A stretch of DNA of 64,000 nucleotides from Algicola sagamiensis DSM 14643 (GTDB lineage: Bacteria; Pseudomonadota; Gammaproteobacteria; Enterobacterales; Alteromonadaceae): positions 1 through 64,000 of the forward strand of contig NZ_KB894505.1 in NCBI RefSeq assembly GCF_000374485.1, in the 5' to 3' direction. The first letter of the stretch is position 1; every line of letters starts with the position of its first letter. This document shows, one piece after another, positions 1-64,000 of this stretch. The notes beneath the pieces are model-generated. The model was not told the DNA's origin. It searched no databases and saw only the letters and a list, made by a program, of their open reading frames with translations. A program made the position numbers and the translations under genes.

Positions 1-96
1 ATCTGCCCAATCGCAATGGATGAAGGTCTACGTTTCGCGATCCGTGAAGGTGGCCGTACAGTTGGTGCTGGTGTTGTTGCTAAAATCATCGAATAA
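1..96 (+). CDS. tuf: Elongation factor Tu, C-terminal end (partial)
   Basis: The window opens inside a reading frame whose last 31 residues, ending in [17 protein letters not shown], are the strongly conserved tail of EF-Tu, the GTPase that carries aminoacyl-tRNA to the ribosome. The 5' part lies outside the window. A strong terminator follows, so tuf ends its transcription unit here. The usual tuf neighbours (a tRNA and secE, or rpsJ) are absent; a polysaccharide locus starts instead. Confidence 0.97.
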
Positions 97-124
97 TTTC
101 GAGATTGACAACACAACCCATCAT

Positions 125-157
125 GAGAAGCAGCTCTTTGAGCTGCTTTTCTCATTT
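125..157 (+). terminator. Rho-independent terminator of tuf
   Basis: An 8-bp stem, AGCAGCTC at 129-136 pairing with GAGCTGCT at 140-147 around a TTT loop, can be extended by GAGA/TCTC and is followed by T-rich sequence. It lies 30 bases after the tuf stop and separates tuf from wzz. Confidence 0.85.
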
Positions 158-274
158 CTAGGACACAGAAAATCCTGATTACCTTAGAAATATGTCAAAC
201 ATTCATCAAATTGCTTTTATTTCAGCCAACAAGCCCGCATAATGAGCCTGTCCCGAAAAAATGGGTAGGTGCTT

Positions 275-1222
275 ATGACAACAACAGTAGCTGTATCTTC
301 TCAAGAGGTTCTCATTGATCAAAAGGAACTATTGCTTCAACTTTGGAAAGGACGGTGGTTTACTTTTTTTTGCTTATGTTGTGCGATAGGGCTTGGTGTA
401 TTAGTGAGTCGCAATGCTACGGATATCTACCAATCTGAGGCGACATTGATCCCAGCCCGGAATCATGTTGGCATGGGAGAAAGCTCAGGTGGTGCAATGG
501 GTGGATTAGCCATGCTCTCAGGGATTGGTCTCGGTGTTGGAAAAAGTTCTCAAGCTGAGCTAGATATAGCAACGATGAAATCCCGTCAATTTATCATTAA
601 ATTGATCGATAAATATCAATTGGCCCCTTTGATCATTGCCGTAAAAGATTGGGATATGCAGCAGCAAGAAGTAATTTTTGATACGGAAAAGTACAATCCA
701 GGCAGTCAAATTTGGCTAGATGAATCGGGCCAAAAAACAAAGCCTCCATCAGTACTTAAGTTGTATAAAGAATTTATGGATAACTTAATCATTGACTATG
801 ATTCAGTCACTCAAATCACTAGGATTAAGTATAATCATATCTCCCCGAAGCTCTCTAAAGAGTGGATTGAAATCCTAATTAATGAGTTTAATCTATGGGC
901 TAGACAAAAGTCTGTTACGGACTCGACAAAAAGGATCCAATATTTAAAAACTGCCATTTCCAATACTAAAGTAGCGGAAATGAAAGCGTCTTTTATGCGT
1001 GTCATTGAAAGTCAGCTACAGTCGCTGATGATGGCTGAAGTTCAAGAAGATTTCGCTTTTGAGATGATTGACCCACCCCTTGTTCCCGAATCACCCATTC
1101 GACCAAACCGTGTTTTGATCATGCTGATTGCAATCGTGGCAGGTGGCCTATTCTCTTGGATGGTGATTGTACTACGTTATTTTATTCGTCAATCCCGTCA
1201 GTCAATTGCGCCATCGGGTTGA
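275..1222 (+). CDS. wzz: Wzz-type polysaccharide chain-length determinant
   Basis: This inner-membrane copolymerase sets the modal length of O-antigen or capsule made by a Wzy polymerase. It is 315 aa with one membrane segment near residues 30-46, a periplasmic mostly helical domain, and a second membrane segment near 280-300 preceded by the proline-rich PPLVPESPIRP motif typical of Wzz. There is no Walker motif, so it is not a Wzc-type kinase. GTG at 269 is an alternative start; ATG at 275 is preferred from the spacing of the upstream TAGGT. It is the first gene of the locus, and the wzx/wzy genes about 16 kb downstream fit a Wzx/Wzy-dependent pathway. Confidence 0.88.
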   Translation: MTTTVAVSSQEVLIDQKELLLQLWKGRWFTFFCLCCAIGLGVLVSRNATDIYQSEATLIPARNHVGMGESSGGAMGGLAMLSGIGLGVGKSSQAELDIATMKSRQFIIKLIDKYQLAPLIIAVKDWDMQQQEVIFDTEKYNPGSQIWLDESGQKTKPPSVLKLYKEFMDNLIIDYDSVTQITRIKYNHISPKLSKEWIEILINEFNLWARQKSVTDSTKRIQYLKTAISNTKVAEMKASFMRVIESQLQSLMMAEVQEDFAFEMIDPPLVPESPIRPNRVLIMLIAIVAGGLFSWMVIVLRYFIRQSRQSIAPSG

Positions 1223-1266
1223 TAAATTCATATTGACCAATATTCATTTATCAACCATTTTTATAA
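1217..1266 (+). terminator. Inverted repeat, probable terminator after wzz
   Basis: GGTTGATAAAT at 1218-1228 is mirrored by ATTTATCAACC at about 1247-1257 and followed by ATTTTTAT. The left arm overlaps the wzz stop codon. It may cut transcription between wzz and the wecB operon, giving wecB its own promoter in the 210-base gap. Confidence 0.65.
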
Positions 1267-1433
1267 TAAGTTATTAAATATCGTACCAATTTAAACAATA
1301 AAACCAGAACAAAATGTGAAGAAAACGTACAAATAATTCGTTAAAGTGAAAATAGATTTGCTGTCTGTGATGCTCGTTTTTTGCTGTGACCGTCCAATAA
1401 ATCTGCTGTTCTATCTGCTACAGAGATTTTTTT

Positions 1434-2558
1434 ATGAGAGTTTTGCTCGTATTTGGAACACGGCCAGAAGCAATCAAAATGGCGCCACTTGCGCTGGCAA
1501 TGAAAGAAGATGCTGACTTTGACTGTCGTGTCTGCGTTACAGCACAGCATCGAGAGATGCTCGATCAGGTATTGGCGCTATTCGAGCTGACGCCTGAATA
1601 TGATTTGAATATTATGCAGTCTGAGCAGACGCTCAATGATATTACTGCAAAGATCATCACGTTTATTCGCCCGGTGTTTCATGATTTTGAACCGGATTTA
1701 GTGCTGGTTCATGGTGATACGTCAACGACGTTTGCTACGGCGCTTGCTGCATTCTATGAACAAATTCCTGTTGGACATGTTGAGGCGGGTCTACGTACTG
1801 GCAACCTTTATTCTCCCTGGCCAGAAGAGGCCAACCGCCATCTAACGGGCGTGCTGACACGCTATCATTTTGCGCCAACTGAGAATTCACAGTCGAACTT
1901 ACTGAAAGAGAATACCGATCCCCAACACATCTTTGTAACAGGGAATACGGTTATCGACGCATTATTGATTATTCAGGATAAAATTTCCAAGTCTCCAGCC
2001 TTAGTTGAGCCACTGGTTCAGGAATATCCTTTCTTATCCAATGATCGTCGGATGCTACTTGTTACTGGACATCGCCGCGAGAATTTTGGGAGTGGTTTCC
2101 AAAATATTTGTCAGGCACTATGTGAATTTGCCCAAGAAAATACATCTATTGATATCGTTTATCCCGTTCACCTCAATCCAAATGTAAAAGGGCCTGTCAA
2201 CAAACTCCTTGGCCATGTGGACAATATCCACCTCATCACCCCGCAAGATTACTTACCGTTTGTTTACTTGATGACAAGAGCAGAAGTGATCCTGACAGAC
2301 TCGGGTGGGATACAGGAAGAGGCGCCTTCACTTGGAAAACCCGTCCTTGTCATGCGGGATACAACAGAGCGTCCAGAAGCGGTTGAAGCTGGAACAGTCA
2401 AGCTTGTTGGTACTGATAAAGCAGAAATTACACGAGCACTGAACGCTTTATTCCGTGATAAGGATGAGTACGAGAAAATGAGTCAGGCACATAACCCATA
2501 CGGAGATGGCAAAAGCAGTCAAAGAATTTTAACGATCATCAAAAAGAATAGAGGCTAG
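1434..2558 (+). CDS. wecB: UDP-N-acetylglucosamine 2-epimerase (non-hydrolysing)
   Basis: It interconverts UDP-GlcNAc and UDP-ManNAc in the cytoplasm, the first step to UDP-ManNAcA. The 374-aa length matches E. coli WecB, and the catalytic residues fall at the same numbers: Asp95 in HGDTSTT, Glu117 in HVEAGLRT, Glu131 in PEEANR and His213 in GHRRENFG. The N-terminal [12 protein letters not shown] motif is diagnostic. It is followed after 2 bases by wecC, so the pair is translationally coupled. It differs from the hydrolysing paralogue LegG at 5996. Confidence 0.96.
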
Positions 2559-2560
2559 TT

Positions 2561-3835
2561 ATGTCCTATCTTTTCAACTCCGTCAGTATTGTCGGCTTAG
2601 GCTACATCGGTTTGCCGACAGCTGCCGTGATTGCCTCCCACAAAGTTCAGGTGGCTGGCGTTGACATCAACCCATCGGTCACAGATTTAATTAATCAGGG
2701 CAAAATACATATTGTTGAACCCGATCTGGAGCAGCTTGTGAAATCAGTTGTTCAAGAGGGGTATTTATCTGCGTCGACTGAGGCACACTCCGCAGATGTC
2801 TTTATCATTTCAGTCCCAACACCATTCAAAGGCGAGCATACGCCTGATTTATCTTATGTTCGCTCTGCCTGTGAGACGATTGCACCTGTCTTAAAGCAAG
2901 GTGATCTCGTGATTTTGGAATCTACTTCTCCGGTTGGGACGACCGAAAAAGTTTCTGATTGGTTAGCTGCGAATCGCTCAGATCTAAAATTCCCACAATA
3001 CGATCGAGATGTACCGGATGTGTTTATTGCACATTGTCCTGAACGGGTTCTTCCTGGGCGGATCATTCGAGAGCTAGTAGATAATGATCGTGTGATTGGT
3101 GGGTTAACCCCTTCATGTTCTGAGAAAGCGGCTGCGTTCTATCAAATCTTTGTGAAAGGTGAGTGCATACTTACTGATGCTAGAACCGCTGAAATGACAA
3201 AGCTCACAGAGAATGCATTTCGTGATGTGAATATTGCCTATGCAAATGAACTCTCTCTGCTATGTGACAAATTTAATGTGGATGTGTGGGAACTCATTTC
3301 TCTGGCGAATCGCCATCCACGCGTCAATATCCTCAGCCCTGGACCGGGGTTTGGTGGCCATTGTATCGCGGTTGATCCCTGGTTCCTTGTTTCTGCTGCA
3401 CCTGACGATGCGCGTTTGATCCGATGTGCACGAGAAGTAAATGATTCAAAACCATTCTGGGTGATGGAGCAGGTGAAATCGGCCTGTCTGGATATCGCAA
3501 TTCAGGAAAATCGCCCAATTTCGGAAGTTTGTGTGGCGTGCTTTGGGCTCACTTTTAAAGCGGATATTGATGATTTACGCCAAAGTCCTTCTCTACGAAT
3601 TGTTGAAGAGCTGGATCGGGAAGGGGAATATCAACTTCTTGCCGTTGAGCCGCATTGTGATGTTGTCCCAAATACACTGAAAAATACAACTCTTGTGTCA
3701 TCTGAACAAGCCCTTGAAGCGGCTGATGTCTGCGTGCTGTTAGTTGATCATAGCGAATTCAAACAACTCCCAATCACAGGGATAAAGAGTAAAGCAGTCG
3801 TTGATTTAAAGGGGATCTGGAAAGCGGTGAGCTAA
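2561..3835 (+). CDS. wecC: UDP-N-acetyl-D-mannosamine dehydrogenase
   Basis: It oxidises UDP-ManNAc to UDP-ManNAcA with two NAD+. It is 424 aa with the N-terminal Rossmann motif VGLGYIGLP, a central dimerisation region, and the catalytic cysteine in GPGFGGHCIAVDPWF. The last third is the UDP-binding domain (TFKADIDDLRQSP). Pairing with wecB makes ManNAcA the likely product; other nucleotide-sugar dehydrogenases of this superfamily (WbpA, VipA) are less likely. The product may later be amidated by the AsnB-like protein encoded at 22154. Confidence 0.94.
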   Translation: MSYLFNSVSIVGLGYIGLPTAAVIASHKVQVAGVDINPSVTDLINQGKIHIVEPDLEQLVKSVVQEGYLSASTEAHSADVFIISVPTPFKGEHTPDLSYVRSACETIAPVLKQGDLVILESTSPVGTTEKVSDWLAANRSDLKFPQYDRDVPDVFIAHCPERVLPGRIIRELVDNDRVIGGLTPSCSEKAAAFYQIFVKGECILTDARTAEMTKLTENAFRDVNIAYANELSLLCDKFNVDVWELISLANRHPRVNILSPGPGFGGHCIAVDPWFLVSAAPDDARLIRCAREVNDSKPFWVMEQVKSACLDIAIQENRPISEVCVACFGLTFKADIDDLRQSPSLRIVEELDREGEYQLLAVEPHCDVVPNTLKNTTLVSSEQALEAADVCVLLVDHSEFKQLPITGIKSKAVVDLKGIWKAVS

Positions 3836-3856
3836 ATCCAGAAAAGGTAGAAAAAA

Positions 3857-4849
3857 ATGAATAAACAACAAACACAGGTTTTAGTGACGGGCGCTGATGG
3901 ATTTATTGGTTCTCATTTGGTTGAACTACTTGTTGCAGAAGGCTTCCAAGTGAAGGCGCTCAGCCAATACAACTCATTCAATCATTGGGGGTGGCTTGAA
4001 GATATTGAATGCTTACCACAAGTTGAGGTTGTCTGCGGTGATATCCGTGATCCGCACTTTTGCAGACAACTCATGCAAGATGTTGATGTTGTTTACCATT
4101 TGGCTGCTTTGATCGCGATCCCGTTTTCTTATGTTGCACCTGAGAGTTACGTTGATACGAATATCAAAGGTACACTAAATATCTGCCAAGCAGCTTTAGA
4201 TCATGGCGTGAAGCGAGTGATCCATACTTCAACAAGTGAGGTGTACGGTACAGCTCAGTATGTGCCCATTAATGAAGAGCATCCACTGCAACCTCAGTCA
4301 CCTTATAGTGCATCAAAAATTGCGGCGGATGCAATGGCAATGAGTTTCTTCAATGCCTTTGATTTGCCATTGACGATTGCCAGACCGTTCAATACCTATG
4401 GACCGAGACAATCAGCAAGAGCAGTGATCCCAACCATGATCACCCAAATTGCCTCGGGTGCGAAGGAAATCAAACTCGGTGACTTATCACCAACACGAGA
4501 TTTCAATTACGTGTCGGATACTTGTCGCGGGTTTTTAGCGCTTGCAAATTCGCCTGATGCGATTGGAAAAACGGTCAATATTGGTTCGAACTATGAGATA
4601 TCCGTTGCAGATACGCTCAATCTCATCAAAGAAATTATGCAGAGTGACATTCAAATCCAATGTGATGAACAGCGAATTCGTCCTGAGAAGTCTGAGGTCT
4701 TTCGTCTTTGGTGTGATAATTCTCAAATCAATGCACTGACAGGATTTCAACCCAGAATGTCGATTCGACAAGGGCTGGAAGAGACAATTGCTTGGTTCAC
4801 TCAGGCTGATAACCTTCAAAAATATAAAGCAAATATATATAACGTATGA
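3857..4849 (+). CDS. legB: NAD-dependent 4,6-dehydratase, legionaminic acid pathway
   Basis: An extended SDR of 330 aa that forms a 4-keto-6-deoxy sugar nucleotide, the first committed step towards legionaminic acid. Visible are the NAD motif TGADGFIGS, a Ser/Thr patch (TSTSEVYG) and the YSASK pair. The sequence resembles LegB proteins, and the next genes are legC, legG and legI in pathway order. An RBS (AAAAGGTAG) precedes the ATG. The stop overlaps the start of legC (ATGATG/TGA), which indicates coupling. In Campylobacter the substrate is GDP-linked; ptmE downstream suggests the same here. Confidence 0.9.
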   Translation: MNKQQTQVLVTGADGFIGSHLVELLVAEGFQVKALSQYNSFNHWGWLEDIECLPQVEVVCGDIRDPHFCRQLMQDVDVVYHLAALIAIPFSYVAPESYVDTNIKGTLNICQAALDHGVKRVIHTSTSEVYGTAQYVPINEEHPLQPQSPYSASKIAADAMAMSFFNAFDLPLTIARPFNTYGPRQSARAVIPTMITQIASGAKEIKLGDLSPTRDFNYVSDTCRGFLALANSPDAIGKTVNIGSNYEISVADTLNLIKEIMQSDIQIQCDEQRIRPEKSEVFRLWCDNSQINALTGFQPRMSIRQGLEETIAWFTQADNLQKYKANIYNV

Positions 4850-6003
4850 TGCGCGAAACAAATCAACTCATTGAGTTCATCAGGGATATTTTTCATACGC
4901 ATGATTTTATTCCTTTGCACGAGCCCTCGTTTTCTGGTCATGAGAAAGCCTATGTGCTGGATACGATCGAGAGCACATTTGTCTCCAGTGTTGGTGCTTA
5001 CGTCGGGCAATTTGAAGAGCAATTATCAACCTATACAGGTTCTGATTTTACGATTGCAACAATGAATGGTACAGCAGCATTACACACAGCGTTGTTGCTT
5101 GCGGGTGTTCGACAAAATGACATTGTGATCACTCAAGCACTGACATTTGTTGCAACGTGTAATGCAATCCATTATTGCGGAGCTGAGCCTGCGTTTATTG
5201 ATGTTGCTCGAGAAAGTCTTGGGATGTGTCCAGAAGCTTTGAGTCAATTTCTTGAAGAATATGCGATATTGGATGACCACGGTGATTGCCTCTTAAAGGA
5301 AACCAGACAAAAGATCAGTGCCTGCCTCCCAATGCATACCTTTGGGCATCCAGTTGATCTCGATGAGCTTGAATCAGTCTGCCAACGTTGGCATCTCCCA
5401 CTCGTAGAAGACGCAGCAGAGTCACTCGGTAGTTTATATAAAGGGCAGCACACAGGGACCCGAGGCTTGGTTGGGGTATTGAGTTTTAATGGAAACAAAA
5501 TCATGACCACGGGTGGTGGTGGTGCAGTGCTGACACAGCGTGAAGAGCTATTCAATCAAGGTAAACACCTCACGACCACAGCGAAAGTCCCTCATCCGTT
5601 TGAATATGTCCATGATCAAGTTGGCTATAACTATCGACTGCCAAATCTGAATGCTGCACTTGGTGTTGCACAATTAGAACAGCTGGATGAGTTCATTATT
5701 AAAAAGCGACACTTGGCAAGTGCTTATGCGGCTTTTTGCGAATCCGAAGGCATTGAATTCCTCCAAGAGCCACACTATGCCCGCTCGAATTATTGGCTGA
5801 ATGCCATGATCTGTTCATCAATGGATGAGCGAAATCAGGTGCTCGAAGTGACGAACAAACAAGGTGTGATGACGCGTCCGATTTGGAAGCTTGCTTGTGA
5901 TTTACAACCATACTCTCAAGCGCTTCGAGGAGACTTATCGATGTCACGTTGGCTGGAGCGGCGTGTCGTGAATTTACCCAGTAGTGCGACCGCTTATGAA
6001 TAA
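4846..6003 (+). CDS. legC: LegC-family PLP aminotransferase
   Basis: A DegT/DnrJ/EryC1 family aminotransferase of 385 aa that aminates C4 of the 4-keto sugar nucleotide using glutamate. The opening HEPSFSGHEKAYV and SSVGAYV block is typical of LegC. PLP residues are Asp189 (VEDAAESLG) and the Schiff-base Lys218 (SFNGNKIMTTGGGG). ATG at 4849 is an equally possible start. The gene overlaps both legB and legG by a few bases. Confidence 0.92.
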   Translation: MMRETNQLIEFIRDIFHTHDFIPLHEPSFSGHEKAYVLDTIESTFVSSVGAYVGQFEEQLSTYTGSDFTIATMNGTAALHTALLLAGVRQNDIVITQALTFVATCNAIHYCGAEPAFIDVARESLGMCPEALSQFLEEYAILDDHGDCLLKETRQKISACLPMHTFGHPVDLDELESVCQRWHLPLVEDAAESLGSLYKGQHTGTRGLVGVLSFNGNKIMTTGGGGAVLTQREELFNQGKHLTTTAKVPHPFEYVHDQVGYNYRLPNLNAALGVAQLEQLDEFIIKKRHLASAYAAFCESEGIEFLQEPHYARSNYWLNAMICSSMDERNQVLEVTNKQGVMTRPIWKLACDLQPYSQALRGDLSMSRWLERRVVNLPSSATAYE

Positions 6004-7174
6004 GAAACAAAAGATTTGTGTCATCACAGGTACCCGAGCTGAATTTGGGCTGCTATCACGGGTCATCGCAGGTATTCATGAACACGAGATGCTTACATTA
6101 CAACTTGTTGTGACAGGAACGCATTTATCACCAGAACATGGTCGTACGTTATCAGAAATTCGAGAAGAGGGGTTTCCAATTGCAGCAGAAGTTGAAATTT
6201 TGTTGTCTTCGGATTCTCGCGTAGGCATGAGCAAAAGTATGGGCCTCGCCGTGCTTTCATTGACAGACACATTGTCACAGCTCAAGCCGGACTGTCTCTT
6301 GATTTTGGGTGATCGGTTCGAAATCCTGGCCGCAGCACAGACGGCGATGATTCTGGGGATCCCTATTGCGCATATTCATGGTGGGGAAGTGACAGAAGGT
6401 GCGGTGGATGATGCGATCCGTCATGCCGTTAGCAAAATGGCAAGCCTTCACTTTGCTGCATCAGAGTGCTTCAAACAACGTCTAGTCCAGATGGGGGAGT
6501 CGGAAGCGCGAGTTTATGTCAGTGGTGCGCCGGGTATTGACAATATTTTGCATACGCCGCCTTTATCTCGACAAGCATTGGCGCAAAGCTTGGAGATGTC
6601 GTTCATGGACAAAGTGATTTTGCTGACGTTTCATTCTGTGACGAATACCCTTGATCCGAAAGAAAATGACGTTCAGCAGCTGATTCGCGCATTAGAAACA
6701 CTTCAAGATACTTCTGTTGTGATCACTGCACCAAATGCAGATGCAGGAGGTCAGCGTATTCTCGATGATCTAAATGCATATGCAGAGCAAAACCCAGCGC
6801 ATGTTCGACTGGTCACTTCTTTAGGCTTTCACCGCTATTTAAGTATGCTTAAGATTGTCGATGTTGTGATTGGCAATTCATCCAGTGGTTTGATTGAAGC
6901 GCCTTCTTTTGATTGTATTACGATCAATATCGGCCCAAGGCAAAAAGGGCGGCCAAGAGCGAACTCTGTCATTGATGTCCCAAATGAAACCAAAGCGATT
7001 TGTGGCGCATTAGAAACCGCTATGTCACCCACTTTTCGAAATCAGATCTCGCAAAATAATGAAAACCCATATGGCTCTGGTGGCGCGGCGCAGTTGATCA
7101 TATCCGTTTTATCTACGACTGATTTTTCGAAACTTCCACCCAAACAGTTTATTGATTTGGAGCAAGTACAATGA
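5996..7174 (+). CDS. legG: UDP/GDP-sugar 2-epimerase (hydrolysing), NeuC/LegG family
   Basis: It removes the nucleotide and inverts C2 to give the free 2,4-diacetamido-trideoxymannose precursor of legionaminic acid. It is 392 aa with TGTRAEFGLLSRV at the N terminus, HGGEVTEGAVDDAIRH in the centre and GNSSSGLIEAPSF near the C terminus, all NeuC signatures. The ATG at 5996 overlaps the legC stop and is preferred over the in-frame start at 5984. The last codons overlap the legI start. Confidence 0.93.
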   Translation: MNKKQKICVITGTRAEFGLLSRVIAGIHEHEMLTLQLVVTGTHLSPEHGRTLSEIREEGFPIAAEVEILLSSDSRVGMSKSMGLAVLSLTDTLSQLKPDCLLILGDRFEILAAAQTAMILGIPIAHIHGGEVTEGAVDDAIRHAVSKMASLHFAASECFKQRLVQMGESEARVYVSGAPGIDNILHTPPLSRQALAQSLEMSFMDKVILLTFHSVTNTLDPKENDVQQLIRALETLQDTSVVITAPNADAGGQRILDDLNAYAEQNPAHVRLVTSLGFHRYLSMLKIVDVVIGNSSSGLIEAPSFDCITINIGPRQKGRPRANSVIDVPNETKAICGALETAMSPTFRNQISQNNENPYGSGGAAQLIISVLSTTDFSKLPPKQFIDLEQVQ

Positions 7175-8244
7175 AACAACATGTGAAAGTCATTGCAGAA
7201 GTTGGTGTGAATCATAATGCACAATTGTCACTTGCGAAGGCATTAGTGGATATCGCATTGGACGCGGGGGCGGATATCGTGAAGTTTCAGACGTTTGTTC
7301 CAGAAGAGTTGGCCACAGCAAAAGCTGAAAAAGCGACTTATCAAAAGCAAGAAACACAAAGCCAATCCCAACTGGAGATGCTCAAGCAGCTCTCATTATC
7401 ATTCGATGACTTTTGTACATTGAAATCTTATTGTGATCAGCGAGGCATCGAGTTTCTTTCAACAGCCTTTGATACACCATCGCTGATGTTTCTAACCAAT
7501 CAAATCGGTCAGCGTCGTTTCAAAATTCCTTCAGGTGAGATCAATAATGCTCCGTTTGTGTTCGAGCATGCAAAATCAGCACAGCAGTTGATCATTTCAA
7601 CGGGTATGGCGACCTTAGGTGAAATTGAAAATGCATTATCGGTGGCTGCGCTTGGTTTCCTTTATCCTGATCATCCAGCGCCTTCGATAGAAGCGTTTCA
7701 AGAAGCCTATTCCTCAACGGAAGGTCAGCAAGCGTTAAAGGAGCGTGTGACGATACTACACTGTACCTCACAGTATCCAGCTCCAGTATCGCAGGTGAAT
7801 CTCAATGTATTACCCACACTTGCGCAAGCATTTGGTTGCGCGGTTGGCTATTCGGATCATACTGCGGAAGTATTTACACCTGCGATTGCCGTTGCGAAGG
7901 GTGCAACTTTAATCGAAAAACATTTCACGCTTGATAGAAGCTTACCTGGACCTGATCATCAGGCATCAATGGAGCCGAATGAGCTGAAAGAAATGATCCG
8001 AATGATCCGTGTAACAGAAAGCATGCTTGGTCACTCAACGAAAGCACCACAGCAATGCGAATTTGAAACAAAAGCAGTGGCACGAAAAAGTTTGGTTGCA
8101 TTAAAACCAATTCGTCGAGGCGATGTTTTCAGTGAGGAAAACATGGGAGTGAAACGACCGGGAACAGGGATTTCACCAACAGAATACTGGCAATTTTTGG
8201 GGACAATTGCGGGCCAGGATTATGATACGGGTGATCTGTTGTGA
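7171..8244 (+). CDS. legI: N,N'-diacetyllegionaminate synthase (NeuB family)
   Basis: It condenses the diacetamido-trideoxymannose with phosphoenolpyruvate to form legionaminic acid. It is 357 aa: a NeuB TIM barrel (EVGVNHN, DIVKFQTF, KIPSGEINN, STGMATLGEI, GYSDHT) and a C-terminal SAF/antifreeze-like domain from about residue 290. Overlap with legG (ATGA) and with legH shows one operon. The neighbouring legB/legC genes make legionaminate, not sialate, the likely product; pseudaminate synthase (PseI) is less likely because pseB/pseC hallmarks are missing. Confidence 0.93.
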   Translation: MKQHVKVIAEVGVNHNAQLSLAKALVDIALDAGADIVKFQTFVPEELATAKAEKATYQKQETQSQSQLEMLKQLSLSFDDFCTLKSYCDQRGIEFLSTAFDTPSLMFLTNQIGQRRFKIPSGEINNAPFVFEHAKSAQQLIISTGMATLGEIENALSVAALGFLYPDHPAPSIEAFQEAYSSTEGQQALKERVTILHCTSQYPAPVSQVNLNVLPTLAQAFGCAVGYSDHTAEVFTPAIAVAKGATLIEKHFTLDRSLPGPDHQASMEPNELKEMIRMIRVTESMLGHSTKAPQQCEFETKAVARKSLVALKPIRRGDVFSEENMGVKRPGTGISPTEYWQFLGTIAGQDYDTGDLL

Positions 8245-8882
8245 ATGAAAAAAAAGCGATCTTACTTGGTGCTGGTGGGCATGCAAACGTTGTTGGAGAG
8301 ATTGCTTTATTGGTGGGATTCGAGGTGATTGGTTTTATTGATCCAAATACACCACAAAATATGGAAGGACTTTTTGGCTGGCGATGTCTGGGGGATGACA
8401 CAGTACTCAATCAATATAATCCCAAGGAAGTCATATTGATCAATGGCATCGGTAGCTTGCCGAAAGACAAGCGGATCCGCGAAACAGTCTTTCAACATGG
8501 GCGGGAAATGGGATTTCAGTTCGCCACATTAGTTCATCCCAAGAGCGTAGTTTCGAGCTATGCAACATTGGGTGAAGGGGTGCAGGTGATGGCGGGGGCC
8601 ATGATTAATCCTTATTCCCAAATAGGAGAGAACACCGTCGTCAATACTGGGGCGGTGGTTGAACATGATTCTCAGATTGGTCGTCATTGTCACATCGCAC
8701 CAAGGGCTGTGCTTTGTGGTAATGCAATCACAGAAGAGCACGTACATATCGGTGCTGGATCGACTGTGATTCAAAATATTACGATTCGAAAAAATGCGGT
8801 AATCGGGGCAGGTTGTGCTGTCACACGTAATATAGAACCAGATGTCGTTGTTTATCCAGCTCGGCCTTGGGTCAAAAGCTGA
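8241..8882 (+). CDS. legH: Sugar O/N-acetyltransferase, NeuD/PglD family (LegH role)
   Basis: A 213-aa protein with an N-terminal PglD-type sugar-binding domain (LLGAGGHANVV) and a C-terminal left-handed beta-helix of hexapeptide repeats (VQVMAGAMINP, VHIGAGSTVIQ, AVIGAGCAVT). It most likely N-acetylates the C4 amino group made by LegC, with acetyl-CoA as donor. A NeuD-type O-acetyltransferase acting on the finished sugar is the alternative. It starts inside the legI stop (GTGA; GTG start). Confidence 0.82.
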   Translation: MNEKKAILLGAGGHANVVGEIALLVGFEVIGFIDPNTPQNMEGLFGWRCLGDDTVLNQYNPKEVILINGIGSLPKDKRIRETVFQHGREMGFQFATLVHPKSVVSSYATLGEGVQVMAGAMINPYSQIGENTVVNTGAVVEHDSQIGRHCHIAPRAVLCGNAITEEHVHIGAGSTVIQNITIRKNAVIGAGCAVTRNIEPDVVVYPARPWVKS

Positions 8883-8891
8883 GTAAAAAAG

Positions 8892-9947
8892 ATGAGCCAC
8901 AACTGGAAAAATATCCTGATCAAGCCGGATGCCAGCTTGCAATCTGCACTGGAAACGAGTGATAAAGAAGGGCTTCGGTTAAGCCTGGTAATTGATGATG
9001 ACGGACGTCTCATCGGTTCTGTGTCCGATGGTGACATTCGAAGAGCGATGTTAAAGCGATTACCATTTGATACACCTGTGTCGCAGATCATGAATCGCGC
9101 TCCCAAATATGTTGTCGCTGAAGAAACCCGTGAAACTATTTTGCGTATGATGGAAACCTACGAACTGATTAGTGTTCCTGTCGTCGATAGCCACAAGCGT
9201 GTGATTGGGCTTGAAACACTTCATCAGATCATGAAAACCAAACGATATGATAACCCTGTTTTTCTGATGGCTGGAGGATTTGGTACACGATTACGTCCGC
9301 TGACTGATGACTGTCCAAAGCCATTGTTAAAAGTGGGAGATAAGCCAATTTTAGAAACAATCCTTGAGGGGTTTATCGAAAGTGGTTTTCATGACTTTTA
9401 TATCTCGACCCATTATATGGCAGACAGGATCCAAAAATACTTTGGTGATGGAAGTCGTTGGGGAGTCAGTATCACTTATGTTTATGAAGATACACCTCTT
9501 GGGACAGGTGGAGCATTGGGTTTGCTGCCAGAAAGAGCAAAAGAACAACCACTTATTATGATGAACGGTGACATTCTGACAAAGGTAAACTTTGAACAGC
9601 TCCTTGATTTTCATTTAAAAAGCAATGCAAAAGCTTCTGTTTGCGCGCGCGAATATCAGTTTCAAGTTCCCTATGGTGTCATCCAATTTCAAGATGAATA
9701 TGTCACGAGTATGGTTGAAAAGCCAACGCAAAAGCATTTTGTGAATGCAGGGATTTATGTTCTTTCCCCAGAAGTTACTCGCAGTATTCAACCAAATCAC
9801 CCACTGGATATGCCATCACTCTTATCAAATTTGATGGATGAAAGAGAATGTAATGTCAATATGTTTCCAATTCATGAGTACTGGTTGGATATTGGAAAAA
9901 TGAATGACTTTGAGCAGGCGCAGGAAGATTACAAGGGGTTTAAATGA
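8892..9947 (+). CDS. ptmE: CBS-domain sugar-1-phosphate nucleotidyltransferase (PtmE-like)
   Basis: A 351-aa fusion: two CBS motifs in residues 1-120 followed by a nucleotidyltransferase domain from about residue 124 (MAGGFGTRLRPLTDDCPKPLL). This is the architecture of Campylobacter PtmE, which makes GDP-glucosamine to start the GDP-linked legionaminic acid route. The CBS pair may bind nucleotides and regulate activity. The start ATG follows AAAAAAGATG; the stop overlaps legF (ATGA). Confidence 0.85.
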   Translation: MSHNWKNILIKPDASLQSALETSDKEGLRLSLVIDDDGRLIGSVSDGDIRRAMLKRLPFDTPVSQIMNRAPKYVVAEETRETILRMMETYELISVPVVDSHKRVIGLETLHQIMKTKRYDNPVFLMAGGFGTRLRPLTDDCPKPLLKVGDKPILETILEGFIESGFHDFYISTHYMADRIQKYFGDGSRWGVSITYVYEDTPLGTGGALGLLPERAKEQPLIMMNGDILTKVNFEQLLDFHLKSNAKASVCAREYQFQVPYGVIQFQDEYVTSMVEKPTQKHFVNAGIYVLSPEVTRSIQPNHPLDMPSLLSNLMDERECNVNMFPIHEYWLDIGKMNDFEQAQEDYKGFK

Positions 9948-10660
9948 TTTCGGATAGAAGGGTTATTGCCGTCATCCCGGCAAGAGGGGGCAGCAAGGGC
10001 TTACCAGGTAAAAATATTCGTCCACTGCTTGGTAAACCAATGATTGCCTGGTCAATTGAACAGGCTCTGAATACGCCAGAAATTGATACGGTTGTTGTCA
10101 CAACTGATTCTGAAGAAATTGCCTGTGTGGCAAGAGATTATGGGGCGGAAGTTCCATTCTTAAGACCTCATGAATTGTCAACAGATGAAGCGATGAGTAT
10201 CGATGTCGTGATGCACTGTCTTGAGTTTTATCGTACGCAAAGAAATCAGGAGTTCGACTATGTACTCCTGCTTGAGCCAACATCACCTTTGCGGGAACGT
10301 GACGACTTATCGAAGATAATTTCCCTACTTCGCTCTCGCGAAATGGAGGCGAATGCAGTGATTAGTGTTGGTGAAGTTCAGGAACATCCGATGAGCCAAT
10401 TTATTATGGAAGAAAAGAAATACTTACAGGAGCTGATCATTGATTGTAAGACAGAAACAAGACGTCAAGATAAACCCGCTTTCTATATCTCCTATGGTGG
10501 TGTATATCTTGTTAAAAATGACGTTCTGGTTTCAGAAAAAAGCTTCTATCCACACCGTTCCCTTGGCTTTCCACTAAAACGTTATCAAAACTACGATGTA
10601 GATGATCTATATGACTTTATCGCGCTAGAAGCCGTGATGAAATTTGAATGGGGACTTTAA
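9944..10660 (+). CDS. legF: CMP-legionaminate / CMP-N-acylneuraminate cytidylyltransferase
   Basis: It activates the nonulosonic acid with CTP so that a glycosyltransferase can use it. It is 238 aa with the CMP-sugar synthetase signature IPARGGSKGLPGKNIRPLLGKP, then LLLEPTSPLRERDDL and the C-terminal YDVDDLYDF. It completes the CMP-Leg pathway encoded in order from 3857. The closest functional models are PtmB/LegF; NeuA of sialate is the same family. Confidence 0.92.
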   Translation: MISDRRVIAVIPARGGSKGLPGKNIRPLLGKPMIAWSIEQALNTPEIDTVVVTTDSEEIACVARDYGAEVPFLRPHELSTDEAMSIDVVMHCLEFYRTQRNQEFDYVLLLEPTSPLRERDDLSKIISLLRSREMEANAVISVGEVQEHPMSQFIMEEKKYLQELIIDCKTETRRQDKPAFYISYGGVYLVKNDVLVSEKSFYPHRSLGFPLKRYQNYDVDDLYDFIALEAVMKFEWGL

Positions 10661-10661
10661 C

Positions 10662-11666
10662 ATGAATATTTTAGTCATCGGTTTAGGCTCGATGGGGAAG
10701 CGTCGGATCCGGAATTTACAGGCGATTGGTGGTCATGTGTTGGCAGGTTTAGATGTACGACCCGATCGCCGTGAGGAAATCACAAAGAACTTTGGTCTGC
10801 AGACGTTTTGTGACCTTGATGAAATGTCCCAACAATTTAGCCCTGATGCGATTGTGATTTCAACACCACCAAAGCTACATATGACTTATGCGAATTGGGC
10901 GGTTGAGCAAGGGTGCCATTGTTTTATTGAAGCATCAGTCACAGATCGAGAAGCAATTGAATCTTTAGCAAAGCGCGTTCAATCAACAGATTTGATTATT
11001 GCTCCTTCTTGTACAATGACCTTTTATCCCGGACCACAAAGGATCGCACAGATATTACAGGACAGACTCATCGGTGATGTTTTGTCGATCAATTATGTGA
11101 CAGGACAATACTTGCCTGACTGGCACCCTTGGGAGTCAATTCAGGAATATTATGTCTCAGACCGGGAAACTGGGGGCGCGAGAGAAATCGTACCATTTGA
11201 GTTGACCTGGTTAAATCAACTATTTGGAACACCGGAAGCTTTATCCAGTGTCGTGATGAAAAAGACGGATATGCCCGCGGAGATTGATGATATTTACCAC
11301 TGTTTATTGCAGTATCCAAAGCATAAAATCTTGTTAAACCTGACAGTGGAGGTGATCTCGCGTCCAATCGCCACGCGGGAGATGGTGATATTAGGCTCTG
11401 AAGGTAAATTACAGTTCAGTAGTCACCGTAATGAAGTCGCTTATTGTAATACGAATGAGCCACAGTGGGTCCGATTCCCGCTGGATAAGGGGATTGTTGA
11501 ACAACATTATATCAATCCTGAAGAACCTTATATACAGGAAGTAAAAGCATTTTTGGGGGCGATTGCATCGCAAGGAAAAACACCATTCCCAAATTCCTTG
11601 GAAGAAGATGCACGTGTCTTGTCGGTTTTGGAGACACTTGAAGATAAGAACCTGATGAGAGCATAA
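10662..11666 (+). CDS. Gfo/Idh/MocA-family oxidoreductase (first of three)
   Basis: A 334-aa NAD(P)-dependent oxidoreductase with Rossmann motif GLGSMGKRRIRNL and ISTPPKLH, and an alpha/beta C-terminal domain. The ATG at 10662 follows GGGGAC and is chosen over an upstream in-frame ATG at 10644 that would overlap legF. Its place after ptmE-legF recalls ptmF of Campylobacter, but this is only a positional argument. The substrate is unknown; it may alter the nonulosonate or make another sugar of the repeat unit. Confidence 0.82.
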   Translation: MNILVIGLGSMGKRRIRNLQAIGGHVLAGLDVRPDRREEITKNFGLQTFCDLDEMSQQFSPDAIVISTPPKLHMTYANWAVEQGCHCFIEASVTDREAIESLAKRVQSTDLIIAPSCTMTFYPGPQRIAQILQDRLIGDVLSINYVTGQYLPDWHPWESIQEYYVSDRETGGAREIVPFELTWLNQLFGTPEALSSVVMKKTDMPAEIDDIYHCLLQYPKHKILLNLTVEVISRPIATREMVILGSEGKLQFSSHRNEVAYCNTNEPQWVRFPLDKGIVEQHYINPEEPYIQEVKAFLGAIASQGKTPFPNSLEEDARVLSVLETLEDKNLMRA

Positions 11667-11669
11667 GGC

Positions 11670-12989
11670 ATGTCTGACTATCAAAAACGACTACTAAAAG
11701 CGATACCGGGTGGAGCACATACTTATTCCCGTGGTTTTGATCAGTACCCAGAAAATGCACCAGAAATTTTAGCTCGAGGAAAAGCGGCATCTGTCTTTGA
11801 TGATCAAGGAAGAGAGTACCTCGATTATGGTATGGCTTTACGCGCGGTTTCATTAGGTTATGCAAATGAAGCAGTCGATGAAGCAGCGTTTACGCAAATC
11901 AAAGCGGGGAATAACCTGACAAGACCATCGCTCATCGAATTGGAAGCTGCGGAAACGCTGATTGACTTAATCGATAGTGTCGATATGGTGAAGTTTACCA
12001 AAAATGGCTCGACGGCTGTCTCCGCGGCAGTGAAACTTGCCCGTGCTTATACAGGACGGGATCTGATTGCCAGGTGCTCAGAGCATCCTTTCTTTTCTTA
12101 TGATGATTGGTTTATTGGGTCGACCCCAATTCAAAAAGGTATCCCTAAAAATATCATCGAACAAACAAAGTGCTTTGCATACAACGATATTACTTCGTTA
12201 GAAGCACTGTTTGAACAATATCCAGATCAAATTTCCTGTGTGGTTTTAGAGCCAAGTAATGTCGATCATCCTGCACCTTCGAGTACACATCCCGGTGAAA
12301 CTTATTTGCATGATGTACAGCGGCTGTGCAAAAAGTACGGTGCTGTATTTGTGCTCGATGAAATGATCACGGGATTCCGATGGCATATTAAAGGCGCACA
12401 GCATTTTTATAATATTCAGCCAGATCTGTGTACCTTTGGTAAGGCAATGGCGAATGGGTTTTCGCTTGCCGCGGTAGCAGGAAAAAGGGAAATCATGCAG
12501 CTTGGCTCAATTGAAAAAACTGGTGAAGAGCGACTCTTTTTACTCTCCACAACACATGGCGCAGAGATGTGTAGTTTAGGGGCATTTGTCCGTTCAGTTC
12601 AGTTTATTCAAGAACATGATGTGATTGCTCATTTATGGGGGTATGGGGAAAAACTGATTGCGATGATGAATCGTCTGGCAGAGCAGAAAGGCATTGCGCA
12701 TTGCTTTGAGGCGGGTGGGGTCGCTTGTTCTCCTTGGTACATCACAAAAGATCACACCGGACAGATATCCATGCCTCTTCGTACATTGTTTTCGCAAGAA
12801 ATGATCAATCAAGGGGTATTAATGCCTTGGATAGCACTGTCTTTTTGTCATCAGGATGAAGCGTTTGAGAAAACACAAAACGCGATGGACAAAGCGCTCG
12901 ATGTCTATGTCCAAGCAATTGAAAAGCAGAGTGTTGAAGGGTTGTTGCATGGCGCAGTCATCAAGCCCGTTTTTCGCCAAAGAAATTAA
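11670..12989 (+). CDS. Class III PLP aminotransferase, glutamate-1-semialdehyde aminomutase-like
   Basis: A 439-aa fold-type I, class III enzyme: SRGFDQYPENAP near the N terminus, LDYGMALRAVSLG, the PLP-binding FVLDEMITGFR and the Schiff-base lysine in TFGKAMANGFS. It resembles HemL but sits in a sugar operon and lacks a porphyrin context, so it more likely transaminates a keto sugar or a small acyl donor. The nitrilase-type amidase next to it could remove alpha-ketoglutaramate if glutamine is the amino donor; this is inference. Confidence 0.82.
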   Translation: MSDYQKRLLKAIPGGAHTYSRGFDQYPENAPEILARGKAASVFDDQGREYLDYGMALRAVSLGYANEAVDEAAFTQIKAGNNLTRPSLIELEAAETLIDLIDSVDMVKFTKNGSTAVSAAVKLARAYTGRDLIARCSEHPFFSYDDWFIGSTPIQKGIPKNIIEQTKCFAYNDITSLEALFEQYPDQISCVVLEPSNVDHPAPSSTHPGETYLHDVQRLCKKYGAVFVLDEMITGFRWHIKGAQHFYNIQPDLCTFGKAMANGFSLAAVAGKREIMQLGSIEKTGEERLFLLSTTHGAEMCSLGAFVRSVQFIQEHDVIAHLWGYGEKLIAMMNRLAEQKGIAHCFEAGGVACSPWYITKDHTGQISMPLRTLFSQEMINQGVLMPWIALSFCHQDEAFEKTQNAMDKALDVYVQAIEKQSVEGLLHGAVIKPVFRQRN

Positions 12990-13086
12990 ATCAATGATCG
13001 TGTAGCGTTTTTGTTGTCTGTTGTAGGACGCTCTCAATCAATGCGTCGATCCGATTATGGATCTCAAGTGCTTGAGGGGAAGTTAC

Positions 13087-13884
13087 ATGAAAGTCGCACT
13101 GGTCTCACTTGATCAGGTTTGGTTGGATAAATCTGAGAATTTTAATCGTTGCCAAACTATTCAGGCCGATCTTTCTGCGCATCAAGATGTGGATGTGGTG
13201 ATTTGGCCAGAAATGACATTGACCGGATTTGTTGTGGATCAACCGGACTTAGCTGAAGAGCCGGATCAGTCAGAGACAATTGCGAAATTTCGCATGTTGA
13301 GCCACTCGACAAAAACACATCAGATTTTCGGATACTTAGCCAAGGAAGACCAAGTCACGAAGAATCGCCTTTGCCATATAAACCCTCAATTCGAGGATAT
13401 TTTGTCTTATGACAAGATCCATACTTTTTCTTTTGCGGGGGAAGACAAGCACATTGCAAAAGGGCATCAACTGCAATCAACAACTATTGGAGACAGTTGT
13501 TTCGGCTTTGCGACCTGCTACGACTTACGCTTTCCAGAAATATTTACTGCATATCGTTCATACTGTCACGCTGTTGTTGTGATTGCGAGCTGGCCAGCTT
13601 CTAGAGTGGGGCACTGGCTTTCCCTGCTTCGTGCACGTGCCATCGAAAATCAATGTTACCTCATCGGGGTCAACAGAGTTGGTAAAGATGGAAATGGTCT
13701 GCGTTATGAAGCATCCAGTGTTGTTTTTGACCCAATGGGTGAGCGTGTTTTTCCGATAGCAGAAGGAAAAACATGGCAAGTTGTAGAAATCCAGGCTGAG
13801 AAAGTTGTGGAAACAAGGCAACGTTTCCCATTTGAGCAAGATCGTGATGTTCGCTTCTACAAGGAGCTCTATTCCCATGGATAA
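13087..13884 (+). CDS. Carbon-nitrogen hydrolase (nitrilase superfamily, omega-amidase-like)
   Basis: A 265-aa cytosolic amidase with the full catalytic triad Glu42 (WPEMTLTGF), Lys110 (YDKIHTFSF) and Cys144 (ATCYDLRFPE). Length and motifs fit the Nit2/YafV omega-amidase group better than true nitrilases. The ATG at 13087 has an RBS (GAGGGGAAG) 5 bases ahead and is preferred to an in-frame ATG at 13057. The 3' end overlaps the SDR gene. Such enzymes are unusual in O-antigen loci, and the substrate is unknown. Confidence 0.85.
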   Translation: MKVALVSLDQVWLDKSENFNRCQTIQADLSAHQDVDVVIWPEMTLTGFVVDQPDLAEEPDQSETIAKFRMLSHSTKTHQIFGYLAKEDQVTKNRLCHINPQFEDILSYDKIHTFSFAGEDKHIAKGHQLQSTTIGDSCFGFATCYDLRFPEIFTAYRSYCHAVVVIASWPASRVGHWLSLLRARAIENQCYLIGVNRVGKDGNGLRYEASSVVFDPMGERVFPIAEGKTWQVVEIQAEKVVETRQRFPFEQDRDVRFYKELYSHG

Positions 13885-14665
13885 ACAAAACCACAATCAA
13901 ACGCTTGATGGGAAAAATATTATCGTGATTGGTGCAGCTGGATTGCTGGGTCAATCATTTGTCAGGCAACTGCTGCATGATGGGGCAAAAGTGACACTGG
14001 CAGATCATGCACTGGCTGCTGCAGAGCAGTTTGCGTCTGAGTTAGGGGTCAGCAGTGATGACACGATGATCACCCATGTTGATATCACAAATCGCCAATC
14101 ACTGGAGGGTTTGATTGATCGATCGAGAAGTCAGCTTGGTGAAATTCATGGTGTAGTCAATACGGCTTATCCGAGAAATAAAAACTATGGCCGAGTTTTT
14201 GAAGATGTTGAATATCAAGATTTTTGTGAAAATATCAGTCTAAATTTAGGCGGGTATTTCCTCACAAGTCAGGTATTTGCCAAATATTTTGCCCGTCATG
14301 GTGGGGGGCACATTATCAATATTGCCTCAATTTATGGGGTGATCCCACCGAAGTTCGAGATTTACCGTGATACACCGATGACGATGCCAGTCGAATATGC
14401 CGTGATTAAATCTGGGTTGATCCATTTATCGAAATATATCGCCAAATATTACAAAGGAAAAAAAGTTCAAATCAATACCGTGAGTCCAGGCGGGATTTTT
14501 GATCATCAACATGAAACTTTTGTGGCGCAATATCAAGATGCCTGTCTGAACATCGGCATGCTACAGCCGGAAGATATCTCCCAGGCCATTTCATTCTTGT
14601 TTTCACCAGCTGCGCGGGGTGTGAATGGTCAAAATCTCGTGATTGATGATGGCTTTACACTCTAG
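13877..14665 (+). CDS. ptmA: PtmA-like short-chain dehydrogenase
   Basis: A classical SDR of 262 aa with NAD motif GAAGLLGQSF, the catalytic Ser in NIASIYG and the Tyr/Lys pair in VEYAVIKSG, followed by VSPGGIFD. The MTMPVEYA and VSPGGIFD blocks are characteristic of the flagellin-modification protein PtmA of the Campylobacter legionaminate pathway. The ATG at 13877 overlaps the amidase stop; an earlier in-frame ATG at 13805 lies deep inside that gene and is rejected. Confidence 0.82.
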   Translation: MDKQNHNQTLDGKNIIVIGAAGLLGQSFVRQLLHDGAKVTLADHALAAAEQFASELGVSSDDTMITHVDITNRQSLEGLIDRSRSQLGEIHGVVNTAYPRNKNYGRVFEDVEYQDFCENISLNLGGYFLTSQVFAKYFARHGGGHIINIASIYGVIPPKFEIYRDTPMTMPVEYAVIKSGLIHLSKYIAKYYKGKKVQINTVSPGGIFDHQHETFVAQYQDACLNIGMLQPEDISQAISFLFSPAARGVNGQNLVIDDGFTL

Positions 14666-14715
14666 AGATCATGGTGTTGATTTTTTAAGTTACCGAATTT
14701 AGTTGAGAGTTTGTT

Positions 14716-15687
14716 ATGAAAAGAATAGGTCTAATTGGTGCGGGGCAATTGGGGAGCCGGCACCTGCAATCACTTGTGAGTCTTGGTCCTTGCGCTGAGA
14801 TTTTTGTTGTTGAGCCCAATGGTGATGCCATTGAGACTGCTGCAATCCGTGTTGCTGAGGTGGCACAAAGTCTAACACAGTCTTCTATCGCTCACTTCTC
14901 AGAGTCTATGGCCTCTCTCCCTGAAAAACTGGATTTTTGTATTGTGGCGACAGGTGCAAAATCACGTTATAGCCTGTTTGAGCAGATTGTTCAGCAAGTA
15001 GAAGTGAAAAACTTTCTACTCGAAAAAGTTCTATTTCAGGATCTGGCTTCCTACGAACATGCGCGCCATTTAGTGAAAGACCATCATTTGAAGGTATGGG
15101 TCAATTGTCCACGTCGTTTATTTAGAGGTTACGCCAGGCTGAAGATGTATATGCAACAAGATATCGCCTGGAAGATGTCCGTTACTGGTGGACAGTGGGG
15201 GTTGGCGTGTAATGCAATTCACTTTATTGATTTATTTGCATTTTTGACAGAGCGAGTGCTTGAGCGTGTTGATTGTGGTGAACTGCATCAGAAATTATTT
15301 GAAAGCCAGCGAGCGGACTACATTGAATTTAATGGCACGCTTCAAGCGTATTTCGATCGTGGTCACCAACTCTCGATGTCTTGTGAAGAGACAGATGAAC
15401 CTGTAGAAATACGTTTACAGTCTGAGCAGACGCAAATTATCATTCGCGAAGATTTAGACAAAGCGACCATACTGAAAAAGGGACAAGATTCCGTCCATAT
15501 CCCCATATCACCTCGTTATCAAAGCGAACTGACAGGTGGGGTTGTGCAGAATATTCTGAGCTTTGGTTGTTGCAAGTTACCAACAATCCAAGAATCCAGC
15601 CAATTGCACTATCCACTGATCCGCGATCTTCTTTCTTTTTACCGTGATACATCTGGAGACCAGCAAGAGTTTTTACCGATTACATGA
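14716..15687 (+). CDS. Gfo/Idh/MocA-family oxidoreductase-like protein (second)
   Basis: A 323-aa protein with a Rossmann start (IGAGQLGSRHLQSL) and a Gfo/Idh/MocA-like layout. The EKP cofactor motif is altered to EKVLF and the central segment is divergent, so it may use an unusual substrate or not be a standard dehydrogenase. A 50-base gap separates it from the SDR gene; RBS GAGAG precedes the ATG. Together with the next gene it forms a tandem pair of distant paralogues. Confidence 0.7.
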   Translation: MKRIGLIGAGQLGSRHLQSLVSLGPCAEIFVVEPNGDAIETAAIRVAEVAQSLTQSSIAHFSESMASLPEKLDFCIVATGAKSRYSLFEQIVQQVEVKNFLLEKVLFQDLASYEHARHLVKDHHLKVWVNCPRRLFRGYARLKMYMQQDIAWKMSVTGGQWGLACNAIHFIDLFAFLTERVLERVDCGELHQKLFESQRADYIEFNGTLQAYFDRGHQLSMSCEETDEPVEIRLQSEQTQIIIREDLDKATILKKGQDSVHIPISPRYQSELTGGVVQNILSFGCCKLPTIQESSQLHYPLIRDLLSFYRDTSGDQQEFLPIT

Positions 15688-15714
15688 ATGTAAGAAATCC
15701 TGAAGGGGGTCAGT

Positions 15715-16674
15715 ATGATTTGGTTAATTGGTGCCGGCCACATGGCAACAGACTATGTGGATGTCTTGAAAAAAATGAATGTTCACTTTCAAGTCATCGG
15801 GCGAAGTGAAAAGAATGCTCAGCGCCTGCAAAAAGAAAAAGAGATTTCTGTCCAAGCTGGTGGATTGGCAACTTGGTTAGCACAGCAGCCAGAATTACCA
15901 GAAGCGGTGATAGTTGCTGTTGATGTGGATGATTTATATGAAACGACACATCAATTGATCACTTACGGGGTGCAAAAAATCCTGATTGAAAAACCAGGCG
16001 GGATAAACTTTGAGGAAATCAGTCACCTCAATGAATATGCCAGTGCAAAATCGTGTGCGGTATATATTGCTTACAATCGACGATTTTACGCCAGTGTGAT
16101 TGAAGCAAAACGAAGGATTGAACAGGATGGTGGCGTTTCTTCTTTCCATTTTGAATTTACGGAATGGTCGGACGCAATCGGTGGACTGCCTAAATCTTCG
16201 CGCTGTAAAGAAAATTGGCTCTTAGCGAATTCCAGCCATGTAATTGATCTTGCATTCTTTATTGGTGGGCAGCCAGAAAACTTTCATGCGTATCAAGGAG
16301 GCCAATCTCGTCTTCAGTGGCACCCGCAGAGTGCCATTTATACAGGCGCAGGCGTGACGGAAACAGGCGCTTTCTTTAGTTATTGTGCAAATTGGGATGC
16401 GCCAGGTCGTTGGTCTTTGGAATTTATGACAGAGAAAAATCGATATGTTTTCCGTCCCATGGAAGTTCTTCAAGTGCAGGAAAGAAACTCAGTACATTTT
16501 GAAGAAGTGCAATGTGACTATTCGCGTGAAACCGATTTGAAGTCAGGGCTGTGCGACCAAGTACATGGATTTTTGCAAGCTGATGTATCACCAGAAATCA
16601 TGCGCTTAGGTATGCAGGTAAGAAAACAAGCGATTTATGACACGATCTTACACGGAGGCGTATATGTCAACTGA
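15715..16674 (+). CDS. Gfo/Idh/MocA-family oxidoreductase (third)
   Basis: A 319-aa oxidoreductase with LIGAGHMATDYVDVL at the N terminus, the EKPGG cofactor motif, and NRRFYAS typical of sugar dehydrogenases of this family. A strong RBS (AAGGGGGTC) precedes the ATG. It lies between the second family member and wzx, so it probably makes or modifies a sugar nucleotide for the repeat unit. The substrate cannot be read from the sequence. Confidence 0.8.
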   Translation: MIWLIGAGHMATDYVDVLKKMNVHFQVIGRSEKNAQRLQKEKEISVQAGGLATWLAQQPELPEAVIVAVDVDDLYETTHQLITYGVQKILIEKPGGINFEEISHLNEYASAKSCAVYIAYNRRFYASVIEAKRRIEQDGGVSSFHFEFTEWSDAIGGLPKSSRCKENWLLANSSHVIDLAFFIGGQPENFHAYQGGQSRLQWHPQSAIYTGAGVTETGAFFSYCANWDAPGRWSLEFMTEKNRYVFRPMEVLQVQERNSVHFEEVQCDYSRETDLKSGLCDQVHGFLQADVSPEIMRLGMQVRKQAIYDTILHGGVYVN

Positions 16675-16682
16675 GAATACCT

Positions 16683-18095
16683 ATGCCTAAGTTGCTACAA
16701 AGCATTTCTGTGTATGCACTGGCAAACATCATCGGACAGTTGTTTTCATTTGCGTTAGTTGCTGTATATACATCTGTTTTGACGCCAAGAGAGTTTGGGT
16801 TACTTTCAACGATTGAAGTCGCAATCTTCTTATGTAACTCCTTTGTGCTACTTGCATTAGATAGGGCAGCACAACGCTATTACTACGATGAAGATGAGCA
16901 GTATCCGAAGCGCGTGATCAACACGGTATTCTGGTTGGTGTTTGGCTGGACGCTTTGCTTGATGAGTGTTATGATAATTCTAGATGCATGGCTTGGTTTG
17001 TCCGAGCTTTGGTTGTCTCAGGCGAATATCTTAGGCTGGATCATCTGGATTGCATTTGGTTTCGCGATGAATTCGTTGACCTTGGTGTATTGCCAAATTC
17101 ACCAAAAGCCGCACGTGTATCTCAGGTTCATCTTGTGTAAAGTCATAGCGCTTGGCGTACTAACCTGGTGGTTTATCTATGAACAAGATCAGGGGGTACA
17201 AGGGTATCTCCATGCACAAGCTGTGACTTTTGCGGTATTGGCATGTATTGCTATGCCGATCCTGAAGGTTCGCTTCACCGGGTTGCTGTCATTTTCGAGT
17301 ATTCGGCCATTGTTTGCGTTTTCTCTGCCATTCGTGCCGACACTTATCAGTAGCTGGTTGATGGGGATGGCAAATCGGCTTGTTCTAGAGCAGGAAGCAA
17401 CCCTTGAGGCTGTTGCTATTTTTTCTTTGGCTTATAAAATCTCATCCGTTTATTTCTTAGCGACATCAGCTGTTGCTTTGGCATTCACACCAACCGTTTA
17501 CGAAACCCTCAAAGAACACAAAACACTGACAGCAGATGTGTACGCTTTACTCTCCAAACTCCACATGGCGCTTGTACTTTTTGCGGTTCTCATTTGTTTG
17601 TTTGCGCAGCCGATGCTTTCGTGGTTCTTTCAAGCAGAATATCAGCCTTCTTTTGCATTGATTGGGCCATTGCTGCTTGTTCATTACTTGTCTGCATATA
17701 TGGGATTGACTTCCAATCTGACCCTGTCTTTTTTCAAGCGAAATGTCCATCAGATGTGTTTTTTTATTGTCTGTTCTGTCCTTTGTGTTGGCCTGAACCT
17801 ATGGCTGATTCCACACTATGCATCTTATGGTGCAGTACTGGCATCGATTGTCAGTATGGTGTTTCTAACCTTGATCCACTGGACTGCAACTCGACGGCTG
17901 AAATTGCCTGATATGGTTATTCGGCAGGCGATGATAGGGGCTGGGATTCTATTGGGATGCTGCATTGTGAATGCTCAATTCATTTATGAATCTTTTGAGC
18001 TCAATGCGATACAGGCCCTGCTCATGAAGTTCATTTTGATTTCAATCATTGTTGGAGCTGCCATCATCCATTTAAAAGGGGGGCAGCGTGTCTAG
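16683..18095 (+). CDS. wzx: Wzx-type polysaccharide flippase
   Basis: A 470-aa protein of the MOP/polysaccharide transporter superfamily with about 12-14 hydrophobic segments along its whole length, starting LLQSISVYALANIIGQLFSF as O-unit flippases do. It would move the undecaprenyl-PP-linked repeat unit to the periplasmic side. The gene ends inside the start of the next one (GTG at 18088). Confidence 0.88.
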   Translation: MPKLLQSISVYALANIIGQLFSFALVAVYTSVLTPREFGLLSTIEVAIFLCNSFVLLALDRAAQRYYYDEDEQYPKRVINTVFWLVFGWTLCLMSVMIILDAWLGLSELWLSQANILGWIIWIAFGFAMNSLTLVYCQIHQKPHVYLRFILCKVIALGVLTWWFIYEQDQGVQGYLHAQAVTFAVLACIAMPILKVRFTGLLSFSSIRPLFAFSLPFVPTLISSWLMGMANRLVLEQEATLEAVAIFSLAYKISSVYFLATSAVALAFTPTVYETLKEHKTLTADVYALLSKLHMALVLFAVLICLFAQPMLSWFFQAEYQPSFALIGPLLLVHYLSAYMGLTSNLTLSFFKRNVHQMCFFIVCSVLCVGLNLWLIPHYASYGAVLASIVSMVFLTLIHWTATRRLKLPDMVIRQAMIGAGILLGCCIVNAQFIYESFELNAIQALLMKFILISIIVGAAIIHLKGGQRV

Positions 18096-19161
18096 GATAC
18101 TTATCGTGCCAACTTATAATTATCTCAGTGCACCGCTCATTGATAAAGTCATCCGATTTTTTGGAGAAAATCATCAATATGCATTACTAACGCATCATGA
18201 ACATGGAGCGAACTTTGGAGAACTAGAGAGGGATGTCCGTGATCGATTCTCTATTGATATCCAGTTTCGTCAGCCAAAAAGGCAGCTCTTGGGGGATAAA
18301 AGGACTCAGCAAAAAATGTTGCGCTGGGTGGAGAATTACAACCCAATACGGATTGTCACTTTTTCTGATATCACACTGTTTTCGCGTGCCATGAAAGGAA
18401 CAGAGTTTGAGCAAAAGATGCTAGTGATCCAGCCTTGTTTATTAAATCAGTCACCGATGAGCTGGAAACAGCAGATAAAGCGTATTGTGAATTGGAGCCT
18501 TAATTTATGTATCGGAGCACCGATTCGAAATATTGATGCGTTTTGGGGCAAGGGGCTTGCAAGAGCAACATACATTGTATGGGGAAATATTGAACTGGAA
18601 TTTTATCAGCAAGCGCGAAATTTTATTCGTGGGGGATTACGATTTTCAGCTCTACTTGATGAATTAAAGATGAATTCAGATATCGAGAAACAAACAAGCC
18701 GGGAGATTGTGATTATTGCACCCGACTTTAATTTCTATGAGAGCCAAAAACAAGTCGATGCGTATTTTGCTGAGCTAAAAAAGCTGTGTGCTGTGTCCAA
18801 GTTCACCGTATCCATTAAATATCATCCATTGAATCAAAGAAGCCTGCCTGAGATACCGAATTTAACCGTGCTTTCTGAATTACCTCTTTCTCGGATACGT
18901 CGATGTAGCATAGTGATTTCTGGGTATTCAAATCTGGCAATCTCAGCACGGTGTTTGAATCCCAACATCTATATTTTTGATCAGTGTAAATATGCGATTC
19001 CCCACATTTGCTCACCTTATTTTCAGTTTATCCAGTCGCTTGATTGTTTGATTGAAGATATCGATGGTTCTGAAGACAAGAAAACGCGTCAAGAGCAAGA
19101 TGCATTTTTACAAGATGTTTTTTTTGAAGATAAACATAGATTAAGCGAGCTAAGGATATGA
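18088..19161 (+). CDS. Putative glycosyltransferase, sialyl/nonulosonyltransferase-like
   Basis: A 357-aa soluble protein with no confident family. Its C-terminal half has IKYHPLN and VISGYSNLAIS, which look like the HP and Ser motifs of GT-B sialyltransferases (GT38/GT52/GT80 type). Position between wzx and wzy, downstream of the CMP-Leg genes, makes it a candidate legionaminic acid transferase. The GTG start is preceded by AAGGGGGGC and overlaps the wzx stop. Function is inferred from motif and context only. Confidence 0.6.
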   Translation: MSRILIVPTYNYLSAPLIDKVIRFFGENHQYALLTHHEHGANFGELERDVRDRFSIDIQFRQPKRQLLGDKRTQQKMLRWVENYNPIRIVTFSDITLFSRAMKGTEFEQKMLVIQPCLLNQSPMSWKQQIKRIVNWSLNLCIGAPIRNIDAFWGKGLARATYIVWGNIELEFYQQARNFIRGGLRFSALLDELKMNSDIEKQTSREIVIIAPDFNFYESQKQVDAYFAELKKLCAVSKFTVSIKYHPLNQRSLPEIPNLTVLSELPLSRIRRCSIVISGYSNLAISARCLNPNIYIFDQCKYAIPHICSPYFQFIQSLDCLIEDIDGSEDKKTRQEQDAFLQDVFFEDKHRLSELRI

Positions 19162-20348
19162 CGGTTAGAACGCTCACAAGGACGCCACTGCTTGACAAGC
19201 TTTTTTTACTTGCTGTTTTTTTTCCTTTTGTATCCCCATTCCCTATTGGCAGTGATATCCAACCATTGGCAGGTGTGTTTGCTGCGGGTGTTATTGCAGT
19301 GCGCTGGTTTGAAAGCAAAGGTTATGAATCAGTCCCTCACTTACTGATGCTGTATATACCTCTCATTTTGTTTTGGTACATTAATCCAGTTCAAGATATC
19401 AATATAGATTTGGGTAAGTCAGTATCACTGATATATGGAAGCTTAGTGTTTGTTGCCTTTTATTATACAAAACCCCAAGTCACTCCACTTTTTTTCCGGT
19501 GGGTTGTTGTTATTTACTTTACCTATACGATCCTCATCTTTCTTGCACCTGAATTTTTTATAGGGCTGCAAAATCACTTTATTAGAAATACAAATAGTCT
19601 GGAGGTGATGGGATATCGAGGTGTCTCTACTTTCTCGACAGAACCGGGGTTATTTGGGGGATTGCTTGTCTTTTTCTTGATTGTTAATGATTACCTTCGT
19701 TTGTCTAAGCAGCTCACTTTATCAGCATATGTAGTCAACGCTACGTTGATTATTGCAATGATTCTTGCAACAAAGTCAGGGACTGGTTATGTATATTTCT
19801 TAGCCTATCTAGGGATACTTGGGTTTGTGAGTGTAAAGAGTATCTTCTGGCGAATCATCATTGTATCTATTCTTATTACTGGACTTGTTTTTTTAATTAA
19901 CTCTGATCTTGGCACATCATTAGGTCGCGGCTTTCATATTCTTGCTCGGCTGAAAGATCCTGAACAACTCATCGGGACGGATACATCAATCTTTGGGCGG
20001 ATCCTCGATTTCTCAGTTGCTTTTGTTTCTATCCTTGAGTTTCCGTTGGGGGTCGGGATGGGGGATATCAATAACTCAGTTCGTCATCTTATCAATGAGT
20101 CTCCTTATCTATATCACTACTATGGTGATTCGACAATCGGTTTGGTTTCATCCTTTAGCTTTTTGACGGTTGCTTATGGATTATTCTTTTGGGCATATTT
20201 TTCCTTTGTCTTTTTTTATTGTGGTAAAACAACAATGATGGCTCGATTTTTTTCTGCTTTATTTATCGCGATTTCATATTCTTCAGCATTTCCCGCAATT
20301 TGGGTACTTTTGCAACTTAAAGAAACGACACATAAAGAGGCTTTATGA
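19158..20348 (+). CDS. wzy: Wzy-type O-antigen polymerase (membrane)
   Basis: A 396-aa integral membrane protein with about 10-11 hydrophobic segments and a large periplasmic loop in the middle-to-late part (about residues 130-165 and 250-330), the usual Wzy topology. It would polymerise repeat units on undecaprenyl-PP in the periplasm; Wzy proteins share little sequence. RBS AAGGA precedes the ATG, which overlaps the upstream stop. It is AT-rich with long T runs, as is common for wzy. Confidence 0.78.
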   Translation: MTVRTLTRTPLLDKLFLLAVFFPFVSPFPIGSDIQPLAGVFAAGVIAVRWFESKGYESVPHLLMLYIPLILFWYINPVQDINIDLGKSVSLIYGSLVFVAFYYTKPQVTPLFFRWVVVIYFTYTILIFLAPEFFIGLQNHFIRNTNSLEVMGYRGVSTFSTEPGLFGGLLVFFLIVNDYLRLSKQLTLSAYVVNATLIIAMILATKSGTGYVYFLAYLGILGFVSVKSIFWRIIIVSILITGLVFLINSDLGTSLGRGFHILARLKDPEQLIGTDTSIFGRILDFSVAFVSILEFPLGVGMGDINNSVRHLINESPYLYHYYGDSTIGLVSSFSFLTVAYGLFFWAYFSFVFFYCGKTTMMARFFSALFIAISYSSAFPAIWVLLQLKETTHKEAL

Positions 20349-22120
20349 ATGTTTTTATTGCATTTACAGAAGATGATTGCAGGCACTTTATTTTAGAGAT
20401 GAACGAAGGAGATATGTTGATTGGAGAAGGTGGTTTCACAGTACCTGAAGGCAACCACTATATTGATGTGAATAAGGTTACCTGTAAACTAGATATTTTT
20501 ACACAATCAGTACGTGAATGGTTTCATGAGATGATTAAGGATTGTGGCTTCCCAGATACCTTAATTGCCTTTTCGAATAACTTGTTTGAGTGTACGGTTT
20601 GGCCAATTATTCGATATATTGAAGCTTTGAAATCAGCATTGTTACAATCTCCTTTCGTTGCTCAGGTTACATTTCAAAAGAAATTATTCGGACATTTATC
20701 TGGACCTAATTACTTTCTCGCAGAACATGAGTCACAAGGCATACGTCTTTACAGACGTTCGGATGTGATCCAGCCAATCATTGAAAGATATTTAAAAAAC
20801 CATCATGCAAAAATTTCGATTCGATATCTTTCAAAAGGGTACCTGCTTCAACCTTTTTATAATTTATTACGACTCAGCGCTGTATTCTTCGTGAAACTCA
20901 TGAAGGAAATTAAGAGAGCATCTTGGCAAGCATCAACAACAAATCATCAGGAGACTTATTCGAGTATTGAAAGCACGGTTGTTGCTAGGGGACTAAGTGC
21001 ATTAGAGTTTGTTTCTCCTCTATTGCAGGATACACAGAAAAAAGTTTTATTATTAGTCGGGCAAACCTTTGTTGGGCAGTCGGCTGTTCAGCAAGCAAAG
21101 CGATTGCTAAAGGGGCAGCGAAATATATTGATTGCAGAAATAAAGCCCAAAGGAAAAGTGGCTGTTTTTCAGATGTATGTCAAAGCGCTGTGGAAAATTC
21201 TAACGCTTAGGACTCAAGTTTGGGAGTGTCAATCGATTCAGGTGGATTTAACGCAAGCTGTTCGGGAGGTCTTGGTTATGTCAGTGGATCTCTCTTTATA
21301 TGCACAATCACTTGAAATCGAGTTGAATCATTATCCTATGACAGGGGATGTGCTGTTTAGCATGGAACAAAAGTCTCCACATGCATGGGCCGACTCTTTT
21401 GTTGCGAATAAGGTGGGGTTGAAATGTGCTCACTTAATGCAATGTGATCAACGGCATAATGATTTGCCTTATCCTGTTTTTGGGCACTTCTTTTTTGTTG
21501 ATACTTTACGTCGTAAACACTTATTCGAGTCCAGTTGGTCTACTTGTAAAGAAAAACTACGATTTTTAGGTGCAATTAAAGCGTCACCACTGCATTACTC
21601 GTCAATCAGTCAAAACGAACATTTTACAGCTTGCTATTTTGCGGATTGTGATGATGTGGCATTGTCATGCAACCTTACTGTTGTTGCGTTGCTGGAGCGT
21701 GAGGCTAAGGAGAATCCTCGATTTAGTTACGCAATCAAACTTCATCCTAGAGATAAAGGCGTATGGTTAAAATCTTTTAAGTCTTTACGAGGCAGAGTCT
21801 TCCATCATGGCACGGTTGCTAAAGGAGATTTATTATCAATGTTCTCAGTTGCGATTTCGAACCCTTCAGGAATAGTATTTGATCTTCTCTGCCAACAGAA
21901 GCCTTTTATCTTGCTTGATATCATCGAACAATATCAACAAAGCGAACAGGTGTACTGTGATACAGAATATATTGGCTACATTCGTTCTTATGAGCAGATA
22001 CTTCCGTTATTGATGGATATTGAGAGATTAGAAACAGAGGTTCGTTTGCTCAGGCAGCGTGTGCTGGGTCATATGGAATGGCCGGTGACATTTGATGCAT
22101 TGGTTCAATGTGCATCGTGA
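20345..22120 (+). CDS. Putative GT-B capsule/O-antigen glycosyltransferase
   Basis: A 591-aa protein without a recognised family. The C-terminal part (about residues 370-560) has the look of a nucleotide-sugar-binding GT-B half: KLHPRDKG and ISNPSGIVFDLLCQQKPFIL, as in CDP-glycerol transferases and bacterial sialyltransferases. The N-terminal 180 residues resemble nothing I know. It overlaps wzy by 4 bases (ATGA). It is a second candidate for transfer of the nonulosonic acid or of a phospho-polyol. Confidence 0.5.
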   Translation: MNVFIAFTEDDCRHFILEMNEGDMLIGEGGFTVPEGNHYIDVNKVTCKLDIFTQSVREWFHEMIKDCGFPDTLIAFSNNLFECTVWPIIRYIEALKSALLQSPFVAQVTFQKKLFGHLSGPNYFLAEHESQGIRLYRRSDVIQPIIERYLKNHHAKISIRYLSKGYLLQPFYNLLRLSAVFFVKLMKEIKRASWQASTTNHQETYSSIESTVVARGLSALEFVSPLLQDTQKKVLLLVGQTFVGQSAVQQAKRLLKGQRNILIAEIKPKGKVAVFQMYVKALWKILTLRTQVWECQSIQVDLTQAVREVLVMSVDLSLYAQSLEIELNHYPMTGDVLFSMEQKSPHAWADSFVANKVGLKCAHLMQCDQRHNDLPYPVFGHFFFVDTLRRKHLFESSWSTCKEKLRFLGAIKASPLHYSSISQNEHFTACYFADCDDVALSCNLTVVALLEREAKENPRFSYAIKLHPRDKGVWLKSFKSLRGRVFHHGTVAKGDLLSMFSVAISNPSGIVFDLLCQQKPFILLDIIEQYQQSEQVYCDTEYIGYIRSYEQILPLLMDIERLETEVRLLRQRVLGHMEWPVTFDALVQCAS

Positions 22121-22153
22121 CATGCTGACAATCGAAATGAAAAGTGAGTTTCT

Positions 22154-24004
22154 ATGTGCGGAATAAGTTTTTATTGTATTCAAAATAAACATCAACAGTC
22201 AGCATTAGAAGAGAGTTTACTGAATATTCAGCATCGAGGGCCGGATGCATCGGGGACGTTTTTTACGACATTGGGGGACTACCATGTTGGCTTGGGACAT
22301 AATCGGTTGAGTATTATTGACTTGTCTCCTGCGGGAACGCAGCCCATGCATGCGCTAGAAGGCAAGTTGAGTATCAGTTACAACGGTGAGATTTATAACT
22401 TTAAGCAGCTGAGGCGAGATTTAGAAAAGCAAGGTGTTTGTTTTCAGACAAATACAGATACCGAAGTGATCCTGCAAATGTATGCATGCCACGGGACTGC
22501 GGCTTTTTCGCAACTGCGAGGAATGTACGCCTTTGTGTTATTGGACATGAGAACGCAGCAATTATTTGTTGTACGAGATATGGTTGGGATTAAGCCAATT
22601 TACTTGTATGAAACCGAACAAGGTTTATTTGGAAGTTCAGAAATTAAGGGGCTAAAACCATTCTCAGACATTGATCTAAAAATCGACCGCTCTGATATTT
22701 TTGAGTTTTTCACCCATGGGTTTCTGTATGAACCAAATACAGGGTATCAAGGTGTGAAAAAGCTCATGCCAGGTCATATGCTGACGTTTGATTTAAGAAA
22801 GAAACAACAATCAATTTCGCCTTATGCTGCTTTGGATCATTATCAAAACCCAAAACCGCTTGAAACCAAGATACAAGAAGCAGTGAAGCGTCAAACAGTC
22901 TCGGATGTACCATTGGGCACTTTCTTTAGTGGTGGTGTCGACTCAAGCCTGCTTGCCGAGGCAACATCTGATCCTGAGCTGTTTTTTGCCCGGTACGAAT
23001 CCGATCCCGTTTCCGATATTGATCTGCAGTACTCACAAAAAATCGCGACTCACTTAGGGAAACAGCTCAAGGTTGCTGATCTTTCTTCCGAGGATAAATC
23101 CCGTGAAGCATTACTAGCAAGTGTCGATTTTGTCACTCTTTATAGCGAGGAGCTGATTTCCGACTACACTTTTTGGTCAACATACCAACTTTCTAAAGCA
23201 GCACGGGACAGTGGTTATCGCGTCATGCTCTCTGGGATGGGGGGGGATGAGGCTTTCGCGGGGTATCCTCGTTATCTTGTGTTGAAGTATCATGGTGTAT
23301 TGCGAAAACTGCGGTTTATTCTAAAGTTTCTTTTAAAAAACAAGCTTTTTCCAAGAAGTCTCGATAAGAAATTTGAACGATTGGTCTCATATAGTTATGA
23401 AAAAAACTGGTATTTGGCTTATAGCCGCATGCTTGGATATTTTAGTCGACAAGAATTGGATCACCTTTTTCATGATGCTGAAGAATTGGAAGAAGTCATG
23501 TGTCATAAGCTGAAGCAAATCCCAGGCTCAGCAGTGAAGAACACAAAAGATAAAATCAAAGTTGCGCAATGGATGGATGCGAAAGGTTTTCTCTCTCATA
23601 ACTTACTCGTCTCGGACAAGGCAAGCATGCTTGCCAGCATTGAGCTGAGGGTTCCGTTGTTAGATGAAGCGGTCATCGCGGATGGGTATCAGATGCCAAG
23701 TCGTCAACTACTCAAGGGAAATCAGCCGAAGCATCCATTGAAGTCACTCCTACGCAGGATCTTGCCCAAAGAGCTTGTTGAGCGCCCTAAAACTGGGTTC
23801 AACCCTCCCCTTGATGGCCTGATTCATCGGCTTGGGTCGGAGGAATTAAAAAAACAACTGAAACATACGCATCAATTGATTGATACAAGCATTGTAGAAT
23901 CAATGATAGACGATCATTTCTCAGGAAAATCAAACCATACCTACAAGCTGTGGCAGCTGCTGTATTTTTGCCGTTGGGTGAAGATGCAGGAGATAGCCGT
24001 TTGA
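22154..24004 (+). CDS. asnB: Glutamine-hydrolysing asparagine synthetase-like amidotransferase
   Basis: A 616-aa protein: N-terminal class II glutaminase with nucleophile Cys2 (MCGISFY) and RGPDASG, then an ATP pyrophosphatase domain with FFSGGVDSSL and MGGDEAFAGYPRY. In O-antigen loci such proteins (WbpS-like) amidate uronic acids such as ManNAcA or GalNAcA, which fits wecBC upstream; a housekeeping AsnB is the alternative. An 8-G tract at 23239-23246 encodes part of the MGGDE motif. It overlaps the next gene. Confidence 0.85.
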   Translation: MCGISFYCIQNKHQQSALEESLLNIQHRGPDASGTFFTTLGDYHVGLGHNRLSIIDLSPAGTQPMHALEGKLSISYNGEIYNFKQLRRDLEKQGVCFQTNTDTEVILQMYACHGTAAFSQLRGMYAFVLLDMRTQQLFVVRDMVGIKPIYLYETEQGLFGSSEIKGLKPFSDIDLKIDRSDIFEFFTHGFLYEPNTGYQGVKKLMPGHMLTFDLRKKQQSISPYAALDHYQNPKPLETKIQEAVKRQTVSDVPLGTFFSGGVDSSLLAEATSDPELFFARYESDPVSDIDLQYSQKIATHLGKQLKVADLSSEDKSREALLASVDFVTLYSEELISDYTFWSTYQLSKAARDSGYRVMLSGMGGDEAFAGYPRYLVLKYHGVLRKLRFILKFLLKNKLFPRSLDKKFERLVSYSYEKNWYLAYSRMLGYFSRQELDHLFHDAEELEEVMCHKLKQIPGSAVKNTKDKIKVAQWMDAKGFLSHNLLVSDKASMLASIELRVPLLDEAVIADGYQMPSRQLLKGNQPKHPLKSLLRRILPKELVERPKTGFNPPLDGLIHRLGSEELKKQLKHTHQLIDTSIVESMIDDHFSGKSNHTYKLWQLLYFCRWVKMQEIAV

Positions 24005-25611
24005 TTGCGAATTATTATCATACATTAAAATACGTTAAACCAATTCAGGTGATTGATCGGATCAAGCGGAAACTGATCCGGGTAAATCCAAACCAGCAGG
24101 AGACGGCAACACTGACGGAGCCTCAACAGGCGTGGGTTGATTTACCTCTGGTGCCACAACGGATTTTTTCGATGACGTCCGCCCGTTTCTTAAATGAACA
24201 AGGCTCTCCCAGCGAATGGTATCAACCTCACAAGTCCAAGCTTTGGTGTTATAACCTGCATTATTTTGATGATTTAAATGCTTGGGATCATCCCAATCGG
24301 CAAGCATTACACCGCGAACTCATCGATCATTGGATTAAACATAATCCCCCGCTCAAAAACGACGGTTGGGAACCTTACCCATTGTCACTGCGTATTGTGA
24401 ATTGGATAAAGTGGTTTCAACATCATTCACCAGAGTCAGCATGGTTGGATAGTTTAACGAAGCAGGCTCATGTTCTGACGCAGACTTTGGAATATCACCT
24501 TCTCGGAAATCACTTGTTTTCGAATGCAAAAGCACTCATCTTTGCGGGGTGCTATTTTTCAGGCTCAATGGCTGAAAAGTGGCTGAAAATGGGGCTGCGG
24601 ATCTTAGATGATGAGCTCCCAGAGCAGGTCCTTGCGGATGGGGGAAACTTTGAGTTGTCCCCGATGTATCATGCGATTATGCTGACGGATTTGCTCGATT
24701 TGATCAATCTCACCTATGTTTACCCCAAAAAACAAATGATCCATCGACTAGAGCAATGGAAGTCTGTGGTGTTACAAATGTTTACTTGGATGGATGTAAT
24801 GACCCACCCCGATGGAGAAATTTCATTTTTTAATGACTCGGCAATCGGTGTTGCAGCAAATTATCAAACGTTGGTGGCTTATGCGCAAAAGTTAAATATG
24901 GTCGCTTCCAAGTCAAGCTATCAAGTTCATCATTTAAAACAAAGTGGTTATATTCGAGTGAATCAACGGCAATATGCCCTGTTGATTGATGCAGCAAAAG
25001 TGGGGCCTGACTATATTCCGGGGCATGCCCATGCAGATACGTTGAGTTTTGAATGGTCCTTTGGTAACCAACGTGTATTTGTGAATTCAGGCACATCTGT
25101 CTACGGTGTCAGTCAGGAGCGTCTTAATCAGCGCAAGACCTGTGCACATAATACAGTCGAGGTGGATGGAAAGGATTCTTCAGAAGTTTGGGGCGGATTT
25201 CGGGTTGCTAGGCGTGCTTATCCTTCTGATGTGGATCTCTTGTCGAGTGAAGCATGCATTTATATCTCGGCTTCACACAATGGATACCGAACCTTACCAG
25301 GGAAAGTTCAACATGAGCGCACATTCCAGTGTCGTTCAAATCAGATACAACTCATCGATCGGCTCTCGGGACGATTTCAGTATGCAAAAGCGTATTTTCA
25401 CTTACACCCAGAAATCACCCCCCAGCTGGTGGATGATCAAACATGTCGTTTAATGCTGCCAACAGGCGAGCACCTGACATTCTCTTGTAAGAATGCCAGT
25501 GTTTCCATTGAGGCATCACATTGGCATCCGGAATTCGGTTTATCTGTGAAATCTTCGGTGTTGATTGTGGCTTTTCAAGCGAATGAAGTCATGAGTCAGA
25601 TTACTTGGTGA
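24001..25611 (+). CDS. Heparinase II/III-family protein of polysaccharide locus
   Basis: A 536-aa protein with an N-terminal (alpha/alpha) toroid-like part and a C-terminal beta-sandwich carrying PGHAHADTLSFEWSFG and FVNSGTSVYG, typical of the Hepar_II_III domain. TTG at 24001, preceded by GGAG and overlapping the asnB stop, is the best start because homologous proteins begin close to NYYHTLKY; the ATG at 23950 lies inside asnB. No signal peptide is visible, odd for a lyase. The same asnB / heparinase-like / GT4 order occurs in many O-antigen loci, where its role is unclear. Confidence 0.8.
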   Translation: MIANYYHTLKYVKPIQVIDRIKRKLIRVNPNQQETATLTEPQQAWVDLPLVPQRIFSMTSARFLNEQGSPSEWYQPHKSKLWCYNLHYFDDLNAWDHPNRQALHRELIDHWIKHNPPLKNDGWEPYPLSLRIVNWIKWFQHHSPESAWLDSLTKQAHVLTQTLEYHLLGNHLFSNAKALIFAGCYFSGSMAEKWLKMGLRILDDELPEQVLADGGNFELSPMYHAIMLTDLLDLINLTYVYPKKQMIHRLEQWKSVVLQMFTWMDVMTHPDGEISFFNDSAIGVAANYQTLVAYAQKLNMVASKSSYQVHHLKQSGYIRVNQRQYALLIDAAKVGPDYIPGHAHADTLSFEWSFGNQRVFVNSGTSVYGVSQERLNQRKTCAHNTVEVDGKDSSEVWGGFRVARRAYPSDVDLLSSEACIYISASHNGYRTLPGKVQHERTFQCRSNQIQLIDRLSGRFQYAKAYFHLHPEITPQLVDDQTCRLMLPTGEHLTFSCKNASVSIEASHWHPEFGLSVKSSVLIVAFQANEVMSQITW

Positions 25612-25659
25612 TTGAACTCCAAGCGGTACTTCATAGTTGAATGAATATTGGGATTTTAT

Positions 25660-26850
25660 ATGCGGGTTCTTGTACTGACTTTTTATTATGAACCAGATTT
25701 ATGTGCCGGTTCATTTCGCGCAACGGCGCTTGTGAACAAGCTGAAAGAACAGCTTCCCAAGGATGCAGAAATCGATATCGTGACGTCACAGCCAAATCGT
25801 TATCAGTCATTTGCACATCAGGTTGAAGCATTTGAAAAGCGTCAAAATATCAACATATGGCGTGTATCATTACCAAAACATAAGAGTGGCATGGTCGATC
25901 AGGTGATTGCATTTAACCACTTCTATCGTAAAGTGATGCAAATTACGCAACCACGAGAATACGACTTGATTTTTGCGACTTCCTCTCGTCTTTTTACCGC
26001 TTTTTTAGGCGCAAGAATCGCCGATAGAAAGAAAATTCCTTTGTATTTGGATATTCGGGATATTTTTGTAGATACCTTAAAAGATGTGCTCAATCGAAAG
26101 TTATTTTGGCTCCTTTTCCCATTCTTAAGGGGGATTGAACATTACACCTTTGGCCGAGCGACACGGATCAATTTAGTTTCTGAAGGGTTTCGCACTTACT
26201 TCAACCAGTATTTCCAGCATCGTCAATATGATGTATTTACAAATGGAATTGATGCGACATTTCTTCGGCGTCAAGATATTCAGGAAGCAGTATCACCTTC
26301 CGCAAAAAAGAAACTTCTTTATGCTGGAAATATTGGTGAAGGGCAGGGGCTTCACCGGATTATTCCACAGCTAGCACAGTTGATCAGAGAGCAGTTTGAG
26401 ATTGTGATTATCGGAGATGGTGGGCGTGTTGTTCAGCTGAAAGAGGCGCTCGCTAAGTTGAATATTCAAAACGTCACATTACTTCCTCCTGTGAAGCAAG
26501 ATGAACTCGTGGCCCACTACCAACAAGCGGATGTGTTGTTTCTTCATTTGAATGATCATGCCGCTTTTCAAAAAGTACTTCCGTCTAAAATCTTTGAATA
26601 CGCAGCGATGGAAAAACCGATTTTGGCGGGTGTTTCAGGATATGCAGCGACTTTCATCGAGCGGTATGTCGAGAATGCTCAGTTATTTTCACCCTGTCAG
26701 CCGGAAGATGCCAAGCAGGCGCTGCAGAGATTAGATCTGCAAAGAACCGAGCGAAGACAGTTTATCCAACAGTTTAATCGCCAGACTATCACCACAGCAA
26801 TGGCGCGTTCCATAATTGCAATTTGTCCGGCAAAGGAAGAACTATCATGA
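25660..26850 (+). CDS. Family 4 glycosyltransferase (WbuB-like)
   Basis: A 396-aa GT-B retaining glycosyltransferase: N-terminal TFYYEPDLCAGSFRA, the DIRDIF block, the C-terminal donor domain with LYAGNIGEGQGLHRI and SKIFEYAAMEKPIL. Related WbuB proteins transfer a 6-deoxy HexNAc next to the initiating sugar. The ATG at 25660 is chosen over an in-frame TTG at 25648. It overlaps the WbpV-like gene by 4 bases, in a conserved initiation module with WbpL- and WbpM-like genes. Confidence 0.87.
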   Translation: MRVLVLTFYYEPDLCAGSFRATALVNKLKEQLPKDAEIDIVTSQPNRYQSFAHQVEAFEKRQNINIWRVSLPKHKSGMVDQVIAFNHFYRKVMQITQPREYDLIFATSSRLFTAFLGARIADRKKIPLYLDIRDIFVDTLKDVLNRKLFWLLFPFLRGIEHYTFGRATRINLVSEGFRTYFNQYFQHRQYDVFTNGIDATFLRRQDIQEAVSPSAKKKLLYAGNIGEGQGLHRIIPQLAQLIREQFEIVIIGDGGRVVQLKEALAKLNIQNVTLLPPVKQDELVAHYQQADVLFLHLNDHAAFQKVLPSKIFEYAAMEKPILAGVSGYAATFIERYVENAQLFSPCQPEDAKQALQRLDLQRTERRQFIQQFNRQTITTAMARSIIAICPAKEELS

Positions 26851-27836
26851 ATGTTTTCTTGACAGGTAAAACGGGCTTTGTTGGCGAGCGCCTATTTCAG
26901 CACTGTTTAATGGATAACACAGTTGATGTTGTTTATACCCCTACAAGGGAGTTACAACGGTCGATGCATCACAAACATCATCCATTCGAATTTCATTCAT
27001 TTGCGGAATCTGAAGGGTGGGACGAAGAATTGGCTCGCTGTGATGTTGTTGTTCATACTGCGGCACGTGTGCATGTGATGAACGAACATTATCGTGACCC
27101 ATATCATGCATATTATGAAGTAAATACAGCGGGGACAGCCGCATTAGCAGCAGCTGCTGCAAAAGCAGGTGTGAAGCGATTTGTTTTTTTGAGCAGCATC
27201 AAAGTCCATGGAGAGGAAACCCCTTTCTCTCGACAATACCAAGAAACGGACCCTCTTTCTCCAATGGACGCTTATAGTCGATCCAAATGTGAAGCTGAAG
27301 AATCGCTCAAGAACATCAGTCAGGAAACAGACATGGAGGTTGTGATTATTCGTCCGCCTTTAGTTTATGGCCCTGGTGTGAAAGCAAATTTCTTGACCAT
27401 GATGCGCTGGGTTGAAAGAGGCTTTCCTTTACCTTTTGGCTTGGCTGATAATCGAAGAAGCCTGATTGCATTGGATAACCTTGTTGATTTTATCGCAATT
27501 TGTATGAAACATCCCAAAGCAGCCAATGAGACGTATTTGGTTAGCGATGATGCTGATGTGTCAACGGCACAATTACTCAATTTTATTTCGCAAGCGATGG
27601 GGGGGAAGGGCTGGATCATTCCCGTACCAGTGTGGTTGATCCATGGTTGTCTGAGTTTATTCAAGCCGCAGTTGGCTGAGCGCTTGTTTGGTTCACTACA
27701 GCTGAGTTGTGAGAAAGCGAAGACAGAACTGGGATGGCATCCTGTGATTTCAGTAGAACACGCAATTGCACAGACTGTCCAATATTACCTGAATTCTAAA
27801 AATGATCTATTGACCACGGAGCTGACTGAAAAATGA
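26847..27836 (+). CDS. NAD-dependent epimerase/reductase, WbpV-like
   Basis: An extended SDR of 329 aa with TGKTGFVGERL, HTAARVHVMNE, LSSIKVHGE and YSRSK. This group works after WbpM, reducing the 4-keto-6-deoxy HexNAc nucleotide to UDP-QuiNAc or UDP-FucNAc. The ATG at 26847 has RBS AAAGGAAGA and overlaps the GT4 stop; the in-frame TTG at 26823 is rejected. The gene overlaps the WbpL-like gene by 4 bases. Confidence 0.85.
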   Translation: MNVFLTGKTGFVGERLFQHCLMDNTVDVVYTPTRELQRSMHHKHHPFEFHSFAESEGWDEELARCDVVVHTAARVHVMNEHYRDPYHAYYEVNTAGTAALAAAAAKAGVKRFVFLSSIKVHGEETPFSRQYQETDPLSPMDAYSRSKCEAEESLKNISQETDMEVVIIRPPLVYGPGVKANFLTMMRWVERGFPLPFGLADNRRSLIALDNLVDFIAICMKHPKAANETYLVSDDADVSTAQLLNFISQAMGGKGWIIPVPVWLIHGCLSLFKPQLAERLFGSLQLSCEKAKTELGWHPVISVEHAIAQTVQYYLNSKNDLLTTELTEK

Positions 27837-28846
27837 CGATCACGCCTATCATTTTCACCGTGTTTCTTTCGCTCGTTGCGACTTATTTTCTCCGAATGTA
27901 TGCCATCAAACGCAATGTGATGGATATCCCCAACCAACGAAGCTCACATGATGTACCTACACCAAGAGGTGGTGGAGTTGCAATTGTCGTATGCTTCCTC
28001 TCGGTGCTTGTTTGGCTGATGGCGAATCAGGTCGTGAGTCTTTTCTGGAGTATTGGGTTATTGACGGCAGGGATGATGGTTGCGCTGATTGGGTTGATGG
28101 ATGACCATGGGCATATTCCTGCACGATGGCGGCTGTGCGTCCATATGATCGCTGCTTCATTCGTGTTGTACTCACTCGGCGGTCTGCCTCCTCTAGAGAT
28201 TGTGGGTTATCAGATTGATCTCGGTATACCTGGTAATTTACTCGCTGTACTTGCAATGACCTGGGTCGTGAATCTTTATAACTTCATGGATGGGATTGAT
28301 GGGATTGCAGGTGTAGAGGCGATTACCGCAAACCTGATAGCCGGTTTAATCATGTTCTTTATCATTGACTCACCCGAGCTTGCTTATGTGAATTGGATCA
28401 TGGCTGCCGCGGTTCTTGGATTCTTGTTTTGGAATTTTCCGCCTGCCAAGATCTTCATGGGTGATGCGGGGAGTGGCTTTCTTGGATTTGTGCTGGCAGC
28501 TTTTGCGGTGATTAGTGCACAAGTCAATCCAGATATGTTCTGGGTGTGGATGATCCTTTTGGGGGTCTTTATTGTTGATGCGACGGTGACGTTATTTCGC
28601 CGGGTGATCCGGGGGCAGAAGTTTTACGAGGCGCATCGTAGCCATGCTTATCAAAACATGTCCCGCTATTTCAGAAGCCACTTAAAAGTAACTGCTTGTG
28701 TCGCGGCGATTAATTTATTCTTCCTAGCACCATTTGCAATTTTCGTTGCACTTGGCGTTATTGATGGAATATTCGCGGTTATACTAACGTATACGCCGTT
28801 GATATGCTTAGCTTATTTTTTGGGGGCTGGATGCGATGAGAATTGA
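27833..28846 (+). CDS. wbpL: Undecaprenyl-phosphate sugar-1-phosphate transferase, WbpL/WecA-like
   Basis: A 337-aa polytopic membrane protein of the MraY/WecA family that starts the repeat unit by moving HexNAc-1-P (probably QuiNAc- or FucNAc-1-P) to undecaprenyl phosphate. Visible motifs are MDIPNQRSSHDVPTPRGGG, NLYNFMDGIDGIAG and KIFMGDAGSGFLGF, with Asp residues that bind Mg2+. About 10-11 membrane segments. It shares its start with the upstream stop. Confidence 0.9.
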   Translation: MTITPIIFTVFLSLVATYFLRMYAIKRNVMDIPNQRSSHDVPTPRGGGVAIVVCFLSVLVWLMANQVVSLFWSIGLLTAGMMVALIGLMDDHGHIPARWRLCVHMIAASFVLYSLGGLPPLEIVGYQIDLGIPGNLLAVLAMTWVVNLYNFMDGIDGIAGVEAITANLIAGLIMFFIIDSPELAYVNWIMAAAVLGFLFWNFPPAKIFMGDAGSGFLGFVLAAFAVISAQVNPDMFWVWMILLGVFIVDATVTLFRRVIRGQKFYEAHRSHAYQNMSRYFRSHLKVTACVAAINLFFLAPFAIFVALGVIDGIFAVILTYTPLICLAYFLGAGCDEN

Positions 28847-29046
28847 TCACTGGAGGTGATATATTTGCTGTATGAACCATGGAATAACGGGCTCATTTTA
28901 GCTGAATGGACGCTACAATGAAATATTCAATATATTTATTTGATAAATCAAACGGATAAAATGTCTAGTTTCTAGAGGTTTGTTGTTGGTCAGCTGACGG
29001 ACATTTCCAGATGTACTTGATTCAATACAAATACTCAGGAGCTATT

Positions 29047-30975
29047 ATGACGTTCATTGAGACTCTGTTATCTTTACCAAGAGTCCACAAGCGCCTTATT
29101 TCGCTAGTGATCGATTGTGTTTCTCTGACATGCGCATACGTTTTTGCATTGTTTACTTATGTCGGAGATATCAATCAGGTATTATCCTTGTCAGCGCTTA
29201 GTGTTTTTTTACTTTCATTACCTGGAACACTCTTTGTTTTTATTCGGTTAGGTTTGTATCGTGCTGTTGTCCGTTACCTTGGCCAACAGGCTCTACTTGT
29301 CGTTGTAATTGGTGTGTTTTCATCGACAGGGCTTTTGTTTTTTTGTGCAAAATGGTCTGATTACTCCCTCCCATTCTCAGTATTGGTCACTTATACCCTT
29401 GTGTCTCTATTGACCATTGGTGGTATACGGATCCTCATGCGGTCAATTTTCCAAAAGCAACTCAGAAGGCAAAAAGAGCCTGTGCTCATTTATGGTGCTG
29501 GTTCAGCTGGTCGTCAGCTTGCATTAGCATTGAATAATGGTGATGAGTACTTTCCTCATGCATTTATTGATGATGATATCTCCTTGCAGAATACGACCAT
29601 TGTAGGATTGCCTGTCTATGCACTGGATTCAATCCCTTGTGTTTTAAAGTCAGATAAAGTGTCCAAAATATTGCTTGCTATTCCAAGTGTTCCCCGTTCA
29701 AGAAGAAAGAAGATTATCGAGGAGTTAGAAAGGTTTAGTTTGCCGATTCAGACGATCCCCGGGTTTTCTGACATTATCAATGGCAAAATGAAAATTGATG
29801 AAATTCAAAATATTAAGATTGAAGAGCTGCTAGGCCGTGATGCAGTGGAGCCTCGTTCTGACTTAATGCAAGCCAATATCCACCACAAAGTTGTGATGGT
29901 CACAGGTGCTGGTGGATCGATTGGGTCAGAGCTATGTCGGAACATTATTCATCAACAGCCGAGAATGTTGATTTTATATGAGTTGAATGAATATTCTCTC
30001 TATGAAATTGAACAAGAATTGGCTGCACTCAGGACCGCTGTTGAAATTGTGCCAATCCTTGGCTCTGTACAAATTCAGGAAAGAGTTGAATCAGTGATGC
30101 GCTCTTACCATGTGAATACGGTCTATCATGCAGCAGCGTATAAACATGTGCCCATGGTGGAATACAATATTATCGAGGGAGTGAAAAATAACGTTTTTGG
30201 AACCTGGAACACAGCAGAGGCGGCCATTAATTCAGGTGTTGATACGTTCGTACTGATTTCAACAGATAAAGCCGTCAGGCCAACAAACATTATGGGTGCC
30301 ACGAAACGAGTCTCTGAATTAGTTTTGCAAGCTTTAGCGTTGAGGCAAACAGAAACACGTTTCAGTATGGTTCGTTTTGGAAATGTATTGGGCTCATCTG
30401 GTTCCGTAGTGCCATTATTTCGTGAGCAAATTCGTAAGGGTGGCCCTGTGACGGTCACTCACCCAGAGATTATCCGTTATTTTATGACAATTCCAGAAGC
30501 ATCCCAATTGGTGATCCAAGCAGGCGCAATGGGTAAAGGTGGGGATGTATTTGTATTAGATATGGGAGAACCCGTAAAAATCTCGGATCTGGCGAAGCGA
30601 ATGGTCAACCTGATGGGGTTAGAAGTGAAAAGTGATGATAATCCCCATGGTGATATCGAAATCAAATATACAGGCTTGCGCCCGGGGGAAAAATTGTTTG
30701 AAGAACTGCTCATTGGTGAAAAAGTCAGTGGAACAGAACATCCACGGATCCTGACGGCAAAAGAAGCATGCATGAGCTGGTCTCAAGTCAGCTTTCTCTT
30801 GAGAAGACTCGAAGATGCGTGTGAACATTTTAACATTTCCAGGATCCAACAAATTCTTCAAGATGCACCTGCTGGATATACACCGATGGGAACAATTCGC
30901 GACCTCGTTTGGAACCAGAAAAATAACTCTTCGCAAGTGCTGCAACTGAGTCAGAAGAAGAAAAGGGTGCCATAA
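29047..30975 (+). CDS. wbpM: WbpM-type nucleotide-sugar 4,6-dehydratase
   Basis: A 642-aa membrane-anchored dehydratase: four hydrophobic segments in the first 130 residues, a CoA-binding-like Rossmann domain (YGAGSAGRQLA) and a C-terminal SDR domain (VTGAGGSIGSELCR, HAAAYKHVPMVE, STDKAVRPTNIMGATK). WbpM uses a Met-Lys pair in place of Tyr-Lys, and STDKAVRPTNIMGATK fits. It makes UDP-4-keto-6-deoxy-GlcNAc. The ATG at 29047 follows CAGGAG and is preferred over 29011. It is the usual last gene of such O-antigen loci. Confidence 0.93.
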   Translation: MTFIETLLSLPRVHKRLISLVIDCVSLTCAYVFALFTYVGDINQVLSLSALSVFLLSLPGTLFVFIRLGLYRAVVRYLGQQALLVVVIGVFSSTGLLFFCAKWSDYSLPFSVLVTYTLVSLLTIGGIRILMRSIFQKQLRRQKEPVLIYGAGSAGRQLALALNNGDEYFPHAFIDDDISLQNTTIVGLPVYALDSIPCVLKSDKVSKILLAIPSVPRSRRKKIIEELERFSLPIQTIPGFSDIINGKMKIDEIQNIKIEELLGRDAVEPRSDLMQANIHHKVVMVTGAGGSIGSELCRNIIHQQPRMLILYELNEYSLYEIEQELAALRTAVEIVPILGSVQIQERVESVMRSYHVNTVYHAAAYKHVPMVEYNIIEGVKNNVFGTWNTAEAAINSGVDTFVLISTDKAVRPTNIMGATKRVSELVLQALALRQTETRFSMVRFGNVLGSSGSVVPLFREQIRKGGPVTVTHPEIIRYFMTIPEASQLVIQAGAMGKGGDVFVLDMGEPVKISDLAKRMVNLMGLEVKSDDNPHGDIEIKYTGLRPGEKLFEELLIGEKVSGTEHPRILTAKEACMSWSQVSFLLRRLEDACEHFNISRIQQILQDAPAGYTPMGTIRDLVWNQKNNSSQVLQLSQKKKRVP

Positions 30976-31140
30976 CGCTAGGTACAGGCTAAAGAGATTT
31001 TGATTGTCAGTATTGACACGGTTAAAATGCACCACTGAATTCAATTTTGAGGATGGGTGGTGCGCTAGCTGCTTTTTGAAATTTTCATTCATTTCACGAC
31101 TAGCATACACATTCTTTGCAACTAAATATTAGGTTTTTGA

Positions 31141-32514
31141 ATGAGTTTATCCGTCATTATACTTGCTGCTGGGAAAGGGACGCGTATGAAGTCTTCTTTA
31201 CCCAAGGTGCTTCATGCTGTTGCGCATAAACCCATGATCCAACACGTTATCGACACGGCAATTTCTTTGAAAGCCGATAAAATTCATGTTGTGTATGGTC
31301 ATGGTGGTGAACAATTAATAGAACAATTGCAGCCACAATACCCGGATTTACAATGGATTCACCAAGAAGAACAGCTGGGAACTGGACACGCGGTTCAACA
31401 AGCAATGCCATTGATTCAACCGGAAGAGAATGTCTTGATCCTTTATGGAGATGTTCCTTTAGTGACACAGGACAGCCTGACAGCGCTCTTTACTGCATAC
31501 CAGAAAAACAACGAATTTGCTTTAATGACGGCCACGTTCGCCGACCCCACAGGTTATGGGAGAATTGTGCGCCAAAATGGCGATGTTCAGGCAATCGTCG
31601 AACAAAAAGATGCTTCACAAGAAGTCCTTGCTATACAAGAAATCAACACGGGTGTTATGTTGGTTCAAGGAAAGAAGCTTCTCAATTGGCTCTCAGAACT
31701 AAGGGCAGAAAATGCCCAAAAAGAATATTACTTGACGGATATCGTTGCAATGGCAGTACAAGAAGGTTGCAACATCCAAACTTCAGAACCCCATCAGGTG
31801 TGTGAGATTATGGGGGCAAATGACAAAATTCAATTGGCCCAACTGGAGCAGGACTACCAACGTCGATTAGTACAAGAGCTCATGAGCAATGGTGCTTCTG
31901 TCCGCGACCCCCAACGGGTAGACATTCGTGGTGAAGTCACGATTGGACAAGATGTTGAGATTGATGTGAATGTGATCTTGGAAGGACGTGTTCACCTTGG
32001 TGATCATGTCAAAATTGGTGCGAACTGTATTTTGAAGGATTGTGAAATTGGAGAGGGGACCGAAATTCACCCATTTTCGATGATCGATAGCTCGATAGTT
32101 CATCAATATTGCCAAATTGGCCCATACGCACGCTTAAGGCCTGAGACGACCTTACAGGATAAAGCCAAAGTCGGGAACTTTGTTGAAGTGAAGAAGTCCA
32201 CACTCGGCACCGGCGCAAAAGCGAACCATCTAGCTTATATTGGTGACGCTGAAGTCGGCGAGAAGGTCAATATTGGGGCTGGCACAATTACATGCAATTA
32301 TGACGGTGCGAATAAATCCAAAACAGTTATTGAAGCAGGCGCATTTATTGGTTCAAATTCCTCTTTAGTTGCCCCTGTATCTATCGGTAAAAATGCAACG
32401 GTTGGCGCTGGGTCAACAGTAACAAAATCGGTTGGTGATGAAGAGCTTGTGATTGCGCGTGGAAAACAGCGCCATATACAAAATTGGCAAAGACCAGTGA
32501 AGAAAAAAGGATAA
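31141..32514 (+). CDS. glmU: Bifunctional GlmU: GlcN-1-P acetyltransferase / GlcNAc-1-P uridyltransferase
   Basis: A 457-aa cytoplasmic trimeric enzyme that makes UDP-GlcNAc. The N-terminal pyrophosphorylase has [18 protein letters not shown]; the C-terminal left-handed beta-helix has repeated hexapeptides and [12 protein letters not shown] plus [11 protein letters not shown]. Length equals E. coli GlmU (456 aa). It precedes glmS by 4 bases, forming the common glmU-glmS pair, but here next to the O-antigen locus instead of the atp operon. Confidence 0.97.
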
Positions 32515-32518
32515 GCAT

Positions 32519-34351
32519 ATGTGTGGCATTGTTGGTGCGGTAGCACAAAGAGATGTAAAAGATATTTTGCTTGAGGGTTTGAGACGCCTTGAGTATCGCG
32601 GATATGACTCAGCAGGCATTGCTGTGGTTGATAAAAAAGGTGAGTTAAACCGGATCCGCAAAGTCGGAAATGTTGCTGAACTCAGAGATGCTTGCCAGGG
32701 ACAAGATTTATCGGGTGCTACCGGGATTGCACACACACGTTGGGCAACGCATGGTGGGGTGACAGAGCAAAATGCACATCCACATGTTTCTGAAGGGAAG
32801 CTTGTGATTGTTCATAATGGTATTATTGAAAACCATGCGGAGCTTCGCCAATTACTTGAAAGCAAAGGATATACCTTCACTTCGGATACTGATACGGAAG
32901 TCATGTTGCATCAAATACATGAAGATCTGAAACAAACGGGTGACCTACTCAAGGCAGTTCAAACAACAGTGAAGAAACTTCATGGTGCTTATGGTACTGT
33001 TGTCTATGAAGTGAATAACCCAGAGCGTTTAATTGTCGCCCGTTCAGGCAGTCCATTAGTCATTGGATTGGGAATTGGTGAAAACTTCGTTGCATCAGAT
33101 CAATTCTCTCTTCAACCAGTGACAAACCGCTTCCAGTATTTGGAAGAAGGCGATATTGCAGAGTTAACGCGTGAACAAGTACGTGTTTTTGATCCAACTG
33201 GAAAAGAAGTTGAGCGTGACCAGTTTGAGTCTGATATCAGCCATGAAAGCGATGGCAAAGGTGAATATCGCCATCATATGCTCAAAGAGATTCACGAACA
33301 GCCAACAGCAATCCGCAATACGTTACAAGACCGTATCTTAGAGCTTACGATTGTTGATAGTGTATTTGGTGAAGATGCGTCAGCGCTATTGAAAAAAGTA
33401 GAGCATGTGCAGATTGTTGCTTGTGGAACCAGCTATCATTCTGGTCTTGTTGCGAGGTATTGGTTGGAGCAGTATGCGAATGTGTCTTGTAGTGTTGAGA
33501 TTGCATCAGAGATCCGTTATCGCAAATCCTTTGTCCATAAAAATGCATTGTTTGTCACGATTTCTCAATCCGGAGAAACAGCGGATACGCTTGCAGCACT
33601 GCGCTTGGCGAAGTCGCAAGGTTATATGACGTCTTTGGCGATATGTAATGTTCCGAATTCTTCCTTGGTTCGCGAATCTGATCTCTGCTTTATGACCAAA
33701 GCCGGTGCGGAAATTGGTGTTGCTTCGACCAAAGCATTCACAACCCAGTTGGTTGGTTTATTGATGTTGGTGGCTGCACTTGGCCAAAGCAAAGGGATTG
33801 CGGCGAATGTCATCAAGCAAATCACAAATGCACTTCATAGCTTACCAAGCAAAATCGAAGAATCATTGGCACTGAGTGACGAAATCGAAAAACTGGCAGA
33901 AGAATTTGCAGATAAACAGCATAGCCTGTTTCTTGGGCGCGGAGAACAATACCCGATAGCAATGGAAGGTGCGTTGAAGCTTAAAGAGATCTCGTATATC
34001 CACGCAGAAGCATATGCGGCTGGTGAATTAAAACATGGCCCATTAGCACTCATTGATGCAGATATGCCAATCATCGTCGTTGCGCCAAACAACGAGTTGT
34101 TGGAAAAACTAAAATCAAACGTAGAAGAAGTCCGCGCGAGAGGCGGAATCTTGTATGTGTTTGCAGACAAGCACGCCCAGTTTGAGTCAGATGAAACAAT
34201 GCGCGTCATTGATGTCCCCAACACAGATGACATCATAGCCCCAATTGTTTACACAATCCCACTTCAACTCCTGTCTTACTACGTCGCTATCATCAAAGGA
34301 ACAGATGTCGATCAGCCACGTAACTTAGCGAAGTCAGTGACGGTGGAGTAG
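32519..34351 (+). CDS. glmS: Glucosamine-6-phosphate synthase (isomerising)
   Basis: It makes GlcN-6-P from Fru-6-P and glutamine. It is 610 aa: class II glutaminase with Cys2 (MCGIVGAVA) and [13 protein letters not shown] block ([11 protein letters not shown]), then two SIS domains ([23 protein letters not shown]) and the C-terminal [13 protein letters not shown]. It supplies the amino-sugar precursors for peptidoglycan and for the upstream sugar pathways. Confidence 0.98.
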
Positions 34352-34716
34352 GTAAAAGCTGAATAAATGCATTGATGTGGGAGAGGAATAAAATTCTCTT
34401 CCTCATTTTCTCATCATTATTTTATGAAAGTTTCCGCTATCGAATAAATAGTCATGTTACAAATGGTATTTTGATGTTTCGGCCCAAATTGTTCATGGCG
34501 ATAACCGCTTATAACCTGAGTGACGACGACCAGTTTGAGTTCGTGTGCCACAAGCATCGGATATTGCAAAAAAACTTGTCTATACCATAATAACCTCATG
34601 GAAATTCATGAGTTTTTTGTTTTTTCATGAAAGTGAATCAGGATATCTAATAATAAGAAGGGAATATTTCTCATGGCATGAAATAAATATTCCCTGATAC
34701 ACCGAAGGGTGATCCG
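34352..34716. other. Intergenic region after glmS
   Basis: 365 bases without a convincing gene. A 72-codon frame at 34372-34590 has no RBS or recognisable protein and is not called. A terminator lies at 34595-34619. The remaining part ahead of the esterase gene is AT-rich and has CCGAAGGGTGATCCG before the ATG at 34717. Confidence 0.6.
34595..34619 (+). terminator. Rho-independent terminator of glmUS
   Basis: CTCATG at 34595-34600 pairs with CATGAG at 34607-34612 around GAAATT, followed by six Ts. It lies about 240 bases after glmS, so a long 3' UTR is implied if no other terminator exists. Confidence 0.7.
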
Positions 34717-35739
34717 ATGAATAACTTACGAAAACAACAGGAAGTCAACTGGAGTAGATTCAAGAAAATTGGGATTGCATTCCCACTGCTTACACTCTCT
34801 CAATACGCTTTTTCCACCCCGATAACCCTCCCAGAAGTACCCACAATGATCAATATACAGCATACGGCTGTCGCTGGTGATAGTCTCACGAAAGCATTTG
34901 GCGCAAACTGCGAGGCGAATACATCATGGTTGGATTTACTGTGTCTCTTAAAAGCTGATCAGCCTCACCATTCATGGTTTGATGGCGAAAGTCAGCGTGT
35001 AAACAGTATTCATGACCGCTTTAAATCACAAGACAGTTCGATTACTGCTTATCGAGGTGCAGCCACGACAGGTGCAGAACTGACGGGAATACGTGAAGAT
35101 GGAGAGGAGCCAAGCTTTGCAGCACAGGCAATGATGATTGTATCGCAAAGTCTAAAACCAAATCATGTTGAAGTCTTGTTTGGTGGGAATGATTTATGTA
35201 GTCGTGATTGTATCGACCCCGCCCATTGTGATGATCCGCTTTATACAGAAGATGAATGGCGAGATGCTTTGAGAAATGGCTTAAACACTTTAGTTTCGCA
35301 TTTACCTCAGGGGGCCAGCATTCTTTTAGGAAGTGTCCCACGTGTACAAGATATCCGCCAGGCAGGGTTAGATAAACAAGCGGATAATCATCGTGTGAAC
35401 TGCGAGTCTATATGGCAGACATTTAATGTTTGTCGAATAGTAACCCAGTCCACGCCTCTCAATGGTGAGTCACTGACCTATCGCCATCAGGCTATCGCAG
35501 AAATGCAGCAGCGCTATAACGAGATCTTGGTTGAAGAAGCACGTGCTTACAACGAAAATTCGAATGGCTTGAATCCTACGGGTGTTGAAGTGATTGCTGA
35601 ATATGTTGATGAACAGACTCCCTCAGGTGGGACTTTCTCATTTGGTGGAGAACATATTAATGGTGGTGACTGTTTTCATCCAAATCTAAATACGCAAAAC
35701 ATCATTGCTGACTTTATGTGGCATGCGAATCCACACTAG
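34717..35739 (+). CDS. Secreted SGNH/GDSL-type esterase-lipase
   Basis: A 340-aa exported hydrolase. A signal peptide of about 33 residues ends near AFSTP after a hydrophobic stretch at 18-30. Catalytic blocks: Ser56 in AVAGDSLT (block I), Gly/Asn158 in FGGNDL (block III), and Asp318-x-x-His321 in GDCFHP (block V). Several cysteines suggest disulfides in the periplasm or outside. Substrate unknown; a phospholipase- or esterase-like activity is expected. Confidence 0.85.
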   Translation: MNNLRKQQEVNWSRFKKIGIAFPLLTLSQYAFSTPITLPEVPTMINIQHTAVAGDSLTKAFGANCEANTSWLDLLCLLKADQPHHSWFDGESQRVNSIHDRFKSQDSSITAYRGAATTGAELTGIREDGEEPSFAAQAMMIVSQSLKPNHVEVLFGGNDLCSRDCIDPAHCDDPLYTEDEWRDALRNGLNTLVSHLPQGASILLGSVPRVQDIRQAGLDKQADNHRVNCESIWQTFNVCRIVTQSTPLNGESLTYRHQAIAEMQQRYNEILVEEARAYNENSNGLNPTGVEVIAEYVDEQTPSGGTFSFGGEHINGGDCFHPNLNTQNIIADFMWHANPH

Positions 35740-35751
35740 GCGCTTTGGAAA

Positions 35752-35781
35752 GCTCTTTCTGACAAAATTGTGAGAAAGAGC
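35752..35781 (+). other. Intercistronic inverted repeat
   Basis: GCTCTTTCT at 35752-35760 is a perfect complement of AGAAAGAGC at 35773-35781, with a 12-base loop. No T run follows, so it may be a processing or attenuation hairpin between the esterase gene and the DsbA-like gene, not a classical terminator. Confidence 0.5.
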
Positions 35782-35800
35782 GACTGATAAGGAAAACCAG

Positions 35801-36973
35801 ATGAGAATCGTGAATTATCTTTTTTTGTTAGGTATTCAATGCATGTTTGTTCCTTTATTGTTGGCTCAATCAAAACCAAATATTGATCGAAAGGTGGCGC
35901 TGGCTGGGAACGAAGCGATTTATCTATCAGAGCTTGACTTACCACTCACGTTAAAGCTCTATGATCTTGATTGGCAGGCTTATGAAATGAGGTACGCAGC
36001 ATTAGCACGTCTGTTGGAGGAAAGGAAAAAAAGCAATATTCAAATTCTACTCAAGCCACCACAACCTCCCAGGATACAGCTACCTTCACGAAGACAACCC
36101 GCAATTGGTAACAAATCTGCGCCGGTACATCTGTCTATTTTTTGTAGTTATGTTTCCGCGCCATGTGCCAGACTTCAACCTGTCTTATCCTCATTAAAAG
36201 AACGATTTGGGTCGTTACTTCGATTTGTGTTTTATGATCGACCGATGCCTTTTCATCGCCATGGAAAGCTTGTTGCAATTGCCGCTCGGTGTGCGCATTC
36301 ACAAGGTAAATTACAGGATTTTCAACACGCATTATTTGCACAGTTTTCACAGATGGATCAACTGCGAATATTAAGCATTGCAAGACAGCTCAATCTTGAG
36401 ATCAAATCTTTCCAATCTTGTATGCAAAAGAAAAAATTTGAGCCTGAAGTGATGAAGGATATAAAACTTGCGCAGAATCTTGGATTAGGTAATGTACCTG
36501 TTGTATTTATTAACGGACTTTATATCAAAGGTCCACAACAAGTGGAAAATTATGCTGGGTATATCGACTCCGAATTGCTCAAACAAAATATACAGCATGA
36601 AGAGATGCAAAGAAGAGACGCTGTTGTATACAAAGAGCAAGCCAAACAACCGCTGATAGGCTCCAATCAACGGCCAATTTCTCGGCGTTGGCTTTCAACA
36701 CAATTAGTGCATCAAGTTGAACTGGCATCTCAATTTGTGGCGGCAACCCATCAAATCGAAGGTGTTCGATTGTTAAAGTTGAAAAATGTTGAAGCAACAC
36801 CTTTTTTTCAGGAACTCGGCCTGAAAAGCGATGATGTTGTGCTGCGTGTGAACGGACAATGGGTGCATGAGGAGCATAACCCGCTTTGGTCAGTATTGGA
36901 GATGGAAAGCAATGTGTCACTTGAGCTGATGCGGCAAGGGTTACCAGTGAAGTATGATTTCAAAATCCAATAA
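35801..36973 (+). CDS. Exported DsbA-fold protein with C-terminal PDZ-like domain
   Basis: A 390-aa protein with a signal peptide (residues 1-23, ending LLAQS). Residues 30-75 resemble the N-terminal leader helix region seen before Thioredoxin_4 domains; about 105-270 form a DsbA-like fold with the cis-Pro motif GNVPVVFING. The active-site motif is SAPC (Ser119...Cys122) where CxxC is expected, with another Cys at 115. The C terminus (about 315-390) looks like a PDZ domain (EGVRLLKLKNVEATPF, DDVVLRVNGQWV). A chaperone or isomerase-like role in the periplasm is possible. Confidence 0.75.
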   Translation: MRIVNYLFLLGIQCMFVPLLLAQSKPNIDRKVALAGNEAIYLSELDLPLTLKLYDLDWQAYEMRYAALARLLEERKKSNIQILLKPPQPPRIQLPSRRQPAIGNKSAPVHLSIFCSYVSAPCARLQPVLSSLKERFGSLLRFVFYDRPMPFHRHGKLVAIAARCAHSQGKLQDFQHALFAQFSQMDQLRILSIARQLNLEIKSFQSCMQKKKFEPEVMKDIKLAQNLGLGNVPVVFINGLYIKGPQQVENYAGYIDSELLKQNIQHEEMQRRDAVVYKEQAKQPLIGSNQRPISRRWLSTQLVHQVELASQFVAATHQIEGVRLLKLKNVEATPFFQELGLKSDDVVLRVNGQWVHEEHNPLWSVLEMESNVSLELMRQGLPVKYDFKIQ

Positions 36974-36985
36974 CTGAATGAAGTG

Positions 36986-37007
36986 CAAGGCAGGAAACCC
37001 TGCCTTG
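36986..37007. terminator. Bidirectional terminator between convergent genes
   Basis: CAAGGCAG/CTGCCTTG forms a perfect 8-bp stem with a GAAACC loop. It lies between the stop of the DsbA-like gene and the stop of the minus-strand transporter; weak T-rich runs are present on both sides. Confidence 0.65.
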
Positions 37008-37013
37008 ATTTCA

Positions 37014-38201
37014 TTACATTTCAAATAGGAAGTAATAGCCATAACCACAAATAAAGGCGGGAATAGCAGAGTACAGGGTTGCAACCATTGCCGCCTTTGG
37101 TGCAAGCGCGATTGCTGGGAAGAGTGCGTCACCGTCATTGCTGATTGAGTTCGATATCTGAGCTGAAAATGGAACAACACCCTGTAGATACATGCCTGTG
37201 ACCAGAATTTGAGGGCCACACCCAGGTAGTAAGCCTATTAGTAATCCAAATAGGGGCATGAATGGGCCGTAGGATTGAAACATTGAACCCAGGTCAAGGT
37301 TGAACCACAAGACAGAAAGTTCAAATAATAGAAATGCAGCAATGACCCAAGCTGTGACAAAGTTTGTATCACTGGCAACTTTGTTGATCCACTTCATATC
37401 TTGCGTTGCAGGATCTTCAGATGTTACTTCTTGATAATTCGTACCCGTTGAAGAGAGGGCCCAAATGACTAAAACAATCATTGCAGAAGTGGCACCAAAA
37501 AGAGTCACTGTATTTTGAGACAGTCCCAATAATACTTCAGGGTCAATCTGGAAGGCGCCGTACACAGCCAGTGTGAGTGCAGGGAAAAAAGCAAACATCC
37601 AAAATAGGCTTGCAGCTTTATTCATCAGACTTGGCGTAGAATCTTCATCACAAGTTGCTTGTGCTTGATACTCTGGTGCAAGGTAGTGACGATCATGAAT
37701 GCGATTGACGACAGCACCAGAGAGTACACCGACAACCATGCCCATTGCGATGATCTGTAATCCTGAAATCGGCTCTTGTGCAAGCAGTACAAAAGCTGCA
37801 TCACCCATTGTTGCAGTTAATACAGCAACGACGGCACCAAAGCTGACCTGACGTTTCGTGTATTGTGTGACAATGATGATGGCACCACCACAACCCGGTA
37901 AGGCACCGAGGAGTGCAGCATAACAAAGCTCAACCCATGGGCGTTTGGATATCCATTCACCGGCGAGCTGCTGTGGGAAAAAACTTTTTAAGCCATAATA
38001 AAAGGCAAGTGTTGCAGCAACAAATGCAGAGACTTGCAGAAAAGCATCCGCAAGGACATGTGTTGTCATTTCTCGTGTTTCTGGCCAAACCAGTAAACAG
38101 AACACAAATGCTGGAAGAAAAAACCGACGATATCGGAATTGAATAAAACGCCCAAAATCAGGCATTGGGAACGTCTGTTGTCGAAGCATTTTAAAATTCA
38201 T
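37014..38201 (-). CDS. Putative 10-11 TM heavy-metal (manganese/iron?) exporter family protein
   Basis: A 395-aa polytopic membrane protein with about ten hydrophobic segments and an internal duplication: GALPGCGGAII in the first half and GLLPGCGPQIL in the second. These repeats are typical of the family annotated as putative manganese transporter / ArsP_2-like. A Fur palindrome sits about 45 bases upstream of the start, so expression probably responds to iron. The ligand is not proven; divalent metal export is the best guess. Confidence 0.75.
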   Translation of the reverse strand: MNFKMLRQQTFPMPDFGRFIQFRYRRFFLPAFVFCLLVWPETREMTTHVLADAFLQVSAFVAATLAFYYGLKSFFPQQLAGEWISKRPWVELCYAALLGALPGCGGAIIIVTQYTKRQVSFGAVVAVLTATMGDAAFVLLAQEPISGLQIIAMGMVVGVLSGAVVNRIHDRHYLAPEYQAQATCDEDSTPSLMNKAASLFWMFAFFPALTLAVYGAFQIDPEVLLGLSQNTVTLFGATSAMIVLVIWALSSTGTNYQEVTSEDPATQDMKWINKVASDTNFVTAWVIAAFLLFELSVLWFNLDLGSMFQSYGPFMPLFGLLIGLLPGCGPQILVTGMYLQGVVPFSAQISNSISNDGDALFPAIALAPKAAMVATLYSAIPAFICGYGYYFLFEM

Positions 38202-38539
38202 TCGGTATCACCGCTTAATTAAAATTCATTACCAACAAATATAAATGATAATTATTATCATTAGAATGGTAAGAGCATCGAATTTACGGAAAATAGATCT
38301 ATCAACTTGTTCAATTTTATCGATTACGTATTGCGATCATACAACTCTAGTATCAAAAATAATGATTCATTCGCCATGTATTGAAAATGAAATTGTGTTG
38401 GATTATTTGTGCATTAAATTGATTTTCAATAAGATTTCTGGACAAATGAGTTTGACCTGTGGTTTGATGGTATACCCTGAAATCTTAATCGTAGCGACGT
38501 AGAACAGATCTGCTACGAAAGTATGAAGAATACGCATAC
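38202..38539. other. Divergent intergenic region
   Basis: 338 bases between the minus-strand transporter and the plus-strand membrane-protein cluster. It holds the Fur box at 38244-38262 and, near 38494-38519, an inverted repeat CGTAGC/GCTACG in the presumed leader of the rightward genes. An 85-codon frame at 38245-38502 overlaps the Fur box and is not called. Confidence 0.6.
38244..38262. promoter_or_regulatory. Fur box (perfect 9-1-9 palindrome)
   Basis: AATGATAATTATTATCATT is a perfect palindrome around a central T and contains the 7-1-7 Fur core TGATAATnATTATCA without mismatch. A TATATT element follows it in the direction of the minus-strand transporter gene, so bound Fur would cover that promoter. 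Confidence 0.88.
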
Positions 38540-38932
38540 ATGGATTACATCATTCAGCATATCCGTGAAATTCGCCTCATGCTCATTGGTGTTGGGCTTG
38601 TGAGTGTAATTGCCGTCATGCGCTTCCATTTTCGTCAAATTCAAGCCAGGCAACATCGTTGTCAGCACAAAAGCACTCAGCAAGAAAGAAGTCGAGAAAA
38701 TGATTGCGTTCTATCTTTTAGTGCGGACCACTTACAGGAAAAACTTTTACCACAGGTGGAAAGGCAGTCGAAATCGCTTGCACAGCAAGAGTTACTATTG
38801 ATGTTGTGTGAAGTTTTGTCCGGATATGATGCCCTGCATAAATCCAATGCGCTTCAAGAACAAAGAGATGCAGTACTGAAAGCCGCAAAGGAATATGGCA
38901 TCATTGACGATTTAGATGTTGATCTTCATTAG
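38540..38932 (+). CDS. Small membrane-anchored protein of unknown function
   Basis: A 130-aa protein not recognised. Residues 13-27 (LMLIGVGLVSVIAVM) form one membrane segment near the N terminus, followed by a basic, Gln/His-rich linker (27-50) and a helical, charged cytoplasmic tail ending in acidic residues. It is the first of four short genes running in the same direction to 40399. RBS is weak. Confidence 0.55.
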   Translation: MDYIIQHIREIRLMLIGVGLVSVIAVMRFHFRQIQARQHRCQHKSTQQERSRENDCVLSFSADHLQEKLLPQVERQSKSLAQQELLLMLCEVLSGYDALHKSNALQEQRDAVLKAAKEYGIIDDLDVDLH

Positions 38933-38977
38933 CTCAGCAAAAGAAATGGTAGCGAACAATATCTGAGGGGACATGAC

Positions 38978-39508
38978 TTGGATGCGACATTTATTGGTTT
39001 TACGACCATTGTAGGTCAAAGCCTGTATACAGTGATCAGTGTCATTTTACTTTGGGTAGCTTTTGCTTTTTTCTCTCCCTCTGATCAGGCCAAATATATT
39101 CCCTGCCTTGCAGCAGTTGCATGCAATTATGTTTTTACATCTTTGCAGGAGGCGCTATTTCTCATGGTGCAAGGGAGTATGGTTTTTTATGATATGGCTG
39201 CGATTTTGACCGGATTGATGGCTATCTCCAGCCTGTACTTTTTTAAAGCGTTACAGAAACGCCAAATACACACTTGGTTTGATGGTTTGTTTTATGGTTT
39301 GCAGTGGTTGTCCATTAGCTTAGTTTTGATCCTCCACGTGAATTCCATTTATCTCGAACGGTATTTTACTTCCTTACTCCCAATGTATAATTTTCTCGTC
39401 TATGTCATGAATATTCTTTTAATGCTGGCTGCAATATTTGTTGTTTGTGGCGGTGTCACGAATCGTAAAGAAATGAGCCAAGGAGCAGCCGTTTATCATG
39501 AAATATAA
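38978..39508 (+). CDS. Polytopic membrane protein of unknown function
   Basis: A 176-aa protein with about five hydrophobic segments (near residues 12-30, 35-55, 60-82, 100-120, 136-158). The start is TTG at 38978, supported by GAGGGG 8 bases upstream; no in-frame ATG fits. No family recognised. It probably forms an operon with its neighbours. Confidence 0.6.
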   Translation: MDATFIGFTTIVGQSLYTVISVILLWVAFAFFSPSDQAKYIPCLAAVACNYVFTSLQEALFLMVQGSMVFYDMAAILTGLMAISSLYFFKALQKRQIHTWFDGLFYGLQWLSISLVLILHVNSIYLERYFTSLLPMYNFLVYVMNILLMLAAIFVVCGGVTNRKEMSQGAAVYHEI

Positions 39509-39525
39509 AAAATGCACTAACTATC

Positions 39526-40068
39526 ATGAGTCTGTATAACTTTGTATTTGATTATCATTCGCCAAACTCCTGGCTTGATGCGCTTTACATATTGAGTGCA
39601 TATGGAGGCGTCATCTTGTGTATGATTTGTTTGTATATACATGCATTTGTCGTCGGTCGTCAGAGATGCTCTTTTCCAACATTACTTGCACTGGTCATCT
39701 ATTCGCTCTTTTCTATGCATCTAGATGACGGAATCAAAGGTGTTGAAGGGCTTTATTCATTATATTTTTTGAGTCATCTTACACTCGTTTTTTTTCTATT
39801 TACATTAATGGTCATGTTTCGTTATTGGCAAAGAATTTATACATTAATTCGATACGACTGGTATCTGTTGACCATTGCAGGGACTAAGTTATTTGCTGTT
39901 GGCAGTATGCAAGGCTTACTTCATTGGGGAATACAGTTTCAATCGATGACGACACTATATGCCGTTTGGATGCTTCTTTGCCATCTTATACTTTGTGTGT
40001 TGAGCCTATATTTATTATTGCTTGGTTATCGGGAGCGTGCATATGAACTACATTCAGTTTCTCATTGA
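39526..40068 (+). CDS. Polytopic membrane protein of unknown function
   Basis: A 180-aa protein with about five membrane segments, similar in size and layout to the preceding product, which suggests a related or partner subunit. It is separated from it by 17 bases and overlaps the next gene by 26 bases. No motif recognised. Confidence 0.6.
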   Translation: MSLYNFVFDYHSPNSWLDALYILSAYGGVILCMICLYIHAFVVGRQRCSFPTLLALVIYSLFSMHLDDGIKGVEGLYSLYFLSHLTLVFFLFTLMVMFRYWQRIYTLIRYDWYLLTIAGTKLFAVGSMQGLLHWGIQFQSMTTLYAVWMLLCHLILCVLSLYLLLLGYRERAYELHSVSH

Positions 40069-40399
40069 TCCCTTCGCTACTCCTTTTTTATTGCTGACAA
40101 GTCTTGGGGTTATTCCTGTACTGGTTCTATTTTATTTGGATACCCGCCATAGTAAAAAAGAAGAAGGTATATCTAAGCCTCCGGAATGTGCTTCGTCTAT
40201 TTATGATGGACCTTATGTGGAAGTTAGGGCTTTTATCGTTGGGCGTATTGTTGCAAAAATTCTTCTAGAGTCAAAAGCACTGGAAGCCAGTCGATCGATG
40301 CCAGGTTGTTTAGACGATAATTTGACAAGGAAAGAGCAGGAGTGGCTTCTTCGACGCAAAATTGCGTTGGAAAAAGCCAAGAAAGTCGGATTGTTATAG
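40043..40399 (+). CDS. Small membrane-anchored protein of unknown function
   Basis: A 118-aa protein with one hydrophobic segment (about residues 8-31) and a charged C-terminal helix-rich tail. The ATG at 40043 has a good RBS (GGGAG) inside the preceding gene; an in-frame TTG at 40022 is less likely. The layout mirrors the 130-aa product at 38540 (one membrane segment plus cytoplasmic tail). Confidence 0.6.
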   Translation: MNYIQFLIDPFATPFLLLTSLGVIPVLVLFYLDTRHSKKEEGISKPPECASSIYDGPYVEVRAFIVGRIVAKILLESKALEASRSMPGCLDDNLTRKEQEWLLRRKIALEKAKKVGLL

Positions 40400-40421
40400 G
40401 GTGTGAAGTATCACACCCTTT
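40399..40421. terminator. Bidirectional terminator
   Basis: GGGTGTGA at 40399-40406 pairs perfectly with TCACACCC at 40411-40418 around AGTA, followed by TTT. It lies between the convergent membrane-protein cluster and the M1 peptidase gene. Confidence 0.75.
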
Positions 40422-40425
40422 CAGG

Positions 40426-42264
40426 TTAGATTTTTAAAACACGATCCAAGCCATGCTGAGCAATAGGATGATAGCCAAGGCGCGACTTTCGATAGATTTC
40501 AAGAGCTAGTTCTCGTTGCCCGTATTGATTCAGTAATTTGTATAAAGGCACAATAAATCGCATACGACCAATACGTTGCATATATGTCGCCAGAGATGTA
40601 TTCGCCTGCGTGTATTGTAACGGTATGGTTCTTGAAAACCATGCCCAGGCAATTTCTGCATTTTGTGTGGTCGTGAACTGATATCGATTATCAAGCTGTT
40701 TCACTTGCTCTAAAGTCAGTGTTTCTGGCAGGTTTTCAATAAAGTACAGCCATTCATGAACACTCCAGTGGTTACTTTTTATCTGAGACGTTGTGATCTT
40801 TTGCGCTACCCAGTGATCGATCTGTTCCTGTACTTTCGTAAATGCAGGTGATGTGACATCCGGTGTTGTTTCAGGAAGTCCTTGGCCATATACCCATTCA
40901 TGAAGTTCTTTTTCTGTCATTCGGCCAGGGTACTTATCGAGTAACTGAGTCTGAATATATTGAGTGAAATGTTCACTCGTCATTGTTTGAAATTGATAGG
41001 TTTGAAAATAATTTTTAAGAAATATATCGAATGTTTTTCTTCCAAATTGCTGTTCTAAATAAGTGAGGAATAGCTGTCCCTTGCCATAAGGAATGGCACC
41101 AAAACTGTCATCAGGATCCTTATTTTGCGTGTTTACTTTCAATGACGTTTTTTCTAAAGGAATATCTTGGATGCTTTTTCGAACCCAGTCAGAAACGAGT
41201 GCCAGCTCCATTTGTGCACGTGCTGGTCCAAATACAGCTTCCATAATGCGATTCTCAACGTAAGAAGTGAATCCTTCGTTGAGCCATAGATCAGCCCATG
41301 TTGCATTGGTGACTAAGTTTCCTGACCAAGAGTGTGCCAGCTCGTGTGCGATAAGATTAACTAAGCTTTTATCCCCTGCAATGACGGTTGGTGTAATGAA
41401 TGACAGGCGTGGGTTTTCCATACCACCAAAGGGAAAACTAGGTGGTAAAATAAGTAGATCATATCTCCCCCAGGCATATGGACCGTAGAGTGTTTCCGCT
41501 TCATCGATCATGATTTGTGTATCGGAAAATTCCGCAACTGCTGCAGCGAGTGTTTCTTTTTCAGCATAGATGCCAGTCTGCTGACTCATTGCTTTAAAAT
41601 GAAGATTACCAACACCTATTGCAATGAGATAGGGAGGAATCGGTTGGGGCATATGGAACATATAGTCCCCATCTTTTTCCGCATTTTGAGTGTTATCTGC
41701 ACTCATGACTGCACGTAAGTCTGCTGGAGTATGAATGCGTGCAGTATAGGTCAGGCGCATCCCAGGCGTGTCTTGGATGGGGATCCAACTGCGACCATGG
41801 ATTGCTTGCGACTGGCTGAATAAAAAAGGGTATTTCTTTCCTGCTGTTTGTGCAGGTGTGAGCCACTGCAAACCCGTTGCTTCTGGAGATGTTTGGTAAT
41901 AAATACGAACACGCTCAGGTTGTTTTGGTAATGAAATCGTGAGCTTTTGCCCAAAAACTGGGTCGGAGGCACCAAGATGGTATGTTGTGCGATACCAGCT
42001 TTTATTCTGGCCTTGATACAGGATTTTTTTAATGGAGAGTTGCTTCGTATCCAGAATCAGGCTTTGTGCTTTTGGGTTGTGCCACACGAGGCGATGCTCA
42101 GCAAATCCTGCCAATGTTTTCTTTTGAAAATCGACGGATAGGTCGAGATATAAATGTTGAGTACTCACCTGATCAAGTACAGCAAAGGAGTGGGGATCTC
42201 TGCTATTTGTAGCATTTGATGTGCCAACCATCAGGAAGGTTATCAGCGTGAAAATGATTCTCAT
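40426..42264 (-). CDS. M1-family zinc aminopeptidase, exported
   Basis: A 612-aa gluzincin peptidase with a signal peptide (residues 1-18, ending TSNA). The exopeptidase motif GGMEN is at 280-284; zinc ligands are His307 and His311 in HELAHSW with Glu308 catalytic, and Glu330 in WLNEGFTSY. The C-terminal helical domain resembles leukotriene A4 hydrolase-type M1 enzymes. It probably trims peptides in the periplasm. It is transcribed alone. Confidence 0.93.
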   Translation of the reverse strand: MRIIFTLITFLMVGTSNATNSRDPHSFAVLDQVSTQHLYLDLSVDFQKKTLAGFAEHRLVWHNPKAQSLILDTKQLSIKKILYQGQNKSWYRTTYHLGASDPVFGQKLTISLPKQPERVRIYYQTSPEATGLQWLTPAQTAGKKYPFLFSQSQAIHGRSWIPIQDTPGMRLTYTARIHTPADLRAVMSADNTQNAEKDGDYMFHMPQPIPPYLIAIGVGNLHFKAMSQQTGIYAEKETLAAAVAEFSDTQIMIDEAETLYGPYAWGRYDLLILPPSFPFGGMENPRLSFITPTVIAGDKSLVNLIAHELAHSWSGNLVTNATWADLWLNEGFTSYVENRIMEAVFGPARAQMELALVSDWVRKSIQDIPLEKTSLKVNTQNKDPDDSFGAIPYGKGQLFLTYLEQQFGRKTFDIFLKNYFQTYQFQTMTSEHFTQYIQTQLLDKYPGRMTEKELHEWVYGQGLPETTPDVTSPAFTKVQEQIDHWVAQKITTSQIKSNHWSVHEWLYFIENLPETLTLEQVKQLDNRYQFTTTQNAEIAWAWFSRTIPLQYTQANTSLATYMQRIGRMRFIVPLYKLLNQYGQRELALEIYRKSRLGYHPIAQHGLDRVLKI

Positions 42265-42450
42265 AGCATACTCGTATTTTTAGGAATTTTATGGATACTA
42301 CAGCGCTGTTTGTAGACAAACAACAGACTTAAACGCACGAAAGAGAGATTGGTCGCAGAGGAATTTAGACATAATTGAATTTCAGCCTAGGCTAAATAAC
42401 AAGGGTATGTTGATGTCTATGCATCCGAGAAGATTAACTGAAATATTTCT

Positions 42451-42786
42451 ATGAACCAGAAAATATCATCACATCATCAGCTTGCAGTATTGTATCGTTT
42501 GGAGCCTGGCTGTTTGGGGCCAAATGGTGTCGAAACTATCGAGGCATTTTGTGCATATGCAAACAAGAATTTTCAGTCCAAATATTGTCGTTTTATGGCA
42601 CTCAATATTGTGCCAAGATTTGATAAAAACTTGCCAGAAATTGAATATGAAATGAATGGAAAGAAACTGAATCGTATTCAAGCGAATAAATATTTAAGTC
42701 GATTTGAGCATGATCTCGATGGCTTGGAAGAGGACTTACAGGAAGTCCTCGCGCATTTAATTGATGATTATCTAGCTGCTCAGTAG
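42451..42786 (+). CDS. Hypothetical 111-aa protein
   Basis: Not recognised. It is a soluble, mixed-charge protein without signal peptide or membrane segment, with an acidic C-terminal helix (LDGLEEDLQEVLAHLIDDYLAAQ region). The frame is open and codon use looks normal, but no clear RBS precedes the ATG. Confidence 0.5.
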   Translation: MNQKISSHHQLAVLYRLEPGCLGPNGVETIEAFCAYANKNFQSKYCRFMALNIVPRFDKNLPEIEYEMNGKKLNRIQANKYLSRFEHDLDGLEEDLQEVLAHLIDDYLAAQ

Positions 42787-42797
42787 TACCCAGTCGA

Positions 42798-43637
42798 TCA
42801 CAATAAAAAGTCCCCTAATGTTGGACGTTGTAACCAGTTATTTACTGACCAAGTTGAGTGCTGTTCCGTCACATGCATTGTAAATGCCTGCCTTGAACAC
42901 GCTGAGCGATTGGAACTGCTAAAGTGAGGCATATGACCATCGAATAATACAAGGCTTCCTGCCTTGACTGGAACAGCCTGTGCTTGTTCCAGAGTTGGCC
43001 AAGTCATTTCATTGAGCGTTGTATGCTCACCATGTCCTGTTTCATGATCCACTTCAAATCGGCGACGAAGCGGTGTTTGATGGCCTTCTGGTTGCACCCA
43101 GAGACAACCATTCTCAGGTGTCGCATCCTCCAAAGCAACCCAAAGGCCAATAATACGGCTGGGTGAATCGATGAGATAAGTCGCGTCTTGGTGCCAACAA
43201 ACCTCTTCTCCAATACCAGGTTGCTTGAATATATACATGGTTTGCTTGAGTATTGGCTGTTGGTAACCAATATCTCGTAAAATATTTCCAAAAACTGGCT
43301 GCGAGCAAAACTCACGAAAAGCAGGGATCAGATCATGCATTGCATGCCCAATTTTATTGATGCATAAATGTTTTGGCTTAAGCAGATTTCCATCTTCATC
43401 CAAAGCTTCCGCTTCTAAAAAGCAATGAACCCGCTGCGCTGAATCCATAAAATATTGATCGCGACCACGATCGTTATCTTTCGTTGTGAAGATCGTTTTA
43501 TGATGATCAATATTAAAATCGGCAATAACTTCTTGGGCTGCTGCCTTTAAGCTTTCCAGCTGTTGTGAATGGAAAAGCTCAGGTAAAACGAGAAAGCCTT
43601 GCTGATGAAAATGTTGTATTTGGTGCTTATCCAACAT
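42798..43637 (-). CDS. Phytanoyl-CoA dioxygenase (PhyH) family protein
   Basis: A 279-aa Fe(II)/2-oxoglutarate-dependent oxygenase. The metal-binding HxD is in CWHQDATYL (middle of the protein) and the distal His is in FDGHMPHFSSSNRS near the C terminus; an Arg a few residues later may bind 2-oxoglutarate. It would hydroxylate a small molecule or lipid; the substrate is unknown. It is followed upstream by a PhzF gene on the same strand. Confidence 0.87.
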   Translation of the reverse strand: MLDKHQIQHFHQQGFLVLPELFHSQQLESLKAAAQEVIADFNIDHHKTIFTTKDNDRGRDQYFMDSAQRVHCFLEAEALDEDGNLLKPKHLCINKIGHAMHDLIPAFREFCSQPVFGNILRDIGYQQPILKQTMYIFKQPGIGEEVCWHQDATYLIDSPSRIIGLWVALEDATPENGCLWVQPEGHQTPLRRRFEVDHETGHGEHTTLNEMTWPTLEQAQAVPVKAGSLVLFDGHMPHFSSSNRSACSRQAFTMHVTEQHSTWSVNNWLQRPTLGDFLL

Positions 43638-43651
43638 AAACGCGTCTCTTC

Positions 43652-44461
43652 TTAAGCATGTTGAAGTGTGATCTCAGAAGTAGGCAAAGTGATCACGCCT
43701 TCCATAAAAGCAACCGCTTGACCGATGATTTTGACGCGGTCACCATCCAATGTGCAGTCAAGATCACCACTGCGCTGAGAAATCTGACGAGCGTGACATG
43801 ATTGCTTTCCGAGCTTTTCAGCCCAAATTGGCATGAGGCTGCAATGTGCACTACCTGTGACTGGATCTTCAGGGACAGATAGCTCAGGTCCGAACCAGCG
43901 ACTCACAAAATCAACCTGCATTCCAGGTGCAGTCGCGACAATACCGCGATAAGGTAGTCCTTTGAATTTTAAAAAATCCGGAGTCAGAGAAGCAATTTCT
44001 GCTTCTGTAGAAAAGACACAAACAAGATCATCTGCAACATAGCATTCAACTGGTTCTGCGCCCAATGCTTCACAAGCATGTTCGGGGACATCAATTTTCT
44101 GAAGGGTATTTGCGGGGAAATTCAGCGCATAGCCACTTTCTAGAATATCGACATAGAGAGGACCACTTTTGCTCATAAATTTGAGCGTTGTTTCCGTGAC
44201 ACCTAGCTTTTGATGAAGTACAAAAGCAGTCGCAAGGGTTGCATGTCCACAGAGGTTGACTTCAGCTTCTGGAGTGAACCAACGGATGTGATAATGCTCT
44301 TCTTCGTGTACAAAAAAAGCGGTTTCTGAGAGATTGTTTTCACTCGCGATCTTTTGCATGAGTGAGTCAGGAAGCCAGTTTTCAAGAGGGATGACACCGG
44401 CTGGGTTGCCATGAAATAAATGACTTGTAAATGCGTCTATCTGATAAAACTTTAACTGCAT
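43652..44461 (-). CDS. PhzF-family isomerase/epimerase
   Basis: A 269-aa protein of the PhzF/diaminopimelate-epimerase-like fold: YQIDAFTSHLFHGNPAGV at the N terminus, the conserved Glu in NNLSETAFF, and DPVTGSAHCSL near the C terminus. The ATG at 44461 is preceded by AAGGATAGG. The upstream in-frame TTG at 44479 is not used. Function beyond isomerase is not known for most members. Confidence 0.88.
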   Translation of the reverse strand: MQLKFYQIDAFTSHLFHGNPAGVIPLENWLPDSLMQKIASENNLSETAFFVHEEEHYHIRWFTPEAEVNLCGHATLATAFVLHQKLGVTETTLKFMSKSGPLYVDILESGYALNFPANTLQKIDVPEHACEALGAEPVECYVADDLVCVFSTEAEIASLTPDFLKFKGLPYRGIVATAPGMQVDFVSRWFGPELSVPEDPVTGSAHCSLMPIWAEKLGKQSCHARQISQRSGDLDCTLDGDRVKIIGQAVAFMEGVITLPTSEITLQHA

Positions 44462-44478
44462 GATCCTATCCTTGTACA

Positions 44479-45663
44479 TTAAAAGTAATAGTGAAGATTC
44501 AACTGCAAGAAATCATCATTTCTTGCAAAATATAAAAGATCATCTTGGGTCTTTGCCTGGAAAATCCAAGCTTCGATTTCTAATTTCATGTGTTCGGTTA
44601 GACGAGTGGTCGCTTCTAGCTTGGCTGAACGGCTGTCTGAAAAATTTAAATCTTGACTCATCCCAAACAGTACTTCAGAGCTGTCAGCATCATTCAAGCT
44701 CAGTCTTAACCCTAAAAACAAATCATTTTGCCCAACGGAAGAGGCAGATTTTCCACGTTCATCCCATTGATGTTCTGCAATCCAGCCTAAATCATAAATA
44801 CTGTCCATAATGCCGATATGCGTATATTCAAAACCAATTGTGGTGGCTGTGAATGTTTCACGCAGGTTTCTACGGTGTATCCCTTCAAGCTTCCATAACC
44901 ATGCTTCATAGATGTACTGCAGTTCAAGACCATACTGCCGCATTTGCGGATAAAAGGGGCGAAGTTTTGGTGCTGTTGGGGTGCCAGCTGGCATGAAAAA
45001 CGGCTCTCGTTGAGTGCCATCAAAGAAGGATATGCCGACTTCCCAATCTTCAATAGAGTGGCTCCATCGAAATGCGAAATCAAGGTGGTGTTGTTCTGCT
45101 GCACTCTCATACTTCGTGAGTTGTTCATCAATGAGAATTGGAAAGCGTAATCGTCCTTCGCGACCAACAAAGGTTCGTTTTCTGAAATAGGGCATCAGAT
45201 ACATTTCAAACATACCGTGGTCGCTGGTATATGTGGTATGTAGCATGGGTTGCCCAAGTTTATCTTCTCCATCAATGCCTTCTACAATGTCCGTTTGATT
45301 GATCACATCAACAAGATGCTGTGATTCAGTCGTTCCCCAAAAGACTTTACTGATACCCACACGCCATTCTAAGTCTCCTTGTACATTGAGCCACATGAGT
45401 TCACGAATATCCCCATGGCTGCGATTGTCATCTTGAAAATCTAATCGATAAAAAGGTTTGAATGTCAGGCTGTGTGTTTCATCTTGCCAGCTGAAATAAA
45501 ACTCAGGCTCCAGCACAATGGAAGGCTGATGCGAGGGTTGTTCTGGAAATGTCGGATTTTGGTAGAAATACCGTTCCTCAAAGGACATTAAACCGGTTAC
45601 TTCAATAGCTGACACGCAGATTGGTGTCAGCACAAAATAGATGAGTGTTAAAAATCTTGCCAC
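44479..45663 (-). CDS. Outer-membrane beta-barrel protein of RND/LolA-like trio
   Basis: A 394-aa protein with a signal peptide (ending VSAIE) and alternating hydrophobic/aromatic strands throughout, ending in HYYF with the C-terminal Phe typical of outer-membrane barrels. It follows the LolA-like gene by 9 bases. This recurring RND-LolA-like-barrel order suggests a lipid or lipoprotein transfer system from inner to outer membrane. Confidence 0.75.
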   Translation of the reverse strand: MARFLTLIYFVLTPICVSAIEVTGLMSFEERYFYQNPTFPEQPSHQPSIVLEPEFYFSWQDETHSLTFKPFYRLDFQDDNRSHGDIRELMWLNVQGDLEWRVGISKVFWGTTESQHLVDVINQTDIVEGIDGEDKLGQPMLHTTYTSDHGMFEMYLMPYFRKRTFVGREGRLRFPILIDEQLTKYESAAEQHHLDFAFRWSHSIEDWEVGISFFDGTQREPFFMPAGTPTAPKLRPFYPQMRQYGLELQYIYEAWLWKLEGIHRRNLRETFTATTIGFEYTHIGIMDSIYDLGWIAEHQWDERGKSASSVGQNDLFLGLRLSLNDADSSEVLFGMSQDLNFSDSRSAKLEATTRLTEHMKLEIEAWIFQAKTQDDLLYFARNDDFLQLNLHYYF

Positions 45664-45672
45664 AGATAAACC

Positions 45673-46485
45673 TTAACGAGCCCGTTTCAGTGTTGCTTTG
45701 TTAAAATCTTTTTCTGAAAGTCCGGTCTTAAATTTCAGAGAATGGGTAATCAGCTCAGTGCGCTTTTTGGTAATGTGGTTTTGCATCAGTAACAGATCCG
45801 CACGCCAATATTGGTCTAGATATTGTTGATACTTTTGAAATGTCAGCGTTTTAAGTAGTGCGCCTTTGCGATCATAGTATTCAATTTTTTGTGGGCGATA
45901 TTCTTTTTGATCAACCCAAGCAACTAATCTGGTATATCCGGAATATTTATCAGTCGGCTTTTGTTCGACAACAAAACAAGCTTGTCCATTCACGACTTCA
46001 TCTTTTAGGTATTGATAAGTGTATTTTTCAATTTCAAATGAGCTTAAATCTTCATAGGCAAACTCGCTACCCATAAACGGGCCTGACTTATTCCTTGAAG
46101 AAATACGTTTCACACGCTTCAATGCAGGAAGATACAACCATTGTTCATCTGGACGCATCGCATGTGAAAAATTAAGAAAAGCTGTGCCTTTGACATCTCT
46201 AGGCTGATCGAAAATAGTCAACCCTTTATCTCCGTCATCCTTTACTTCCAATGTTTTCAGTTGCATCAATCGTTTACTTTGCTGCCCCTGTGCATTGTGC
46301 AGGATCATGCTCATTTCCGCGATGGAATCTCCCCATCCTTGATCACGATTTTTTCGTTCAATTGCGATACTTTTCCCTTTATCTGCGGGATCCATTGCGC
46401 TCGCAATCGCAGGGGTGAGAAGTGTGCAACAAAAGAAAGCGAAAAGAGGGATCCGCTTGAGATTATTCAGTTTAAATCGCTGCAT
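45673..46485 (-). CDS. Outer-membrane lipoprotein-sorting (LolA-like) periplasmic protein
   Basis: A 270-aa exported protein (hydrophobic core LIPLFAFFCCTLLTPAIASA-like near residues 12-30). The body matches the LolA-like group with LYLPALKRVKRISSRNKSGPFMGSEFAYED, known from proteins placed next to MMPL transporters. ATG at 46485 (RBS AGGTGG) overlaps the end of the RND gene by 14 bases; the in-frame start at 46509 lies deeper in that gene. It may shuttle a hydrophobic ligand. Confidence 0.82.
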   Translation of the reverse strand: MQRFKLNNLKRIPLFAFFCCTLLTPAIASAMDPADKGKSIAIERKNRDQGWGDSIAEMSMILHNAQGQQSKRLMQLKTLEVKDDGDKGLTIFDQPRDVKGTAFLNFSHAMRPDEQWLYLPALKRVKRISSRNKSGPFMGSEFAYEDLSSFEIEKYTYQYLKDEVVNGQACFVVEQKPTDKYSGYTRLVAWVDQKEYRPQKIEYYDRKGALLKTLTFQKYQQYLDQYWRADLLLMQNHITKKRTELITHSLKFKTGLSEKDFNKATLKRAR

Positions 46486-48772
46486 GTGTGGCCACCTTCT
46501 TATTATCAAAAATGATCAAAAACGCTGGTAAGAATAAGAAATCAATCAGGAGTGCGATCACGAGGATCATGCCAGTCAACAGACCCATATCTGAATTTAA
46601 TCGAAATGCAGACATCGCCAGAACAATAAATCCTGAGGAAAGAACAAGTGTTGTGATCCATAATGCGCGACCTACACTTGAGAATGCGTAATGAACTGCT
46701 TCTTCAGCACATAAGCCTTCTTCATCTCTGGCATGCTTATACTTTGACAGGAAATGGACGGTATCATCGACAATGATCCCAAGGCTCATTCCTGCTACGA
46801 CGGCGAGGCCCAAGTTGATTTCTCCGCTGATCAATCCCCAAACACCAAAACCAATGGTTGCTGGAACAATATTTGGGATCAAACTAATGAGTCCCATCCG
46901 TAGGCTTTTCAGTGCAAATACCAGAAGGCCAGAAATCAATATTAATGCCAGCGGTAAACTTTTCAGCATACTTTGCATATTGGTCTGCCCCACATGAGCA
47001 AACATGAGAGAGGGGCTTGCTGCTGTAAGCATGTAACTGGTTTTTTGTTTTTCAAACCACTGCTTTGCTCTGTATTCAAAAGCGATAAACTCATTTGACC
47101 CAAGGTTTTTTAATGTCACGACAATTTTTGTTGAAGATTTATCGATGTTGAGCTGATTGTTTAAATCCAGACCATAAGGAAGGGACATTTCGTAAAGCAG
47201 CAAATACTGCGCTGCAAGCTCGCGCTCTTGTGGGATTGTATAATGATCGGGGTTATCTGCATGCATGTTCATGTTCAATCGCTTAAAAGTATCACTGAGC
47301 GTTGCAACATGATCGACTTCGGGTTGTTCTCTGAGCCAACTTGAGAAAGATTCGAGAGTTTTGATGAATTGGGGATCGTTAATCCCACCAGGCACAGGTG
47401 TTGTCATTGCAAAATCAACCGTAGACATACCACTGATATTTTCTTGCAAAAAATCAACAGCCTGTCTGAACTCGGTTGTTTTGGCAAAGTATTTGGTCGC
47501 CTCATCGTTGACTTGATTGAGCACGATAAACCCTGAACATAAGGCGATGATGAAAATATTCACAACCAGCAGAGGCTTATGTTTTCGAATGACCCACTGT
47601 GCAAATTTTTCCATCGTCCCATTTGTTTGTCTGGCTTTCGCTGTTTTTATTGGCATGAGTATGAGCAGAGCAGGGAGCATCGTCATCGATAAGATGCAGG
47701 CGATCATGACACCCAGCGCAGTTAGATTGCCTAAATCTCTGATCACAGGAACATCTGAGAAGTTGAGCGTCATAAATCCAATGGCTGTGGTTATCGAAGT
47801 GATCCAGATCGGCATTAAATTTAGCTGCATACTATAAAGAATGGATTCACGCTTAGATTTTCCCTGCCTTAAGGCGAAGTTCATTGTGGCAATCACATGT
47901 ACACAGTCAGCAACGGCAAGCGTCATGATAATGGTGGGTACATTGACAGTCGCTGTACTCATGAAATATCCCATCCAACCGGATATTCCCATCGTAGAGA
48001 CGATAGATACAACGATCACGATGAGTGTTGCTATCGTTCCACCGATTGAACGGAGTAATATCAAGAGCATGATTAAGATAACCAAACCCATCAGTGGTAC
48101 GAGTGTCTGAGAGTCCTTTTGTGCTTCTGCTGCAAAACTGTAATTCATGAGCACGATCCCAGAATGAAAAAACTGAATATCGGGATTGTTCTGCTGTACC
48201 GACGCGGTGAGATTTCGAACAAACTCTGTGATTTCGTAAACTTGCTCGGTTTTGTCGTCGTCGGGTAGGTTGACCGTGATATTGATGATGGAAACGCGTC
48301 CATCTCCAGAGATGAGGCGGCCGAGCAGGTTCGGTTCAGTGGTCGCAATGTTCCTGATCTGCTCAATTTTTTGGGGGGTGAGTTCAACATCTTCCAAGAA
48401 AAGGTCTTCGACAATTAAGTCATCTCCATCTGCTTCGGTGTGTTGGAAATTGGTAATGGAGTCGACCCGAGATGAGTAGGGTGTTTGCCAGCTGGCCTCG
48501 GTAAGATCTTGGATTAGCTTGAGTCTTGCTGGCGTAAAAACATCGCCTTCTTTTGGGGCAATGGCAATGGTGATATTTTCATTTTTATTGAAGATACGTT
48601 GCATATCTTCGTATTCAATGCGTTGTGGGTAATCATCCTCAAAGAAGACTTTATAGTCCCCACGAAAGTAGAGTTGGCTTGAGCCATATCCTGCTAAAAA
48701 AGTGAATAAAACAGAGATAAAAAGGATGAACCAAGGTCTGTTTAGTACAATATCCAACCAGATTTTTTTCAT
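46472..48772 (-). CDS. MMPL/RND-superfamily transporter (HpnN-like)
   Basis: A 766-aa inner-membrane protein with the RND layout of two repeats: one membrane helix, a large periplasmic loop (about residues 35-225 and 420-620), then five helices. Conserved GIIVDDTVHFLSKY is in the second bundle. Hydrophobe exporters of this group move hopanoids or other lipids. It leads the operon with the LolA-like and barrel genes. Confidence 0.88.
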   Translation of the reverse strand: MKKIWLDIVLNRPWFILFISVLFTFLAGYGSSQLYFRGDYKVFFEDDYPQRIEYEDMQRIFNKNENITIAIAPKEGDVFTPARLKLIQDLTEASWQTPYSSRVDSITNFQHTEADGDDLIVEDLFLEDVELTPQKIEQIRNIATTEPNLLGRLISGDGRVSIINITVNLPDDDKTEQVYEITEFVRNLTASVQQNNPDIQFFHSGIVLMNYSFAAEAQKDSQTLVPLMGLVILIMLLILLRSIGGTIATLIVIVVSIVSTMGISGWMGYFMSTATVNVPTIIMTLAVADCVHVIATMNFALRQGKSKRESILYSMQLNLMPIWITSITTAIGFMTLNFSDVPVIRDLGNLTALGVMIACILSMTMLPALLILMPIKTAKARQTNGTMEKFAQWVIRKHKPLLVVNIFIIALCSGFIVLNQVNDEATKYFAKTTEFRQAVDFLQENISGMSTVDFAMTTPVPGGINDPQFIKTLESFSSWLREQPEVDHVATLSDTFKRLNMNMHADNPDHYTIPQERELAAQYLLLYEMSLPYGLDLNNQLNIDKSSTKIVVTLKNLGSNEFIAFEYRAKQWFEKQKTSYMLTAASPSLMFAHVGQTNMQSMLKSLPLALILISGLLVFALKSLRMGLISLIPNIVPATIGFGVWGLISGEINLGLAVVAGMSLGIIVDDTVHFLSKYKHARDEEGLCAEEAVHYAFSSVGRALWITTLVLSSGFIVLAMSAFRLNSDMGLLTGMILVIALLIDFLFLPAFLIIFDNKKVATHAAI

Positions 48773-48928
48773 TCTATGGCCCTGTCACCGAATCATTTCT
48801 AACACAGAGGTGAGTTGGTCGTATTCACCCAAAAGGACTAAAAGCATTTTTCTTTCATGAAATTACATTGAAGAGAGCATTATTCTACTCACAAAAAAAT
48901 AACGAATGGAAGAGATTTAGGAACCGAA

Positions 48929-49033
48929 ATGAGAAGAAAATGGAAACTTGATCGATTAAGTATTCAGGTCAGTTTGATTTTGTTGTTTTATCATTGGGCA
49001 AGCATGGAAAGAACAGACGGAGCTTTAGGCTAA
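48929..49033 (+). CDS. Possible 34-aa microprotein
   Basis: An ATG preceded by TTAGGAACC opens a 34-codon frame with a short hydrophobic core (VSLILLFYHWA). A terminator-like hairpin starts about 23 bases after the stop. No homologue is known to me; evidence is RBS plus hairpin only. Confidence 0.22.
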   Translation: MRRKWKLDRLSIQVSLILLFYHWASMERTDGALG

Positions 49034-49055
49034 AACGGAATAGTTTTAATACTGA

Positions 49056-49082
49056 AAATACTATTTAAGTATTATTTTTTTA
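49056..49082 (+). terminator. Hairpin with T run
   Basis: AATACT pairs with AGTATT around ATTTA and is followed by ATTTTTTT. It would end a short transcript that starts in the intergenic region before comM. Confidence 0.5.
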
Positions 49083-49187
49083 GGCACCTAACTAGTGTTA
49101 TGATTTTCAGTGAAATCAAGGACTGAACTTCGACATTGAGCAAAAGCTGATTTTTTTGTATCAAAGTCAAGAACCAAGGATAGGACA

Positions 49188-50696
49188 ATGACGTTGTCAA
49201 TCGTACACACTCGTGCCAGTAATGGGATAGAAGCGCCTCAAGTTACAGTAGAGGTCCATATTGCCAATGGACTCCCCGGTTTTTCCATCGTCGGTCTGCC
49301 CGAAACTTCCGTGAAAGAAGCCCGCGATCGTGTCAAAAGTGCTCTTCAGAATTCTGGTTTTGAGTTTCCAGCAAAGCGGATCACTGTCAATTTAGCCCCA
49401 GCAGATTTACCAAAAGAGGGTGGGCGTTTCGACTTGCCGATAGCAATAGGGATATTGAGTGCCTGTGATATGCTGCCAGGTATCGATTTATCAAAATACG
49501 AATTCTATGGCGAATTAGCGCTGTCTGGAAAAGTGAGAAATATTCATGGAGAAATACCACTCGCTTTGGCTGCAAAACAATTGGATCGTTATTGTATTCT
49601 TCCTGAAGGAAACATGAAAATGGCGAGCTTGGTCAGGGAAGCGAAATGCATTGCAGCACCGTCACTTAAAGAACTCTACCACCATTTATTGGGGCAGGAT
49701 CTTTTGGAGTTAGGTAAATCCGCGCCAATGCCGAATGAGATGCAGTTTCACTATGACTTGCGGGATGTCATCGGCCAGCAGGTTGCAAAACGTGCTTTAG
49801 AAATAGCAGCAGCTGGCCAGCATAACCTTTTATTTCTTGGCCCGCCAGGAACTGGTAAATCAATGTTAGCACAGCGTTTACTCTCGATTCTGCCGCCTAT
49901 GACAGAAGAAGAAGCCGTTGAGACTGCTGCAATACATTCTATTTGTGGAAAACGGCTCTCCTATAGAAGCTGGTGCCAACGACCATTTCGTGCGCCACAT
50001 CATACGAGCAGTGCAGTTGCACTTGTGGGTGGCGGGAGTCAGCCAAAACCCGGAGAAATCAGTTTGGCTCATAATGGTGTACTGTTTCTGGATGAACTTC
50101 CTGAGTTCGATCGAAAAGTTTTGGATGTTCTACGTGAACCAATGGAAACAGGAGAAATCACGATCTCACGTGCTGCCAGACAAGCTGACTTTCCATCACG
50201 TTTTCAACTTGTTGCTGCAATGAATCCAAGTCCGACAGGACACCATGAGGATGGAAGAGCGACAGCAGATCAAGTCATGCGTTATTTAAATCGACTCTCT
50301 GGCCCTTTACTTGATCGAATTGATATTCAATTAGAAGTCCCTCGTTTACCAAAAGGGATCCTTTCTAGACGCTTACCTGACTTTGAAACTAGTGCTGATG
50401 TACGTGCAAGGGTCATCCAGGCGAGAGAGAAACAACTCAATCGCTCAGGTTGCCCAAACGCACTTCTTTCTGGAGATCCTTTAAAGCAAGCAACACAGCT
50501 TATTCAGCAAGATGCTGAGTTTTTGGAAAATGTTTTGGAGCGGCTAAAGTTATCGACGAGGGCTTATCATAAGATATTAAAAGTGGCACGCACCATCGCA
50601 GATTTACAAGGAGAAGAGAATATACAACGACCTCATTTGGCAGAAGCACTTGGTTTTCGAGCGATGGATAGGCTCCTAAAGAACATGCAGCAATAG
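49188..50696 (+). CDS. comM: YifB/ComM family AAA+ ATPase (Mg-chelatase-like)
   Basis: A 502-aa protein with an N-terminal ChlI-like domain (VEVHIANGLPGFSIVGLPETSVKEARDRV), the AAA+ core with Walker A GPPGTGKS and Walker B LFLDELPEF, and the C-terminal Mg_chelatase_C part. ComM is a hexameric helicase that promotes branch migration during natural transformation; YifB homologues are widespread also in non-competent species. Stands alone. Confidence 0.95.
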   Translation: MTLSIVHTRASNGIEAPQVTVEVHIANGLPGFSIVGLPETSVKEARDRVKSALQNSGFEFPAKRITVNLAPADLPKEGGRFDLPIAIGILSACDMLPGIDLSKYEFYGELALSGKVRNIHGEIPLALAAKQLDRYCILPEGNMKMASLVREAKCIAAPSLKELYHHLLGQDLLELGKSAPMPNEMQFHYDLRDVIGQQVAKRALEIAAAGQHNLLFLGPPGTGKSMLAQRLLSILPPMTEEEAVETAAIHSICGKRLSYRSWCQRPFRAPHHTSSAVALVGGGSQPKPGEISLAHNGVLFLDELPEFDRKVLDVLREPMETGEITISRAARQADFPSRFQLVAAMNPSPTGHHEDGRATADQVMRYLNRLSGPLLDRIDIQLEVPRLPKGILSRRLPDFETSADVRARVIQAREKQLNRSGCPNALLSGDPLKQATQLIQQDAEFLENVLERLKLSTRAYHKILKVARTIADLQGEENIQRPHLAEALGFRAMDRLLKNMQQ

Positions 50697-50860
50697 TGAT
50701 TTGTTGTACGCTTGAATGTGTTGCTCTATTAATTGAGTCGAATAATTTTTGTGAATGGCACTAAAGAAGTCAGAAAATATATCTAGAATTAAAGGGTGGG
50801 AATGAAAGATAATAACTCGTCTCATCTCGCTTTTCTGTATCTCACTTCAAAGGAGTCTAT

Positions 50861-51499
50861 ATGAAGCCATTGGTACAAAAACTGGAATCGATTCTACTCA
50901 CTCATATGGATGATGATGCTGCCCACGATTTAAGCCATGTTCGCCGTGTTTGGAAGAATGCACAGATTATGATCCCAGAGGTCTCTTCTGACGTATGTCA
51001 GGAAACGGTTCTCGTCTCTTGCTACCTTCATGATATTGTCAATATCCCCAAAAATGATCCACGACGTTCTCAGGCTTCAAAAATGGCTGCAGAAAAGGCA
51101 ATTTATTTGATCAAATCAAGTCTGCCTGAGATATGTATTCAGAAATATCCAGGGATCAGTCACGCCATTGAGGCACATAGTTTTTCTGCTGGTGTTGATC
51201 CAATGACACTTGAGGCAAAAATTGTCCAAGATGCTGATCGAATTGAATCGCTTGGCGCAATGGGTTTGGCAAGAGTATTTTATACGGCTGGCCGGATGAA
51301 ATCAGCGTTGTTTCATCCCGAAGATCCACTGGCGCATACAAGGGAGATGGATGATAAAGCATTTGCGCTGGATCACTTTTTTACAAAATTGTATCACCTA
51401 CCAGGGTCGATGCAAACGAAAGCGGGTCAGCGCCTTGCAGAGCAAAGAGCTGCTTATTTACGTCAGTTTGTTGATGATTTAATGTCTGAAATTCTATAG
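50861..51499 (+). CDS. HD-domain phosphohydrolase (YedJ-like)
   Basis: A 212-aa protein with the metal-binding HD motif spread as DAAHDLSHVRRV, CYLHDIVNIP and IVQDADRIESLGAMGLAR, typical of small HD hydrolases such as YedJ. It probably acts on a nucleotide or other phosphate ester. RBS AAAGGAG precedes the ATG. No functional link with the type III genes that follow is apparent. Confidence 0.88.
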   Translation: MKPLVQKLESILLTHMDDDAAHDLSHVRRVWKNAQIMIPEVSSDVCQETVLVSCYLHDIVNIPKNDPRRSQASKMAAEKAIYLIKSSLPEICIQKYPGISHAIEAHSFSAGVDPMTLEAKIVQDADRIESLGAMGLARVFYTAGRMKSALFHPEDPLAHTREMDDKAFALDHFFTKLYHLPGSMQTKAGQRLAEQRAAYLRQFVDDLMSEIL

Positions 51500-51780
51500 C
51501 AGATTTTTCTCATACATATTTCTATGAAGTGCAGGTGCGATGCCTGCCACTTGGTTTACAATTCTTGACAAAAATCCTCTTTCATTATCTGAATAAATAT
51601 TTTTTTTCATCATAATTTCTGACTGAAATACCACGCCATATTTGTTATTTTTTCGCTCAATGCTTGAATGCTCTATTTTTCCCCATTTTGAACAAAAAAT
51701 TCACGTGACTGTACAACCTGTAATCCTTTATAGTTACCAAGGAATCAATAAAAAACAAAAATAAAACTTTAGGATGACTT
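51500..51780 (+). promoter_or_regulatory. AT-rich promoter region of the type III cassette
   Basis: A 281-base AT-rich segment ahead of the CesT-like chaperone gene. It is the only gap of this size in front of the cassette and so should carry its promoter. I cannot identify a convincing operator. TTTAGGATGACTT just before the ATG gives the RBS. Confidence 0.4.
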
Positions 51781-52251
51781 ATGTTGCGTGAACTACTACA
51801 GCAAATGTCAGAGCACATTGAGGAAAATGCAATTTCTCTGGATGAAAATGGGCATTGTGCACTTCTGATTGACCAGCAATTTCCGGTCTATCTTCAACAG
51901 AATAATGACCAGGAAGTCGTTTTTTTTGCAAATTTACCAACCTTGGCAGATGTTTGTTCAAAAGATATTTATGAAGAACTACTCCATTCAAATTTCTTCG
52001 GGCTTGGTGCGAAAGGTTTTGCATTGGGTTTGAATCCACAGACCCGTGAAGTTGTTCTTTCACGAAGAGTATACGAATCAGCGTTAACCTTCGAAAGGTT
52101 TGAAACATTATTAGCTGATCTCGTAGAAGCAATGGCTTTTTGGAAAATACAACTTGAAAATTATCAACACAACTTAATCGATACAATAACGAGTGCTGAT
52201 CAAGTCACGAATATTAATCAAATGGATGCAACGATGATGACAAGGGTCTAA
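51781..52251 (+). CDS. CesT/Tir-family type III secretion chaperone
   Basis: A 156-aa acidic protein with the class I chaperone pattern: an N-terminal helix (LRELLQQMSEHI), alternating strands (CALLIDQQFPVYL, EVVFFANLP), the YEELLHSNFFG helix, and a strand pair (KGFALGLNPQTREVVLSRRV) before a long C-terminal helix. Such dimers bind the N-terminal part of an effector and bring it to the secretion ATPase. It ends 14 bases before the 514-aa candidate effector, its likely client. Confidence 0.82.
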   Translation: MLRELLQQMSEHIEENAISLDENGHCALLIDQQFPVYLQQNNDQEVVFFANLPTLADVCSKDIYEELLHSNFFGLGAKGFALGLNPQTREVVLSRRVYESALTFERFETLLADLVEAMAFWKIQLENYQHNLIDTITSADQVTNINQMDATMMTRV

Positions 52252-52265
52252 GGGAGATAACATCA

Positions 52266-53810
52266 ATGACAAATTTAAATGTGACAGGGCAATACAACAG
52301 TAAAGATTTCTTCTCTGTTGCTTCAGCAAGTGACACTCGTGTTGTGGCAAAAGACGGGAAAGTGGAAGCGGCTGGTTTTTTTGATAAGGGCTCTCGTTTG
52401 AGCACGATCTGTAATTTAGCTGATGGTCACTCGACAGGTGACTTTCTCAAGGAAAATAAAACAACTGGGGCTGAATTAGGGATTGCACTAAAAAATGACT
52501 TTGATCACCTGGGTGATAAAGCATTTTCTATTGTCAGAGCAAAAGCCTGGTCTGGAGAGCCAATTACCCAAAGAGATGTTGCGGAAATTAAGCGATTGGT
52601 CCCTCAGTTACAAATTAATGCAGAACAATTCAACAAGCTAACGATGTTGTTCCGATCTGTTGCAAGTGATAATCGCTTTATTGAGGTCTTAAAGCACATT
52701 GCTCCGGGGGAAAAAGAAGGCGGAGCAAGAGGATTGGCAGAGAAGTATGTCATGGGGCCAATCGATGTTATGAAAGATTCCCATAACCATGATGATGTTG
52801 TGATTCAAAAGCTATCGAGAAAAGAGTCGACAGAAAACCTGATGAGTGTCGGGAAGTTTGTATTAAGTGTTCTTATCCCTCCTTTAGGATTAGCCATTGC
52901 AATGCATAAAATATGTGAGTCTTCTGATAAGGAGGCTGCTCACGGTGCAATTCTTTCCGTACTTGCTCAAGAAAAATCTGGATTAAAAAATGATTTTGCA
53001 AGTGCGTTGGCGAATACGCTTTATGGTGGCCATGAAAAAGATGCGACAAACACGGCCGCAAAGTTGACTGTGACCACCACAACATTACCTTTGGGTACCG
53101 TCATGACAGGAACAAGCCTGGGGATGGGGGAAATGATTAAAGAGCAAATTGCAGAAGCTGCTTGTTGTGCAACAACAGCGATGGTTGCAAAAGCTGGCTA
53201 TTCCTCATCGATTGCTGTTGCTAAACAAGGTGTCAACTATACGGGTGTTGCGCAACTTGCGGAGATGGCTGGGAATGATGGGATAAGGGAAGACCTTTCG
53301 ATCCTACCTCGGATGGAAGTTGCAGATAAAGACTTACATCAAAGTTTTGACTTACATCAAAATGCGAATGTAGTTCGAGCGTTATTACTTTATCTTGGGC
53401 CAGAGGAAAACTCCGATATCACGGAAAACCCTGATACACCTAAGGAGTGGAAGGATCTAGAAAATGCACGTATGGAATTAAAAAGGGAACTAGGTTCATT
53501 CCCACAAGAAGACCTGGTCCCTGGCGATCAAACTCAGATAGCGCTTAAAGATCACAATAAAGCTTTAATAGAATCGTTGAGCTTCGGGGCATTACATAAT
53601 CCACTCAAAGGAAATCGTCAGTTTCATTCAACCTTTTTGGATGATTTGCAGCGTGATACTTCTGAGCCAGCAAAAAGTAAAGCTTTTATTCCATTGGAAA
53701 AAAGAGAGATAGAGCGCGCGGAGCTCATGCATGATTACCCCCAGGAAGATGGTACAAAAGGTACACCGAGTGCATTGCGGATGTTATACGCAGCAGAAGG
53801 TTGGTTATAG
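52266..53810 (+). CDS. Candidate type III secreted effector, unknown family
   Basis: A 514-aa protein not recognised. It has a polar Ser/Thr/Asn-rich N terminus without signal peptide (as expected of type III substrates), a hydrophobic stretch at about 198-214 (FVLSVLIPPLGLAIAMH), small-residue-rich segments at about 265-320, and a charged C terminus. Its position just after a CesT-like chaperone and before the filament genes makes it a likely effector; the hydrophobic stretches would allow host-membrane insertion. A translocon accessory is the alternative. Confidence 0.6.
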   Translation: MTNLNVTGQYNSKDFFSVASASDTRVVAKDGKVEAAGFFDKGSRLSTICNLADGHSTGDFLKENKTTGAELGIALKNDFDHLGDKAFSIVRAKAWSGEPITQRDVAEIKRLVPQLQINAEQFNKLTMLFRSVASDNRFIEVLKHIAPGEKEGGARGLAEKYVMGPIDVMKDSHNHDDVVIQKLSRKESTENLMSVGKFVLSVLIPPLGLAIAMHKICESSDKEAAHGAILSVLAQEKSGLKNDFASALANTLYGGHEKDATNTAAKLTVTTTTLPLGTVMTGTSLGMGEMIKEQIAEAACCATTAMVAKAGYSSSIAVAKQGVNYTGVAQLAEMAGNDGIREDLSILPRMEVADKDLHQSFDLHQNANVVRALLLYLGPEENSDITENPDTPKEWKDLENARMELKRELGSFPQEDLVPGDQTQIALKDHNKALIESLSFGALHNPLKGNRQFHSTFLDDLQRDTSEPAKSKAFIPLEKREIERAELMHDYPQEDGTKGTPSALRMLYAAEGWL

Positions 53811-53829
53811 CTTAAAGAAAAGCTTAATC

Positions 53830-53946
53830 ATGGCATCATTGAAAATACTCGGAGCCATATTGCTTATGGCTCCATTGACCATCATCGTTTCAGCTTTTCT
53901 CATTTTGATAATCGCGTTTCGTGACTACATTTGCGCTTTGTCTTGA
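53830..53946 (+). CDS. Small hydrophobic 38-aa ORF
   Basis: An ATG frame of 38 codons encodes MASLKILG followed by a hydrophobic run (AILLMAPLTIIVSAFLILIIAF) and RDYICALS, a single membrane-spanning helix. It fills the gap between the candidate effector and the filament gene. AAAGAAAAG upstream is only a weak RBS. Real expression is uncertain. Confidence 0.4.
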   Translation: MASLKILGAILLMAPLTIIVSAFLILIIAFRDYICALS

Positions 53947-54046
53947 TGAAAAATTTATTTTTGCAACCTTTTTTAATTGTTCGTTACTCATTCAATGAGC
54001 GGTACAAAAATAACAAGGGCAACGCCCACACAATCAGGAGCGCATT

Positions 54047-55132
54047 ATGACAATGCAAATTAATGCAGGTGTGACGAACAACCTGCAAGTAGGGAATACT
54101 GCAAATATAAATCTTCAAGATTTATTTATGACCGTAATGACGGAACGCTCAAAAATTTTAGATGAACAAATTAGAGGCCAAGCATCAAAAGTGCAAGGTC
54201 AGAATGACAAACTAAGGCAGATGAATGAGTTGGTGTCTCAGGTTCGATTAGGGCATTTTTCTCAACCAACAAATCAGACGCCGTTTTCACAAAAAGAGCT
54301 GTCAAATGGAGATGAGTTCTTAAATTTAGGAGATGGATACGGGGTTATCGTTGAACAAACTGGTGCGAATCGTTCGTGGAAAATTGTTGAGTACGAAATG
54401 GATAAGCACGGTAACCCAGTTTTGGATACTAACGGTGATCCAAAGATAGCTTCTTCCACGCGTATCTGGGGTGATCCGCATGTTGATGAAGCTGACGGGC
54501 GCTGGGACTTTAAAGACCAGTCGTCATTTATATTACCAAATGGTACGAAAATAACAGTCGCAACAACAGACTGGAATAATAATGAAAAAGTATCGGACGC
54601 ATTATATATTGCACGTGGCAATGAGCAGATTAAAGTCTCAAACTTGTCAGATAACTCTGGTACAGACGGTGTTGCGAATGACACGTTTGAGATAACCCAT
54701 GATGGGACACTGTTTTCTGACAAAGATATTAACGATGGTGCGGTGTTTGTAAGTGCAACGGGCAAAGTTAATGACTGGAAACAGTTGCAGGGCAGCGATC
54801 TGACGCAAGGCGATAAAGTCAATTATAATGCGCAAACTGGTGAGTATTATACAATGTCACTGACGGATGCAAATAGGGCGTTATTAAATGAAATCGGTTT
54901 CGATTATACGTCATTTGCAAATGGATCAGTCATAATAATGGATGAGACTACGCTTGAAAGTTTAAAGCAGGGTATCGGAAGTTTTACTGATTCTTTGACT
55001 GGTAACTCTCAGCTAGAGATGACGAAGTTACAATCTGTGATGGGCAAATACAATCAATCGTTTGAACAGTTATCAAACTTTTTATCGAAGTATCAAAGCT
55101 CACTGGATTCTATAACTGGTAACTTACGCTAA
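54047..55132 (+). CDS. EspA/SseB-like filament protein with inserted DUF1521 autocleavage domain
   Basis: A 361-aa protein. Residues 22-66 (helix) and 300-361 are homologous to the short EspA/SseB-like product encoded at 55496, sharing GKYNQ-F--LSNFLSKYQSSL at the end. Between them, about residues 95-270, lies a domain with WGDPHVDEADGRWDF (141-155) and FILPNGTKITVAT, the signature of DUF1521, also called the metal-ion-inducible autocleavage (MIIA) domain. In NopE1 of Bradyrhizobium, cleavage occurs at GD/PHVD; here that motif is residues 142-147 (bases 54470-54487). No signal peptide. RBS AGGAG precedes the ATG. This predicts a secreted filament or tip subunit that may cut itself when it meets Ca2+. 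Confidence 0.8.
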   Translation: MTMQINAGVTNNLQVGNTANINLQDLFMTVMTERSKILDEQIRGQASKVQGQNDKLRQMNELVSQVRLGHFSQPTNQTPFSQKELSNGDEFLNLGDGYGVIVEQTGANRSWKIVEYEMDKHGNPVLDTNGDPKIASSTRIWGDPHVDEADGRWDFKDQSSFILPNGTKITVATTDWNNNEKVSDALYIARGNEQIKVSNLSDNSGTDGVANDTFEITHDGTLFSDKDINDGAVFVSATGKVNDWKQLQGSDLTQGDKVNYNAQTGEYYTMSLTDANRALLNEIGFDYTSFANGSVIIMDETTLESLKQGIGSFTDSLTGNSQLEMTKLQSVMGKYNQSFEQLSNFLSKYQSSLDSITGNLR

Positions 55133-55180
55133 CCGAAGGGGCTCTCTTTTGGTTATGTGGTGAAGAATTAGGAAAAGATT

Positions 55181-55480
55181 ATGTCAAAGCAAACAACAGA
55201 GCAGAAAGTTGAAGAAACTTTGCGTCAACAAGAAGATATTATGGAGCAGGCATTGGCAATGCTCCAAGCGACAGAAGATCTTTTTGCAAATTATGGTGTA
55301 GAGCGAGAGGCACTAATGTCATTGGAAAAATTGAGTCCAGCTCAACGTCAGCAGGTTGAGGAAGAGCAACGTAAGTTTTTTCAAGAGTTAGATGTTGAGG
55401 TCAAGCATGCTGTCGATCAAAAGAAAGCAGAGCTATCACCAAGACGTTCTGGGCCAAGACGTAATCGCGTATTTATTTAA
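55181..55480 (+). CDS. Small helical type III chaperone (SseA/CesA-like)
   Basis: A 99-aa, fully helical, charged protein (residues 5-85 coiled-coil-like) with a basic C-terminal tail (SPRRSGPRRNRVFI). Size, composition and position between two EspA/SseB-like genes match SseA of SPI-2 and CesA/CesAB of the LEE, which keep filament subunits from polymerising in the cytoplasm. Sequence similarity by eye is weak, so the call rests mostly on context. Confidence 0.6.
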   Translation: MSKQTTEQKVEETLRQQEDIMEQALAMLQATEDLFANYGVEREALMSLEKLSPAQRQQVEEEQRKFFQELDVEVKHAVDQKKAELSPRRSGPRRNRVFI

Positions 55481-55495
55481 ATTTGGAGTAGTCAA

Positions 55496-56119
55496 ATGTC
55501 ATCAACACCTGCATCAACTGGAAATTTCCCAAAACCGGATCCGATTGGCTCGGGTCCATTACAAACTAGTTTTGACCAATATCAGCTCTCTCTTGATGAG
55601 CTAATGTGGCAGGTACAAACAGATCGAGCCAATATTCTTGATGATCAGGTTCGTCAAGAGATTGAGGAGATCCGAAGAAAAAATGGAATTTTGAAAGAAG
55701 CAAATAAATTCTTACAAGAAGCAAGGATACAGCATAACTCGATAGAAGACGATGATGGCAAAGCCACAATGTCATCAGATATGTACGCCTTCTTTAAAAA
55801 GGAAGGTGTATCAATGCCTTCAAGTACTGCGACAGCTAAGGCGGATGAAGTCTATGAAAAGTATAAGAAAGGTGAAATTTCTAAAGATCAATTTGACGCT
55901 CATTTTGAATCAAATCCGGTTGAATTTGATAAAAATGGATGGGAAAAAATCATCAATAATACAAGTACAACGATCGACTCTTTAACATCAAATTCACAGC
56001 TGGATATGGCATCGTTGCAAGCGAAGATGGGTAAATACAACCAGACATTTGAAGCGTTGTCTAACTTCTTGAGCAAATACCAAAGCTCTTTGGGCACGAT
56101 TATCGCAAATTTACGTTAA
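55496..56119 (+). CDS. EspA/SseB-like type III filament/translocator protein
   Basis: A 207-aa protein close in length to EspA (192) and SseB (196). Helical N-terminal part (about 28-80, DDQVRQEIEEIRRKNGILKEA), a variable centre, and a C-terminal helix (162-207) for coiled-coil packing of the filament, with NSQLDMASLQAKMGKYNQTF. It lacks the DUF1521 insert of its paralogue at 54047. RBS TTTGGAGTAG precedes the ATG. It should form the extracellular needle extension linking needle and translocon. Confidence 0.75.
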   Translation: MSSTPASTGNFPKPDPIGSGPLQTSFDQYQLSLDELMWQVQTDRANILDDQVRQEIEEIRRKNGILKEANKFLQEARIQHNSIEDDDGKATMSSDMYAFFKKEGVSMPSSTATAKADEVYEKYKKGEISKDQFDAHFESNPVEFDKNGWEKIINNTSTTIDSLTSNSQLDMASLQAKMGKYNQTFEALSNFLSKYQSSLGTIIANLR

Positions 56120-56190
56120 TACTTGGTTTGAAGTTTTTAAGAAGGTTGGTCGAATTTTCGGCCAATTAAAGCAGGCAGGAGCAATTAGTT

Positions 56191-56676
56191 ATGACTGAGC
56201 AAGTCAGTGAAGCAGCAGAAGATGTTACTAAGTTACTTGAAGAGTTTCTTGGCAAAGGTGGTACCTTTAAAGATTTGAAAAACTTTAGCGATGGCAGTAT
56301 GGAAGCAATTTATAATGTTGCTTACAATTTATATCAAGTTCAAAAGTATGAAGACTCTCTAAAGATTTTCAAATTCTTAGGCTTCTTTGATCATTTTAAT
56401 AAGAAGTATTTCATGGGCTTGGCAGCATGCCATCAAATGCAGCAAAACTATCAAGAGGCAGTTGACGCATATTCGTATGCTGGAATGCTTGATGTAAATG
56501 ACCCGCACCCGCCGTTATATGCAGGCGAGTGTCATTTAGCAATGGCAGATTATGAAAAAGCGGAAAGTGGATTTTATGCAGCAGTCGAGTTTGCTGGAGA
56601 TAATCCGGATTACGCTCAAACTAAGTCAAGGGCACAAAGCCTTCTTGAGCTGGTTAGGGCCAAACAAGAGAAGTAG
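56191..56676 (+). CDS. LcrH/SycD/SscA-family TPR chaperone of translocators
   Basis: A 161-aa class II chaperone with three TPR-like units: YNVAYNLYQVQKYEDSLKIFKFL, YFMGLAACHQMQQNYQEAVDAYSYAG, and PPLYAGECHLAMADYEKAESGF. This pattern is the LcrH/SycD family, which holds the hydrophobic translocators before export. It lies directly before the SseC/YopB-like gene (9 bases). RBS GCAGGAG. Confidence 0.92.
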   Translation: MTEQVSEAAEDVTKLLEEFLGKGGTFKDLKNFSDGSMEAIYNVAYNLYQVQKYEDSLKIFKFLGFFDHFNKKYFMGLAACHQMQQNYQEAVDAYSYAGMLDVNDPHPPLYAGECHLAMADYEKAESGFYAAVEFAGDNPDYAQTKSRAQSLLELVRAKQEK

Positions 56677-56685
56677 GTTAGTTAT

Positions 56686-57846
56686 ATGGCTATCAACAAA
56701 GTACCAAATGTCGATATGTCTCCGCAGGCATTTTTGGAAGGCAATCTCCAAAGTGAAGCACATCGACAGTCTACAGAAGCGCAGGGTGTGATCAAGGAGT
56801 ATTTAGATAAAGACCCAGATCTTGTTGTTTCAAATGGGAATGATTTAAAACCCCAAAACGCAAATCAAAGCACTTATCAACCACCAATTGAAAAACCGAT
56901 ATATGGGAAGATAAAGTCGGAGAGGCTAAAAGAAAAGCTATCTGATATGGAAGATCTCATAAGGGAATTATTTGGAGTGAACCAGACTCTCTCTGATGAA
57001 CGTCTAGTGCATAACTCGGAACAAATTCGCAAAAAAATGGATAGTCGTGAAGAGCTAAATAAAGAAAAGCTGGCGAAAATTGATGAAGCTATCAAAAAGC
57101 AAGAGGAAGCGAAAAACCAAGGTATTTTTGCGAAAGTATTTGGCTGGATAGCGACTGTTGCTTCAGTTGTAGTCTCAACGGTAATTGGTGCGATGTTAAT
57201 CTTGGCAGCTCCGCTTGCTGGCCCGTTTGCGCCATTTGTGGCAGCTGCAGGAGCATTGCTGATTGCTAGCGCTGCACTGCAATTAGTGGCTGCTATCTCT
57301 GCAGAAACGGGCGATTGGTTGAATGAAGCCGTGGCCGATGTACTTGTATTTGGTTCAGAGCTCTTAGTTGGTATGGGTATTTTGGACAAACCTCTTTCTC
57401 ATGAAGATGCAATGAAAGCTGCTCCTTGGATAGTTACCGCTACCGTCATCATTATGGCAATACCATCAATGTTTGCTACTGGTGGTGCATCTTCGCTTGG
57501 TCTTGGTGTATCAGCTGGAGGTAAAGCTGCCTCTGCTGCTGCAATGTTTGCAAGCAGAGGTGGCAATTTAGCTAAAGCAGGAGCACAAGCTACTGGTGCA
57601 GTTGCTCAGATCGGGGCGGGTGCTGCCAATATGGTTGCTGCCACAACTGGATATAAAGCTGAACAGTTAAGTATCCTAGCGGAAAAAATTGATGCGGCTA
57701 TGCAAAAAATTATGTTCGTTATAGGTGACCTGCAAAAGGTAATTAAGGATGTTTTAAAGGATATGGAGGAAACTGGATTGAAGATTGCTGAACATCAGCG
57801 TTTATCTGATGATTCAAAACATTTTGTAACCAGTAACCTTAAATAA
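56686..57846 (+). CDS. sctE: Major type III translocator, SseC/YopB/IpaB family
   Basis: A 386-aa pore-forming translocator. Residues 75-145 form a charged coiled coil, 150-205 a long hydrophobic hairpin (VFGWIATVASVVVSTVIGAM and ALLIASAALQLVAA), 247-275 a second hydrophobic segment, then a helical C terminus. This arrangement is that of SseC/EspD/YopB. It inserts in the host membrane with the SseD-like partner. It is the client of the chaperone encoded just before. Confidence 0.88.
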   Translation: MAINKVPNVDMSPQAFLEGNLQSEAHRQSTEAQGVIKEYLDKDPDLVVSNGNDLKPQNANQSTYQPPIEKPIYGKIKSERLKEKLSDMEDLIRELFGVNQTLSDERLVHNSEQIRKKMDSREELNKEKLAKIDEAIKKQEEAKNQGIFAKVFGWIATVASVVVSTVIGAMLILAAPLAGPFAPFVAAAGALLIASAALQLVAAISAETGDWLNEAVADVLVFGSELLVGMGILDKPLSHEDAMKAAPWIVTATVIIMAIPSMFATGGASSLGLGVSAGGKAASAAAMFASRGGNLAKAGAQATGAVAQIGAGAANMVAATTGYKAEQLSILAEKIDAAMQKIMFVIGDLQKVIKDVLKDMEETGLKIAEHQRLSDDSKHFVTSNLK

Positions 57847-57879
57847 ATTTTGTTTTTTATAATCTTGGAGATTTAAATT

Positions 57880-58701
57880 ATGGTAGTACATAATACTGGT
57901 CATGTCGGCCAAGACCCGAGGCTTCTTCAACAGTCGGGTGAGGAAAACCAGAAGGTACAAGCAAAGAGCCCAGCTGATCTTAGTCAGGTCGCAACTGTAA
58001 CTATGTCGAAAGAGGGTGAATTAACAGTCAAAAAAAATGATGGTAACATCCTAGTTTTCAGTCCACCGTTACTGGATCCTCCTGATGGTAATGTTTCAAT
58101 AGTTGATAAGAGCGATGCAGAGAACTTTTTCGAAAGATTATCATCTGACAAGAAAGCATTAGCAGACTTGGCTGAGATCATGGTTCTATTCCATGAAATT
58201 GCGCAACATATGCGTGATACATCAAAAGAGGTAAGAACATCTGAGCGTGAGTTAGAGCTCTCAAAAGCATATGAGGCTGCAGACAAAAGGATGGAGGCGG
58301 CATATGACCGTTATGTGGGATCAATGTTGGCTGCCGGCGGGCAAATGGCGGCTGGTGGCTTAAACGCGTTTGGTGCATTTAGATCTGCATGGAAATCATT
58401 CGGCTCAGGCGATAATGCACAATCGTTGTCTCAGGCCACAAATACATTTTACCAAGGTTTTGCACAAATATTAGAAAGCTCTATGAAAATGGGGTCTTCA
58501 GGATTTGAGCTGTCTGGTGCAACGAAAGATGCTGAAGCAATGATAATGGATGGTTTGAAGAAGACGCACGGTGATAAAGCTCAAGATCAAGATGTAATGT
58601 ATAATGACATGGCTCAGTTTCTTCGTGACATAAGGGAAACACTTAAAGAAGTTAAAAGACTAGAATTTGAGGCCGAGAGTCAGATGATACGACAGGGCTA
58701 A
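57880..58701 (+). CDS. sctB: Minor type III translocator, SseD/EspB/YopD-like
   Basis: A 273-aa protein with a disordered N terminus (1-50), helices and one hydrophobic, glycine/alanine-rich segment at about 145-170 (GSMLAAGGQMAAGGLNAFGAF), then amphipathic helices to the end (YNDMAQFLRDIRETLKEVKRLEF). Length and position after the SseC-like gene fit SseD/EspB. It ends the operon, 18 bases before the terminator. Confidence 0.8.
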   Translation: MVVHNTGHVGQDPRLLQQSGEENQKVQAKSPADLSQVATVTMSKEGELTVKKNDGNILVFSPPLLDPPDGNVSIVDKSDAENFFERLSSDKKALADLAEIMVLFHEIAQHMRDTSKEVRTSERELELSKAYEAADKRMEAAYDRYVGSMLAAGGQMAAGGLNAFGAFRSAWKSFGSGDNAQSLSQATNTFYQGFAQILESSMKMGSSGFELSGATKDAEAMIMDGLKKTHGDKAQDQDVMYNDMAQFLRDIRETLKEVKRLEFEAESQMIRQG

Positions 58702-58719
58702 TTGTTTTAGACCTTTTAA

Positions 58720-58758
58720 ACCCCGGCATGCTTTTCAACATGCGGGGGTTTCTTGTAT
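58720..58758 (+). terminator. Terminator of the type III cassette
   Basis: CCCCGGCATG pairs with CATGCGGGGG (one bulge/mismatch) around CTTTTCAA and is followed by TTTCTTGTATTT. It marks the end of the translocator operon. Confidence 0.8.
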
Positions 58759-58811
58759 TTAAGAGATGCATTTTTTAGAATCAACTTTTTTCAGTTTTTG
58801 GTGACGGTCGG

Positions 58812-59675
58812 ATGCGATATCTCTGGTTTACAACGTTCATTTGGGCTTTTAGTTTTTCGCTAATTGAAGTCTATCTGGCAGGGAAAGTTGACCCATACAT
58901 TTCGGTGCTGAGTAGAATGGTGTTGGCGTTCTTGATTTTGATGCCTTTCTGGCGGCCAAGACAAATTCTGTTTTCGTTAGGGGTCAAACTTGCTGGAATT
59001 GGTGCTGTTCAGCTGGGATTGATGTATCTCTTTTTCTATCATAGCTTCTTACATTTATCTGCAAAAGAAGTCCTGATGTATACCATTTTGACACCTTTTT
59101 ATATTTCTTTATTTGATGGAATAGGTCAAAAGCAATGGCCTTCAGCCATAAGCTGGCTAGCGATAGGGCTTGCGATATTAGCAGCGGCGGTGATTCGATA
59201 TCAGCCAGTGCATGATGATTACTGGGTGGGCGTAGTCTTGGTCCAGCTTGCAAATATGAGTTTTGCTTTTGGGCAAGTGGCATATAAACGGCTTCGGCTG
59301 CCTGATTCTGTCAGCCATTTACAGGTTTTTAGCTATTTCTTTTTGGGGGCATTGTGCATTAGTTTATTTGCGACGATTTGCTTTGCGAATTGGGAGAAAC
59401 TTCCCCAAAATCACTTCCAATGGGGCGTATTATTATGGCTTGGTATTGTGGCTTCAGGGGTTGGCTATCTATGCTGGAATTTGGGCTGTCGCCGAACTTC
59501 AACGTCCAACATTGCGGTCATGAATAATGTGCTGATCCCAGCCGGGATCATCGTGAATGTTGTTCTTTGGCATAAGGACGCGCAGTGGCAGAGTTTGATA
59601 CTCGGTTCTGGATTATTGATGCTTTCTTTGTATTTCAGTTTTCTCGCTCAAAAGAAGCAAGCAACACAGGCTTAG
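58812..59675 (+). CDS. EamA/DMT-superfamily transporter
   Basis: A 287-aa inner-membrane protein with ten hydrophobic segments arranged as two EamA repeats (about 3-135 and 140-280). Members export metabolites such as amino acids or purines. RBS GGTGACGG is close to the ATG. It lies downstream of the type III terminator and is an independent unit with its own terminator. Confidence 0.88.
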   Translation: MRYLWFTTFIWAFSFSLIEVYLAGKVDPYISVLSRMVLAFLILMPFWRPRQILFSLGVKLAGIGAVQLGLMYLFFYHSFLHLSAKEVLMYTILTPFYISLFDGIGQKQWPSAISWLAIGLAILAAAVIRYQPVHDDYWVGVVLVQLANMSFAFGQVAYKRLRLPDSVSHLQVFSYFFLGALCISLFATICFANWEKLPQNHFQWGVLLWLGIVASGVGYLCWNLGCRRTSTSNIAVMNNVLIPAGIIVNVVLWHKDAQWQSLILGSGLLMLSLYFSFLAQKKQATQA

Positions 59676-59696
59676 TTGCTTGCTAAGGGTTCTTTT
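59656..59696 (+). terminator. Terminator overlapping the EamA stop codon
   Basis: AGCAAGCAAC at 59656-59665 is exactly complementary to GTTGCTTGCT at 59675-59684, with a 9-base loop, then AAGGGTTCTTTTT. The right arm includes the last base of the stop codon. Confidence 0.75.
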
Positions 59697-59991
59697 TACC
59701 TGAAAAGGGTGCGAAAGCTGACGTTGACGCTTTGTCGAAACGGTGAAGTATGAACAGATGCTGTCACATCTGCGAGACAGAGTGACGACTCTAGATGGGA
59801 TTGCATGCAATATTTAGCTTGATGGATCTACTAGTGATATCGGCTTATGGCGGGCATGAGGTTTACCCTAAAATTATCAACTCCTCAGTGTAACAAATGA
59901 AAAAATGGATGCGTTCCAGATCTTCCTCATCACGAATGATAATGACCCCCTATACTATGAAGAATGATGGTTTTTCTAATGGACGGGCGCC
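59676..59991. other. Intergenic region before the solute-binding protein gene
   Basis: 316 bases with the end of the EamA terminator at the left and a possible -10 element (TATACT, 59951-59956) at the right. I see no gene or further structure in between. Confidence 0.5.
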
Positions 59992-60831
59992 ATGTTTCGT
60001 TGCTTCGAAATGATTTTATTGTTGGCTTTATATCTATGCTCAAGCTTTGTGTATGCGCAGAAACAGATCCCTGTGACAATATTGGTTGATGATAATTACC
60101 CGCCATATTCGTATCAAATCAATAATAAAGCTGTTGGGGTTTACATCGATATCCTGAGTGCCATTTTTGAGAAGATGCCAGGCTATGATGTCAAAATGGA
60201 ACCAGTTCCATGGAAACGAGGAAAACAAGTGATGGAGATGGGAGAAGGGTTAGCACTTGCGCCAGCTTTTTACCATGGACATGATTGGCCATATTTATAT
60301 CCGTATTCATTACCATTTTTTGAAGAGCGTATTATTGTTGTATGCCGAGCGGACATTCTCTCACCACCAAGAACAAATTGGCCAGCGGACTATGTTGGGT
60401 TAACGATTACAAATATGCCCGGTTTCGATGGTTGGGGTGGGGAACAATTTCGCGAGTTGGTGAAAGAAGGGGTTATTAAATATCAGGAAGTGCATGGAGT
60501 TGAGAATAATATTTTGATGCTTGGTAAACGACGCGCGGATTGTATGCTTGCGGAAGAGCGGTCATTTGATGCGATATTTAATCAGATGATGAGTTTGGGG
60601 CGGTATAATGTGAAAGCTGGCGAACGTCATTCTCCTATTCGCAAAGGACCAACAGTTGGTGTGGATCCTGTTTATATTGGCTATTCTGAAGTCGCTATTA
60701 TGAAAGGAAAGTATCCTTTCCAATATGTTTTTCGTAAAACTTTTGACAGCCAGCTTTATCAGCTCAAGAAAAGTGGAGCCCTTGAACAGATAGCGAAGAC
60801 ATCTTTTCAATTACATACCAAATTGAATTAG
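59992..60831 (+). CDS. Periplasmic solute-binding protein, family 3-like
   Basis: A 279-aa exported protein with signal peptide (residues 1-22, ending FVYAQ) and the SBP_bac_3 layout: VTILVDDNYPPYSY at the mature N terminus, GVYIDILSAIFEKM, then GLTITNMPGF. No ABC transporter genes are adjacent, so it may be an orphan receptor-like or amino-acid-binding protein. Stands alone between the EamA gene and the sRNA. Confidence 0.85.
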   Translation: MFRCFEMILLLALYLCSSFVYAQKQIPVTILVDDNYPPYSYQINNKAVGVYIDILSAIFEKMPGYDVKMEPVPWKRGKQVMEMGEGLALAPAFYHGHDWPYLYPYSLPFFEERIIVVCRADILSPPRTNWPADYVGLTITNMPGFDGWGGEQFRELVKEGVIKYQEVHGVENNILMLGKRRADCMLAEERSFDAIFNQMMSLGRYNVKAGERHSPIRKGPTVGVDPVYIGYSEVAIMKGKYPFQYVFRKTFDSQLYQLKKSGALEQIAKTSFQLHTKLN

Positions 60832-60889
60832 CTGCTCTTTGATAAAAATCAATCAATTAAATTTTTTTTGAAATTTTTAGAGTAAATAC

Positions 60890-60917
60890 TTTAATTTTCA
60901 AAAATCGCTGTTATAAT
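60890..60917 (+). promoter_or_regulatory. Sigma70 promoter of the sRNA
   Basis: A perfect -10 hexamer TATAAT at 60912-60917 with a weak -35 (TTTAAT at 60890-60895, 16-base spacer) in a strongly AT-rich segment. The predicted start is close to 60924. Confidence 0.7.
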
Positions 60918-60923
60918 GCCCTC

Positions 60924-61023
60924 GTCTCTTGTGAGACACCCTGTTGTTTTTGACGAGTATTTGATAGCTTCTCCCCATTTGCTACACCCGATGTTTGGCA
61001 ACAAACATCGGTCTTTTCTTTTT
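60924..61023 (+). ncRNA. sRNA at the Spot 42 / ErsA position
   Basis: An approximately 100-nt RNA: a 5' hairpin GTCTC-TTGT-GAGAC at 60924-60937, a single-stranded pyrimidine-rich part with CTTCTCCCCATTT at about 60968-60980, and a perfect 10-bp terminator stem CCGATGTTTG/CAAACATCGG (60988-61011) with a T-rich tail. No ORF. The arrangement (sRNA pointing towards a convergent engB) is that of spf in enterics and ersA in pseudomonads, but polA is not upstream and the sequence is unlike E. coli Spot 42. Confidence 0.7.
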
Positions 61024-61132
61024 AGAGCATATATTCTATTTATTTCCCGAGATGAGTAAGAAACCAAAACTGAAAAAGTGGTTTTGTATACCTGTGTAAT
61101 GAAGTAAATGGGTTGGAAAAGGGGAGGCTAGC

Positions 61133-61155
61133 TGTTGCTGGATAAGCCAGCAACA
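61133..61155 (-). terminator. Hairpin downstream of engB
   Basis: TGTTGCTGG at 61133-61141 and CCAGCAACA at 61147-61155 form a perfect 9-bp stem about 23 bases beyond the engB stop. Only a short T run (CCCCTTTTCC) follows on the minus strand, so termination is likely but not certain. Confidence 0.5.
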
Positions 61156-61177
61156 CCAATGAGAAGCGAAGTTGTTT

Positions 61178-61816
61178 CTATAGCTCGTCGCTGTCTTCGT
61201 CTACTACGGGTATTGCATCAAACCAATGATCCAACTTTGATGCTAGCTCCTGGACACCAAACCCTTTCAAAGAAGAAAAAGCATGGACTGTTACATCACC
61301 ACAGAATGCTAGAGAAGCTTCACGAATTTTGAGGACTTCACTTTTACGTTTGCCTTGAGACAGTTTGTCTGCTTTTGTGAGTAGAACAAGTACTGGCAAG
61401 TTTGAACCGACGGCCCAGTGGATGAGATCTTGGTCGAGATCTCGCATCGGATGGCGGATGTCCATGAGTACAACAAGGCCTTTCAAACTTTTGCGCATCT
61501 GTAGGTATTCGCTAAGAGACTCATTCCACTTCTTCTTCATTTCGAGTGGAACTTTCGCAAACCCATAACCAGGTAAATCAATCAATCGACGGTTATCTTC
61601 AATATCGAAAGCGTTGATTAATTGTGTTCTACCAGGAGTTTTACTGGTTCGAGCAAGCCCTTTTTGCTGTGTTAAGCGATTCAATGCGCTCGACTTTCCG
61701 GCATTTGAACGGCCAGCAAAAGCAACCTCATAACCTGTGTCCTCAGGCAATTGGCGTATGCTTGGGGCACTAGTTAAGAATTTTGCCTTTTGATATTTAA
61801 TGATAGATTTTGACAC
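61178..61816 (-). CDS. engB: Ribosome biogenesis GTPase EngB (YihA/YsxC)
   Basis: A 212-aa small TRAFAC GTPase needed for 50S subunit assembly. G1 is [10 protein letters not shown]3 [11 protein letters not shown]4 TKADKL; the N-terminal [22 protein letters not shown] is diagnostic. I choose the GTG at 61816 because AGGAG lies 8 bases upstream and related proteins start close to it; the in-frame ATG at 61837 has no RBS. It is divergent to cytochrome c4, as in pseudomonads. Confidence 0.95.
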
Positions 61817-62003
61817 GAACTCACTCCTGAAAAACATGAGGGCGCTATTCTACAATCATTTGAGAGAGAAAAAAGCTTATATTTTAGTAGAAATAATTCG
61901 CTTAGGCATTTCATGATGAATGATATCGTGTAAAATACCCATCCAATGGGTGTAACTATTGCCTGGTGGATGGGCACTTTCTGATTTATAGAGACAGATA
62001 ATC

Positions 62004-62630
62004 ATGAACAAAATAGTAATCTCAGTCACATTATTATTGGGATTCATCGGCTCTGCATTCGCTTTTGATGGCGATAAAGAAGCCGGAAAAGCAAAATCAA
62101 CGACATGTGTTGCATGTCACAGTGTGGATGGCAACAGTGCTGTAGATATGTATCCTAAGCTTGCTGGCCAACACCAAGAGTACCTCTACCAACAATTGGT
62201 TAGCTTTAAATTGGGTCATACTTCCCAAGGTGAAGAAGGGCGTGTTGATCCTGTCATGGCACTTCAGGTCAAAGACTTGAGTGATAAAGACATGATGGAC
62301 TTAGCTGCGTATTTTGCTTCTCAAAAAACGAAAGCTGGCGGTACACCTGAAGATGTGATTGCTGCGGGCGAGAAACTTTACCGTGCTGGTGATAAAGAGC
62401 GCGGCATTCCTGCTTGCACAGCTTGCCATGGTCCGCGTGGTAACGGAATGGGGCTTGCTAACTTCCCTAAAATCTCTTACCAACATGCGACATATGTAAA
62501 AACGCAATTAGAAAAGTTTCGAGATGGACGTCGCTCTAACGACCCAAATGGAATGATGCGTGATGTTGCGAAAAAACTAACGGATGAAGATATCCGGATC
62601 CTTTCACAGTACGTGGGTGGACTTCATTAA
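62004..62630 (+). CDS. Dihaem cytochrome c4
   Basis: A 208-aa exported protein with signal peptide (1-20, ending GSAFA) and two c-type haem motifs, CVACH near residue 34 and CTACH near residue 138, each followed by a similar about 90-residue fold (internal duplication). Met axial ligands may lie in PVMAL and GMMRD. Cytochrome c4 carries electrons to the terminal oxidase in the periplasm. A likely -10 (TAAAAT) lies upstream. Confidence 0.93.
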   Translation: MNKIVISVTLLLGFIGSAFAFDGDKEAGKAKSTTCVACHSVDGNSAVDMYPKLAGQHQEYLYQQLVSFKLGHTSQGEEGRVDPVMALQVKDLSDKDMMDLAAYFASQKTKAGGTPEDVIAAGEKLYRAGDKERGIPACTACHGPRGNGMGLANFPKISYQHATYVKTQLEKFRDGRRSNDPNGMMRDVAKKLTDEDIRILSQYVGGLH

Positions 62631-62656
62631 ACAACCCAACTGACTGAATTCAAGAA

Positions 62657-62688
62657 AGAAGAGTGGCAAACTAGCGACTCTTCTCCCT
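62657..62688 (+). terminator. Hairpin after cytochrome c4
   Basis: AGAAGAGT at 62657-62664 pairs with ACTCTTCT at 62677-62684; further pairing of GC with GC inside extends it. It is followed by CCCTTG, a poor T run, so efficiency is uncertain. Confidence 0.5.
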
Positions 62689-62849
62689 TGATCTCCAATG
62701 ATCATCTACGCGATCGCGACTTTTCTTCCCTATATTCTTTGTCACTAAAAAGCAAACTAAATCATGTTGTTGCTATTTTCATGACATTTTTTTCTGAGTT
62801 GAACCTTGCAGATCCCGGATCTTGATATACCATTAACTTCGAAAATAAT

Positions 62850-63060
62850 AAAAAATCTTGATGTGTTGGACACATAGGAGTGCCGAATATCAAGGGGGGT
62901 GTGCGCTAAGAACAGGGAAAGGAAATTGTCAGGATGATGATGAGGTATGGAAACTATATATAAGAGATGGAAGTGACTAGTAAATTACCTTTTGGGGAGT
63001 GTCGCGCAGATTAGGACACTCAAGTAAAGAAAGGTGGCAGAGAAATCTGCCACCTTTTTT
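62850..63060 (+). ncRNA. Candidate CsrA/RsmA-sequestering sRNA (GGA-rich)
   Basis: Between 62868 and 63016 there are nine GGA triplets, most as AGGA or ANGGA, the core CsrA/RsmA site. The first sits in the loop of a hairpin (ATGTG-TTGGA-CACAT) enclosed by CTTGAT/ATCAAG; the last two border GAGTGTC/GACACTC (62998-63021). The RNA would end at the perfect stem AGGTGGCAGA/TCTGCCACCT with six Ts. Possible -35 and -10 elements (TTGAAC, TGATAT) lie near 62800-62830. It could be a CsrB/RsmZ-type RNA; no ORF competes. Confidence 0.42.
63029..63060. terminator. Strong rho-independent terminator
   Basis: AGGTGGCAGA and TCTGCCACCT form a perfect 10-bp stem with a GAAA tetraloop, followed by TTTTTT. On the minus strand, the preceding A-rich run gives T residues only farther on, so it mainly serves the plus strand. 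Confidence 0.88.
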
Positions 63061-63099
63061 GTTTCATATTCAAGCACTACTCGATGGTGTAGTGATCGT

Positions 63100-64000
63100 T
63101 TATACAACCGGTGGTTGAAATAGTCCTATGGGTTGATAAGTATGGCCTGGGAGTAATTCCTCAAGCGCATTATTTTCTAAGTGCTGCGTGAGGATATCGC
63201 CATAGATATCTCGATAGTCAATGGTATGTCTTAGGAACCGACCACGATCAAGATCGCCTTCATCTAGGCCAGGCCAGGAACCATAAATTCCACCTTGGAC
63301 TGTATTTCCTAGCACATACCAGGTAGAAGCAACACCATGGTCTGTCCCACGTGAACCGTTTTCGTGGGCTGTTCGACCAAACTCAGTACAAATCAGGATC
63401 ACAGTATTATCCATTCGAGAACCAAGATCTTGTGACAATGCAGCAACTCCTGTTGCAAGATTACGTAGTGCACGGGCTTGAGAACCATTGGCTTGGCCTG
63501 CCCCCTGGTTTGAGTGTGTATCCCAACCGCCGATATCAACCGTTGCAACTTCAAGTCCAACATCAGCTTTAATCAGTTTTGCAACCTGTGTCATACTTCT
63601 TCCAAAGCTAGAACTTGGATATACGGCACCATTATCGGGGTTATAGGGTAGGCTTCTTACGTACTGGATCACATCTAAGTCTTGAACGACCTGTGACCCA
63701 AATCGATTGACCAACCGATGATTTGGTAACATGTCATCTGTTGATGCATATTGATCGCCTAAGTGACCGAGCAGCAGTGTTTGCTCAGCCTCTGATATAC
63801 CAAGTGAAAACGTATCAATATTCGAAATGGAAGTGACTGTCGCATTTCCTCGTAAAGATTGAACCAGCTCATTACTGATCCCAACAGCTCGTAACTGCGC
63901 AGCAAACTGCTGGGTCTGAAAATGTCGATTTAACCAGCCATCACTGACATTTTCTCTCTGTCCACTTTCAATAAAATGCTGAGAACTGAAATGAGAACGG
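63100..64000 (-). CDS. DUF1501-family exported protein (C-terminal part, partial)
   Basis: The frame stays open from the stop at 63100 to the window edge, about 300 residues, so the gene starts outside the window; the ATG at 63732 is internal. Near the upstream edge it reads RSHFSSQHFIESGQ and DGWLNRHFQ, and further on GGWDTHSNQG, ICTEFGRTAHENGS, DHGVASTWYVLG and GGIYGSWPGL, all DUF1501 hallmarks (alkaline phosphatase-like fold). Members are often Tat-exported and paired with a DUF1800 gene; this cannot be seen here. Confidence 0.9.
   Translation of the reverse strand, partial: RSHFSSQHFIESGQRENVSDGWLNRHFQTQQFAAQLRAVGISNELVQSLRGNATVTSISNIDTFSLGISEAEQTLLLGHLGDQYASTDDMLPNHRLVNRFGSQVVQDLDVIQYVRSLPYNPDNGAVYPSSSFGRSMTQVAKLIKADVGLEVATVDIGGWDTHSNQGAGQANGSQARALRNLATGVAALSQDLGSRMDNTVILICTEFGRTAHENGSRGTDHGVASTWYVLGNTVQGGIYGSWPGLDEGDLDRGRFLRHTIDYRDIYGDILTQHLENNALEELLPGHTYQPIGLFQPPVV

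Follow-up and report, generated by a model that had tools for sequence, protein, structure and literature searches.

The window analysed here, the first 64,000 nucleotides of contig NZ_KB894505.1 of Algicola sagamiensis DSM 14643, contains an open reading frame (54047..55132, + strand, ATG start) for a 361-aa protein, and the evidence supports the view that in this protein a DUF1521/MIIA domain separates the two helices of an EspA/SseB-like subunit. The fusion protein is predicted to co-assemble with a plain, uninterrupted protein encoded nearby in a type III tip filament, and on balance we lean towards the reading that it would nick itself between Asp143 and Pro144 on meeting external calcium.

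Comparison of the 361-aa fusion with Pfam DUF1521 (PF07481) gave a match of 64.9 bits (cut-off 23.6, E 1.2e-17) over residues 135–262, and this was the single DUF1521 match in the 4.34-Mb genome. Together with this score, the GDPH motif in the window protein places it in the DUF1521/MIIA family, as had been proposed from the letters of the sequence. The two motifs on which that proposal was built were found, WGDPHVDEADG at residues 141–151 as claimed and PNGTKITVAT at residues 164–173. GDPH itself occupies residues 142–145 (54470..54481, +), with the predicted cut between Asp143 and Pro144; cutting at this site is demonstrated only for a relative (PMC6506597). The original prediction had also stated that the two ends of the protein match the neighbouring product, and the alignments bear this out: the C end of the fusion (residues 315–361) is identical to the 207-aa plain neighbour at 35 of 47 positions (E 1e-19) and the N end (residues 21–70) at 15 of 50 (E 2e-8). 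When solved structures were searched by sequence, neither the fusion nor either profile as query gave a row below E 0.05.

The structure model of the fusion (pLDDT 77.7) showed an N-terminal helix (residues 23–67; 54113..54247, +), for which there is also an N-end profile match, a beta domain (residues 81–271; 54287..54859, +), which includes the Pfam match, and a C-terminal helix (residues 300–360; 54944..55126, +), which overlaps the stretch with 35 of 47 positions identical to the plain neighbour. Five predicted strands (residues 81–140) precede the GDPH cut. The model of the plain protein (pLDDT 80.5) showed helices at residues 33–82 and 146–206, and a Foldseek search of 350,542 PDB chains with this model gave as its best row 7khw, the EspA filament of enteropathogenic Escherichia coli (EPEC), at an E value of only 0.087. 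With the fusion model, EspA was absent among the Foldseek matches listed, which excludes nothing. Neither window protein matched Pfam EspA (PF03433), and of 14 plain relatives one did so below threshold (E 0.0065, 16.8 bits against 23.4); 'EspA' as a family name, which had been used for these proteins, was therefore dropped, and the EspA resemblance is drawn from the structure model and the gene order. As modelled, the fusion and the plain protein have the layout of EspA-type subunits, which are short and in which long helices at the two termini enclose a variable loop, and the helices expected at both ends of the fusion around a middle domain are present in the prediction. According to the part of PMC12607632 consulted, the region between the two helices of EspA contains hypervariable residues and tolerates insertions. 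The inserted domain lies between the corresponding helices, in agreement with the suggestion that the cutter sits where EspA/SseB filaments display their variable surface site.

The gene order around the fusion is that of a translocator operon. The fusion gene is followed by a gene for a small chaperone-like protein of 99 aa (55181..55480, +) in the SseA/CesAB/Btc22 position, the plain EspA/SseB-like partner (207 aa; 55496..56119, +), a SycD/LcrH translocator chaperone (56191..56676, +; TIGR02552, E 1.8e-44, above cut-off), an SseC-family translocator (56686..57846, +; PF04888, E 1e-15, above cut-off) and an SseD/SctB-like translocator (57880..58701, +; NF052420, E 9.3e-8, and NF038055, E 1.5e-7, both below cut-off). 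The SPI-2 order of chaperone, subunit, SycD, SseC and SseD resembles this operon. The 99-aa protein matched the NCBIfam Btc22 model (E 2.7e-5) and its relatives lie in the same place, but its 24.6 bits are far under the cut-off of 100, and it was rejected as a clear Btc22. Small chaperone-like proteins at 55181–55480 of the window and in three relatives (L108:14267–14572, L105:2424–2771 and L019:9448–9792) have in common a C terminus that consists of a basic stretch and then Phe-Ile, which may be a signature of the family. Upstream, the edge of the island is marked by a CesT-family chaperone gene (51781..52251, +; PF05932, E 3.5e-18, above cut-off), and directly after it lies a 514-aa frame (52266–53810) for a candidate secreted protein with no Pfam family and a weak match to NCBIfam NF042907 (E 1.5e-4, far under cut-off). 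The injectisome is encoded on another contig of the genome, where SctV, SctC, SctN and SctR exceed their cut-offs and an SctF-like needle protein falls just short. The count of promoters was below the shuffled mean, and that of terminators deviated from the shuffled mean by no more than about one standard deviation.

Relatives of the fusion were sought in two ways. A search of 5.8 billion proteins returned 29 matches, 12 of which (P0002–P0013) aligned over 92–100% of the length and all of which among these 12 contained GDPH. A locus scan was performed on one genome per species with the bait [RK][IV]WGDPHV, and the best 80 of 170 relatives were kept; GDPH is present in the scanned loci by construction, since the bait contained it. 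Both filament-end profiles matched in 19 of these best 80 loci, and in the remaining 61 they never matched together (the end-profile filter omitted L093, L098 and L099). The 19 fusion loci belong to two phyla, Pseudomonadota (among them Thalassomonas, four Photobacterium, Competibacteraceae, Kistimonas, Parendozoicomonas and Sansalvadorimonas) and Acidobacteriota (Sulfidibacter, Acanthopleuribacter with two loci, and a Holophagae genome); start codons are uncertain in several long relatives (L108, L006 and L071). The plain partner lies directly downstream in 12 of the 19, followed by SycD and SseC, and the small gene between fusion and plain partner was recognised in 8 of these 12 and also in the L007 region when re-read as L109. 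In the other seven, of Endozoicomonadaceae type, no plain partner was recognised nearby; plain-size matches (frames of 207–225 aa) were found elsewhere in the nine genomes of that family with the closest fusions. In most of the Endozoicomonadaceae-type loci L011, L012 and L015–L018, small chaperone-like frames flank the fusion on both sides, and translocator genes are not nearby. Fusion and plain clusters are rare overall. Among 369 gammaproteobacterial genomes the plain profile matched in 3 (once in a 48-aa frame), and among 395 genomes of the family to which the window belongs the fusion profile matched in 5. Of 296 Vibrionaceae, 7 carry DUF1521, in 4 cases as a fusion. One plain-only cluster (G559) was found.

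The ends of each fusion follow the plain partner of the same genome. When the C-terminal 50 residues of each fusion were set against all plain proteins across the 15 genome pairs with both genes in hand, the same-genome partner was best or tied best in 14, the exception being Photobacterium marinum, whose own partner was outscored by those of three congeners. Own-pair identity averaged 71%, against 35% for other pairs (nine representative lineages; 100,000 permutations, p 1e-5), and a tree uniting the ends of 12 fusions (12 pairs) in a single clade was rejected (AU p 7.5e-5 for C ends and 2.1e-8 for both ends). The Vibrionaceae genome G332 carries a plain copy and an inserted copy that are 81% and 76% identical over the two ends, with about 167 residues inserted at one point. 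That this pair is an unrelated second invention was rejected, for the fusion profile covers residues 12–346 of 347 (E 1.2e-50); although it is paired with a near-identical plain copy, it is thus a divergent fusion member. Its plain copy gave a sub-threshold NCBIfam SseB match (1e-4). The ends have been kept matched either by gene conversion or by repeated insertion of the domain, and in both cases the match would make most sense if one structure had to accommodate the two proteins. Co-assembly of fusion and plain protein is the simplest inference from these sequences.

GDPH was invariant in all 31 aligned fusions, 19 of which came from the GDPH bait (in this alignment the L004 row starts one codon before its ATG). 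Outside Endozoicomonadaceae, fusions found free of the bait also retain it, including 12 of 12 database proteins, 4 of 4 from Vibrionaceae and 5 of 5 from the window's family, the window included. A profile search of the family of Parendozoicomonas haliclonae showed a fusion in all 37 genomes, with GDPH retained in 10 and lost in 27, the inserted domain staying in place. In eight genomes of this family (L149–L156), the fusions are about 680 aa long; they lack GDPH, and what was the MIIA domain has grown by about 300 residues. A quick tree of 51 fusions, computed after removal of the motif columns and with long branches (L071, L125 and L019), showed a single change of GDPH state; in it L108 was trimmed by 50 residues, L004, L006 and L071 were started further in, and L145 (same genome as L156), L146–L148 (window) and L105 were omitted. 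The motif has also been lost in two DUF1521 copies that are not filament-type, L098 and L099. They belong to the Vibrionaceae genome G082, which has three copies (with L096); GDPH is present in one of them, and SDPY or NDPY replaces it in the other two. Judged by these sequences, the cutter is strongly kept, yet cutting is not indispensable to such a subunit everywhere, since 27 of the 37 genomes of one family keep the domain without GDPH; the view of a universal cutter is weakened by these losses. The lineage that has kept the insert and lost GDPH provides a natural control.

A mechanism in which the subunit is nicked in place can be proposed from what is known of a relative. As far as the excerpt of PMC6506597 reports, the MIIA domain of VIC_001052 from Vibrio coralliilyticus lacks an ordered fold as long as Ca2+ is absent. 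Two Ca2+ ions are bound with low micromolar affinity (Kd at or below 3.6 uM), and the domain then folds and is cut after the Asp in GDPH, Mg2+ having no effect. The domain of the window fusion is acidic (32 D/E against 16 K/R in 195 residues). By analogy, low cytosolic Ca2+ would leave it unfolded, so the subunit could pass through the needle; its helices would then join the filament beside plain subunits, with the inserted domain on the surface, where external Ca2+ would fold the domain and the Asp-Pro bond would break. One chain would then carry the N-terminal helix and five strands, the other everything else including the C-terminal helix, and the two chains would probably stay together as a folded, nicked decoration.

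The original prediction drew a different outcome: subunits cut by Ca2+ after export would come apart into their halves, and in this way the filament would be trimmed or capped, or would release fragments. The authors of the MIIA study draw the release of both fragments (PMC6506597, in part), the fusion has no cysteines available to tie the cut halves together, and the function of NopE1 requires autocleavage (PMC8367979, in part). Nevertheless, the five predicted strands lie N-terminal to the cut and would need to come out of the domain for the halves to part, and a VWD domain cut at GDPH is stabilised and more protease-resistant in the portion of PMC10880436 consulted, which by analogy favours a locked two-chain surface domain. 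We therefore favour nicking in place and judge a shedding or capping role, its main rival, unlikely. A still less probable reading, to which we give little weight, is that the insert is only a Ca2+-binding or antigenically variable head of the filament, self-cleavage being incidental or absent. The 27 Parendozoicomonas-family genomes that keep the insert without GDPH, eight of them with it much enlarged, are what such a head would explain, but the loss was one event on the 51-fusion tree and bait-free fusions elsewhere keep the motif throughout.

It might also be that the proteins are not filament subunits, both being LcrV-like needle-tip subunits, or the fusion being a NopE-type effector whose ends serve chaperone binding and export only. 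The order lcrG-lcrV-lcrH-yopB-yopD fits the window gene order as well, NopE and VIC_001052 are effector-type MIIA proteins, and Pfam LcrV matches occur in 5 of the 14 plain relatives, one of them (L010) at 25.5 bits (cut-off 25). When 10 of the 14 were scanned in detail, the four that matched did so only over profile positions 251–322 of 323, that is, the last helix, and a match over most of the profile was not encountered. Moreover, the plain proteins are 160–230 aa long, VIC_001052 lacks both ends, and both end regions follow the partner rather than an export signal alone, so that we regard a needle-tip or effector role as improbable. A further reading that we consider a long shot is modelled on the Ca2+-triggered module of FrpC, the one behind NeissLock: the Asp-Pro cut would pass through a reactive aspartic anhydride at Asp143, and inserted subunits would become covalently stapled to adjacent subunits or the surface of the host. 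In the excerpts consulted, the FrpC module cleaves through an aspartic anhydride able to ligate a target (PMC7846742), and a review gives a reactive anhydride as the GDPH product of FCGBP (PMC9354016). Were this so, the filament would be a self-activating covalent anchor, inert until outside the cell.

Among the open-access papers listed in literature searches, none had a title or opening of the abstract describing a filament subunit that carries a DUF1521/MIIA domain; the parts are known, and their combination as a paired filament-type subunit appears to be new. A Ca2+-sensing, self-cutting subunit paired with a plain one, in two phyla, would make the injectisome tip filament responsive to its surroundings, and the inserted cutter would let the filament alter itself only after leaving the cell. 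MIIA domains, so far described in secreted effector-type proteins, would gain a second role. The idea is directly testable with one purified protein.

Among known systems, VIC_001052 is one of the closest; it was recognised (L094/L106) by a length of 370 and eight residues named in PMC6506597. Like the fusion, it carries DUF1521 with GDPH and is encoded in a type III secretion cluster, but it has no EspA-like ends, adjoins SctN-SctU-type genes instead of a translocator operon, and has no plain partner recognised nearby. That the fusion is VIC_001052 in another genome was rejected, as the ends differ; the fusion architecture is distinct, since VIC_001052 lacks filament ends. NopE1 and NopE2 of Bradyrhizobium, likened here by description, are type III-secreted and depend on Ca2+-dependent autocleavage for function, but are described as effectors acting in plant cells (PMC8367979, in part). 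The VWD domains of mucins and FCGBP gave weak matches in two different registers, so that homology is unproven, and the MIIA relative differs in being disordered without Ca2+ (PMC6506597, in part); a VWD family search gave no matches, its controls also being without a match. Bsp22, the tip filament protein of Bordetella, has helices at 26–74 and 144–204 and a permissive loop (PMC12607632, in part), a description close to that of the plain partner, and the 99-aa gene of the window weakly resembles Btc22; the portion of PMC12607632 consulted mentions no inserted self-cutting domain in Bsp22. EspA of EPEC and SseB of SPI-2, both tip filament subunits, share with the plain partner a short length and two long helices, EspA being its best Foldseek row, and the window proteins differ from them in giving no Pfam EspA match and in having a second, inserted copy of the subunit beside the plain one.
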